Origin: Fischerella sp. CENA71 | Lineage (GTDB): Bacteria; Cyanobacteriota; Cyanobacteriia; Cyanobacteriales; Nostocaceae | Assembly (NCBI GenBank): GCA_024239075.1 | Contig: JANBVI010000040.1 | Location: 1 to 43,601 of the forward strand | DNA: 43,601 nt | Direction of reading: 5' to 3' | Notes under the pieces: model-generated | What the model was told of the DNA's origin: nothing | What the model saw: the letters and a program-made list of their open reading frames with translations, nothing else | Databases searched by the model: none | Shown: positions 1 to 43,601 of the stretch, piece after piece | Position numbering within the stretch: the first letter of the stretch is position 1 | Layout of the letters: every line of letters starts with the position of its first letter | Position numbers and translations under genes: made by a program

Positions 1-3
1 CCT

Positions 4-115
4 ATCAAAAACTAATTTGATAATGATAATCAAATATTGGGGGATGGAGGCGAGCGTCGCTCGCCTCCTTCCCCCACCCCCAGCTACGATTATCATTTTC
101 ACTAACTTTTTTTGA
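4..115. mobile_element. Short inverted-repeat (MITE/REP-like) element
   Basis: The outer arms around 4-30 and 88-115 are imperfect inverted repeats that share an exact AATGATAATC core. The inner part is a near-perfect GC-rich palindrome (46-68, arms GGAGGCGAGCG, one central T), extended outward by G runs on the left and C runs on the right. No coding sequence lies inside. It sits immediately upstream of a truncated hsdS, so it may mark the break in that gene. I could not define a target duplication because the left flank is at the window edge. Confidence 0.5.
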
Positions 116-162
116 GTATTTTAGCTGATTGACAAAATGCACTTTTTCTTAACCTGTCACGG

Positions 163-681
163 GTGGCGAATATGCCAACACAAGGACATCGGCCTGATAG
201 TTGGATAAATCGAGCTTTTGGTTCAGGAACAAAATTTATAAATGGCGATACTCTTTTAGCACGAATAACACCTTGTTTAGAAAATGGTAAAAGTGCTTTT
301 GTAGATTTTTTAGAAGATAAACAAGTTGCTTGGGGTTCAACTGAATATATTATTTTGCGACCAAAGCCACCTCTACCAGTTGAATATGGTTATTATTTAG
401 CACGTAGTGATGAATTACGCACGTTTGCTATTCAAAATATGACAGGTTCTAGCGGTCGTCAAAGAGTACCTTCTGAGTGTTTTTCCCAATTTTTTATCAC
501 TGTTCCATGTAAAGAAGTTGCTAAATATTTTGGAGATATAATTGCACCATTAATGAGAAAGATTAGCTCCAATTGTGAACAATCCCGCACCCTCGCATCC
601 ATCCGCAACACCCTACTACCTAAACTCCTATCAGGTGAAATCCGCGTTAAAGAAGCGGAGAAGGTTGTAACAGCAGTGTAA
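163..681 (+). pseudogene. hsdS: Truncated type I restriction specificity subunit (HsdS), C-terminal part
   Basis: HsdS provides DNA target recognition in type I R-M complexes (HsdM2S, HsdR2M2S). The 172 residues match the second target-recognition domain (NMPTQGHRPDSW, then GSGTKF...DTLLARITPCLENGK) followed by the conserved helix that ends LLPKLLSGEIRV. Complete HsdS proteins are about 400-450 aa with two recognition domains, so the N-terminal half is missing. The frame is open back only to 133, where a TGA closes it, and the GTG at 163 has no convincing ribosome-binding site. An inverted-repeat element lies just upstream. hsdM is not in the window. Family identification is confident; function is probably lost unless a full HsdS exists elsewhere. 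Confidence 0.85.
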
Positions 682-806
682 TTGACATTGTCCATGAACC
701 CATAAATAATTTAGGAGCTAAACTTTTTAGACCAAAATTAAGGATATTGTAAAGGCGCAATAACTTACATTGCCCCTGCTGATATAGGCAGTTTACGATA
801 GTTTGT

Positions 807-1544
807 ATGCAAGCAAAAACACGCTACTCACGTGCTCCTATAACCGAAGCGTTAATTGACATACAAGTTCGACTTCCACAAGAAGTTAAACTTGATGTTT
901 TGACCCAGGTGTACTCAAGCATTCAAACAGAGTACCCAAAGCGTGAGGAGATGCTTATGTTTCAGGGGCAAATCATTGCTGGTGCTAGTGTTGGGGCGAC
1001 AGCAAGCCAATCTCAAATTGGTTATAGAGTCTTCAGCGACGACCAAAAACAAATTCTTCAAATGCGTTTGGATGGCTTTACCTTCAGTCGGCTTGCTCCC
1101 TACGACTGTTGGGAAACATTCCGAGATGAAGCAAAGCGATTGTGGAGTATATACCAATCACTAACACATCCAGAAGCCATTGCTCGGTTAGCAGTCAGGT
1201 ACATTAATAGGCTAGATATTCCTCTACCTGTGGGTGATTTAAAGGACTATTTAAGGACGTTTCCTGAAGTTTCCTCTGACTTACCACAAGGATTAAGTGG
1301 CTACTTTATGCAGCTACAAATACCCCAAGACAACCTAACAACAATGCTTGTTCTTAATCAAGCATTAGTTCCTCCTCCAACACCGGAGTTTGTTTCTATA
1401 CTGTTGGATCTAGACCTATTTGCAGAACGGGATATTCCCAAGGATGAAATAGGACTTTGGGGGACTCTGGAACAAATGCACGAACAAAAGAACAAAGCTT
1501 TTGAAGCTTGCATTACAGATCACACAAGGGAGTTGATCAACTAA
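807..1544 (+). CDS. TIGR04255 family protein
   Basis: The 245-aa product begins with the family signature (APITEALIDIQV within the first 20 residues) and has the typical length of TIGR04255 proteins, whose biochemical role is not established. It is the first gene of a compact three-gene cassette: its TAA overlaps the ATG of the next gene (TAATG at 1542-1546), which implies translational coupling. The cassette lies between hsdS and hsdR, a position where accessory genes of restriction loci are often found, so a defence-related role is possible but is inference. No signal peptide or membrane segment is visible. Confidence 0.8.
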   Translation: MQAKTRYSRAPITEALIDIQVRLPQEVKLDVLTQVYSSIQTEYPKREEMLMFQGQIIAGASVGATASQSQIGYRVFSDDQKQILQMRLDGFTFSRLAPYDCWETFRDEAKRLWSIYQSLTHPEAIARLAVRYINRLDIPLPVGDLKDYLRTFPEVSSDLPQGLSGYFMQLQIPQDNLTTMLVLNQALVPPPTPEFVSILLDLDLFAERDIPKDEIGLWGTLEQMHEQKNKAFEACITDHTRELIN

Positions 1545-1837
1545 TGGCTACTATTGCTCCTTTACGTCCAAACGGAGTTTCATCACCGCCAAGATTACTA
1601 GTGCTGGAACCAAAAGCTAATTCACAATTACAAAGTCCAGAAGGACGACAAATTGCTGAGTTAGCTGATGAAATTCGACATAATTTGACGATTATTAAAG
1701 AATATCTGAAATCTATTGAAAACACTAGTGAAACAGATTATAATCCAGTGCCACCAAAACGCTCAGAGCAGGTAACTATGCGTGCCCAGTTCAAAGGGCG
1801 TAAAAAACCTCTGCCGTATATTCTAGACGAAGAATGA
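1544..1837 (+). CDS. Small protein of the TIGR04255 cassette
   Basis: This is a 97-aa product starting at the ATG that overlaps the stop codon of the TIGR04255 gene; an in-frame upstream start at 1508 would lie inside that gene and is unlikely. The central part (about residues 35-62, ELADEIRHNLTIIKEYL) is predicted helical and the C-terminus is basic (KGRKKPLPYI). It overlaps the next gene by 4 bp (ATGA at 1834-1837). I do not recognise a family. The tight overlaps on both sides suggest it works with its two neighbours, possibly as a small subunit or an antitoxin-like partner. Confidence 0.7.
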   Translation: MATIAPLRPNGVSSPPRLLVLEPKANSQLQSPEGRQIAELADEIRHNLTIIKEYLKSIENTSETDYNPVPPKRSEQVTMRAQFKGRKKPLPYILDEE

Positions 1838-2370
1838 GCATAGAACCCTTCTGGGTACAGGTGAATGAACCAACGCTCAGGCAAGGTGATTACTTGCCTG
1901 GGTGTATCGTGCCAATACCAGTATTTGATCCTACAAGTTATGGAAAAAACAGCCAAATTCAAGATGTACAAATAGAGGTAAACGAGTTAGATTTAATTGT
2001 CCTAACTCAAAGCTGTGACCTAGATAATAAAAAGGTAAGTCAAGTAGTTCTGTGTGCAATTTACCCCATTCCAGAATTTGAGGAAAATAACGAATCTTTT
2101 AAGAAAAAAGGTAAGTGGAATGAGGTTTTAAGCAGTAGAATCGAAGGTCTACATTTGCTCGCATCACCAACAAACCCAGAGAATAACAGAGAAGCGCTGG
2201 TTGTAAATTTTAGAGAAATATACACCCTACCTTACGAATATACATTGAAACAAGCTACAGAGTTAGGTTCTCGGTGGAGACTCAAATCTCCCTACTTAGA
2301 ACATCTTTCCCAAGCGTTCGCAAGACTATTTATGAGGGTTGGTTTACCGTCTTCAATTCCTCGTTTTTGA
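1834..2370 (+). CDS. Hypothetical protein with LTQSCDLD motif, third gene of the TIGR04255 cassette
   Basis: This is a 178-aa soluble protein without membrane segments. The N-terminal half contains GDYLPGC and a striking IVLTQSCDLDN motif (around residues 54-64); the Cys and Asp could be catalytic or metal-binding, but I cannot name a family. The start is fixed by the ATGA overlap with the preceding gene. About 95 bp separate it from the GTG of hsdR, so the cassette probably ends here. Its close coupling with the TIGR04255 gene and its place inside a restriction locus make a shared accessory function likely; this is inference. Confidence 0.65.
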   Translation: MSIEPFWVQVNEPTLRQGDYLPGCIVPIPVFDPTSYGKNSQIQDVQIEVNELDLIVLTQSCDLDNKKVSQVVLCAIYPIPEFEENNESFKKKGKWNEVLSSRIEGLHLLASPTNPENNREALVVNFREIYTLPYEYTLKQATELGSRWRLKSPYLEHLSQAFARLFMRVGLPSSIPRF

Positions 2371-2465
2371 TAGACTTTATATTTTATCTACTGAAAATAG
2401 CAACCTAATCTAAAAAAATTAAGTCAAAATAGATACCGACAGCCCAGCTTCAAAGGAAAACATCG

Positions 2466-4670
2466 GTGTCAGGAAAATTTACAGAAAGTATAGTTGAAGA
2501 AGCTACCCTTGAATGGTTTGAGCAACTGCGTTACAGCACCCTCAATGGCACAAAAATTTCCCCCGATTCCTCAAACCCTGAACGCCAAGACTACGCTGAT
2601 GTTGTCCTGATTAACCGCCTGCGTTCTGCCCTTGAAACCATTAATCCCCAAATTCCCGCCGACGCAATAGAAGAAGCGATTCGCAAACTTACACGCACCG
2701 ACACACCGAACTTATTTGAAAATAACCGCCGCTTCCATAAATTGCTCACAGATGGCGTAAACGTTGAATACCAAACCTCAGAAAGAATTGTCTACGAGCA
2801 AATTCAATTAATTGACTTCACCAACCCAGAGAATAACGACTGGTTAGTAGTTAATCAATTCACCGTTATTGAAAATAAAAAAGACCGCCGTCCTGATGTT
2901 GTCGTCTTCATCAACGGCTTACCTTTAGGGGTAATTGAACTGAAAAACCCAGGAGATGAAAACGCCACCATTAAAGGTGCATTTAACCAACTCCAAACTT
3001 ACAAACAAGATATCCCTAGCTTATTTCCCTATAACGAAATTTTAGTAGTTTCAGATGGTACAGAAGCCAGAGTCGGAACTCTTACCGCTGACTGGGAACG
3101 GTTCATGCCTTGGCGGATAATTGAAGGTGATGAAATCGCACCCAGAAAAACCGCAGAACTGGAAGTTTTAATTAAAGGTATCTTTGCCAAAAATCGCTTC
3201 CTTGATTTAGTCAAACACTTCATTGTTTTTGAAGTAGACGGTAGCGATATTACCAAAAAAATGGCAGGTTACCACCAATTTCATGCAGTCAATAAAGCCA
3301 TTGAACGCACAGTGACAGCCACATCCCCAGCAGGTGATAAACGTGTGGGTGTGGTGTGGCACACCCAAGGTAGTGGTAAGAGTTTAACAATGGCATTCTA
3401 CGCCGGAAAAATCATTCAGCATCCAGCAATGGCTAACCCAACTTTGGTTGTTCTCACAGACCGGAACGATTTAGACGACCAACTTTTTAACACCTTTGCA
3501 GACTGTTCAGATTTACTGCGCCAGAACCCAACTCAAGCTGAAAACCGGGAACATTTAACAGAACTTTTGCAAGTTCCATCTGGTGGCGTTGTCTTTACCA
3601 CCATTCAAAAATTCGCACCAGAACCAAAACAGCAATACCCCAAATTATCCGACCGTCGCAACATTGTTGTGATTGCAGATGAAGCTCACCGCAGCCAATA
3701 TGGATTAGAAGCGCGAGTAGTTACCAGTCGAGATGAAAGTGACAGTTATCTTGCTTATGGGTTTGCTAAACACTTGCGGGATGCCTTACCAAATGCCTCA
3801 TTTATTGGCTTTACTGGCACACCCATAGAATCAACTGATATTAATACACCAGCAGTATTTGGTGATTATATTGATATTTACGATATTCAAAGAGCCGTTG
3901 AAGATGAAGCCACCGTCCGCATTTACTATGAAGGACGCATGGCGAAACTGGAATTAGCAGAATCAGAACGTCCCCGAATTGACCCAGAATTTGAAGAAGT
4001 CACAGAATCAGAAGAACAGTCAACCAAAGAAAAATTAAAAACCAAATGGGCAAATTTAAAAGCTTTAGTAGGTGCAGAAAAACGCATTAATTTAGTTGCC
4101 GAAGATATCGTAGAACACTTTGAACGTCGCCAAGAAATTATTGACGGTAAAGCCATGATTGTCTGCATGAGCCGTCAAATTTGTGTGGATTTGTACGATG
4201 CAATTATCAGATTACGCCCTGATTGGCATGACCCAGACGATAACAAAGGCGTTATCAAAATCATCATGACCGGTTCAGCTGCGGATGGCCCAGCATGGCA
4301 ACAACATATCCGCACTAAATCCAGACGCAAAGAACTAGCCAAGCGGTTTAAAAATGAACATGACCCCATGAAGCTGGCAATTGTGCGGGATATGTGGCTC
4401 ACAGGATTTGATGCCCCATGTCTGCACACTATATATATTGATAAACCAATGCGGGGTCATGGGTTAATGCAAGCGATCGCCAGAGTTAACCGCGTCTTCA
4501 AAGACAAGCCAGGGGGTTTGGTTGTTGATTACCTGGGCATAGCCGAACAACTCAGGGAAGCTTTGAGAGATTACACAGCTGACAATCAAGCGCAAACTGG
4601 CGTTCCCCAAGAACAAGCCGTTGCCCTGATGTTGACAAAATACGAAACCGTAACCGCACTGTTGGGCTAA
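2466..4670 (+). pseudogene. hsdR: Type I restriction endonuclease subunit R, N-terminal part, interrupted by an insertion
   Basis: HsdR supplies ATP-driven DNA translocation and cleavage in type I systems. Visible in order: a PD-(D/E)xK nuclease core (RPDVVVF about residue 141, then VIELKN about residue 157), Walker A HTQGSGKS (about 298), DEAH box (about 405), and helicase motif FTGTPI (about 449). The frame starts at a GTG (2466). It runs to a TAA created by an inserted inverted-repeat element, so the last two codons (from 4664) are element sequence. The missing C-terminus continues in the same frame from 4932. Joined, the two parts would give about 1,035 aa, the normal length for this family. 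The truncated product keeps the nuclease and motor domains but lacks the helical C-terminal domain. Confidence 0.9.
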
Positions 4671-4931
4671 GGCTAGAGAAGGTGTCATCTTGTGCCAAGT
4701 GCTTTAACACATTGATATGACTGGTTTTTAGGTTTTTAACCTCTAAATATATAAAAGTTTACATTGTTCCTCTTTTCAATAGTGTCGGAACATTTCTATA
4801 ACTTTGGTTTTGAATTTCGGAATTTCAAGCACTAAAACGAGTGCGAAAAGGATAAAGTTCCGACTCCGAAATTAATTTGGAACTTTCTAACGGGATATGG
4901 CACAAGGTGACACTTTCTCTAGCATTAAGCC
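4664..4931. mobile_element. 268-bp miniature inverted-repeat element inside hsdR
   Basis: The terminal inverted repeats are about 34 bp (left 4664-4697, right 4898-4931), sharing GCTAGAGAA.GTGTCA.CTTGTGCCA with few mismatches. The target duplication CTGTT is visible on both sides (4659-4663 and 4932-4936; TGTT if the end is read one base further). Removing the element and one repeat copy restores the HsdR reading frame (...TALLEGFDY...). The interior has no open frame but carries a second inverted repeat (GTCGGAAC near 4784, GTTCCGAC near 4857). It is non-autonomous, and I cannot assign it to an IS family. Confidence 0.88.
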
Positions 4932-5846
4932 CTGTTAGAGGGTTTTGATTATCAGTTGTTTTTCACTGGTACAGCCAGCCAGCGCGTCTCCCTTATCCCG
5001 GCAGCAATGGATTATATTCTGGGGTTGGAAGATGGACAACAACGGTTTATCCAGGCTGTAAACGAATTAGCCAAAGCCTTTGCATTGTGTAGTTCCAGTG
5101 ATGAGGCGATCGCAATTCGGGATGAGGTGGGTTTATTCCAAGCCATCCGCGCTGCGTTCCTTAAACACACTACAGCTGGTGGTAACAGCCCAGAAGATTT
5201 AGATACTGCGATTCGCCAGATTGTCTCTAACGCCGTCGCCAGTGATGAGGTAGTGGATATTTTCGCCGCCGCCGGGATGCAAAATCCTGATATCTCCATC
5301 CTCTCTGATGAATTTTTAGCAGATGTGCGCCTACTTCCCCAGCGTCACTTGGCTTTAGAACTGCTACAAAAATTAATTAATGACGAACTTAAAAGTCGTT
5401 CGCGCCGCAACTTAGTACAGTCCCGTTCCTTTGCCCAGATGCTAGAGCAGACAATTCAACGTTACAAAAACCGCGCCATTGAAACTGCCCAGGTGATGAG
5501 CGAATTGATTGAACTGGCCAAAGAAATTCGGGAAGCCTACAAGCGCGGTGAGAACTTGGGACTAACTGATGATGAGTTAGCGTTTTATGATGCCTTGGAT
5601 TTAAATGATACTTCGGTGCAGGCATTAGGGGATAAAATACTTCAGGCGATCGCCCGTGACTTAGTGCAAACTATCCGCAGCAACGTCACCATTGACTGGA
5701 CTGTGAAAGAAAGTGTCAAAGCGAACCTGCGAAGGTTAGTCAAGCGTCTGCTGCGGAAATATGGTTATCCACCAGACAAGCAGGAGAAGGCGACGGTGAC
5801 GGTGCTGCAACAGGCAGAGTTATTGTGTAGAGATTGGGCTGCGTGA
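4932..5846 (+). pseudogene. hsdR: Type I restriction endonuclease subunit R, C-terminal part
   Basis: This is the continuation of hsdR downstream of the inserted element, in the same frame as the N-terminal part (the insertion plus duplication adds 273 bp, a multiple of three). It encodes the linker [11 protein letters not shown]...[14 protein letters not shown] and the helical C-terminal region of HsdR that contacts the methyltransferase core. A TTG at 4956 could start a separate 296-aa peptide, but no ribosome-binding site supports this. No other frameshift is seen in this half, so the disruption is probably recent. Confidence 0.87.
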
Positions 5847-6144
5847 GGTTTGATGGAGATGGCTATCAACTATTTTCTGTACAAAAATACTACCAGTGTT
5901 CTCTTATTGACACTTTCAAAAGAGTGATGTTATGCTTAATTTTACTTAGGTTAATTAGTAATAATTCTCTTAAGTAAAGAGTATCTAAATTACTCTTAAA
6001 GCCCACAAATCCATAGTTTTTTGAGTTGTTTATCGAGGTTCAAGTAAGCGATGACATAGTTTTTCTTCCCCATGTTTTAGAACATCACAATCCTGGCTAG
6101 ACACAGGATAGGTGTGTCTAAACGTAAGTAAGGGGGAAGTAAAC

Positions 6145-6618
6145 ATGGGAAATCGTAGCGGACTCAAAAAACAGGGGAAAGCTAAAAATTTGAGAAAAGT
6201 TAATAATAGCCCTCGTGTATCTTGCACCTCGTCTAAGATATCGGAACAAACCGATGGATGGCGTGTAGAGTATAGTGATAAATTTGGAGAGTGGTGGGAT
6301 ACTTTGAGCGAGGAGGAACAAATTGACGTGGATGCTGTCGTCGGTTTACTTGAAAAATTTGGGCCGACACTTCCATTCCCATACAGTTCCAAAATCAACG
6401 GTTCTAGGTACTCTCATTTGCGAGAACTGCGTGTTCAGCACGCAGGTTGCCCGTATCGTATTCTTTATGCTTTTGATCACAAGCGTACTGCCATTCTCCT
6501 TGTCGGTGGAGATAAAACAGGAGATGATAGATGGTATACCACCAATATTCCTATCGCTGAGGCGCAGTATGAAACTCATCTGCGTACTCTAAAAAGGGAG
6601 GTGGGGAAAAATGGCTAA
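6145..6618 (+). CDS. Type II toxin-antitoxin toxin, RelE/ParE superfamily (HigB, phage Gp49-like)
   Basis: HigB/RelE-type toxins cleave mRNA on the ribosome. The C-terminal about 110 residues carry the fold signature LPFPYSSKINGSRYSHLRE, then RVQHAGCPYRILYAFD and LLVGGDKTG. This start (157 aa) is preferred over the ATG at 6112 because a strong AAGGGGGAAG lies 8 bp upstream. Even so, the protein has about 40 extra basic residues before the toxin domain (usual length about 110-120 aa), so a later start cannot be excluded. It overlaps the downstream antitoxin-like gene by 8 bp, the classic toxin-first HigBA order. Confidence 0.78.
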   Translation: MGNRSGLKKQGKAKNLRKVNNSPRVSCTSSKISEQTDGWRVEYSDKFGEWWDTLSEEEQIDVDAVVGLLEKFGPTLPFPYSSKINGSRYSHLRELRVQHAGCPYRILYAFDHKRTAILLVGGDKTGDDRWYTTNIPIAEAQYETHLRTLKREVGKNG

Positions 6619-6784
6619 GTCTTTTAAAAGACTAAGAGCAAAAATGTCAGAAGAAGCTCGCGCTAAAGCCAAGCAGAAAACACAGGAGCTTCTAAAAGAA
6701 ATACTTCTTACAGAAGCAGCGCGGGCTGCTTCTGAGACGAATCAGAATTCAGAAGGTAGACCACCACCAGAGTCATCAGAGTAG
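6611..6784 (+). pseudogene. Shortened HigA-type antitoxin
   Basis: A 57-aa frame starts at ATG 6611 behind GGAGGTGGGG and overlaps the toxin gene. Its N-terminus (MAKSFKRLRAKMSEEARAKA) matches the usual opening of HigA antitoxins paired with this toxin type. The normal continuation is a helix-turn-helix of about 50 residues (LTQ..LA... to a stretch near YISTLR). Here the sequence degenerates after ETNQ into a polar tail ending PPPESSE and stops. Either the antitoxin lost its DNA-binding domain, or the toxin-binding half alone is retained and no longer autoregulates. Confidence 0.6.
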
Positions 6785-6880
6785 TTTATCCTGCTCTAAC
6801 GAAATGAAAGAACCATGCCTTGAAATTAGTTCTTCTGCTAATCTCATCATGGAAAAAGGTTTGTATAAGGTTGTTGTGAG

Positions 6881-7057
6881 ATGTCGTCATATTCCTATGT
6901 ACCGACTTTTCAGCAACGGATGATTTTACCTATCATGGAAATTCTGTTTGAGTATAGTAAGCAGATAGAAAGCATGGATATATTGAGTGTAATTACAGAA
7001 CTCACAGTAGTTAAAAAAAAGTGTGGACAAATGGCGCAAAGAAAAAATGAATATTAA
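6881..7057 (+). pseudogene. Fragment resembling the Mrr N-terminal domain
   Basis: A 58-aa frame beginning MSSYSYVPTFQQRMILPIME resembles the start of Mrr-type restriction proteins (Mrr_N winged helix, typically VPTY...LPLL). Mrr proteins are about 300 aa and carry a C-terminal PD-(D/E)xK nuclease domain, which is absent here; the frame ends in KNEY followed by TAA. It lies next to other broken restriction genes. No clear ribosome-binding site is visible. This could be a relic or coincidence; the call rests on a short motif only. Confidence 0.35.
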
Positions 7058-7141
7058 AACTAAAGCCTTATAACTATGGCTAAAATTTTAATTAATAAGT
7101 TCAAAATTATATAACCCTGCAATAAATACCTGCCCATTGTC

Positions 7142-8041
7142 TCAAAAAGGATACCTTGGGTCATCTGGGTGTAATTCTCCTTCGGCAACCATAGCTGCGT
7201 AGACCCCAAAGTTACCAAACTCCCTTGCTTCTGCTTCTAGTAGTTCTTGCTCGATCCGTTTTGCTTCTTCTGCTTCTTTGTGGCGGCGTTCTTTCTCTAC
7301 TTGTACATCTTCAGGATAGAAATGACGGTAACTGCTTTCGTCACCATCAGAAGAAATAACTTCTTGTTTAAATTTGGGTAGGTTTTCTAACTTAGTATCT
7401 ACTAAATATTTATCATGCTCAGTTAGCCCTATTGTTAAAATATCTGTAAAAATGTTTTTTGGAGATTCCGGAAGAAGAAATCTAGTGTTTTTGACTATAG
7501 TTATTGCTTGAAACGCTTCCCATAGATTATTAACTGCGGATAAAAGAGCAAATAAATTAGAAGTTATTCTGCGAAATATAACACCTTTATCTACTAAATT
7601 ATAATGGCTTTCATCCTCATTTACTGAAGTGATAATAGCATTGTAATAGCCTTTAATTTCCTTGATCAACTTTTCAGAAAGTATACACCAGGTGTTTTTC
7701 TCACTTAGTAAATCTCCATTTTCAGGACGACTACTATTATCTTCTTTTAGTTCTGAAAGAAAACGATAACAGCGTTCTTTTAAACTATGTGCTTTAGTAG
7801 TATCAAAATAATTTCTATCAATAATTAGAAACTCATCTCCAAAAGACGCATCATCCTCAAAAAGGATAACGAAATTTCTCCAGTATTGTACATACAGGCA
7901 TTTATAACGATCAACATCAGTATCAGTCTTAGGTCTATAATTAGTATAATAAGTGCCTTGTTCAATAATTTCTTGTTTCTCAAATGCGTAATTTGCATTA
8001 AGAAAATCGAGCTTTTTAGCAATTTTGTTTTCCTTATTCAT
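7142..8041 (-). CDS. Hypothetical protein, 299 aa
   Basis: This is a single gene reading leftward, with an AT-rich composition. The body has no recognisable family motif. The C-terminal quarter is a highly charged helix (about residues 245-275, rich in KEAEEAKRIEQELLEAEARE) followed by a conserved-looking tail AMVAEGELHPDDPRYPF. No signal peptide or membrane segment is visible. It stands alone between the restriction relics and the tyrosine recombinase gene, a typical position for an accessory or cargo gene. I do not recognise its function. Confidence 0.65.
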   Translation of the reverse strand: MNKENKIAKKLDFLNANYAFEKQEIIEQGTYYTNYRPKTDTDVDRYKCLYVQYWRNFVILFEDDASFGDEFLIIDRNYFDTTKAHSLKERCYRFLSELKEDNSSRPENGDLLSEKNTWCILSEKLIKEIKGYYNAIITSVNEDESHYNLVDKGVIFRRITSNLFALLSAVNNLWEAFQAITIVKNTRFLLPESPKNIFTDILTIGLTEHDKYLVDTKLENLPKFKQEVISSDGDESSYRHFYPEDVQVEKERRHKEAEEAKRIEQELLEAEAREFGNFGVYAAMVAEGELHPDDPRYPF

Positions 8042-8180
8042 AACTAGCTAAAAAAAGATAGTATTAGTAAAATCTTCAGTTAGATGGATGAAATTAGGCT
8101 ACAGAAAAATTACGGAAAGTTGTAGATATTTCCCAAAATAAGTATCATGGTTAACCGCATCATCAACAGTTCAATAAACA

Positions 8181-8201
8181 AACTGGAATCTATTGCCAGT
8201 T
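8181..8201 (-). terminator. Possible terminator after the tyrosine recombinase gene
   Basis: A 6-bp stem (AACTGG/CCAGTT) with a 9-base loop lies just past the recombinase stop codon. On the minus strand it is followed by TGTTTATTG, a weak T-rich tract. Confidence 0.3.
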
Positions 8202-8209
8202 CCAAACTA

Positions 8210-9262
8210 TTAATCCAACCCGTCCATTAATAGCTCAGACATCTCCAGTTGATCACGGTTGCGATTGTCATCGTAAATCTGAAGTGTGTTCAATTTAGCG
8301 TGTCTACTAAGTTTCTGGGCTTTCCGCACATTGCCATCAGTCTTTTCCAGTACAGCTGTAATAGCACTGTGGCGGCAACGGTGCGGACTCATGTGCTTTT
8401 CAACACCAGCACGTTTAAACAATCGCTTGACTATTTTATAAATGCCATCCCCGGTTAACCTGTGACCTTCTGCATAAAAATCCACCGACGTAAACAACGG
8501 GCGGGACGAGGACATATCACCACCACGAGATATCAGCCAGTCAGTAATAGCTGTCACAGTGACTTTTGGCAGGTTGATTGTCACTCGTACTTGCTTGCCC
8601 TTACCCAAAATTGATAGCGTCCCCTTAGATCCGTCAAAATGTCTCAAGTCCAAGGTGCTAATCTCATTTCTCCTCAAAGCATTGCCCCACAACAGCAGCA
8701 ACAAAGCATAGTCCCGCTTCCCTGCCAACGTCGAGCGATCGCACCCCTTAATAACAGTTAAAAATTCTTCTTCAGTGACACCGCTAGTATCGCGGTAAGC
8801 CTGCACTGGGATACTGTCCACATCCACAGCATAGCTGCAAACTCCCAGCTTTCGCCCATAGGCAACCAAAGACTTGATTGCAGCCAGTCGCCTATTAATA
8901 GTGTTAGGCGACAAACCAGCTTCATTCAACTTAGCTCTATATTTAGTCACTACCAGCGTTGCTTTGTGACCTTCCAGGTGTAAAAACTCCAAGATAGAAT
9001 CGCGGTTAGGACGCTGACCCGTCATGCGAGTAAAAAAATCCGTGATGTCTTTGCGGTAAGCCTTACGAGTCCCCTCACTGTTTTTAGACTTAAGCAGTTC
9101 CTCCAACACATCGGGGTCAGAGTCAATTACCGAGGCAAAGTATGCCTCAATTTTGGCACTGAGGGCATTTTCTAATTTTTGGACTACAACTAACTCAACG
9201 GATTCTGTGTCTTTGCTCATTGACTCCACCCAAACAGCGGTATCGGGAATGGTTCTTTCCAA
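8210..9262 (-). CDS. Tyrosine-type site-specific recombinase/integrase
   Basis: This 350-aa product catalyses DNA strand exchange through a 3'-phosphotyrosine. The N-terminal SAM-like core-binding domain (about residues 45-145: GTRKAYRKDITDFF) is followed by the catalytic domain. All active-site residues are visible: Arg in NALRRNEIS (about 197), Lys in LGKGKQ (about 219), HRCRH (about 294-298), His in SRHAKLNT (about 321) and Tyr in LQIYDD (about 329). About 45 extra residues precede the core-binding domain. It is transcribed away from the miniature transposon at 9493. Candidate roles are plasmid dimer resolution or integration; no att site is obvious, although a 12-bp palindrome GTTGATATCAAC (9383-9394) lies in its upstream region. 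Confidence 0.9.
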   Translation of the reverse strand: MERTIPDTAVWVESMSKDTESVELVVVQKLENALSAKIEAYFASVIDSDPDVLEELLKSKNSEGTRKAYRKDITDFFTRMTGQRPNRDSILEFLHLEGHKATLVVTKYRAKLNEAGLSPNTINRRLAAIKSLVAYGRKLGVCSYAVDVDSIPVQAYRDTSGVTEEEFLTVIKGCDRSTLAGKRDYALLLLLWGNALRRNEISTLDLRHFDGSKGTLSILGKGKQVRVTINLPKVTVTAITDWLISRGGDMSSSRPLFTSVDFYAEGHRLTGDGIYKIVKRLFKRAGVEKHMSPHRCRHSAITAVLEKTDGNVRKAQKLSRHAKLNTLQIYDDNRNRDQLEMSELLMDGLD

Positions 9263-9492
9263 TACTGATGTATATTATGCAGCTGTTGGGGGTCACAGTG
9301 TTGGAATTTTATTCCTCTTGCATCTGATCAAATTGTCTATACTTGCTTCTATACCCCTGGTAGATAAATCGTTGCTATCAGTGTTGATATCAACTGTAGG
9401 CTACAGCTTCCGCTGAACTTGCAGCCTTCATTCAATCAACGAAAAAATAGGGGTTTGAAGCTTCTCCAGTCTGGTGTGTTTCCTTCTGTTTT

Positions 9493-9779
9493 TGTCGGTG
9501 GAAAGATAAGATTGCCGCGACTGGAACCATAATATTGCCACAACGGAGGCTGTAATACTCATTATTTTTGTCACTTAAGGGATAAAGTGGCCGCTTTAAA
9601 ATCCTGGAATGCTTATTTTTGCGTTGTCCTATTTTCACCATACTTTACAGCGATCGCACTCAATTGTTTCAAATCCGCTTCTATCATAGGTTCTGTTCTG
9701 CGGCCACTTTATGCTTTAAAAACGGCCACATTATCCTTTAAGTGACAGTAAAAACGGCAATATTATCCTTCCACCGACA
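9493..9779. mobile_element. 287-bp non-autonomous transposon with multi-site ends (Tn7/Tn5053-like architecture)
   Basis: The ends are inverted copies of TGTCGGTGGAA.GATAA.AT followed by TGCCG (9493-9517 and 9755-9779), so the element begins TGT and ends ACA. Inside each end is a second related site, TGTCACTTAA.GGATAA (9569-9594, and 9722-9747 inverted), plus a third partial site (about 9527-9540 and 9700-9719). Both outer flanks are GTTTT (9488-9492 and 9780-9784), a 5-bp target duplication. TGT/ACA ends, several transposase-binding repeats per end and 5-bp duplications are the hallmarks of Tn7-, Tn5053- and Mu-like transposons. The roughly 100-bp centre has no gene. Structure is certain; family assignment is inference. 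Confidence 0.85.
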
Positions 9780-9946
9780 GTTTTAGGCAAAGTTAACTAT
9801 ATCGTCTCTAATGGCAGCTTCACTAGTTCCGCGCCAATTTTATATAAGCTTATAAACTTTGTAATGTAAATAGTATTTAGTATAATAAAAGAGATTTATA
9901 CTCTTAGCATTTGTGTGAAAAATAAAATTATTTTGGAGAAGAAAAG

Positions 9947-10741
9947 ATGATTACATCTTTATCGACTGAAGATAATCTTCAGCTCACAAATTCAATTCAG
10001 CAATCTAGTTTAATTTTAAGTAATAAAATTAAAAATTTAGTTGAGAATTTAAATAAAATATTAAATTATAATAATACCAACATTATCATACATGAAATAA
10101 AGGAGTGTACAGATTTTATCAGGGAGTTTAACTTAAAATATGAAGATCCAGAAAAGCCATTAGAGAAAATAAAATTAATACGTGATTTCCGCAATAATCT
10201 TAAAAATTTCATCATAAAGCGTCAAGAGTATACAACAGATGAAGTCGTAGGAGAACTTATCAATGAAAGTCTTGCCAATCTTACAGCTTTAGAAAAAAGT
10301 TTAAAAGAAGCAGAACATTTACAAATTACAATAGCATACTTAGAAGCTATTAAGAACTCAGTTGATGACAAACTAAGTTGGCTGCAAAACTTATATTCTT
10401 CAATGCTTTATATCTTGGAGATATTAGAGGATGAAGATATTATTTTAATACCAAAAAGTGTACTCAAAACCATTGAGAATACTTCTGAATATCTGTCTTC
10501 TAATAAAGGTTTGAGGGATTACATAAAAACGTCAAAGAGTGATGAAAATCAAGAGAAAATAAGAACTTATATTAATAGTATTAGACATGTGGCAAAAGCA
10601 ACTTTATGGGAATTACAAAAACTAAAACAAGAGCAGCCTAATTTACAATCATTATTAAATTTTATTCAATCTTCCCCTGAATGGAAAGGAGATGATTTTG
10701 AAGAATGTTTAGATTTTATCAATGAAGAAAGAAGAAAGTGA
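9947..10741 (+). CDS. Helical protein paired with a PIN-domain toxin
   Basis: The 264-aa product is AT-rich, charged and largely helical (long stretches such as LEKSLKEAEHLQITIAYLEA), with no membrane segment. It starts at an ATG 10 bp after GGAG (9932-9935) and overlaps the downstream PIN gene by 20 bp, so the two are translated together. VapB antitoxins normally have about 70-90 residues and a DNA-binding domain at one end; this partner is three times longer and shows no helix-turn-helix or ribbon-helix-helix signature. It may be an unusual antitoxin or a sensor. I do not recognise the family. Confidence 0.65.
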   Translation: MITSLSTEDNLQLTNSIQQSSLILSNKIKNLVENLNKILNYNNTNIIIHEIKECTDFIREFNLKYEDPEKPLEKIKLIRDFRNNLKNFIIKRQEYTTDEVVGELINESLANLTALEKSLKEAEHLQITIAYLEAIKNSVDDKLSWLQNLYSSMLYILEILEDEDIILIPKSVLKTIENTSEYLSSNKGLRDYIKTSKSDENQEKIRTYINSIRHVAKATLWELQKLKQEQPNLQSLLNFIQSSPEWKGDDFEECLDFINEERRK

Positions 10742-11219
10742 GGAGTCAGTGTATTTATTAGATACAAATCATTGTAGTTTTATAATTATTCAAAAAGACA
10801 CAGACGTAATAAATAAATTAGCATCGCTACCGAAAGATACCATAATAGCTATTAACAGTATCATATATGGTGAGTTAATTTTAATGGCTGAAAAATCAAC
10901 TAATAAAAAAGAAAATACAGATTTAATAGAGTCCTTTGCTAAAAATTTAATTATACATCCAATAGATCAAGATACGTCTAAAATTTATGGTCAGTTCCAT
11001 GCTGAAATTATTGATAAATTTGCACCAAAAGACAAGAATAGTAGAAGAAAATTCAACATAAAAGATATAGGAATATATCCCAACGATTTATGGATAGCCT
11101 GTACAGCCATTCAGCACAATCTAACTATAGTATCTGAAGATAGTGATTTTAAAAAAATGAGTACCGTAAGAAGTCTAAAGTTAGAATGTTGGAAATCTAA
11201 AGTAGGTTCAATTGTTTAA
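10722..11219 (+). CDS. PIN-domain ribonuclease, VapC-like toxin
   Basis: PIN domains are metal-dependent RNases; VapC toxins typically cut tRNA or rRNA. The four acidic positions are present: Asp in YLLDTNHC (about residue 14), Glu in IYGELI (about 50), Asp in NDLWIACTA (about 122) and Asp in VSEDSDF (about 140). Length (165 aa) is somewhat above the usual 130-150. The ATG lies inside the end of the upstream gene; a GTG at 10749 is an alternative start that would remove nine charged residues. Composition is as AT-rich as its partner, unlike the genes further left, which suggests they arrived as a unit. Confidence 0.8.
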   Translation: MKKEESEESVYLLDTNHCSFIIIQKDTDVINKLASLPKDTIIAINSIIYGELILMAEKSTNKKENTDLIESFAKNLIIHPIDQDTSKIYGQFHAEIIDKFAPKDKNSRRKFNIKDIGIYPNDLWIACTAIQHNLTIVSEDSDFKKMSTVRSLKLECWKSKVGSIV

Positions 11220-11692
11220 TATAATATTTATTATTTGATTTTTTAATAAAAATGCTGACATTAATGGTTCTTCAGTACATAGTATGCTTAACTAATACTT
11301 AAAGTGTCAATTTAATAAACACCTAATGCGAAAATTGTCAAAGTTTCTAAGCTTCCGCCGCACTTGCTTGAGGCAGATGCACAGGTCAGGGACGCCTTTG
11401 TATAGCAGAGGAGATGATTCGGCGTTTGCATTCCTCATTAGAATTATACGAAAATTAGGTTTTGACCCTTGCTGTACAAGGCTTTGATGCTCATTTGCGG
11501 ATATGTCTATTAGGGATTCCAGCTGAGGTGTTGATTCAACCATACTCTCTAATGAAAAATTCAGCTAAGAGTATTAGGCGAACTGCGAGATAAAGGCAGA
11601 TGCTCCAGAATTAGTACCTAAATTACTAACTCTCCTGGCTTTGCCTCAATTACTTTATCAATTGCTCTACAAGTATTGAGCAGATAAATTTT
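11220..11692. other. Intergenic stretch without a supported gene
   Basis: This is about 470 bp between the PIN gene and a convergent gene. A 78-aa minus-strand frame (11307-11543) has no ribosome-binding site or recognisable motif. No strong inverted repeat is seen. It may hold decayed sequence. Confidence 0.5.
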
Positions 11693-12814
11693 TTAAAGAC
11701 TTAGAATATAGTAGTATCGATCAATAAGTCTTTCTTCAGGTGTGTCATCTCCGATTGATATTTTCTCTAAATCTGACTTATCCCAAAAAACTAATTTGAT
11801 ATTTCGCAGATGTTGATCTCTAATTGCTTTTTCAGCATCTCGACTTAAATTGTTAGTGGTCACTATCAGACCCCAATTTCCCGGTGGGATTTTACTTGCT
11901 AACTTAAATACAACTTCAGAGCCAACAGATTTAGCTTCATTTTTGCATTCCACAAATATAGCTCCACTAAGTCCTGTATTAAGTAATACTAGACTCTGGT
12001 TACTTACAATAAGATCAATTTCATCTGTCTTCCTACGTTTACTTTCATACTGAACTTTCAAGCCAGGTATTTTCTCAAGAATTATTTTTGTCAACTTTTC
12101 TAATGTTTCTTTTTTTTGTTTGTTAGTTTTGGCATGTTTAGCTGCTTCTAGTTGTAACTGGACTTTATATAACCATACTTGTTTTAGAGGTTCCTGTAAG
12201 TTAAGAGCATCTAGATATATTGGATCTAGATGAATATTTTGAAAATCTGCGCCTTTAAAGCTGGCTCCCTCAATGCATGTACGGTACTGCTCCGCATTGC
12301 CTAAGCCGGGAAATACTATGAGCATAGGTTGACCTATATAGGCATCCTGCAAATTTGCTTGATTAAAATTAGAGTTAGTCAAATCAGCTGCTAATAAATC
12401 TGAACTTTTGATGCTCGCTTTGTAAAAGATGCAGTTGGTTAATTTTGCATGGGTTGCTATAACGTGATCTAAATTTGCTTCTATAAAATTACAACCTTCA
12501 AAAACTGCCATTTGCATAAAAGCATGGCTAAGATTAGTCTGATCAAATGAGCATTGATAAGCTGTAAATCCTCTTAAGAATGCACCTTGTAGATTTAAAT
12601 TTGAAAGATCCATACCTGCAATAACTACTCCCTCAAAATGACCTCCTGATAGATACTCTTCGATAAATTTATCTCTTGTTTTAGGTAAGTTACTATGCCA
12701 GTAGCACAGTCCTCCTTGACTAGGAATGCCAGGACGATGGCAGAAATTGCCAAATTTCCCATTATATCTACATTCTCCAGGCTCTGGTAATGCTATGTCC
12801 ATTTTTGCAGGCAT
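11693..12814 (-). CDS. Zinc-finger/pentapeptide-repeat protein with C-terminal PD-(D/E)xK nuclease-like domain
   Basis: A 373-aa protein with three parts. Residues 15-40 hold C15, C25, H26, C37 and H40, a metal-binding pattern. Residues about 55-195 are pentapeptide repeats of the A(D/N)LXX type (DLSNLNLQGAFLRG, ADLTNSNFNQANLQDA), which fold as a right-handed beta-helix. Residues about 230-373 look like a restriction-endonuclease-like domain: DEIDLIV (about 266) and FVECKN (about 288) supply the D...ExK core. Together these suggest a DNA-acting enzyme with a recognition or scaffold module. Neighbours are toxin-like genes, which fits a defence role, but this is inference. The start codon at 12814 is tentative; M5 is an alternative. 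Confidence 0.75.
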   Translation of the reverse strand: MPAKMDIALPEPGECRYNGKFGNFCHRPGIPSQGGLCYWHSNLPKTRDKFIEEYLSGGHFEGVVIAGMDLSNLNLQGAFLRGFTAYQCSFDQTNLSHAFMQMAVFEGCNFIEANLDHVIATHAKLTNCIFYKASIKSSDLLAADLTNSNFNQANLQDAYIGQPMLIVFPGLGNAEQYRTCIEGASFKGADFQNIHLDPIYLDALNLQEPLKQVWLYKVQLQLEAAKHAKTNKQKKETLEKLTKIILEKIPGLKVQYESKRRKTDEIDLIVSNQSLVLLNTGLSGAIFVECKNEAKSVGSEVVFKLASKIPPGNWGLIVTTNNLSRDAEKAIRDQHLRNIKLVFWDKSDLEKISIGDDTPEERLIDRYYYILSL

Positions 12815-12917
12815 CTTTAAAACTTAACCTTCTAGCATGACTATAACCGAGATAAAGTAACTGCAATTTGATGTTATAGCCACGACCGGGCAACAGGAGT
12901 GAGCAGCACTGGCACTT

Positions 12918-12942
12918 AAAACCCTTGCAGGCAAGCAGTTTT
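12918..12942 (-). terminator. Terminator-like hairpin
   Basis: The imperfect stem AAAAC-C-CTTGC / GCAAG-CA-GTTTT has a 2-base turn. On the minus strand it ends in GGGTTTT, about 80 bp past the stop of the 481-aa gene. It may end that transcript. Confidence 0.4.
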
Positions 12943-13022
12943 AATTGCAACACTATAAGCGTTTGGCACGGTAGGACTAATTAAGACTAAATGTTTAAAT
13001 CACATCTGATGTCATGCCTAAA

Positions 13023-14468
13023 TTAGGTCAACATAAATGCATCAAGCTCATCTATATCGTGAATAATATCGTCATCAGTAACGCCGTATGCTTCAGCTAA
13101 TTTAATGCTTGCTTGCAGTCTTAATTCAAAATTTAAATTAAAATCAAAAGCCGTAGAGGCCAAGTTGCCCAGTCTTTCATACGTAGCAACAAGATTAGCA
13201 ACAGTAGCCTTGTAAGCCTGGTCAATTTGAGAAAGAAACTTTTGGTAATGTTGCTCTACTCGCTTGGCAAGTTGCGCGTCTATTCCTAACAACTCCTTAC
13301 ATAAGTCAGAAACCATACGACCGCCAATTGTACCAATCACTGCCCCAACAACAGGAATTGGAATCAAGGCTTGCCCAATGGCTACTCCAGTAGCAGCCAT
13401 CGCTGAATCAGCGCAAGCGAATATACTTAACTCAACAAATTGTTCTTCAGTAATTTCTCCTCGATTCAAACTACCAATCAAACTAGCAATTTCCATGCCT
13501 GCACTAACGAATGCACCTGCCAAGGGGGCAGACATTTGAGCAAAATTGGTTAACCCATAAATTGCCGTTGCCGATATACTACTAAGCGCAGCACCAGTAG
13601 CCGTATCTAACCCAATTTCTTTCCAATCTTCAAGTGTTAACTCACCCTTAAAGACGTTTTTGCCTTCCTTATATTTAACGTAAAGCTTTGTAGCAAACCG
13701 AATGCTACCTCCAATAACTGCACCTCTAACAGCAACACGACCAAAATCAGCAAAGTTAGGTTGAGCATCGGCGTGTATTCTGTCTTTAATTTGTTCGTTA
13801 TCTCTCTTCAATTGTTGCTCATGACGGTCGAGCGTGTCGTCAACTTTTCCTATTTGTACATCCGCATAGTTAGATGAGGCAGGCCTAACGGTGTGACTAA
13901 AAGGACGACCGGATAACTGCTCTATCTCTTGAGCTTTTTCTTGTATCTTTTGAGCAGTGCGGCTTGTGATTCCCTCTACATGCTCGCCCTTCAAAATTTT
14001 TTGGATAATTTCATACTGGTCTTTAGGAATATGATAATACGACTCGTCTCTTCCAAAATTTTTGTATTTATTCATGTGGTCGAGAACGTGGTCAAGAGTA
14101 TTTCCAGTACCGTTGATAAATTTAGACTGTACCTGAACCCCATCAATTAAATAATCTTCCGGTGCTGTTCTACCAACTCCCTCAAATGTGGCGCGAGGTG
14201 TAGTGGAATTCAATAGCGATTTAGCATTACGTATACCAACCTCTACTTGCTCGGCAATTTCACCATGCTTTGTGCTTGCATTACCCAAGATTTTCTCAGG
14301 ACTATCTAAAAAATTACGGACTTTATCAACCTCTTGAACTGCTGCAAAAAAGGCACGGTCTTGTTTACTAAATTCTGCTGCTAGTTGTTCTGCATGGCGT
14401 AAATTGTCTTCTGCTACCATTGCCGCAACAAATTGAGTTGTCTGATGCCTATTTTCTAAATTCTCCAT
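13023..14468 (-). CDS. Large glycine-rich membrane-associated protein with possible nuclease-like N-terminal module
   Basis: 481 aa. Residues about 60-200 contain KHGEIAEQVEVG, then GRTAPEDYLIDGVQVQSKF and YYHIPKDQYEIIQKI. From memory, this module recurs in uncharacterised bacterial proteins; the D...(V)QSK pattern loosely recalls PD-(D/E)xK variants but is not proof. Residues about 250-400 hold several small-residue hydrophobic segments (VAVRGAVIGGSIRF, GAALSSISATAIYGL, ALIPIPVVGAVIGTIGG) typical of glycine-zipper membrane insertion. The C-terminus is helical and acidic. It shares strand and style with the next gene upstream (14646-15500), from which it is separated by 177 bp. Candidate two-gene system; function unknown. 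Confidence 0.65.
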   Translation of the reverse strand: MENLENRHQTTQFVAAMVAEDNLRHAEQLAAEFSKQDRAFFAAVQEVDKVRNFLDSPEKILGNASTKHGEIAEQVEVGIRNAKSLLNSTTPRATFEGVGRTAPEDYLIDGVQVQSKFINGTGNTLDHVLDHMNKYKNFGRDESYYHIPKDQYEIIQKILKGEHVEGITSRTAQKIQEKAQEIEQLSGRPFSHTVRPASSNYADVQIGKVDDTLDRHEQQLKRDNEQIKDRIHADAQPNFADFGRVAVRGAVIGGSIRFATKLYVKYKEGKNVFKGELTLEDWKEIGLDTATGAALSSISATAIYGLTNFAQMSAPLAGAFVSAGMEIASLIGSLNRGEITEEQFVELSIFACADSAMAATGVAIGQALIPIPVVGAVIGTIGGRMVSDLCKELLGIDAQLAKRVEQHYQKFLSQIDQAYKATVANLVATYERLGNLASTAFDFNLNFELRLQASIKLAEAYGVTDDDIIHDIDELDAFMLT

Positions 14469-14645
14469 ACATAAAAACTCGCATTGTTTTTAAATTCGTA
14501 AAGAATAATGTCGTACTTTAACTGAATGCGAGTTCGATAAAGTCCTGAAATATTTATATTTTTGCACTGTTTTGCTAGCTGTGTCCCAGATTACTTCATC
14601 AGCAAAATTGACTCATCAAACTCGCGTTTAATTTCAAATATATTT

Positions 14646-15500
14646 CTATATCTTGAGGTCTACTGTTTTTTTGAGTGACTCACTTAGGGCTTGGATAGAA
14701 TTAATTAAAGTCCCCAATCTTGCTTTCAAAGGCTGGCTAAATTTGTGGTAATCTTTAGGCGCATTTTGTTGGAAGTATTCTACTTCGTTTGAAATCAGGT
14801 CAGCTAGTTTGACAGTTTGCTCCTCAAGAAGATAAACTTCTGTCCTTTTAGCATCAACTTTAGGTGTCAAACCTTCAATTTCAAAAGCACGCTTATTGGC
14901 TTCTTCACCAATTTTTTTATTCTCCTTACTTAAGAACATACCGCTACCAATCAAAGCTGCACCGCCAATAGTCCAACCAATAGGACCAGCCATTGCTAGT
15001 AATACATTTCCAGCCGCCATACCTCCACCTCCCGCAGCAACAGCTCCACCTCCTAACCAGGCTAAAGCAGCATTAGTAGCTGCTGCACCAGAAAGAGAAG
15101 AAATTACAGCACCTGTTGATGCTGTTCCAAAAGTAGTTGCAAATGCCATTGCAGCAGCAGGGCCAAAACAAGCAACTCCCGCTCCAGCCATCACTCCTGC
15201 TCCAGCAGTAGACCCTACTACGTTTGTGTTGGGTTCTGCATAAATTAGCTCCCAATCTTTACCTGTAATTTCTTGAAGCTGAAATTTCAATTCAGTAACG
15301 ACTTTGCTAAATTCTTTTGGCGAATTTGTCAAGGTGTTAATATAACTTTCACATAGTTTGATAATTTCTACTCCACGCTTTACTCGCGTTTGATAAAGAG
15401 TTTCAGCAGCATTTTGTAAACGCTGACAGGCTTTTTCATATTTCTCTACTGCACGGCGGAGTCTTTCTTGAGCTTCTTTTCTATATGTATTGTTAAGCAT
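14646..15500 (-). CDS. Glycine-zipper membrane protein with flanking coiled coils
   Basis: 284 aa in three parts. There is an N-terminal coiled coil (about residues 1-85, ERLRRAVEKYEKACQRLQNA). A long Ala/Gly-rich hydrophobic core follows (about 95-200: GAGVMAGAGVACFGPAAAMA, then LGGGAVAAGGGGMAAGN). A C-terminal helical region (about 200-284) completes it. The core could insert as two or three membrane hairpins. Similar cores occur in proteins of many bacteria without assigned function. It is the first gene of a presumed pair with the 481-aa gene; its upstream region ends at a strong symmetrical hairpin (15664-15700) that isolates it from the parM operon. Confidence 0.65.
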   Translation of the reverse strand: MLNNTYRKEAQERLRRAVEKYEKACQRLQNAAETLYQTRVKRGVEIIKLCESYINTLTNSPKEFSKVVTELKFQLQEITGKDWELIYAEPNTNVVGSTAGAGVMAGAGVACFGPAAAMAFATTFGTASTGAVISSLSGAAATNAALAWLGGGAVAAGGGGMAAGNVLLAMAGPIGWTIGGAALIGSGMFLSKENKKIGEEANKRAFEIEGLTPKVDAKRTEVYLLEEQTVKLADLISNEVEYFQQNAPKDYHKFSQPLKARLGTLINSIQALSESLKKTVDLKI

Positions 15501-15663
15501 TGAACTAAAAATATCTAAAGTTAAACAATTGCACCTTAAGCTACTGCCTACAATGTATTAAAAATATGATTTAAAGCATAATTGTATAAATACTTATTTT
15601 TTGAATCTCAGTATTTTTATGGCTTGAGAAGCAACTTCACATTTTGTGTATTTATATACAATA

Positions 15664-15700
15664 AAAAATCAGTTTTAACTGCTAGTTAAAACTGATTTTT
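15664..15700. terminator. Perfect 17-bp-stem bidirectional terminator
   Basis: The arms AAAAATCAGTTTTAACT and AGTTAAAACTGATTTTT are exact reverse complements around a GCT loop. Both strands end in a T tract, so it can stop transcription either way. It lies about 140 bp beyond the last gene of the parM operon and 160 bp upstream of the glycine-zipper gene. The rest of 15501-15838 shows nothing else. Confidence 0.7.
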
Positions 15701-15838
15701 AACAAAAATATGAACTAGCGAAATTTTTTTAGTAAGGTATATGAAGTTAAGATGAAGTAGTTCCAAACTTGAGCCAAGAAATTTTATCGTTTGAAGTAAA
15801 AAGGCAATCGGATGTACACACAAGATTGTAGTGGTTAG

Positions 15839-16645
15839 CTAAATCAGATAAATGTTGCCGTCATCATCAAGACCAGCTAGTTCTGCCTTAACCAGTTCTG
15901 CAAAAAGCTCACGAATCATTGCAGCATCCGCATCTTTAATCACTCCGTTTTTATTGACGGTGTTCACGCTCATTGGCTTGTCCTTGGTTGCTTCCTTCCT
16001 TCCTAGATAATCAAACAGCTTTTGAGCGTTTTCACTAATCTGTGGTTTCTGAGGTTCATCTGGCTGGACTGTTGCGTCAATCTCAAATTCCAGCGCCTTA
16101 CGGTTAGATGCTTGCTTTAGCTGCTGCTGGATTGCTTCAATTTCAGCATCTACATCTTCTGCACTGACAGGGATATAAAGAGTTTCGCGGAATCTATCAA
16201 TTGCATCCGCCATTTCAATGGCTTTCATCGCCTCGTAGGCTTCCCCACCTAGTTTTAGATCAGTAGCTCGTTCCTGAGTTAAAGATTGCAGTTGGGCAGT
16301 CTTGTTAATCGCCTCCACAGTCTCGTTATACTCGCTGATTGAAGCCATTTCTTTGGCTGCGTACCCAGCCAAAGGGAAAGCAGCACAGGCTATTGTTATA
16401 CCTAAAATTTTTGTTAGAGCTTCGTTAAAGTAAACTTTTGTTGGCTGCAACCTTGGTTGAGAGGGATTTTCAATTGTGTAGGCTCTATTTTGGCAAGTGG
16501 TAATACCAAAATAATCTTCACAAATGCGATACTCACGCCAATCCTTTAAATAGCCTGGTATTGCTAGCCCCAGACTCACTAAACCCACAGTAAAACTGCC
16601 AAGGGCTAATTCCTTATAGCTAATTCTTAACGTAGTTTCAGCCAC
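15839..16645 (-). CDS. Membrane protein, last gene of the parM operon
   Basis: 268 aa from a GTG at 16645. This start is chosen because GGAGGGGGG lies 8-9 bp upstream and because a longer frame (to 16735) would overlap the upstream gene heavily. Two hydrophobic segments are visible (about residues 14-32 and 80-98), separated by a short loop with two Cys (ICEDYFGITTCQ). The remaining 170 residues are a charged, helical cytoplasmic-type domain ending in a predicted small helical fold (KLFDYLGRKE...AELAGLDDDGNIYLI) that resembles a winged-helix-like tail. Function is unknown. It overlaps the preceding 121-aa membrane protein gene by 19 bp. Confidence 0.65.
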   Translation of the reverse strand: MAETTLRISYKELALGSFTVGLVSLGLAIPGYLKDWREYRICEDYFGITTCQNRAYTIENPSQPRLQPTKVYFNEALTKILGITIACAAFPLAGYAAKEMASISEYNETVEAINKTAQLQSLTQERATDLKLGGEAYEAMKAIEMADAIDRFRETLYIPVSAEDVDAEIEAIQQQLKQASNRKALEFEIDATVQPDEPQKPQISENAQKLFDYLGRKEATKDKPMSVNTVNKNGVIKDADAAMIRELFAELVKAELAGLDDDGNIYLI

Positions 16646-16992
16646 AGCACATACCCCCCTCCAACAATAATTAATGCGATCGCTCCAACAACAACGGCTG
16701 ACACGGTATCTCTGTAGAGCCAAACCAAATTCCAAAAGCCAAACAGTGAACAGAAGACAGCCGCAATACGCAGTAAGCTAGCCGTTTTGTTGTGAGGGAT
16801 ATTACTAACAAAATAGGTAATGGTCAGTATAAAAGCGATTGGGTAAATCAAAAGCAACTTGGGGGCTATTTGGACTACAAAAGCAACTGCAACACCTGCG
16901 CTCATCCATGAGAGAAATTCAGCCCAATTGCTTAAGTGAATGTAAAACTTAGTGCCTTTACCACTTGGTTTTGGCTCAAAACTGGATTGCAT
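16627..16992 (-). CDS. Four-pass small membrane protein
   Basis: 121 aa with four hydrophobic segments (about 25-43, 46-64, 71-92, 96-117) and short charged loops; no family recognised. Its translation signals are odd. AGGAGGA (17021-17027) follows directly after the upstream stop codon, but the ATG is 28 nt away. Most of the gap is a GC-rich hairpin, GGGGCG-GTAA-CGCCCC (17003-17018). If the hairpin folds, the effective spacing drops to about 12 nt. Part of the parM operon. Confidence 0.7.
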   Translation of the reverse strand: MQSSFEPKPSGKGTKFYIHLSNWAEFLSWMSAGVAVAFVVQIAPKLLLIYPIAFILTITYFVSNIPHNKTASLLRIAAVFCSLFGFWNLVWLYRDTVSAVVVGAIALIIVGGGYVLWLKLR

Positions 16993-17002
16993 ACAGTCTT
17001 AA

Positions 17003-17018
17003 GGGGCGTTACCGCCCC
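17003..17018 (-). promoter_or_regulatory. Hairpin with GTAA tetraloop between ribosome-binding site and start codon
   Basis: A 6-bp all-GC stem closes a GNRA-type loop, placed between AGGAGGA and the ATG of the 121-aa membrane protein gene. It may bring the two together for translation, or act as a weak attenuator; it lacks a T tract. Confidence 0.5.
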
Positions 17019-17029
17019 ATTCCTCCTAA

Positions 17030-17701
17030 TTATTTGTCAGATTTCAAATGCCCATAACGGATATACTCAGCGTCTTTCTGCCGTTTGATGCCAACAGATG
17101 CCAACAACTCTTGGCGAGTCTGTTGCAACTGTGCGGTTGCTGCTTGCCGTTTCTCTCCAGCTTGTTTCTGATTTTCAATTAGTTGCAAACTGGTTTTGAG
17201 CTTGCCTTCTCCCAGTTGCCCCATAAGTTCATACTTTGCATCCAGGGCTTTGACCTTGCGGTCAACTTTCCCGGTTAACGACTGAGCATGTTTGTTGTAA
17301 TCAGCAAGCGCCAGGAATGCGTCAGCAGTGGACTTGTCGATCCGCTTTTTGCCTTCAACAACTATGTTTGTACTGGCAGCGTAAAACTCAGCTAGTTTAA
17401 CCTGTCCAGCCATCAGGGTTGCCGTGTGCTTTAACATTTGGGCTAAGGCTTTGGTGTTTAACCGGGCTACTTCTGCAACCTTGCCCACAGCAACAACTTT
17501 ATCCTTAAACTTCGGGTCAGCCAAATTGATGTCGCTTAATTGCAGCCCGTAGGACTGATAAAGCCCTTGCAGCATTGAAATAGCTTGAGGTAGTGCAGCC
17601 TGTTTACCCATTTGTGCGGCATTGGTGGAGAAATCACCCTTACCACCTTTGACAACAGACATTTGCGATTGGTTAGTAGTGGTCAACTTGTTGAATTCCA
17701 T
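17030..17701 (-). CDS. Helical soluble protein of the parM operon
   Basis: 223 aa from the ATG at 17701; an upstream frame would lengthen it by 29 hydrophobic residues that belong to the overlapping gene, so the shorter start is preferred. After a short polar N-terminus (KLTTTNQSQMSVVKGG) it is almost entirely alpha-helical, with a coiled-coil-like C-terminal half rich in Lys, Gln and Ala (about 140-210). No catalytic motif is seen. It overlaps the gene upstream by 29 bp. It could be a cytosolic partner or adaptor for the small membrane proteins encoded around it. Confidence 0.65.
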   Translation of the reverse strand: MEFNKLTTTNQSQMSVVKGGKGDFSTNAAQMGKQAALPQAISMLQGLYQSYGLQLSDINLADPKFKDKVVAVGKVAEVARLNTKALAQMLKHTATLMAGQVKLAEFYAASTNIVVEGKKRIDKSTADAFLALADYNKHAQSLTGKVDRKVKALDAKYELMGQLGEGKLKTSLQLIENQKQAGEKRQAATAQLQQTRQELLASVGIKRQKDAEYIRYGHLKSDK

Positions 17702-17915
17702 TTGTTTGTTTGAGGTGTATTTGTGTAATTGATGACACGACACGATAAGTTGTAATAAACAGAAGTCCAGTGAAAAGAAGAAGTACAAGAGCCATCCAAG
17801 CCTCTAATAAACCTGAACTGCTTGACTCTTCCTCCCTATAAGTTGTTGTGGTGGAGGTCGCGCCATCCGCGTTAGTATCAGTAACTTCAGTGCGGATAAT
17901 GACACGTTTAGTCAT
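17673..17915 (-). CDS. Single-pass small membrane protein
   Basis: 80 aa: a polar Thr/Ser/Glu-rich N-terminus, one hydrophobic segment (about residues 35-58, LLEAWMALVLLLFTGLLFIT) and a short tail. It overlaps the next gene by 29 bp and starts 13 bp after the preceding stop, so it is certainly in the same operon. No ribosome-binding site is obvious, which suggests coupling to upstream translation. No family recognised. Confidence 0.6.
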   Translation of the reverse strand: MTKRVIIRTEVTDTNADGATSTTTTYREEESSSSGLLEAWMALVLLLFTGLLFITTYRVVSSITQIHLKQTNGIQQVDHY

Positions 17916-17928
17916 TGGGTATTAGTCG

Positions 17929-18468
17929 TTAGATTTCCGTTAGCCAAGCTTCTGGCTCATGTTCATCAACAAACGAAGTTCCTTGAGTTGCTAGAGCGTA
18001 CAGTTCTTGTTCTGTGCTGTCTAAGTATTCAGTAAAGGCTGGGTCAGATTCATCACTAGCCCATGCGCCTACTTCACTTAATCTCTTAAATGTCGTCTCC
18101 ACTTGATCACGAGTAAACGCATCATCGATTAATGCGATCGCCTTGGAGTTACCTTGAGCAATATCCCACAGAATTTTGTGGTTCACCCACTGGCTATAGT
18201 TGGCTAACAATTGACCGTGTGCTAGTGGGTAAAGAGTGTCATCAATGTCTGTGAAATAACTGTAGGGGTCAAAATCTACCTCTACCCACTCCCCAGCTAC
18301 TTTTGAATACAGTTTGAAATCAGTTGAAAACTCTCTTAATTCGTCCTCACCCACAAGCAAACCTCTAACAAAATCGTCAAACTCAGAGCGGTCGTCAAAG
18401 TAGTGGGTTCTATCTTCATCACCCGCAATGGTGATAGCCAAAGGGGCTGGATGCTTAATTTTTGGCAT
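17929..18468 (-). CDS. Acidic hypothetical protein of the parM operon
   Basis: 179 aa, strongly acidic (DEDRTHYFDDRSEFDDF near the N-terminus; many Asp/Glu throughout), without membrane segments. AAGGA lies 9 bp before the ATG. No family is recognised; acidity of this kind is also seen in DNA-mimic and chaperone-like proteins, but nothing here is diagnostic. It sits 99 bp downstream of the 89-aa gene; that gap contains a HIP1 site (18554). Confidence 0.6.
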   Translation of the reverse strand: MPKIKHPAPLAITIAGDEDRTHYFDDRSEFDDFVRGLLVGEDELREFSTDFKLYSKVAGEWVEVDFDPYSYFTDIDDTLYPLAHGQLLANYSQWVNHKILWDIAQGNSKAIALIDDAFTRDQVETTFKRLSEVGAWASDESDPAFTEYLDSTEQELYALATQGTSFVDEHEPEAWLTEI

Positions 18469-18567
18469 GGTGTAAAATCCTTATGTATCTATGTTTTTCG
18501 GCTTAGATGCATTGTCCAAGGCGATCACTGATTTTCGTGGCTGATTTATCGAGCGATCGCTCTACCC

Positions 18568-18837
18568 TCAAAACAGACTTTGCTGAATCGCTACATCTGT
18601 CATGGTGCAGAAATGCTGTCTATACAAACTAGGTACTTCATAAACCTGACGTAGAACCTTGTCCCTGTTGAGTTTTAGGTCTGCCGTCTTTCTCTGTGCT
18701 GGCAGAGGTCGAAAAAAATACTGAGTATGTTTGATACTGTCGCTGCTGTACAAATAACGGTACAGAACGCCATCAATACTGTAGGTTTTGCTCATTGTAA
18801 GCAGCGTCACGCAATGAACAAGCTGTAAATCATTCAT
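18568..18837 (-). CDS. Small basic protein of the parM operon
   Basis: 89 aa. The start at 18837 is supported by GGAGGTG 8-9 bp upstream, which itself lies within the end of the preceding gene (overlap 8 bp). A longer frame to 18960 would run inside that gene and is rejected. The sequence is basic, with many Tyr (YSIDGVLYRYLYSSD), and has a central KTADLKLNRDKVLRQVYEV segment. No family recognised. Confidence 0.55.
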   Translation of the reverse strand: MNDLQLVHCVTLLTMSKTYSIDGVLYRYLYSSDSIKHTQYFFRPLPAQRKTADLKLNRDKVLRQVYEVPSLYRQHFCTMTDVAIQQSLF

Positions 18838-19348
18838 CTTGTTCACCTCCAGAAGCACACACACCAACCACACCTGCACCAATTGCAACGCTGATACTAC
18901 AGATAGCCAGTCCAGAAAATACTTTGGCTTGGTTGCTCCAAATGGGTTGGTAATCTTCACCTCTGCTCTGCTGCACTCTATCTAAGCCGTAGCAGAACAC
19001 TGTACCTAGACCACACAACACAATCCCTATGAAACTTGCTTTTAGAGTGTGTACGGAAGCTTCCAGGACTAGCGAACGCAACCTATTTTTGATGGATGGT
19101 CGCTTGGGTTTAGGCTGGGGGATGTAATCACAAGGTTGATTCTCAGACAGTACCGCCTCAATATGGCGAATCGCATACTGGAGCTTTCCTGTGTTGGGGA
19201 ATCTTAAGTATTCATCTGACACAGCCAATTCAATAAGCCAATCGCGGCAGATTTCTAATCGGTCTAATTGGTCAGTTGTCAGCATAGGTTTAGTTTCCTT
19301 GCTAGGTAACTCAGATAGTGATTCAAGGCTGTATGGATTAAAAATCAT
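18830..19348 (-). CDS. Two-pass membrane protein of the parM operon
   Basis: 172 aa. The first about 100 residues are soluble and polar (helical LDRLEICRDWLIELAVSDEY, then a Pro/Lys-rich linker). Two hydrophobic segments follow (about 103-121, FIGIVLCGLGTVFCYGL, and 142-165, LAICSISVAIGAGVVGVC). It overlaps the putative ParR gene by 4 bp (ATGA at 19345-19348). The position directly after the ParM and ParR-like genes is unusual, because classical type II partition operons end at parR. Confidence 0.65.
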   Translation of the reverse strand: MIFNPYSLESLSELPSKETKPMLTTDQLDRLEICRDWLIELAVSDEYLRFPNTGKLQYAIRHIEAVLSENQPCDYIPQPKPKRPSIKNRLRSLVLEASVHTLKASFIGIVLCGLGTVFCYGLDRVQQSRGEDYQPIWSNQAKVFSGLAICSISVAIGAGVVGVCASGGEQDE

Positions 19349-19545
19349 CTTTTTTCTTGTTTGTAGTTTGAGAAAACTTTCTCGATTCGCTTCTGACCAC
19401 GCGCCTCAGCAACCGCTTTTTCAATCACCTTGCGTAGCCACCAGCTAGGCTCAATATTGTTTGCGTCCGCGATTGATTTGACTTCGTTGACGAGCGCTCG
19501 TGGTACGTTGAAGTTTAATCTAGGCGGCTTGTTGGTCATTTGCAT
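19345..19545 (-). CDS. Ribbon-helix-helix-like small protein, putative ParR
   Basis: 66 aa (start at 19545; 19560 and 19539 are alternatives). The pattern PRLNFNVPRALVNEVKSIAD followed by a helix with PSWWLRKVIEKAVAEA matches the beta-strand plus two helices of ribbon-helix-helix DNA-binding domains. In type II (ParMRC) partition systems the RHH adaptor ParR binds the centromere and the tip of the ParM filament. It is encoded directly after, and overlapping, the parM-like gene. It is smaller than most ParR proteins (about 100-120 aa), so the assignment rests on context. Confidence 0.65.
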   Translation of the reverse strand: MQMTNKPPRLNFNVPRALVNEVKSIADANNIEPSWWLRKVIEKAVAEARGQKRIEKVFSNYKQEKR

Positions 19546-20854
19546 TGTCCTTGTCCTCAATTGTGATTATTTGTAGTTGTGTTTGTTGTGCGTCTTGTTT
19601 TGGCGCTAAGAAATGTTCGTAAACACCCATAACGCCCAAGATTTCTATGTTTTCTTGAGGAAAATGTAGATTAGCCTCAATTCCTCCAGATTCAATGATT
19701 CTTTTTTTGATGATTTCTCTGACAGCTTCAATCTTGAATCCACCACCGCAGAACACAACGGGGTACTTTCTGGAAATCAGGCTTAATCGCTCTACTGCTT
19801 TGCCAGCTATGGTGTCTCTTAGCCAAGTATTGATGGCTTTTTGAATAGCAGTACCTACAGGGTTATTTTCTAAGTCCGTAGCAAGGCAGGAATTGTTAAC
19901 CCACTTGCTTGCTTCCAGAATGACTGACGCTTGAGACTTTGCAACACCCTTACTGGAATCAGTATTGGATAAAGCATCAAACACCTCATTCTTGAGAGCT
20001 TGTATTCCGCCGCCGCCATGTAAGCTATCAGGCGAACTTTTTTGAGGATTCTTGCCCAGAAGCGAGTATTCAGCAATCTGGAATGTACCAGCACCTAAGT
20101 CTGCTACATACAACGTCGTAGCATCAGCAAAGCGGTTCTTACCAGCAAAGACTGCACCGTAACCCTCTGGATAACCATGCTGATTATTAGTAAAATTCAG
20201 GCGATATTTGACCCCATCTTTAACAATGTACTTGCAGGTTTTTAATTCTCGCTTCAACTCGGCCGGATGAGCAATTGACAGAGTTGTTAAGTTAATTGTC
20301 AGAGTGCGATTCTTTTCGCCCTTGCCCGTTGAAAGTTCATCCAGTCTTTGAATACAGGAGATTACACCACACAATAAGATGTGGAAGTTAGCTATCTTAC
20401 TGTCGTTCTTGTCCTCGGCGATGATTGTAGGGCTGTCATGAGCCAGTGCGCGATCGCCTACAATCCAATGCTCTACTACCTTGGTTTTTACCTTTTTGGG
20501 CTTACCTTTATTGTTTAAAACTGGCTTGCCGTCTTTGATTTCATCGGTCGCAATCTCTTTGATAAGGGTGAAGCCGCCACGCTCGTACTCTGGATGATGG
20601 TCTAGCTGTTTGATAATGGATGACAACTTAATAAACATTGGTTCGATGCCATCGCGCCAAACAACACTTTTACAAGAGCTTCTAGCCAAGTCGCCAATCA
20701 AAAAGAAAGGGTCATAACTTGCCTGCCGCTTAGTTTTGTCTGTACTGACAACATTGTCCCCTTCAAAATCAGGCAGTTCTGAGGTATGAAGTAAAACATC
20801 TTCAGATGTTGTGTCGGCTGAGATTTCAGTTTTTTTAGTTTGAGGTCTAGCCAT
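19520..20854 (-). CDS. parM: ParM/StbA-family actin-like plasmid segregation ATPase
   Basis: 444 aa. Actin-fold motifs are seen in order: phosphate-1-like FLIGDLARSSCKSVVW (about residue 51), GDRALAHD (about 133), phosphate-2 YVADLGAGTFQIAEY (about 251) and adenosine-binding VVFCGGGFKIEAV (about 366). ParM filaments push plasmid copies apart. Both ends carry extra polar extensions (about 45 residues at the N-terminus, about 25 Gln/Asp-rich at the C-terminus). It heads a minus-strand operon that continues through a putative ParR and eight further genes. The upstream region holds a cluster of ACCCGGAA repeats that could be its centromere and operator. Confidence 0.85.
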   Translation of the reverse strand: MARPQTKKTEISADTTSEDVLLHTSELPDFEGDNVVSTDKTKRQASYDPFFLIGDLARSSCKSVVWRDGIEPMFIKLSSIIKQLDHHPEYERGGFTLIKEIATDEIKDGKPVLNNKGKPKKVKTKVVEHWIVGDRALAHDSPTIIAEDKNDSKIANFHILLCGVISCIQRLDELSTGKGEKNRTLTINLTTLSIAHPAELKRELKTCKYIVKDGVKYRLNFTNNQHGYPEGYGAVFAGKNRFADATTLYVADLGAGTFQIAEYSLLGKNPQKSSPDSLHGGGGIQALKNEVFDALSNTDSSKGVAKSQASVILEASKWVNNSCLATDLENNPVGTAIQKAINTWLRDTIAGKAVERLSLISRKYPVVFCGGGFKIEAVREIIKKRIIESGGIEANLHFPQENIEILGVMGVYEHFLAPKQDAQQTQLQIITIEDKDNANDQQAA

Positions 20855-20882
20855 TTTTAGTTATGGAGTAGGAGTTACAAGT

Positions 20883-21225
20883 GAGTTGTTATCGACATTG
20901 GCACATAGCATTACTTACGTAGATTAGTCATATTTAGTACTTGCTAATATCTGTTATCAAACATCTCTAAAATTGCTTTCAAGCCTTCCGGGTGACTGGT
21001 TAATTTTCAAAAATACTAGGAGTTTTTGCACCCGGAAGTTTTTACCCGGAAACACCCGGAAGCCCTATCTACTCCGCCCGGAACTCTACCCGGAGACTCA
21101 AACCTACAAGGGAGACTACCCGGAAGGGTTTCCGGGCATTTCCGGGCGGAGTAGATAGGGTATAATCAGCGACTAGTACTAAATGCTTAAGATCAAAAAT
21201 ACTAGACCAGTGTCGATAACAACTC
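20883..21225. repeat. Putative parC centromere or iteron array: nine ACCCGGAA repeats with long inverted repeats
   Basis: Copies of (A/G)CCCGGA(A/G) lie at 21030, 21044, 21054, 21076, 21088 and 21118 on the plus strand, and inverted at 20986, 21130 and 21140. Many spacings are 10-14 bp, about one helical turn. A perfect 21-bp inverted repeat (21063-21083 and 21140-21160, CCCTATCTACTCCGCCCGGA core) encloses part of the array. An outer 15-bp inverted repeat GAGTTGTTATCGACA frames it (20883-20897; 21211-21225). A TATAAT lies at 21161. It sits just upstream of parM, where ParMRC systems keep parC and the operon promoter. Confidence 0.75.
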
Positions 21226-21228
21226 GTT

Positions 21229-21453
21229 TTAAATGGAGGAACTCAGGGCAATAGCTTCAAGGACTAACTGAGAAATCTTAAGTATTTTCTCTTGTCTATC
21301 TGTCCTTCTTGATGCATACCCGGTGCTGTGAGTTGCTTCCGCTTGAATAGCGGATTCAAAAAGCTCCTCCAGAGTTTTTCGCAAAGAATCAACAATCGCT
21401 TGTTTAGATCCAGTTGACTTTGGCACAACAACTAAGGCGTTCTGTTTTTCCAT
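21229..21453 (-). CDS. Small hypothetical plasmid protein, 74 aa
   Basis: The helical, soluble product (LRKTLEELFESAIQAEATHS, then a basic patch SRRTDRQEKILKISQ) lies immediately upstream of the repeat array, reading toward parM. It has no recognisable domain. The size, helicity and basic patch would fit a DNA-binding regulator, but this is inference. It could share the parM transcript or be independent. Confidence 0.5.
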   Translation of the reverse strand: MEKQNALVVVPKSTGSKQAIVDSLRKTLEELFESAIQAEATHSTGYASRRTDRQEKILKISQLVLEAIALSSSI

Positions 21454-21475
21454 TGGTTTTACTCACTCGACTAAT

Positions 21476-21563
21476 AACAGCCTGATTAAGGCTGTTGAAA
21501 GCCGAGGGGTTTGCCCCGTCTCGAATTTGCCGCACCCAAATTGGGTGAGGATTCGTACCCCAC
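21476..21563. other. Cluster of short stem-loops (structured RNA or antisense control candidate)
   Basis: Four hairpins follow one another: AACAGCC-TGATTAA-GGCTGTT (21476-21496), GGGG-TTTG-CCCC (21506-21517), CACCCAAATTGGGTG (21533-21547) and CCCCACTGATTAATCGGGG (about 21557-21575). GATTAA recurs in two loops. The 21454-21963 stretch has no supported gene. It lies between a partition locus and the replication genes, where plasmids often keep antisense or leader RNAs. It does not fit a tRNA. Confidence 0.4.
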
Positions 21564-21963
21564 TGATTAATCGGGGAGTAAAACGAGATATCCCAAAAAA
21601 TCCTCCCCCAATTTTCAAGGACTGGCTCCGTTACATTCCCTGTGTCCCCTTTCTCCGGGCTAAGTGGTCGGTCAGCTATCAATTTTCAAGGTTCAGAGCT
21701 GCACTTCGGCCGACCAACGCACTTATTTGCGCGGTCACACAGATATGCCGTGTAAGTTAAATATCTGTTTTGCTTTGGCTCGACACTTGGCGTTAAGCTA
21801 CCCGCAGGATTTACACTGATTGCGCTTGTGTCGTGTCCTCTGTGTGCTATATTAGCGAATGCTGCAACAAGTGTCAACAGCATTCATCAACAATGACTCC
21901 TTCCGTATAAAGGGGTAAACTTGAAACAATCTGTAGACAAGTGTTGAAGGTGGATGCAATTCT

Positions 21964-22191
21964 ATGGGAGGGAAGCCAAGGCGGCCGAGAATGATGTTTA
22001 GTTGTACTGAAGAGGTAAAAGAATTGCTTGAGCAATGGGCGGAGGAGGAGGGTAGAAGCACAAGCAACGTAATTGAGCGGATCGTTAACGACGCGATCGC
22101 TGCTAAGTATGGGATAGAAATTACAAGCAAGCCCTATAAAAGACAGGCTCAAAATCCACCACAAACACCCAGCAAGAAGGAGAAGCAATGA
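21964..22191 (+). CDS. Ribbon-helix-helix (CopG/Arc-type) small DNA-binding protein
   Basis: 75 aa. The first strand MMFSCTEEVKELLEQWAEEE and second helix RSTSNVIERIVNDAIAAK give the RHH pattern; the C-terminal 25 residues are a basic Pro/Lys-rich tail. GAAGGTGG lies about 10 bp before the ATG. The stop codon overlaps the ATG of a 20-codon frame (ATGA at 22188). CopG-type proteins repress rep transcription in several plasmids; this gene lies upstream of the replication gene on the same strand, so a copy-control role is plausible. Confidence 0.75.
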   Translation: MGGKPRRPRMMFSCTEEVKELLEQWAEEEGRSTSNVIERIVNDAIAAKYGIEITSKPYKRQAQNPPQTPSKKEKQ

Positions 22192-22250
22192 CCAAAGAAA
22201 AACCAACAGGCGATCACGTACAACAAAATAAGGAGGTAATTCGACCGTAG
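22188..22250 (+). CDS. Possible 20-aa coupled peptide
   Basis: MTKEKPTGDHVQQNKEVIRP, translationally coupled to the RHH gene by an ATGA overlap. Its 3' end contains an AGGAGGT (22231-22237) with no good start codon downstream. It may be a leader peptide or simply chance. Confidence 0.3.
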   Translation: MTKEKPTGDHVQQNKEVIRP

Positions 22251-22510
22251 TTCAACATCTGCTTGGGCAATCTGGTAACGGCAGTAGCCCATCCAGTTGA
22301 GAAGTTATGATTAATACCCAAATTTTTTGGTTTCTTGCTGTGAGACCTGATTTAGCTAGTCCCAAAAAGTAAAGACTAAGCCAAGAGTGTGGAGCGGGGG
22401 TAGTCGCTGTAAAAGAAGTGCATTTTCTACGTAGCATAAACCTAGTTGTCATAAGAAATCTTTTAGCTTTTGACACTTGTTCATTAGAGTAAACCAATGA
22501 AAATTCCCCC

Positions 22511-22533
22511 AATGTTGCCCACTGGGCAACATT
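22511..22533. promoter_or_regulatory. Perfect 11-bp-arm palindrome (operator or hairpin)
   Basis: AATGTTGCCCA and TGGGCAACATT are exact reverse complements around one C. It has no T tract, so it suits an operator or cruciform better than a terminator. Confidence 0.5.
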
Positions 22534-23486
22534 AGGTATTTATGTTTAATTCTATTAGATAAAAGTGGCTATAATTCGCTTGCTGCTTGCATTGTGGCAA
22601 TTTGAAAATAATTTTTGGGAGTCAAAAAAAAGTCCATCTAAACTCACCAATAATTTTCTTTGAAAAAACAGTGGAAAAATGCTAATCTAACCACAGCATA
22701 TCTGCAAAAAATTAGGTCGGTCTACGACAAAGGAGGTAAACCAACCAAAGGAGTATATTCAGATAGTAAGAATGATCAGGTGAGTCGTTAGACAACAGTT
22801 TTGGCGTTGGAAGACTTGGTCGGTCAGAAAAACACCAAATTGTTCAAAGCTAACGAAGCATCACGACTCGTCCCTGTTGGCAATATTAGCATACAGGGTC
22901 GGACATTTCATGCCTTTTTTCGAGAAATTTTAAAAAGGCATCTAGCGCTACAGTTTATCCCGACTCCAGATTTCAAGCGAAATGTAGACAACCATTAGGT
23001 ATTCATTAGCCACAAAATCTGTTGGATGAATCTTACGACTAGATGCCTCGTATATGAGGATAACGTCGTGAATAATTGGATTTTTCAATTTCTAGCTGTT
23101 TTATTTGCCGTTGAACTAACGCAATTGGCTGATTTCTGTTTTCTGGACTATCTGATGTCCTAGCTCCAAGCATTACACCAGTCGTCTGGGAAGCGAGGAG
23201 AAAGCGGCGTCACACATTAAGAAATCGGCTAGTTGCCCACAAGCAGACACATGGTTAGCTATTAGGCAACCAACCATAAAAACCTATATAACAACTTCAA
23301 TTTAACAACGTCTGCGTAATAGAGGCAAAGGTAGCTTAAATGAAAATGAACCATTATATGAGAATTTCAGCACGAGAAATTTCAGTTCCCTTTAATTGGG
23401 ACAACTGATTTATTACTCTCAAAAGAAAATCTCTTGATGTAGCACTTGATTAAAGCAACGCTAGCTTTGTCCTAAAAAGTGGGTAG

Positions 23487-23516
23487 CTCCGATGGACACA
23501 AACCATCATCGGAGAG
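23487..23516 (+). promoter_or_regulatory. Hairpin that covers the rep ribosome-binding site
   Basis: CTCCGATG (23487-23494) pairs with CATCGGAG (23507-23514). The Shine-Dalgarno GGAGAG (23511-23516) lies in the 3' arm, 7 bp before ATG 23524. When folded the site would be masked, a plausible control of copy number at translation. Confidence 0.5.
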
Positions 23517-23523
23517 TACCAAA

Positions 23524-26500
23524 ATGACTTTTGCCCACAACATTAATGAATACGGAACTTTTCAAAAGAGTCATCTGGAGACAGAGGGAGCGTCCGAGCG
23601 TCCGAGCGTCCGAGCAGAGGAGCAAATTCCCCTGTGCCCCTCTACAACACTCGACTCTCCTCACCTCACGGAATGGCTGTCGAGCGCTGTAGACCCTGAA
23701 CTAATCCACCTCAACGTCAAATCACTGTCTGGCACTGCTGCCTACGATTATTTACTCTACAGCCCCAACATCAAGCGCCGTAACGATGGGCGATTGAGAG
23801 ACGGGGACTTAATTAAGTACCGTCATATCGAGAATGGGGGCTGGTGGTGCAGTGGCGTTGACCCTTTAAACGACTATCAACAGATGGAGTGGGGATGTTT
23901 CAAGCCCAATTTCCCCAGACGAGACTTCAAGAAAATTCACAAAATTATCAAATACGAGCATCCTTATCGGGAAGAAACACGGGCTTTGTTTTTGTACGTC
24001 ACGGATGCTGTTTGGGCTAAAGTCAGCTTACGCTGTGGTATTGCCGTGAGTGAAGAGGATAAACTTAACCCACGTGGTTTTTGGCATTGGGTGTGGAAAA
24101 ATAATGTTCCCACCGTCCTGTGTGAAGGTGCGAAAAAAGCCGCAGCGTTATTAAGTGCTGGTTATGCTGCTATTGCCCTGGTCGGTGTAAATGCTGGTTA
24201 TCGCAATCCCAAGGATGAGAATAATAAAGCGATTGGTAAGCCGTTTTTAATCCCGGATTTAGAGTTTTTTGCAACGCTAGGACGGACATTTTACATCTGT
24301 TTTGACCGCGACAACAAGCCGGAGGCAGTGCAGAGGGTACAGCAAGCGACGTACACAACAGCACGTTTGCTTATGGCTGGTGATTGTGAGGTTAAAATCA
24401 TCGACCTGCCAGTAGGAGGAGAAAAGGGCGTTGATGATTTTATTGTTGCCAAGGGACGAGAAGCATTTGATGCCCTTTACAACACTGCTAAATCCCTAGA
24501 AAAATGGCAAGTTAAGCTTTACACGCTTTTAACCTATCCGCCAGCAATAGCACTCAATCAAAGATTTTTGGGTCGGGTGCTTGTACCGGAAAATGCCAAG
24601 TTGGTTGTAATTAAAGCAGCAAAAGGTACTGGCAAGACTGAGTTTTTAGCAACAGAAGTCGCTAAGGCGCACGAACGGGGACAAAAGGTTTTGGTGTTGA
24701 CGCACCGCGTCCAATTAGGGGAGGCGTTATGTCATCGCTTTGGTATCGATTATGTCACAGAGTTGAAAACCTCAGAAACTGGGGGATTGTTGGGTTATGG
24801 TCTGTGTGTGGACTCGATGCGAGCGCAATCAAGTGCTAAATTTAATCCTTCGGATTGGACAAATGCTGTTGTGATTATTGATGAAGCTGACCAGGTGTTC
24901 TGGCATTTGCTTAACAGTTCTACGGAGGTTAAGCAGCATCGGGTAAATATTTTACGTAATTTTAAGCAGCTCATCCAAAATGTTTTGGGTAGTGTAAATG
25001 GTAAAGTTTACCTGTCGAGTGCTGATATTAGCGATGTTGATATTAAGTACGTGCGCTCTTTAGCTGGGTTTGAAGTTGAGCCATTTGTCATTGTTAATGA
25101 ATATCAACAAAAAGCAGGAAATTGTTACGTTTATCCCGGTAGAGACCCCAGTGAGTTGGTGGCAGCGTTAATTGAGGATATTAGAAATGGGGGAGTACCG
25201 CTAATTTGTTGTAGTGGTCAAAAAGCTCAATCTCGCTGGGGGACACAAGCTCTAGAGCAGATGCTATTAAATTATTTCCCCTATAAACGCATTTTGCGAA
25301 TTGATGGGGAAACTGTGCTTGACCCCACCCATGCTGCTTTTGGATGCGTGGCTCATTTAAATCAAATGTTATGTGAGTATGACATTGTAATTGTTTCCCC
25401 AAGTGTAGAAACTGGGGTATCGATTGATGTGCAGGGGCATTTTACAGGAGTATGGGGGATTGCTAGTGGTGTGCAACCTGAAAATTCAATTCGACAAATA
25501 TTAGCGCGATTGCGTGAAACTGTGCCGCGTCACGTTTGGATTTCTCGCTGTGGGCTAAGTAAATCGAGAATTGGCAATGGTTCGACATCGAAGAATTCGT
25601 TGTTGTTTAGCCAGCAGGCTGCGACTCGTGCCAATATGCATTTGCTGACGGTTGTTGACCATGACTGTGATTATGATTTTGGGGGAGTTGATTGGCAATT
25701 TCAACGGGAGTCGTTAAATACTTGGGCTGCTAAGGCTTGTGTGATTAATGCTGGGATGGCACGCTACAGAGAAACAATTTTAGAGGGGCTGGCTTTGGAT
25801 GGTTATTGCCTTGTCCCAATTGAAGAAACAGAAAGTGCGTCTGAAGTAGCGACTGAGGTGATGACTGTGAGCAACGGTTTATATCAAGCCGAATGTGATG
25901 GAATCAGCGTGTCGAAAACTTATTCGGATACTGAGTATGAAAAATCAAAGGAGAAACGGGCTAAGACGAAACAGGAACGTTACCGAGAGCGCAAGACGGA
26001 ACTGGTGAAGCGTTATGGTGTAGAGGTGACACCAGAACTGGTGGAAAAGGACGATTCTGGTTGGTATCCACAGCTGCGGCTGTATTATTATCTTACGCTT
26101 GGTCGGGGGTTTGTGGCACAGCACGATGCCCATAGAGCCAAGGCACAGGCTGAGACTGGACAAGAGGCAGTGTGGCAACCTGATTTTAACCGGGGACAGT
26201 TATTAGCCTCGGTGCGATTGCTAGAAGAGTTGGGCGTGTCAGTCTTAGTAGAACCTGGGCGGCAGTATCGGGGGATTGACCCAGAGTTGCTGCGACTAGA
26301 AAGTTTAGCCAAACAACATAAGTATGTAATTAAAAATTATTTGGGGATCACTATTAAGGATAAAGATACACCGATAGCGATCGCTCAAAAACTGCTGCGA
26401 CTACTAGGGTGCAAGCTGACATATATAGCGCGTTTGGGGAGTAGGGGTTCACGGCATATGGTTTATGAGTTTGTGCCGCCTGATGATGGGAGAGAGGAGG

Positions 26501-26562
26501 TGCTACAGGTTTGGTTTGAGCGAGAGGCAGCAAAAGCGGGTCAATATGTTGTGGCGGCTTGA
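23524..26562 (+). CDS. Plasmid replication protein, CyRepA1 family (DUF3854 toprim-like plus helicase)
   Basis: 1012 aa; start chosen for GGAGAG 7 bp upstream (a GTG at 23479 is in frame). A DUF3854/toprim-like domain comes first: LCEGAKKAAALLSAGY (about residue 198) and YICFDRDNKPEAV (about 257). A superfamily-2-like helicase follows: Walker A KGTGKTEF (about 366), DEAD box VVIIDEADQVF (about 448), then VSPSVETGVSID (about 624) and IRQILARLRE (about 655). This primase-helicase layout is that of cyanobacterial plasmid CyRepA1 initiators. A long charged C-terminal region (about 810-1012) follows. Near the N-terminus an 8-bp unit GAGCGTCC is repeated three times (23588-23611), giving SERPSVRA. 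Confidence 0.85.
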   Translation: MTFAHNINEYGTFQKSHLETEGASERPSVRAEEQIPLCPSTTLDSPHLTEWLSSAVDPELIHLNVKSLSGTAAYDYLLYSPNIKRRNDGRLRDGDLIKYRHIENGGWWCSGVDPLNDYQQMEWGCFKPNFPRRDFKKIHKIIKYEHPYREETRALFLYVTDAVWAKVSLRCGIAVSEEDKLNPRGFWHWVWKNNVPTVLCEGAKKAAALLSAGYAAIALVGVNAGYRNPKDENNKAIGKPFLIPDLEFFATLGRTFYICFDRDNKPEAVQRVQQATYTTARLLMAGDCEVKIIDLPVGGEKGVDDFIVAKGREAFDALYNTAKSLEKWQVKLYTLLTYPPAIALNQRFLGRVLVPENAKLVVIKAAKGTGKTEFLATEVAKAHERGQKVLVLTHRVQLGEALCHRFGIDYVTELKTSETGGLLGYGLCVDSMRAQSSAKFNPSDWTNAVVIIDEADQVFWHLLNSSTEVKQHRVNILRNFKQLIQNVLGSVNGKVYLSSADISDVDIKYVRSLAGFEVEPFVIVNEYQQKAGNCYVYPGRDPSELVAALIEDIRNGGVPLICCSGQKAQSRWGTQALEQMLLNYFPYKRILRIDGETVLDPTHAAFGCVAHLNQMLCEYDIVIVSPSVETGVSIDVQGHFTGVWGIASGVQPENSIRQILARLRETVPRHVWISRCGLSKSRIGNGSTSKNSLLFSQQAATRANMHLLTVVDHDCDYDFGGVDWQFQRESLNTWAAKACVINAGMARYRETILEGLALDGYCLVPIEETESASEVATEVMTVSNGLYQAECDGISVSKTYSDTEYEKSKEKRAKTKQERYRERKTELVKRYGVEVTPELVEKDDSGWYPQLRLYYYLTLGRGFVAQHDAHRAKAQAETGQEAVWQPDFNRGQLLASVRLLEELGVSVLVEPGRQYRGIDPELLRLESLAKQHKYVIKNYLGITIKDKDTPIAIAQKLLRLLGCKLTYIARLGSRGSRHMVYEFVPPDDGREEVLQVWFEREAAKAGQYVVAA

Positions 26563-26722
26563 AATTCTGATTTGTGTCAGTCCTTTGTAAATATAGATAT
26601 TTATATATCAACTCTACTGACACCCTAATAGTATCCTCGTTAAGTAGATGCCTAGTTAGACACCTTTACCTATCGTAACGATGCCCATAGATTAAATGAT
26701 TTTTATCTGTTTGTGAAGGCCA

Positions 26723-27289
26723 CTAACTTCCATCAATGAGAATAGATAAAGCTTGACGGGCATGTTTTGCACCTGCTGGAGTTCCTTCAATCGTCGCCAT
26801 GAGACTGGCACCACCAATAAGCAGCAAATACTGTTGAGAGAATGCTTCTGGATTACGAATTTCTGCTTCTGTTGCTAGTTTCATAATGTGAGTGCGAATA
26901 GCCTCACGTAACGAGACAGAAACATGATGTGCTGGATGGTTTGCGTCTGCAATTTCCAGGACTGCATTAATGAATGGACACCCCCGAAAGTCTGGTTGAG
27001 CATACCACTCCCCTAGCACATCAAAAGTTGCGAGTAGCTTTTGTTTAGCTGTTTTTCCTCGCTCCTCAACAGCTTTGTGAAACCACTGCAACCACTGCTT
27101 CTCGCGATAGCGCATCACTTCCAAAATAAGTTGATCTTTTGAGGGAAAGTATTTATAAAACGTTCGTTTGGCAACGTCCGAAGCAGCTATTACCTCGTTA
27201 ATTCCGACGTGCTGAATCCCCTTTTGGTAGAAAAGCTCCGAAGCGGTTTCTAGAATGCGATCATAGATTTGGTTAGTTTCTGGTGCCAT
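26723..27289 (-). CDS. TetR/AcrR family transcriptional regulator
   Basis: 188 aa. The N-terminal helix-turn-helix is clear (RILETASELFYQKGIQHVGI, then VAKRTFYKYFPSKDQLIL, residues about 10-55); the C-terminal ligand domain contains RGCPFINAVLEIAD (about 91-104), typical of a TetR subgroup that controls redox or xenobiotic genes. It is transcribed divergently from the AhpD-like gene. Two identical operator-like palindromes lie between the starts, so it very likely represses both genes. Confidence 0.9.
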   Translation of the reverse strand: MAPETNQIYDRILETASELFYQKGIQHVGINEVIAASDVAKRTFYKYFPSKDQLILEVMRYREKQWLQWFHKAVEERGKTAKQKLLATFDVLGEWYAQPDFRGCPFINAVLEIADANHPAHHVSVSLREAIRTHIMKLATEAEIRNPEAFSQQYLLLIGGASLMATIEGTPAGAKHARQALSILIDGS

Positions 27290-27303
27290 AGATTTCTCAG
27301 TGT

Positions 27304-27359
27304 GTAGACAAGTTTGTCTACTTAGGATACTCTACTAAAGATTAGACAAGTTTGTCTAC
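27304..27359. promoter_or_regulatory. Twin TetR operators
   Basis: TAGACAAGTTTGTCTA occurs twice (27305-27320 and 27343-27358), each a near-perfect palindrome, 38 bp apart start to start, between two divergent genes. The first adjoins the tetR start codon. Confidence 0.8.
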
Positions 27360-27453
27360 TAAGCGACAAGTGTTTAATAAGCGTTGTCGAGCGGTACTTT
27401 CCCCTCCGACATGCAATGTCGCATTATGCCGATACTTCAAAAAATACAGCACA

Positions 27454-28008
27454 ATGGAATTCACCATTTATACTCTAGAAACAGCGCCCGAAGCATCTAA
27501 AGAAGCTCTGCGCCATGCTAAGGAAACATTTGGCTTCATTCCCAACCTAGAGGGTATCTGCGCTCTTTCTCCTGCACTTTTGCAGGGTGGTATGACTCTG
27601 TGGGATCTTTTCAGCACAACCAGCTTTAGCCCAGTTGAACAACAGATAGTCTACTTGGCAGCAAATTATGAAAACGAGTGTCACTACTGTATGGCAGCAC
27701 ACTCAGGCTTGGCAAAAATGGTTGGCATGTCCACCAATGATATAGACGCGATGCGAAATGGTGAACCCCTGCAAGACCCTAAACTACAGGCACTGCGTCA
27801 CTTTACTCAGCTGTTGGTGCAAGCTCGTGGTTGGGTAACTGACGAAGAAATTGAGACATTTATAAAGGCTGGTTACACAAAGCAGCATGTTTTAGAGGTC
27901 ATTCTTGGTATTGCTGTGAAAGTTATCCACAACTACACTAATCACATTGCTCAAACGCCACTCGACAAAGCATTTAAGCCCTACGTTTGGTCAAAACCCA
28001 CCAACTAG
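27454..28008 (+). CDS. Carboxymuconolactone decarboxylase/AhpD-family protein
   Basis: 184 aa from the ATG at 27454; an in-frame ATG at 27352 lies inside the second operator and would add 34 residues unlike the family. The AhpD signature is present: Glu-Cys-x-x-Cys with a following His (ENECHYCMAAHSG, Cys at about 76 and 79, His 83). AhpD-type proteins use this pair as a redox centre, for example to recycle peroxiredoxins. The gene is divergent from a TetR regulator that probably controls it. Confidence 0.85.
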   Translation: MEFTIYTLETAPEASKEALRHAKETFGFIPNLEGICALSPALLQGGMTLWDLFSTTSFSPVEQQIVYLAANYENECHYCMAAHSGLAKMVGMSTNDIDAMRNGEPLQDPKLQALRHFTQLLVQARGWVTDEEIETFIKAGYTKQHVLEVILGIAVKVIHNYTNHIAQTPLDKAFKPYVWSKPTN

Positions 28009-28079
28009 AGAAGTGCAAGGGTATGAGAGTCTAAGCCCGTAGTTTTGGTTTTTGAATAGTATGCTTGTTTTCCTCAAAA

Positions 28080-28208
28080 AGCCTGTTGGCGAAGCGAATC
28101 TCCTGAGAGCCGCGATTAACCTGATTGCTATGCGATCTGCTTATTTTCGGCTCTCAGGAGGCAACAGGCTGCGCGGGGGTTCTAGGGGGGATGCGCCGAT
28201 CCCCCCTG
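28080..28208. repeat. Compound inverted repeat and GC-rich hairpin
   Basis: AGCCTGTT...CTCCTGAGAGCCG (28080-28112) is inverted at 28148-28170, with an extra 10 bp in the left arm. A second hairpin GGGGGGAT-GCGCCG-ATCCCCCC follows (28185-28206). This is probably a small palindromic element and/or the terminator of the AhpD-like gene. The rest of 28009-28675 contains TACGCATTA/TAATGCGTA (28603-28630) upstream of the next gene. Confidence 0.55.
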
Positions 28209-28675
28209 GCAACCAGAATGCTCACTCCAAATCGAGTTGTACAGTACAGCGACTGAATTATTTGGGTTCTTGACCACTTTTGAAACTGGTGGCGAAATAT
28301 TTCTTAATATCTCGCAACCTGATTAACTCGTTATTAGGTAATACAAATTGAAATTCAACAGTCTTAATAAATGTCGAGTTTTAGAAGCTTTAAATATTAA
28401 GCTGTTTTTTGTCAGCAGTACCAAAAGTTAGGAAGATCCAAAAAATATTGGCATATTCTTATTAAACTTGCATAAATCTCTAAACAAGCTTTGATAAGTA
28501 CCTAGAAAACATTAATGCAAAGCCTTTCCAAGAAGTAACAATCTTAAGTCAAAGATTGTTTGACGTTTTTGCGTCTTAGTTTTGTCTTCTTGTTTGTTCA
28601 TTTACGCATTAACAAAATAAATAATGCGTATTTTTACATTGAATAGGCAATTCAAATAAAAAGGAGAGAAGTAAA

Positions 28676-29680
28676 ATGACTCCACCATTTAAAGGTAAGG
28701 TTGAATTTTTGAATTCCAATGATCAACTTGTGTTGACTATCGATCCAGATTCAACTTTCGAGCAAATTATTTATGGTCCCAACCAGACAAATCCAAAAGG
28801 GGTTCCGGTATTAACACTCACCAACACCGCTTCTCTTAGTTTATACAACACTGTATTGGATGGCACCACAGCCACCTTATATCTAAAAGGCAATGGACAC
28901 AGTGGAGATGTGCGTCTTTTTAGTGACAATGGAAAGGACACGTTTTTCCTAACTGGGGGTAGTGGAAGTAAAGGCAGTAGTATGACGTTCAGAAACACAA
29001 ATGAACAGCCGACAATTGCTCTAGATGGCAGCGCGGCTGATCTAACTCTGGGCGGAGGAAATCAAGGAGGGACTATAACCCTCAGAAACGGTGCTTACCA
29101 GGACACTATGGTACTTGATGGCACAAACGCCAACATACGTCTTGGTGGCGGTAACACAACAGCAGGTAATATTGCACTTTATCCCGGAAATGCTACAGCT
29201 GCTGATTTAAGCAACTTTAATAATGCAAATATCCACCTGAACGGGCAAACAGGAGATATTCTGTTGAAAAACGCCGATTGTGCCGAAGAATTCGATATAT
29301 CTGGATTAGAAGATATTGAACCGGGAACGGTTATGGTCATAGACTCAGAAGGAAAATTGCAACCAAGCACAGTAGCTTATGATCGCAAAGTGGCAGGTGT
29401 AATTTCTGGTGCTGGTGAGTATAAACCAGGCATTGTTTTAGATAAGAAACAATCTCAACACAAACGTATGCCAGTAGCCTTGATGGGCAAAGTTTATTGC
29501 AAAGTAGATGCTCAATATTCACCGATTGAAGTTGGGGATTTGTTAACGACCTCTCCAACTCCTGGTTACGCCATGAAAGCAGACGATCCGGCAAAAGCTT
29601 TCGGTGCAGTAATTGGAAAAGCATTACGTCCACTTAAAGAAGGCAATAGTTTAATTCCCGTCCTAATTGCTTTACAGTAA
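28676..29680 (+). CDS. Beta-rich protein with tail-fibre-like C-terminal domain
   Basis: 334 aa, AAAGGAGAG before the ATG. Residues about 40-200 are Gly/Asn/Thr-rich repeats (LDGSAADLTLGGGNQGGTIT, LDGTNANIRLGGGNTTAGN) that suggest a beta-helix. The C-terminal about 130 residues (NADCAEEFDISG, then GTVMVIDSEGKL, VALMGKVYCKVDA, IEVGDLLTTSPTPGYAMKA) resemble the terminal domains of phage tail spikes and related appendage proteins. No signal peptide is seen. It heads a group of three similarly spaced genes encoding surface- or export-type proteins. Confidence 0.6.
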   Translation: MTPPFKGKVEFLNSNDQLVLTIDPDSTFEQIIYGPNQTNPKGVPVLTLTNTASLSLYNTVLDGTTATLYLKGNGHSGDVRLFSDNGKDTFFLTGGSGSKGSSMTFRNTNEQPTIALDGSAADLTLGGGNQGGTITLRNGAYQDTMVLDGTNANIRLGGGNTTAGNIALYPGNATAADLSNFNNANIHLNGQTGDILLKNADCAEEFDISGLEDIEPGTVMVIDSEGKLQPSTVAYDRKVAGVISGAGEYKPGIVLDKKQSQHKRMPVALMGKVYCKVDAQYSPIEVGDLLTTSPTPGYAMKADDPAKAFGAVIGKALRPLKEGNSLIPVLIALQ

Positions 29681-29858
29681 ATGGCTTTAAAGCACAGCAC
29701 TGATTTTGACAAGACTAATATGTCAAACAGCAGCATTTTCCTACGAGAAGACGAGCTTATCTCTAAAATAACCTTTTGAAAAAGTTGGAGGCAGTGTCTA
29801 ATAAGTAGACAAATTCTACAAAGATTTAACGAGTGTAATTGAAAATGAAAAGGAAGAT

Positions 29859-30518
29859 ATGTCATTAAGCGTTAAAGGCATTGCACGTAAATATGGGGGT
29901 ATTGTTGGAGGATTTTCTGTTGTTAAAGGCATCTTCAGTGGAAGTGTTACAGGAAGTGTATCTTTGCGAGCCAAGCTAGAATCTCTGGCCCGGCAGGAAT
30001 TCTCATTTTTTTATCCTAGTAAGTGTACATATGATGACGGGTGGGCTGCATTTGAGCAGACCTGGAGTCATATTAGGGTTCGGATCAAACTTAATCCAGA
30101 TGCTGGTATTTCAGTTGCTACCATGAATGATCTCAAATCTAAATGGAAGAACAGAATTGAGAATACTTGGAACAATAAATGGGGATGTGGTCGTTCTGAC
30201 GAAGTTACTTGTCCGTTTACGTTTGAAGTTCAATGGGTTAACAGCAACGAACATCACGCGGTTGAAGTTAAACAATGCGGGGAAGGGGAGTTTTGTCGAA
30301 GCAATGAAAGAGTTTGGGATGTTAAAGACGATGTTTCAATTGCCCATGAATTTGGGCATATGCTTGGAAACCGTGACGAATATAAGGATGACAATTGCCC
30401 CAACAGAACTCCGGTCAACACTGGAACAGTAATGGACAATAATTCTCCTAATATTCCAGCTAGGTTGCTAACTCGGTTTGCCGATAATATTGGTTCAAAT
30501 GTTGTTTCTTTAACGTGA
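29859..30518 (+). CDS. Zincin-type metalloprotease
   Basis: 219 aa. The zinc site HEFGHMLGNRDEY (about residues 163-175) has the HExxHxxG pattern of metzincin-like peptidases with a following Asp/Glu. A Gly-rich hydrophobic stretch near the N-terminus (GGIVGGFSVVKGIFSGSVTG, about 13-32) may aid membrane passage; it is not a classical signal peptide. Four Cys lie in the middle (CGRSDEVTC, CGEGEFC), which suits an exported, disulphide-bonded enzyme. AAGGAAG precedes the ATG. Possible roles are toxin or effector; substrate unknown. Confidence 0.7.
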   Translation: MSLSVKGIARKYGGIVGGFSVVKGIFSGSVTGSVSLRAKLESLARQEFSFFYPSKCTYDDGWAAFEQTWSHIRVRIKLNPDAGISVATMNDLKSKWKNRIENTWNNKWGCGRSDEVTCPFTFEVQWVNSNEHHAVEVKQCGEGEFCRSNERVWDVKDDVSIAHEFGHMLGNRDEYKDDNCPNRTPVNTGTVMDNNSPNIPARLLTRFADNIGSNVVSLT

Positions 30519-30541
30519 TGGCATCTAATGGTGTTTTGGTA

Positions 30542-30706
30542 GCAGTCGTGCAGAAACTTACGCACTTGACGAGCTTTGCCTAAAACAGAACCTAGCTAGC
30601 ACTTTCTTCAGAAGGTACAACCCTTATTCTTTCGTTAAGTTTAACAATTGTTAGAATGCTTTCTCTGCCTGCTTGGTGAGTTTAGCGTAAGTTTTTGCAC
30701 GGATGC
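30542..30706. mobile_element. 165-bp IS630/Tc1-mariner-like miniature element
   Basis: The ends GCAGTCGTGCAGAAACTTAC and, inverted, GCATCCGTGCAAAAACTTAC form about 22-bp inverted repeats (core 30547-30563 and 30685-30701). TA dinucleotides flank both sides (30540-30541, 30707-30708), the duplication typical of IS630/Tc1-mariner transposases. It has no coding capacity. The remainder of 30519-30977 shows no supported gene. Confidence 0.7.
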
Positions 30707-30977
30707 TAACACTGTTGGTAAAAGTGTTACAAATGCATATGCAACAATGCTACAACTAAAAGCCGCAGCGACTTTCTTGCAGATTTTAGTTTAAGTAATA
30801 CTTAAATTTACAAACATGTAGTACATTCGCCAACTGTGTCCTCACTAGTCTTGGCAGATATTGTTGACACTGTGGCAGGCGAATCTGATCTGAGAAGCTA
30901 TATAACTTTGTTCCCTTGAAAATCGCGATCACTTTGCTCAAAAGCAAAAATTTATTGATAAAAAGGAGATATTTCTA

Positions 30978-32555
30978 ATGACAACAGGTACAAATTACAT
31001 TGGGCTTTGGCGTCCAGGTACTGGTGTTCAATGGTGGGTTACTGGCTGGAGTTACAACGACTTCAAAGCAAAAGACAAAGAGTACTTTGACCAGGGTCTG
31101 CGTTTAACATGTTTGCGAGTAAATGATGGGAAGTACACAGGAGTTTGGCGTCCAGGTAGTGGTGCTCAATGGTGGGTTACTGACTTAAGTTATGACGACT
31201 TCAAAGCAAAGGACAAAGAGCACTTTAACCAAGGGCTACGACTTGTAGACATAGAAGTACATGATGGGAAGTACACAGGAGTTTGGCGTCCAGGTAGTGG
31301 TGCTCAATGGTGGGTTACTGACTTAAGTTATAACGACTTCAAAGCAAAGGACAAAGAGCACTTCGATCAGGGTCTGCGTTTAACATGTCTGCGAGTAAAT
31401 GATGGGAAGTACACAGGAGTTTGGCGTCCAGGTAGCGGTGCTCAATGGTGGGTTACTGGATGGAGTTACAACGACTTCAAAGCCAAAGATAAAGAGTACT
31501 TCGATCAAGGATTGAGACTTGTAGACATAGAAGTACATGATGGGAAGTACACAGGGGTTTGGCGTTCAGGTAGTGGTGATCAATGGTGGGTTACTGGTTA
31601 TGACTATGAAATGTTTATAAGTCGTGATCAGGGTTATTTAGATAATGGCTTGAGATTATTCAAAGTATTTCCGTATAAGAGTAGCTGTGATAGCCAATGC
31701 TTAAATCAAGTTGTGATGCCAACGGGCAATTACAACTATCAAATTAGTGGTGACACAACAGTTTATCGTTGGCCCAATGTGGACTCTGAGGGAACCGAGC
31801 GCTTCGTGCGCCTCTCAGCACTCTTATTTAACGATGCACCGTTCACCTTACCTTTCTCCGACACTGCTGTGAAGCGGCGTGGGCCATGGCTCTACTCACC
31901 GAAAAACTGGCATCACGCGATAGATTATAGTCGTGACGATGGTGGCACGTTTAAAGTTCTCGCTGCTGCGCCGGGCAAGGTAATCTTCATTGGCTGGGAT
32001 AATTGGTCTGGAAATACGATGGTGCTTAGTCATGATGTGAACGGAGTAACTGACGCATTTCGCACGGTTTATATGCACTTGCACGACGGTCCAATGCAGG
32101 ATTGCGAAGCATCATGGTCGAAGACCGTTCCATCGCTGTCGGAGCCAAGACTGTCGCAGTTTAAATCGTATCTTGCCACTACTGGTTGCCCCTTAAATGG
32201 AACTCGTAACCCCCAAGCGAAATACTGGGGTACTGATGTACACAAAATCGATCACAGCCTTCTCGGTAAATATGTAGCGGCGGGAGAGCATATTGCATGG
32301 GCTGGTAACACGGCGGCTGGCGGCTGCGGTTGTACGAGTGACGAGTCCAGTTGGACGTGGGGTGGTGGCTCGAATACTCATTTGCATATCTTCTTTTGCC
32401 GTCGTGATTTGACAAATAACGAATGGTATTTTATTGATCCTTATGGGATTTACGGTCCACCTAATTGTTATCCAGCGAATGTAACCGATCCAATTACAAC
32501 GCCTTGTGCGCGCTACCCAATTGCTTGGAAAGGAGGTAAGCCGACGTTTGCGTAA
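30978..32555 (+). CDS. Tandem-repeat (BTRD-type) protein with C-terminal M23/LytM peptidase domain
   Basis: 525 aa. Residues 1-235 are five copies of a 46-aa repeat (YTGVWRPGSGAQWWVT, then DFKAKDKE.FDQGLRL), as in bacterial tandem repeat domain 1. The C-terminal half is an M23-type peptidase: HHAIDYS (about 312-318) and THLHIFF (about 467-473) supply the H...D and HxH zinc ligands. M23 enzymes cut peptidoglycan cross-links or glycine-rich peptides. Repeats 1 and 3 share TCLRVNDGK while 2 and 4 share VDIEVHDGK, so repeats probably recombine. AAAAAGGAGAT precedes the ATG. No signal peptide is seen, so export would need a dedicated route. Confidence 0.8.
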   Translation: MTTGTNYIGLWRPGTGVQWWVTGWSYNDFKAKDKEYFDQGLRLTCLRVNDGKYTGVWRPGSGAQWWVTDLSYDDFKAKDKEHFNQGLRLVDIEVHDGKYTGVWRPGSGAQWWVTDLSYNDFKAKDKEHFDQGLRLTCLRVNDGKYTGVWRPGSGAQWWVTGWSYNDFKAKDKEYFDQGLRLVDIEVHDGKYTGVWRSGSGDQWWVTGYDYEMFISRDQGYLDNGLRLFKVFPYKSSCDSQCLNQVVMPTGNYNYQISGDTTVYRWPNVDSEGTERFVRLSALLFNDAPFTLPFSDTAVKRRGPWLYSPKNWHHAIDYSRDDGGTFKVLAAAPGKVIFIGWDNWSGNTMVLSHDVNGVTDAFRTVYMHLHDGPMQDCEASWSKTVPSLSEPRLSQFKSYLATTGCPLNGTRNPQAKYWGTDVHKIDHSLLGKYVAAGEHIAWAGNTAAGGCGCTSDESSWTWGGGSNTHLHIFFCRRDLTNNEWYFIDPYGIYGPPNCYPANVTDPITTPCARYPIAWKGGKPTFA

Positions 32556-32644
32556 CATTAGAACAAAAAACGTCGTCATCGTTTGAAAATTAGTAGGTTG
32601 GGGGTAATTTTGCACGTACTTTGTCATACTCCCTCTTACAGGGT

Positions 32645-32698
32645 GACGCGGTGACGCAACGAGAGAAAAATTCTCTGTGTCACTGCGTCTCTGTTTTT
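32645..32698. terminator. Terminator between convergent genes
   Basis: GACGCGGTGAC (32645-32655) pairs with GTCACTGCGTC (32679-32689) with one mismatch. An inner AGAGAA/TTCTCT stem adds to it, and TCTGTTTTTCC follows. It lies between the M23 gene and the convergent relaxase gene. Confidence 0.6.
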
Positions 32699-32712
32699 CC
32701 GTGTCTTCTTGG

Positions 32713-33945
32713 TCATCGACTAAGCCCTTGACTACGATTTTTCAAAGACCTTTGTTTCTCCTGTTGCAGTGAGTCCAATCTGGACTGAATTTTGGGAATG
32801 AGTTGCTGAAAGTGTTGTACTTCTTCAGTCGTCATTTGGGAGCGCTCGACGGATTCCCAGTGTGATTTCTGCGAGTTATAGGATGCTCTCATGAGTTGTA
32901 CCCCATCGTTGTTTCTCATCAGAACCAATTGATTTTCATCCCAGTAAGCTGTGTGTTGATTTCCCTCAAATCGATTTGAGTCCACAGCTTTTAAAAGACT
33001 AGCAAGGATGGGGGCTACAGTTTGGGTGTGTTCAAATTGAATTTGTTCTTCTTCAGAATCTACGTTAGTGTGGTTGTTTGAGAGTGATTGTTGGTGACTC
33101 TGAATCTGCTTAACTGGGTTTGCAAGCAGCTGCAATATAAGCGCATCATCACGTTGTGGTTGATAGTCAACACTTTTATGTTTTTGCAGCCCTGGAAAGG
33201 TGTAAGCAGCACCCAAATGTGTGCCACTAAAATGTTGTCCGTCTATTGCATAAGAAATGCCCTTTGATTTACCGTTGCGTGTTAACCCGTGTCGAACTTC
33301 TACACCATGTTGTTGCAGTCGTTCAATGAATTGGGGCATAGTTGGTTTGTCAATTGTGGCGTTGTCAATGAGTTCTTGCAGTCGTTGTTTGATGGTGCGC
33401 TGTGGTGGGTTTTCTCGTTCGCCACGTTCATACTCTGATTGTTCTCTTTTGATGCGCCGAACTTGTCCAGTTGTGGGTGTTCTTGCTAGTTTCTCTCTGC
33501 TACCAGCTACTTGCACTAGTTCATACTCTTTTTCAAGTTCTCGTAAGACTTTTTCAGAGCGTACATAATCCCAACTATCATGTACGACTTTTCCGGTATC
33601 TAGTCTGATTCTGCTGGCGACTATATGAATGTGGTCATCATCAGTATTAGCATGTCTAAAAATGGTATATTGATTACAATCAAAGCCCATCCTTTCCATG
33701 TACTTTTCTGCTATATCACACCACTGATAATCATCGAGTTGGTCATCCTTAGCAGCTGAGAGTGAGACGTGATAAACTGCCCGTTCGACTTCTGGATTAA
33801 GTTGGCGTGAGACTTTAAATTCTCTGGACAATTCGAGAGCGTTTCTACCGCTCATATTACCGCCAATTAATCTTGACTCTTGGCTGGATTGTAAATAGTC
33901 TAGTAGACCTCTAAAACCTCTACCCTTAATCTGTTTCCCAATCAT
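32713..33945 (-). CDS. Relaxase/mobilization nuclease (MobA/VirD2 family)
   Basis: 410 aa. Relaxases nick oriT and stay covalently bound by a tyrosine. The N-terminus has Y17 in GRGFRGLLDYLQ, and the metal-binding triad is H98, H105 and H107 in FRHANTDDDHIHIVA. Residues about 165-265 form the usual basic linker region. The last about 100 residues (QTVAPILASLLKAVDSNRFE to EVQHFQQLIPKIQSRL) are a separate module that recurs as most of the protein at 37381. It overlaps mobC by 20 bp. It is shorter than conjugative relaxases, in keeping with a mobilizable plasmid without its own transfer channel in this window. Confidence 0.88.
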   Translation of the reverse strand: MIGKQIKGRGFRGLLDYLQSSQESRLIGGNMSGRNALELSREFKVSRQLNPEVERAVYHVSLSAAKDDQLDDYQWCDIAEKYMERMGFDCNQYTIFRHANTDDDHIHIVASRIRLDTGKVVHDSWDYVRSEKVLRELEKEYELVQVAGSREKLARTPTTGQVRRIKREQSEYERGERENPPQRTIKQRLQELIDNATIDKPTMPQFIERLQQHGVEVRHGLTRNGKSKGISYAIDGQHFSGTHLGAAYTFPGLQKHKSVDYQPQRDDALILQLLANPVKQIQSHQQSLSNNHTNVDSEEEQIQFEHTQTVAPILASLLKAVDSNRFEGNQHTAYWDENQLVLMRNNDGVQLMRASYNSQKSHWESVERSQMTTEEVQHFQQLIPKIQSRLDSLQQEKQRSLKNRSQGLSR

Positions 33946-34336
33946 CTGAAAAATCCTCTGATTCTAGGTCGTCATCCTCATCATCAATATCGACTTGTGC
34001 GAGTTGTCGTCTGCATTCGTGTAGAAGTTCTAAAAGTTCTTCTAATAGCTCCTGTTTAGCTGGTGGCGGATATCCCATTTTGATGGCAGTGTTGGCTACC
34101 CTTGTAAGTTGGTTGAGGTTGTTGCCGATTCGTCCCAGTTCTTGGTAAGTAGTGAGTGAGATTTTGCTGATTCTTTTGGGTAGTGGTTTGGTGAAAGTTA
34201 AGCGGCGTATTAAATCGGCTCCACTCATACCTGCATCTTTTGCTTTCATGTGTAGCCATTCGAGTTCCAAATCGCTTAATCGGAGGCTGTAAGAGTGGGT
34301 TCTGTAATTGGCTTTGAATTTAATACGTTTGGGCAT
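33926..34336 (-). CDS. mobC: MobC-like relaxosome accessory protein
   Basis: 136 aa. The N-terminal ribbon-helix-helix (THSYSLRLSDLELEWLHMKA, SGADLIRRLTF) and the signature ELGRIGNNLNQLTRVANTA mark the bacterial mobilisation protein family, which binds oriT and helps the relaxase. The C-terminus is strongly acidic (DDEDDDLESEDFSDDWE). It overlaps the relaxase start by 20 bp and lies next to a palindromic region that probably is oriT. Confidence 0.88.
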   Translation of the reverse strand: MPKRIKFKANYRTHSYSLRLSDLELEWLHMKAKDAGMSGADLIRRLTFTKPLPKRISKISLTTYQELGRIGNNLNQLTRVANTAIKMGYPPPAKQELLEELLELLHECRRQLAQVDIDDEDDDLESEDFSDDWETD

Positions 34337-34399
34337 AAGTTTTAGGGAATGGGGGAGACTGAGAGAAGGGCTAATTATATGACACAGTTTGGTTGGTTG

Positions 34400-34650
34400 A
34401 ATATGTCCCTATTTTTTCATAGCTCCGTGTCAAAGTTTTTGATTATTGGTAAGGCTAATGATGTAACTCAATTGGGGGATTCACAAGGGGCGCTCCCCTT
34501 GTGCCAGCCCTGCCGTCCGAGCGGAGCGAGGGTTTGGCGGAGCCAAAAAGGCATGGCTGGCTCCTAACCCGTTTTTGGGCGGGTTTTGGGGATGAGGGTT
34601 GCCCAGTGGGCGAGAGAAGACGAGCGAGTGAGGAATAGGGGCAAGATAGG
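34400..34650. other. Putative origin of transfer (oriT)
   Basis: Between mobC and the divergent TraK-like gene lies a GC-rich, hairpin-rich tract. CACAAGGGG-CGCT-CCCCTTGTG is perfect (34482-34503). GCCAGCC (about 34502-34508) is inverted as GGCTGGC (about 34555-34561), and AACCCG...CGGGTT occurs near 34567-34585. Inverted repeats beside divergent relaxase/MobC and TraK-like genes are what oriT regions show. The nick site cannot be read directly. Confidence 0.6.
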
Positions 34651-34785
34651 TGGAAATTGAACAAATGTAAATATATTTTGCATTATCAGGAGAAAATAGT
34701 ACATATTTTCTTTAGTAGTATATATTTCTAACAGAGTTACGGAGGAAATATTAGAATTAACAAATAATTTTACGCGACGATTAAA

Positions 34786-35328
34786 ATGCACCAAGAACAA
34801 GATACTGAAAGAATAAGCAAAGACAAGATTCCAGAGGCGATAAAAGCTTTGAAGGAATTGAAGTCTAAAGAGTTGCCTGATGTTCCTGCTAAAGAAGCAA
34901 TTCGTCAGATGCGACGCTATATTGAGGGTGCTTTAAAAAAGAATTATACCTACGATGAAATATCAGAGCTATTGGCTGGGCTAGATATTCACATTAGTGG
35001 CAGTCGGCTGAAATATTTATTGGGCGAGGTGAGAAAGAGTACTCGCACTCGCAAGAAAAAGAAGGTTGAGCAGTCTTTAGAGACTGATGTTGAGCAACCA
35101 GAAGAGACTACTGTTAATCAGGGAGAGTCAACTACTGTTGACCAGGGCGCTACTGAATCTCAGGAGCTAGCTGACAATAGTGCTGAGAAAAAAGGAAGAA
35201 GAAAGTCTCAGTCAGGACAATCAGCCAAATCACAGCCAAAAGCACAGAGTCAATCAAAGTCGGAATCGAAGTTACAGGGTGAATCGCATACCTTCAAGCC
35301 AAAACTCTATAACCCAGATGATTTATGA
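34786..35328 (+). CDS. TraK/MobB-like DNA-transfer accessory protein
   Basis: 180 aa. Residues 1-80 form a helical domain (AIRQMRRYIEGALKKNYTYD, then SGSRLKYLLGEVRKS) resembling the helix-turn-helix-like domains of TraK/kaleidoscope-type oriT-binding proteins. The rest is a low-complexity, Ser/Gln/Lys-rich tail (SQSGQSAKSQPKAQSQSK). It is encoded next to the putative oriT, divergent from mobC, and overlaps the ParA-like gene by 4 bp (ATGA). This is the traK position of IncP-like plasmids, which is the main basis for the call. Confidence 0.6.
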   Translation: MHQEQDTERISKDKIPEAIKALKELKSKELPDVPAKEAIRQMRRYIEGALKKNYTYDEISELLAGLDIHISGSRLKYLLGEVRKSTRTRKKKKVEQSLETDVEQPEETTVNQGESTTVDQGATESQELADNSAEKKGRRKSQSGQSAKSQPKAQSQSKSESKLQGESHTFKPKLYNPDDL

Positions 35329-36086
35329 TCAAAACTCGAACTGCTGTTGAGAAGAAAACCGCTCCATCAGCAGTAAACAAAAGGATTGTGATGTGTACGG
35401 GGGACAAAGGGGGGACAGGGAAAAGCATAGTAGCGAGGATTTTGCTCGATATTTACCGAAATCGCAATATCAATTGCATTGCTTATGAGTGTGACGCTTC
35501 TAATCCTCAGTTGTGGAGGCATTACAACAATATTCCGCCTGGAGTAAAAACTCTGAAATTGAATCATCGAGGTGGTGCGGATGCCTTGCAAGATGACTTA
35601 AAATTGTTGACTCCTCAAGTTTCATTGGTTGATTTGCCTGCGGGTGCAGCAGAGTATTTTGAGGATTTGGCAAACGACATCTATTTATTTCAAAATGCCG
35701 AGCGTTTGGGCTACCGAATCACGATGGTGAGTGTGTTGGGCAGAGTCAAGGATTCGGTAGTGCAATTAAAGAGGCTGTTAGAGTTTTGTGGCAGTCGAGT
35801 GGACTATGTGATAGTTAGGAATCTCTACTGGGGTGCAGAAAATAAGTTTACTCGCTACAACAACTCAAAGGCGCGGCAGGCTGCATTGGATTTGGGCGCA
35901 ATTGAGTTGAACTTGCCGGAGTTGTTTGACGATATTTTTGATTTTATAGATAGTAACGATTTAAGTTTTCGAGAAGCCTTATCACATGAGGCGCTAACTT
36001 TGAGCAATCAGTCAAGGTTGTTTGGGTGGGTGGATAGTTGCGAGAGTGAGTTTAATAGGGCTGCATCGCAGTTGGGACTGGAGTAA
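35325..36086 (+). CDS. ParA/MinD-superfamily ATPase (TraL-like)
   Basis: 253 aa. The deviant Walker A KGGTGKSIVARIL (about residues 29-41) is followed by Walker A'-type Asp in YECDASNPQLW and Walker B-like SLVDLPAG (about 104). ParA-type ATPases position DNA or protein cargo. No ParB gene follows; instead the gene is sandwiched between TraK-like and membrane-anchored TraM-like genes next to oriT, as traL is in IncP plasmids. A role in mobilization is therefore more likely than partition, for which the plasmid already has ParM. Confidence 0.82.
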   Translation: MIKTRTAVEKKTAPSAVNKRIVMCTGDKGGTGKSIVARILLDIYRNRNINCIAYECDASNPQLWRHYNNIPPGVKTLKLNHRGGADALQDDLKLLTPQVSLVDLPAGAAEYFEDLANDIYLFQNAERLGYRITMVSVLGRVKDSVVQLKRLLEFCGSRVDYVIVRNLYWGAENKFTRYNNSKARQAALDLGAIELNLPELFDDIFDFIDSNDLSFREALSHEALTLSNQSRLFGWVDSCESEFNRAASQLGLE

Positions 36087-36185
36087 ATTTGACTTGCTTT
36101 CCAGGCGCTCTCTATCTTCTCGATTTAAGAAATTTAAAAAGTTCCCACATAAAAGTTTGATTCAGGCTACTAGTGAGGTTGTTTG

Positions 36186-37106
36186 ATGACTGAATCTCAT
36201 TTGGATAAATTGCTAGAAGATAAACCGCCAGAGTTTCAAGCAAAGGTGTTGCGCTTTGCAGTAGATTCTGGAATGCGACCAGAAGATCCAGCATTTCGGT
36301 TAGTGCAGTATATAGGGTATCTGGCACAACTGACGGAGACAGCACCACATGAGTGGAAACAATTATTTAAAAAATTACAAGTTGAATTGTCAGAGTGGAC
36401 GGAACTAACAGCACAGCAATTAAAAGATGCAGGATCTCAAAGTGAGAAGATCAACAACCTGGCTCAGTCGTGCAATAGGCTCTCTACAGCGTTGAACGCA
36501 TTAGATTTAACTTCACAGCAACAGCTAATTCAACTGCAAGCATTGACTGAAGTTTCACCTTCATATAAAAGCTTCGTATCGGAGATACCAAATTTAAAAA
36601 AACTGTTGGTGAATTTAAATCAAGCGCTATCCCAAAATCAGACATTGAAAGTGGAGTTAAACCAAGCTCAAATGTCGGAATTGAAAAGGGAGATTTTGGC
36701 AGTATCTCTTAGTAGAGAATTAAATCAAATAAGGGGAGAGATAGAAGATTTAGCGCGTAATCAGAGATGGTTGATGCAAAAAATAGAGCAGTTGGTCAAT
36801 AAGGAAGATTCAACAATCAGCTTGGAGTCGAAGATTGCTTCATTTTGGTCGAGGTTATTAAACAGTATTTCAATTAGCATTTGTAGTTTATTTTTGAATT
36901 CAAGATTTGTAGTCACGATAGTGTGTTTTCTAGTTGGGTGTGTGTTGATATTAATGATCAACAAAGTGGGTTTCCAATTAGCATCAAGAGAATTGCCCAA
37001 CTTTACCCAACAGCAGATTGAGCGTATTCATAAGCAAGTGGAGTATGCGAACGTAAAATTACAACGAATTGAGAAAAAATTAGGTACTGATCCAAGGCAG
37101 AAGTAG
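36186..37106 (+). CDS. Coiled-coil protein with one C-terminal membrane segment (TraM-like position)
   Basis: 306 aa; the ATG at 36186 is preferred to the TTG one codon earlier. A small N-terminal domain (LLEDKPPEFQAKVLRFAVDS, residues about 6-50) is followed by long Gln/Leu-rich coiled coil (about 65-215), one membrane segment (about 239-257, FVVTIVCFLVGCVLILMI) and a short coiled-coil tail. RP4 traM lies at the same place after traK and traL; sequence alone does not prove homology. It probably anchors the mobilization complex at the membrane. Confidence 0.6.
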   Translation: MTESHLDKLLEDKPPEFQAKVLRFAVDSGMRPEDPAFRLVQYIGYLAQLTETAPHEWKQLFKKLQVELSEWTELTAQQLKDAGSQSEKINNLAQSCNRLSTALNALDLTSQQQLIQLQALTEVSPSYKSFVSEIPNLKKLLVNLNQALSQNQTLKVELNQAQMSELKREILAVSLSRELNQIRGEIEDLARNQRWLMQKIEQLVNKEDSTISLESKIASFWSRLLNSISISICSLFLNSRFVVTIVCFLVGCVLILMINKVGFQLASRELPNFTQQQIERIHKQVEYANVKLQRIEKKLGTDPRQK

Positions 37107-37345
37107 GGGAGGCAGGGAGCAGGGGGAGCAGAGGGGGCAGGGGAGGCAGAGGGAGCAGAGGAAGAAAAAAGTTATTGTTCAATAACTCTCTTTGTTCGTC
37201 AGCAACACCTGTCCGAAGCGAAGGGCATTCCTCAAAAGCTACAGAAGCAACAAAGCCGTCCAAAGCGAAGAGCATTCAGAGGAAGCTTCCCCAGCACCCC
37301 TGCTCCCCCTGCCTCCCCTGCTCCCTCTGCCTCTTCGTTCCTCGT
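37107..37345. repeat. G/A-rich low-complexity inverted repeat
   Basis: GGGAGGCAGGGAGCAGGGGG-type sequence (37107-37165) is mirrored by its complement CTGCTCCCCCTGCCTCCCCT (about 37299-37335), able to form a long imperfect hairpin. Between them TCCGAAGCGAAGGGCATTC and TCCAAAGCGAAGAGCATTC are direct repeats. Such elements are frequent between cyanobacterial genes. No coding frame here is credible. Confidence 0.6.
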
Positions 37346-37380
37346 CAGAAAAATAGAAATTAAGAAGAGGAGTAAAACGA

Positions 37381-38031
37381 GTGACTGAAGACTCCAGCAA
37401 AGTAGATGAAGCTCTGAAGGCAAGTAAGCATTTGGCTCGTACTAGCCTTGAACGAATTAGGTTTAACACTGCGGCAACAGCAGAAGCAATTGAAAACATT
37501 AATAGAAATCTGGACGCAATTGAGCAGCGTAGACTTCGTTCCACTCAAAAAGAAAACGAACTTGTTACTGAAGAAGTCGTTGCTTCTGAACTTGTATCTG
37601 AAGAATTTGTTGCTGAAGAATTTGTTGCTGAAGAATTTGTTGCTGAAGAAGTTGTCTCTGAAGAATTTATTACTGAAGAACTCTCTAATACCTCCTTTCA
37701 AGTGCAATTTGAACGTACCCAAACTGTAGCGCCTATTGTTGCTGGAATTTTAAAAGTAGTTGATCTAAATCGTTTTGAAGGTGATAAGCACACAGTTTAT
37801 TGGGATGAATTAGACCAATTGGTATTGGTGAGAAATAGTGATGGGGCGCAACTGATGAAGGCCTCTTATAACTCAGAGAATTCTCAATGGGAACCCGTTG
37901 AACCCTCCCAGTTAACGAGTGAAGAAGTACAGCACTTCCAGCAACTCATCCCAAAAATTCAGCCTGGATTGCAACACTTGAAAGAGGAAAAAGAAAGGGT
38001 TCAAAATCGAAATCATGGGCTGAGTCTATAG
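37381..38031 (+). CDS. Stand-alone copy of the relaxase C-terminal domain with acidic repeat linker
   Basis: 216 aa from a GTG preceded by AAGAGGAG. The N-terminal 60 residues are helical. Residues about 70-100 are acidic repeats (VAEEFVAEEFVAEE) produced by three exact 15-bp units (37600-37644) plus degenerate ones. Residues about 107-216 (QTVAPIVAGILKVVDLNRFE to EVQHFQQLIPKIQPGL) clearly match the last about 100 residues of the relaxase at 32713-33945, including the ending NRSQGLS/NHGLS. It may compete with, or bind the same partner as, the relaxase tail. Confidence 0.75.
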   Translation: MTEDSSKVDEALKASKHLARTSLERIRFNTAATAEAIENINRNLDAIEQRRLRSTQKENELVTEEVVASELVSEEFVAEEFVAEEFVAEEVVSEEFITEELSNTSFQVQFERTQTVAPIVAGILKVVDLNRFEGDKHTVYWDELDQLVLVRNSDGAQLMKASYNSENSQWEPVEPSQLTSEEVQHFQQLIPKIQPGLQHLKEEKERVQNRNHGLSL

Positions 38032-38075
38032 AGTGCATCTACTTCAGGTGGTACACACAACAGAGGTATTACAAA

Positions 38076-38615
38076 ATGAACGACAATGATTACTACACCA
38101 AGCAACAACGTACCAAAAAGAGCGACTCTGAACTAGAAGAAGACACACCACAAGTACATTTACTCAACCAACAACACATCAACTTACAACCAGAAAACAG
38201 CACCTCACAACCCAGCCAGGACACCAACACTCAACAAGGCGATAACAAAATCTATTTAGGTAAAGAATTTGGCTATCTGCCCACTGATTATTACAACAAA
38301 GATGCATCGCCTAGCTTTGGGGAATGGGCAAAAAACATTACCCCAAGTGGTCTTCACTTAGCAGGTGAGATGGGCGTTAGTTGGAATTATCTTGCTGAAA
38401 AACACTCTGAGCAAAAAGCAAGCACACAACCAGAGCCAGAACTAACACAATCTCCACAAATTTCAGAACAACCGCAGCAGACAACTAACCAGCAGCAGGA
38501 TTGGGAAAACTTATCGTTGCAGGAACGATTAGAAGCCATCCGCTCTCAATACGGCATTTCTCAATCAAACTCAAACGAAAAACAACAACAGCATTTTAGA
38601 GACAGAAGCCGATAG
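38076..38615 (+). CDS. Gln/Asn-rich hypothetical protein of the mobilization region
   Basis: 179 aa. Low-complexity Gln/Thr/Ser-rich flanks surround a conserved-looking middle (KIYLGKEFGYLPTDYYNKDA, then SFGEWAKNITPSGLHLAGEM). The C-terminus has QERLEAIRSQYGIS. It is 44 bp after the relaxase-domain gene and 16 bp before a small membrane protein gene, so the three are probably co-transcribed. No family recognised. Confidence 0.6.
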   Translation: MNDNDYYTKQQRTKKSDSELEEDTPQVHLLNQQHINLQPENSTSQPSQDTNTQQGDNKIYLGKEFGYLPTDYYNKDASPSFGEWAKNITPSGLHLAGEMGVSWNYLAEKHSEQKASTQPEPELTQSPQISEQPQQTTNQQQDWENLSLQERLEAIRSQYGISQSNSNEKQQQHFRDRSR

Positions 38616-38631
38616 AAAGGAGTGGCTGAAC

Positions 38632-38991
38632 ATGGAAGCGTACGCTGGCGTTAATATCGTCTCCCTGCTAATTTTCGTCTTTGGTGTTGGATTGGGAATT
38701 TTTGCTTATTGGGTAGCGAAAATAGCTGGGCCACTGTTCCCCCTACTATTATTTACAGCTGACTGGTCAAACAACCGACAGCAACCATTTCCGTTGAAGA
38801 TGGCTCTAGCAACAGTCGGTTTTTTAATGCTCATTGCATTATCTAGTGGTGTAGGCTGGTTGGGACTGTGGCGGCTGAATCTTCTAATAACAATTGTCTT
38901 TCTTATCTTTCCCAAAGGACTCACATCTCAAATCCTGCGGGGAACTAAAATCGTTACACCCCAACAAGGTATTGAGCCGAGATACGTGTAA
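38632..38991 (+). CDS. Small membrane protein of the mobilization region
   Basis: 119 aa, AAAGGAG 10 bp before the ATG. Three or four hydrophobic segments (about residues 6-28, 30-42, 58-75, 80-93) are followed by a basic tail (SQILRGTKIVTPQQGIEPRY). It might link the mobilization proteins to a transfer channel, as small membrane proteins of conjugation regions do; no family recognised. The stop is 42 bp from the stop of the convergent XRE gene. Confidence 0.6.
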   Translation: MEAYAGVNIVSLLIFVFGVGLGIFAYWVAKIAGPLFPLLLFTADWSNNRQQPFPLKMALATVGFLMLIALSSGVGWLGLWRLNLLITIVFLIFPKGLTSQILRGTKIVTPQQGIEPRYV

Positions 38992-39033
38992 TTTTCGGCA
39001 AGATGGTCTGAAAACAGTTGCTGTATTTAGGTT

Positions 39034-39492
39034 TCAGCGATTTTGACTCTTCTGTTTATAAGACTTGCCGCACATCGGACAAAATTTATACTTCAAAGAC
39101 ACAACTAACTCACCACAGTGAGTACAACTCGTCTGCAACTGCATACCGCACAGATAACAAAACTTAGCTCTAACTTGACCCCAGAGGGGATCAGCCGCCG
39201 TCCCAGGAGTCCAGCACTGTGGACAAAACTTAACTGAATTGACTCCCTTAACAGACTCACCCCTTTCAACAGCTTCCAGATATTCCTGGGGAATGCCTAA
39301 GCCACCAGCAAGACCACGCAGCGTTTTGCGATTAAGTCTGGTGGTTAACCCCCGTTCAATCTTCCCAATAGACCGAGAATGAATTCCCGCCGCAATAGCC
39401 AACTCAAACTGAGTCATCTCTAAAGATGTTCTAATGCGCTTGATATAGTCAGCCAGGGATTCTTGGGGTCGAGGCAGTTTAAAAGTATCCAT
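39034..39492 (-). CDS. XRE-type helix-turn-helix protein with double zinc ribbon
   Basis: 152 aa. Residues 14-75 are an XRE DNA-binding domain (YIKRIRTSLEMTQFELAIAA, SRSIGKIERGLTTRL). The C-terminal half carries four Cys pairs: C90/C93, C112/C115, C123/C126 and C138/C141, i.e. two zinc ribbons. It is divergent from the tyrosine recombinase gene (77 bp between starts) and may regulate it. XRE fused to zinc ribbons is common in cyanobacterial mobile elements in my recollection. Confidence 0.85.
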   Translation of the reverse strand: MDTFKLPRPQESLADYIKRIRTSLEMTQFELAIAAGIHSRSIGKIERGLTTRLNRKTLRGLAGGLGIPQEYLEAVERGESVKGVNSVKFCPQCWTPGTAADPLWGQVRAKFCYLCGMQLQTSCTHCGELVVSLKYKFCPMCGKSYKQKSQNR

Positions 39493-39569
39493 AAAAGGAT
39501 GTCTTGCTTCATGCCTAAAAGATATATGATTGAGTCAGAAAAAACCTTGAGAAAATCACACAAATTGAA

Positions 39570-40478
39570 GTGAAACAGACAGTAACATTAGCCACTGTCG
39601 TAGTTAAATTTTTAGAACGTCCTGGGCTGGCATTAAGTACCAAGGAGACATATTCTCTAACCTTGGGATTATTATTGCAAGAATATGGAAGCTGGCCAAT
39701 TGAAATTATAAGTCGTCAAACATTAGTCGAGTATTTAAATACTCTCACACATTTAAAATACACAACTCATAACAAGCATCAAGCGATACTGCAAAGCTTA
39801 TTTAACTTTGCCGTAGAACAAGGATACATAAAATCCAACCCCATTCGGGGAATCAAACAGCGTCCACCTTCACGAGAAAAAGGTGAACATCGCACAGATG
39901 AAATTATACGATTCTTAACTCCATCACAGTTAGAAATCCTGTATGAAGCCGTAGCCGATGACCGCCGCCTTAACGCGATTGTGCATTTATTACATCACAC
40001 AGGATGTAGAATTGGTGAGCTTTTGGCACTAAATCTAGAATCGGTAGACCTCTTAAATTGGAAATTTCAAGTATTGGGAAAAGGAAATAAACAAAGATGG
40101 TGTTTCTACAACGAAGCGACAGCGATAGCACTAAATAAATATATAAATTACGACCGACATAAACAATCACCTGCCTTATTTACAGCACAGCATCCAGTGA
40201 CGATGAAGATAAGTAGAATAAGCTACCGAACACTGCATGACTACTGGCGAGAAATTACCAATAAACACTTACTTCTTCAGGGAGTACGCATTCATGATTT
40301 ACGACATACATTTGCCACAGAGCGCGTAGGCATAATTAGTATTGAACAACTGCGTGCATTGATGGGTCATGAAAGTATCCAAACAACCTTACGCTATCAA
40401 AAAGTTACATCACAAAAAGCAGAAGAAGCTGCACGTCTTGCTTTTAATATGTTGACTAAAGTTGATAAATTAGACTGA
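39570..40478 (+). CDS. Tyrosine recombinase, probable TnpI-like resolvase of the Tn3-family transposon
   Basis: 302 aa from a GTG. Catalytic residues are all present: Arg in GCRIGELLAL (about 147), Lys in LGKGNKQRW (about 170), HDLRH (about 241-245), His in LMGHES (about 266) and Tyr in LRYQKV (about 275). The N-terminal core-binding domain is normal. It lies 175 bp upstream of, and on the same strand as, the Tn3 transposase, the tnpI-tnpA order of Tn4430-type transposons, where TnpI resolves cointegrates. It could instead be an independent phage-type integrase. Confidence 0.85.
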   Translation: MKQTVTLATVVVKFLERPGLALSTKETYSLTLGLLLQEYGSWPIEIISRQTLVEYLNTLTHLKYTTHNKHQAILQSLFNFAVEQGYIKSNPIRGIKQRPPSREKGEHRTDEIIRFLTPSQLEILYEAVADDRRLNAIVHLLHHTGCRIGELLALNLESVDLLNWKFQVLGKGNKQRWCFYNEATAIALNKYINYDRHKQSPALFTAQHPVTMKISRISYRTLHDYWREITNKHLLLQGVRIHDLRHTFATERVGIISIEQLRALMGHESIQTTLRYQKVTSQKAEEAARLAFNMLTKVDKLD

Positions 40479-40553
40479 TATTCCTGGAAATATTCTGGTC
40501 AAAAATTACAGCAAGCGAGAGAGTGAGCAACCATATTTTGATGACAATTATCG

Positions 40554-40595
40554 CTGTTTACCACAAAGAATATAAAATACTGTGTGGTTGAACAG
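40554..40595. promoter_or_regulatory. Inverted repeat upstream of tnpA
   Basis: CTGTTTACCACA (40554-40565) and TGTGGTTGAACAG (40583-40595) are imperfect inverted repeats with a 17-bp AT-rich centre, between the recombinase and transposase genes. It could be a recombinase core site or an operator; the spacing is wide for a core site. Confidence 0.35.
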
Positions 40596-40653
40596 TGAGG
40601 GATGAGCCTGTTTGTGATTCACTCCTGAATATTATGTAGTTAATTTGACTTGA

Positions 40654-43601
40654 ATGACCTTAATTGACCGTACCGCCTATCCGAAATTTAAACAATACCC
40701 CGACCCCAAAGAACTAGCAGAACTTTATACCCCAACCTCCGCAGAAATTAAATTTGCTAAGTCTCGCACCAAGAGCCATGAAGGGTTTCTCTGTTTCATG
40801 GTGATGTTGAAATCTTTTCAACGACTTGGATATTTCCCTCATCCTGAGTGTGTACCCAATGCAGTGATTAAACATTTACGGTCGTGTTTAAAGCTACAAA
40901 GTTGGGTAAAAGCCATCCCGTCACAACGTCAAGGTTATACTTACCAACGGGCTATCCGTTCTTACCTGGGGGTTAAACAATATGATAAAACCGCCCAAAA
41001 GTTGATTGCTATTCTAGTTGCCCAGCAAGCAGAAGTAAAAGACCACCCGGCTGATTTAATCAATGTCGCAATAGAGGAGTTGGTCAAGGAAAGATATGAA
41101 TTACCTGCGTTTGGCACTCTTGACCGATTAATTGGTCATATCCGTACTTTTGTGAATAATCGACTGTTTGGGCGGGTGAACAATGGTCTTTCAAGCACCG
41201 AAATGGTTTACTTAGACCAACTGTTACTTGGAGACATTGATGAATCAATTGCTACACTAAATCTTTTAAAATCGCCTCCTAAAAGTGCAACATTCAAGGG
41301 GATGAAACAACTTCTCACTAAGTTTGATGCGCTCATGAGTTTTGGTGATGCCAAACGTTTGTTAGTCAGCATTGCCCTGACTAAAATTAGATATTTCGCC
41401 GCCCAAGCCAGAGCTTTAGATATTTCGGAGTTGCGAGATGTTAATCTTTCCAAACGCCGCACTTTAGTTTTATGTCTGCTGTACGAGGCACAGGTCAGAA
41501 CTCGTGACCATTTAGTGGAAATGTTCCTCAAGCGTGTTCTTAAGATTCAAAACAATGCCAAACAGCGATTACAGGAACTGCGTGAAAAACATTTGGCGCA
41601 GACATCAGAGTTATTGGGTACACTGGCAGAGGTTTTAACTGCATCCAAGGAAGCACAAGACGCTCAAAGTTTGGGAACTAAAGTACAGTCAATCTTTGAT
41701 GAACATGGTGGGCCAGATTTACTGCTACAAAAATATGAAGAGATTGCGGCGTACAACACGAATAATCATTTACCTTTGATGTGGCGGTTCTATTCGCCTC
41801 ACCGCAAAGTTTTATTTGATTTAGTACGGTCTTTAGACATTCTCTCAACCTCTGCTGATGAATCAGTAATTGATGCACTTTCATTTATTCTGGACAACGA
41901 ACATAAGCGCGGTAGACATTTGCCATTTGAAATTGACTTGAGTTTTGTTGGTAAACAATGGCGGGCGTTGGTGATACAAGAGGTGAATGGCACTCAAGTG
42001 TTAGTACGTCAGCAGCTAGAAATTTGTATTTTTTCTTACTTGGCAGATGATTTTAAAGCGGGGGATGCCTGTGTTGTTGGTTCTCTTTCTTACGCTGATT
42101 TCCGTGAGCAACTTCTGTCAGAGTCTGAATGTCAACCCCTGATATCAGAATATTGTCGTTTAATTGGGTTTCCAGACAATCCAGAAGATTTTGTAGAATA
42201 CTTACGCGACTCATTAACCTCTGTTGCAGAAGAAGTTGATGCCATTTGTGCGGTCGAAAAACAAGTCACAATTAATCAGGCTGGTGAACCTGTTCTCAAA
42301 AAAATTACACCGGTAGCTCAACCACAAGAGGTGGAAGCTTTAGAAGCTAAAATCCGTACCTTGATGCCTGAGCGTAGTATTTTAGACATTCTCTGCAATG
42401 TTGAGCATTGGTTGAACTGGACAAAACATTTTGGCCCACTTTCGGGAAGTGAACCCAAATTAAAGCAGCCTGTGGAGCGTTATATTTTTACCACTTTCAG
42501 CTATGGTTGCAACCTGGGGCCAAACCAAATGGCACGACATTCACAGGGTGCAGTCACATCTCACATGATTTCTTATACCAACCGTCGCCATGTCAGTACG
42601 TCCAATATTGAAGCGGCGATTCGAGATATTATCAATGCTTACAACCGTTTTAGCCTGCCGTCAGTTTGGGGTACTGGGAAGCGTGCCGCCGCTGATGGCA
42701 GTAAGTTTGAGATATACGAAAACAATCTCCACAGTGAGTATCACATCCGTTATGGCGGATATGGTGGTATTGCTTATCACCATGTTTCTGATAAGTACAT
42801 TGCTTTGTTTACTCATTTTATTACTTGTGGTGTGTGGGAAGCGGTGTATATTTTGGATGGGTTATTGAAAAATCTCTCCGATATTCAACCAGATACGTTG
42901 CACGCAGATACCCAAGGGCAATCTGGGCCTGTATTTGCCATTTCTTACCTGTTGGGTATCAAGTTGATGCCGCGCATTCGCAACTGGAAGGATCATGCTT
43001 TTGTGCGCCCAAGTGAAGATGTCAGCTACAAGTATCTCGACCCTTTGTTTAAGGGTGTGGTCAATTGGAATCTGATTAAAACTCATTGGTATGACATGAT
43101 GCGGGTGGTGCTGTCGATTAAGGCAGGGAAGGTGATGCCTTCTACTTTGTTGCGGAAGCTGGGTAGTTACAGTCGCAAGAACCGACTTTATCAGGCATTT
43201 CTAGAGTTGGGAAAAGTTGTACGAACGATGTTTCTGCTGGAGTATATTTCTAACGTGAGGATGCGCTCTGAAATTAATGCCATCACGAATATTGTGGAGA
43301 TGTACCACGCGTTCTTGGATTGGGTCTTTTTTGGCAAGGAAGGGGCGATTACAGAAAATGACCCTATTGAGCAGGAAAAGCGGTTGAAATACCTCGATTT
43401 GGTTGCTTCTGCTGTGATTTTGCAAAATACGGTTGATATGTCTTTGGCGATTCAAACTTTAGCTGCACAGGGAGAGGTGATTCACCAGCGTCATGTTGCT
43501 GCGTTAAGTCCCTACGTGAATAGGCATATCAAGCGATACGGTGATTATGTAGTGAATTTACGTAATATTCCTCAACCTTTGGAAGTGGCGATTTCTTTAC
43601 C
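40654..43601 (+). CDS. tnpA: Tn3-family transposase, C-terminus beyond the window
   Basis: The frame is open from ATG 40654 to the window end (982 residues; family length about 980-1000, so only a short piece is missing). The N-terminal region (KFAKSRTKSHEGFLCFMVML...QRLGYFP) is the DUF4158-type DNA-binding domain. The DDE catalytic residues fall at D681 (ADGSKFE), D752 (HADTQGQ) and E882 (NIVEMYHA), with the spacing seen in Tn4430-type transposases. Tn3 elements move by replicative transposition and form cointegrates, resolved here probably by the tyrosine recombinase upstream. I did not find the left 38-bp terminal repeat within the window. Confidence 0.93.
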   Translation, partial: MTLIDRTAYPKFKQYPDPKELAELYTPTSAEIKFAKSRTKSHEGFLCFMVMLKSFQRLGYFPHPECVPNAVIKHLRSCLKLQSWVKAIPSQRQGYTYQRAIRSYLGVKQYDKTAQKLIAILVAQQAEVKDHPADLINVAIEELVKERYELPAFGTLDRLIGHIRTFVNNRLFGRVNNGLSSTEMVYLDQLLLGDIDESIATLNLLKSPPKSATFKGMKQLLTKFDALMSFGDAKRLLVSIALTKIRYFAAQARALDISELRDVNLSKRRTLVLCLLYEAQVRTRDHLVEMFLKRVLKIQNNAKQRLQELREKHLAQTSELLGTLAEVLTASKEAQDAQSLGTKVQSIFDEHGGPDLLLQKYEEIAAYNTNNHLPLMWRFYSPHRKVLFDLVRSLDILSTSADESVIDALSFILDNEHKRGRHLPFEIDLSFVGKQWRALVIQEVNGTQVLVRQQLEICIFSYLADDFKAGDACVVGSLSYADFREQLLSESECQPLISEYCRLIGFPDNPEDFVEYLRDSLTSVAEEVDAICAVEKQVTINQAGEPVLKKITPVAQPQEVEALEAKIRTLMPERSILDILCNVEHWLNWTKHFGPLSGSEPKLKQPVERYIFTTFSYGCNLGPNQMARHSQGAVTSHMISYTNRRHVSTSNIEAAIRDIINAYNRFSLPSVWGTGKRAAADGSKFEIYENNLHSEYHIRYGGYGGIAYHHVSDKYIALFTHFITCGVWEAVYILDGLLKNLSDIQPDTLHADTQGQSGPVFAISYLLGIKLMPRIRNWKDHAFVRPSEDVSYKYLDPLFKGVVNWNLIKTHWYDMMRVVLSIKAGKVMPSTLLRKLGSYSRKNRLYQAFLELGKVVRTMFLLEYISNVRMRSEINAITNIVEMYHAFLDWVFFGKEGAITENDPIEQEKRLKYLDLVASAVILQNTVDMSLAIQTLAAQGEVIHQRHVAALSPYVNRHIKRYGDYVVNLRNIPQPLEVAISL

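What the first reader, a model, noticed from the sequence alone, without database searches (positions are those of the whole stretch)
9488..9784. 287-bp Tn7/Tn5053-like miniature transposon with six binding sites and GTTTT duplication
Each end carries three related roughly 26-bp sites (an outer TGTCGGTGGAA type, an inner TGTCACTTAA type, and one partial), the element starts TGT and ends ACA, and it has a 5-bp target duplication. This is the end structure of Tn7-like elements, including CRISPR-associated transposons, and of Tn5053-like elements, but with no cargo. It implies a matching transposase in the same cell and gives a minimal donor for it.
Basis: partly seen in the sequence, partly recalled or inferred. 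Interest (0 to 1): 0.7.

Follow-up and report, generated by a model that had tools for sequence, protein, structure and literature searches.

The report
Nested mini-transposons that hunt transposon ends
The 287-bp element is one tiny Tn7-like transposon sitting inside another, and copies and full-length relatives of both tend to lie at a fixed distance inside the ends of other transposons, which suggests jumping DNA that specialises on other jumping DNA.

Summary
In detail: TGT..ACA ends, six TnsB-like sites, GTTTT on both sides. A relative carries the uninterrupted site with one GTTTT, so the insertion is real. But it is not one six-site element: it is a 179-bp element "B" (9569-9747) inside the remains of element "A" (9493-9568 and 9748-9779). 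Each recurs separately in the genome family.

Full-length parents (A 5.9 kb, B 5.5-5.7 kb) encode a TnsA-TnsB fusion, TnsC and a TnsD-like TniQ, with no room for Cas genes or cargo. No parent was found in this assembly, only a broken TnsB tail.

A's right end faces a Tn3-family tip 53-58 bp away (30 of 46 right-end flanks, 8 of 38 left-end, 38 of 6000 random). B lies about 53 bp inside ends like those of other Tn7-like elements (33 of 40; random 16 of 3000). In the window B lies 53 bp from A's second TnsB site, not from its tip.

Best reading: two lineages of TniQ-guided "transposon-end hunters". The association is strong; recognition by TniQ is inferred. Earlier description cannot be excluded: a key survey is not held.

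The parts
9488..9492 (.). target duplication GTTTT, left copy
   Evidence: single GTTTT in the uninterrupted site of a relative
9493..9568 (+). left end of element A (tnsAB-proximal type), with TnsB-like sites at 9493-9517 and 9516-9541
   Evidence: matches A copies (query 321-394); orientation; site similarity
9569..9747 (+). element B, 179 bp, a 202-bp miniature element that lost 22 bp and one site; sites at 9569-9593, 9702-9719(-), 9723-9747(-)
   Evidence: same element alone on C58 of the own genome
9748..9779 (-). right end of element A, 32 bp, site 9755-9779
   Evidence: query 1-32; orientation
9780..9784 (.). target duplication GTTTT, right copy
9798..9835 (-). diverged Tn3-family-like end, tip at 9835, 56 bp from A's right end: the presumed target site of A (the 38-bp length is recalled)
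   Evidence: 19 of 28 to the consensus, best in the window together with one other place (4664 +); the empty-site relative looks closer to it (sequence)

Best explanation
The window holds a B miniature transposon nested in what is left of an A miniature transposon, on a plasmid-like contig. Both belong with small cargo-less Tn7-like transposons made of a TnsA-TnsB fusion, TnsC and one long TnsD-like TniQ. A's machinery inserts a fixed distance (mostly 54-56 bp) inside the ends of Tn3-family transposons, right end towards the tip. B's machinery inserts about 53 bp inside the TnsB-site arrays at the ends of other Tn7-like transposons. Shown: nesting, empty site and duplication, parents elsewhere, fixed-distance association with transposon ends. 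Inferred: that TniQ reads the target, that TnsC and TnsAB then insert inwards as in Tn7, and that the miniature copies are moved in trans by such parents.
For: Separate recurrence of A and B. Empty site. Parents with the same ends. Both TniQ match solved TnsD 8v32_J. A: Tn3-like tip in 30 of 46 right-end flanks, 8 of 38 left-end flanks, 38 of 6000 random places; tips coincide with Tn3 transposase genes. B: 33 of 40 elements against 16 of 3000 random flanks, 22 flanks at exactly 53, 25 junction clusters. Cross-check: B shows a Tn3-like tip in 0 of 40 and A's right- and left-end flanks a Tn7-like tip in 0 of 46 and 0 of 38.
Against: In the window B lies 76 and 32 bp from A's two tips and has no duplication of its own; the 53-bp rule holds only from A's second site. 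7 of 40 B elements fit no host tip at the cut-off (L037, L051, L052, L054, L092, L178, L209), among them one B parent, L092. Only 9 of the 33 fitting B copies keep a duplication, 11 of 20 A copies do, and 0 of 4 hosts with both tips do. A's left-end flanks carry the Tn3-like tip in 8 of 38. The window's own Tn3 transposase gene has no motif within 3 mismatches beside it. One regex hit for a Tn7-like tip was seen in 12 copies of elements I call untargeted. No binding or transposition was tested.
Confidence: 0.8

Rival explanations
1. One coherent 287-bp miniature transposon with three sites per end, moved by a single Tn7- or Tn5053-like transposase.
For: One outer duplication GTTTT encloses all six sites.
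Against: The inner 179 bp and the outer ends recur apart in many genomes, and the inner part alone has its own 5-bp duplications elsewhere.
Confidence: 0.04
2. B does not read DNA but senses the host's TnsB protein bound to its ends, as Tn5053 elements sense res sites occupied by resolvase (title of the paper cited in PMC11406308).
For: Host sites differ widely yet all look like TnsB sites (consensus TGTGACTTtAACCATAAgTTG); the window's B is placed by an inner site rather than a tip.
Against: Most miniature hosts have no tnsB nearby: of 20 host regions fetched, relatives of the query TnsB proteins were found in 2; distance and orientation resemble TnsD-type targeting.
Confidence: 0.2
3. The clustering is only nesting by chance plus copying of nested units: B copies were carried along inside host elements, so the shared junctions are few events.
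For: Some junctions are shared, e.g. L044/L090, L045/L046/L062, L048/L056/L142.
Against: 25 junction clusters for 33 elements; distance is fixed at 53 across very different host ends; random rate 0.5%.
Confidence: 0.05
4. A targets recombination (res-like) sites of tyrosine recombinases, and the Tn3-like motif is part of such a site.
For: A tyrosine recombinase gene (8210-9262) lies beside the window's A; some flanks carry the motif on both sides (L105, L075).
Against: The motif sits at inverted tips around Tn3 transposase genes (C18, C61; L095); of 51 sequences searched only the window and L082 hold a relative of this recombinase.
Confidence: 0.08

Closest known systems
Tn5469 (cargo-less cyanobacterial Tn7-like transposon)
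   Same: no cargo and a single TniQ (PMC11406308, passages); a two-copy element of 4,904 bp, the length I recall for Tn5469, came up in the TnsAB search
   Different: Tn5469 is listed there as apparently untargeted; the Tn5469-type host in L253 has a 272-aa TniQ, A and B have 522-528 aa
Type I-B2 CRISPR-associated transposon of a Peltigera cyanobiont (TnsAB, TnsC, TnsD)
   Same: A's TnsAB matches 9bw1_M with 1132 bits; both TniQ match TnsD 8v32_J (that these entries belong to that system is recalled, the abstract of PMC12585508 was seen)
   Different: no CRISPR-Cas genes; target is a transposon end, not a tRNA gene
Tn5053 family (res-site hunters)
   Same: a single TniQ aims at parts of Tn3-family transposons (PMC11406308, passages)
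   Different: A and B have TnsA fused to TnsB and no resolvase gene; the target is the terminal region, and for B the ends of Tn7-like elements
IS4321/IS5075 (IS110 family)
   Same: precedent for an element whose target is another transposon's terminal repeat (recalled; only search listings seen)
   Different: unrelated recombinase, no TnsABC or TniQ

Membership tests
Tn7-like miniature (non-autonomous) elements | TGT/ACA ends with several TnsB-like sites | tested here: met
   (by sequence only)
Tn7-like miniature (non-autonomous) elements | 5-bp target duplication and an empty site | tested here: met
   GTTTT twice in the window, once in L363
Tn7-like miniature (non-autonomous) elements | same ends on an autonomous element with TnsB, TnsC and TniQ | tested here: met
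   A: L082, L102, L103, L105, L111; B: L092, L093, L186; genes were listed for L102, L103, L092, L093 and L186
Tn7-like miniature (non-autonomous) elements | moved in trans by the parent's transposase | not testable with these tools
   needs a transposition assay
CRISPR-associated transposons | Cas genes and a guide array in the element | tested here: not met
   in the parents listed, ORFs of at least 100 aa (150 aa in L186) are TnsAB, TnsC and TniQ, plus short ORFs overlapping them or an end
Tn5053 family | no TnsA; own resolvase and res site | tested here: not met
   TnsA domain by Pfam in L103 and L186 (none reported for L092); no resolvase ORF in the parents listed
Tn5053 family | insertion in res sites of Tn3-family elements | tested here: inconclusive
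   A's motif coincides with Tn3-family tips; res sites were not mapped
Tn5469 group | no cargo, TnsAB-TnsC and one TniQ | tested here: met
   TnsA domain not reported for every member
Tn5469 group | untargeted insertion | tested here: not met
   A and B have target association; 12 copies of other members do not (1 Tn7-like tip, 0 Tn3-like)
TnsD-targeted Tn7-like elements | TnsD-like TniQ, fixed distance, right end towards the recognised site | tested here: met
   for B parents, host tip on the right-end side at 53-54 bp in 3 of 4 with a visible right end
TnsD-targeted Tn7-like elements | TniQ binds the target DNA | not testable with these tools
   only weak helix-turn-helix signals below cut-off

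The most novel reading that the evidence does not exclude
B is a lineage of Tn7-like transposons whose dedicated target is the TnsB-site array at the ends of other Tn7-like transposons, and A is a sister lineage dedicated to Tn3-family ends: TniQ has been turned into a reader of transposon ends, giving transposons that specialise on transposons and may disarm them or ride along with them.
Probability: 0.72. Interest if true: 0.82.

Novelty: new variant of a known kind. Interest (0 to 1): 0.75.

Why it matters
[quoted passage not shown] Here are two candidate lifestyles with a direct test. If true, it explains why short miniature elements sit inside transposon ends in these cyanobacteria, offers natural TniQ proteins that seek defined short motifs, and raises the question whether insertion about 53 bp inside an end disables the host or lets B travel with it; in L253 B lies between an end and the host's tnsAB gene.

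Tried and rejected
One-element reading: rejected by separate recurrence of both parts. Matching transposase in the cell: PF09299 and TnsAB searches of the assembly gave three tnsB-tnsC-tniQ sets of another type, an interrupted tnsB on C66 and a broken TnsB tail on C58, but no parent. tRNA targeting: ARAGORN found no tRNA in 26 sequences scanned; tRNA 3' ends beside four B copies (L045, L046, L047, L174) were recognised by eye only, those loci were not scanned, and I read them as the neighbourhood of the host element. Recombinase-site targeting of A: set aside in favour of Tn3 tips. Literature: Tn7-like + cyanobacteria + MITE gave 2 papers, both on other subjects by title; miniature/Tn7-like/TnsB binding sites/Nostoc, 3 of 4 terms, gave 2, on other subjects; five terms joining Tn7-like, transposon ends and Tn3 family gave 0; Tn5469 gave 1. 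The survey NAR gkac1216 and the Tn5469 paper are not held.

Rows dropped and choices: of 49 B candidate pairs nine were removed before counting (four A elements caught by the loose end pattern: L081, L103, L105, L111; one implausible pairing in L096; three alternative pairings in L189 and one in L227), leaving 40. B was defined by its end pattern with up to 7 mismatches, so L189 and L227 may be near relatives. The window is one of the 33 of 40, through A's second site. Four of the 46 A right-end flanks were added by hand in spite of a low end score (window, L074, L077, L094); without them the count is 29 of 42. The regexes and the consensus were written after seeing the flanks, so the counts are descriptive and the controls are the guard. 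Two of the 13 library tips are A's own ends. The host tips (36 of 38 at 17 or more of 26; 0.3% of 2000 shuffles) were placed by eye and its library held the L253 host itself; one search repeats the test without placing tips by hand. Of the 12 copies behind the library, 7 have a duplication and 5 do not. L290's host tip was missed by the regex and accepted by similarity (24 of 26); L281-L283 are the same parents as L093, L186 and L092.

Full report
What is in the window. The stretch 9488-9784 reads GTTTT, TGTCGG...CCGACA (9493-9779), GTTTT. There is an outer inverted repeat (25 nt, 92%) and an inner one (40 nt, 83%). The contig is G000:C40, 43,601 bp of a 7.47-Mb, 95-contig assembly.

Two elements, not one. 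Searching the own genome and 218 genomes of the family with the whole stretch gave one end-to-end match, itself, in a list that is best-first and capped. The others are mostly query about 92-264 alone (B; some run on to at most 294, where the neighbouring end resembles A's) or query 10-84 with about 265-298 (A). With cleaner queries B was found in 80 of 218 genomes and A in 101 of 218. The common B is 202 bp with two sites per end; the window's copy lacks 22 bp and with it one site. The A copy used as query is 394 bp; the window keeps about 76 bp of the left and 32 bp of the right end, and B stands in place of the middle. So the six sites are two plus one from A and one plus two from B.

Mobility. 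In one relative (G108:C4, locus L363) the window's flanks are continuous with one GTTTT (88% over 155 nt; alignment); of the 29 of 210 genomes with any match, it is the only listed match that spans the junction. Of 20 A elements with both ends read, the window included, 11 have a perfect 5-bp duplication.

Parents. Five A parents of 5,894-5,895 bp (L082, L102, L103, L105, L111) and three B parents of 5,530-5,670 bp (L092, L093, L186) have the same ends. In those translated (L102, L103; L092, L093, L186) the genes are a TnsA-TnsB fusion (863-915 aa), TnsC (375-389 aa; split in two ORFs in L103) and TniQ (522-528 aa), with otherwise only short ORFs overlapping them or an end. Pfam reports TnsA, integrase-core, Mu-C, TniB and TniQ domains, not each in each protein: no TnsA domain was reported for L092, and its integrase core and L186's are below the curated cut-off. 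A and B TnsAB are 44-46% identical. A's TnsAB matches the solved chain 9bw1_M with 1132 bits, and both TniQ match TnsD 8v32_J; that these entries are the Peltigera cyanobiont system of PMC12585508 (abstract) is recalled. The own genome has no match to A's TnsAB at E 1e-100 (86 of 210 genomes do), only a broken tail on C58 right beside a B copy.

What A aims at. Flanks beyond A's right end share a motif like GGGGTAAAAGTAGCGAAG.TG.CA whose tip lies mostly 54-56 bp away. A loose pattern finds it in 30 of 46 right-end flanks (29 of 42 without four added by hand), 8 of 38 left-end flanks and 38 of 6000 random places. The motif belongs to Tn3-family ends: an ORF between an inverted pair of it on C61 is a Tn3 transposase (PF01526), and of the 18 motif places in the own genome six, on C18, C61, C54 and C37, lie within about 4 kb of a PF01526 match; PF01526 matches lie on seven contigs, and those on C40 (the window), C46 and C74 have no such place nearby. 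In L095 tips at 10383 and 15536 enclose a relative of the window's Tn3 transposase (26% identity), and an A-type end lies 57 bp inside the right tip; L077 has the same arrangement at its tip 3338, probably the same event, and only one A-type end was seen in each. In the window the best match to the consensus over both strands, 19 of 28 and shared with one other place (4664 +), has its tip at 9835, 56 bp from A. At the empty site of the relative the same stretch looks closer to the consensus (sequence, judged by eye). So the window's A probably entered an old Tn3-family end.

What B aims at. Of 40 B elements, 33 have, 49-57 bp from the insertion point, a 26-mer that matches at 17 or more positions one of 13 tips of independently delimited Tn7-like elements; 22 flanks do so at exactly 53. 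Random flanks: 16 of 3000. A's flanks: 0 of 42 right-end at any distance tested, and 0 of 38 left-end in that range (2 elsewhere). A stricter pattern gave 23 of 40 against 86 of 5764. The 33 fall into 25 host-junction clusters, and 9 of 33 keep a 5-bp duplication. The tips come from A and from elements found through their TnsAB gene and delimited by comparing copies, one of them 4,904 bp, the length I recall for Tn5469. In L253 (with L056) a B copy with duplication GTAAG lies between the left tip and the tnsAB gene of an element with ORFs of 909, 375 and 272 aa that match TnsAB and TniQ in order; its other tip matches over 22 of 22 nt. Without B and one duplication it would be 4,903 bp. L254 has B, with duplication, inside a 498-bp host with both tips; L062 and L094 also have both tips. 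None of these 4 hosts has a duplication of its own. Of 4 B parents with a visible right end, 3 show a host tip at 53-54 bp on that side (L281 and L282 by pattern, L290 by 24 of 26 similarity; not L283). L047 has a tRNA 3' end and a TGTACAGTGAC tip on its other side, which I recall as like a type V-K end; not tested.

The window under that rule. B lies 76 bp from A's left tip and 32 bp from A's right tip, and has no duplication of its own. But exactly 53 bp from B begins A's second site (9516), which matches the right tip of the 4,904-bp element at 19 of 26 positions. The likely story, inferred, is that B was placed by A's second site and the DNA between B and A's right end was lost. Two other B-in-A cases lie 53 and 55 bp from A's tip (L094, L188).

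Controls. Twelve copies of other TnsAB elements show a Tn7-like tip at 49-57 bp in 1 and a Tn3-like tip in 0. B shows a Tn3-like tip in 0 of 40, A a Tn7-like tip in 0 of 46 and 0 of 38. The L253 host's TniQ is 272 aa, A's and B's 522-528; beyond the TniQ domain the latter have helix-turn-helix signals, all below curated cut-offs.

Mechanism. Most likely each parent's TniQ binds the outer part of a transposon end, loads TnsC, and TnsAB inserts the element inwards at a fixed distance, right end nearest, as TnsD guides Tn7. Distance, orientation and TniQ homology support this; binding and transposition are not shown. That B senses host TnsB on those sites remains open.

Novelty. Tn5053 elements hunt res sites of Tn3-family transposons, and Tn5469 is listed as apparently untargeted (PMC11406308, passages). 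A survey of Tn7 target selectors has no 'Tn3' in its main text (PMC10293859, outline and passages); a cargo survey notes nesting in general (PMC8649781, passages). The searches listed no report that by title or abstract start describes Tn7-like elements aiming at transposon ends; NAR gkac1216 is not held, so it may have been noted there.

Noticed in passing
window 32713-33945, 35325-36086, 39570-40478, 40654-43599: Plasmid-like gene set: relaxase-like and ParA-like ORFs (by eye), a tyrosine recombinase and a 982-aa Tn3-family transposase frame running off the contig end.
   Followed up: partly
window 2466-4670 and 4956-5846: Two neighbouring ORFs look like one type I restriction subunit gene split in two (by eye).
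   Followed up: no
L034 5730-6117 and L041 9396-9671 (own genome C88, C18): A third miniature family with ends TGTGACTTAAAGGAAAAGATTGCCG, one copy just upstream of a tnsB-tnsC-tniQ set.
   Followed up: no
L037 4598-4799 and 4823-5233 (own genome C58): A B copy directly abuts the broken tail of a TnsAB gene that is 47-53% identical to A's and B's.
   Followed up: partly
L105, L075, L092: A or B sits at the centre of an inverted pair of the same flanking motif without a duplication; for L092 (and one side of L043) the motif is GCGATCGCTTGATTAATGCCTTAACGAAG, not a recognised tip.
   Followed up: no
L045, L046, L047, L174: B copies lie within about 80 bp of what look like tRNA 3' ends, in L047 with a second, different tip facing B (by eye).
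   Followed up: no
window 9360-9410: This short stretch upstream of the tyrosine recombinase gene recurs (query 1 to about 35-63) in many genomes of the family.
   Followed up: no
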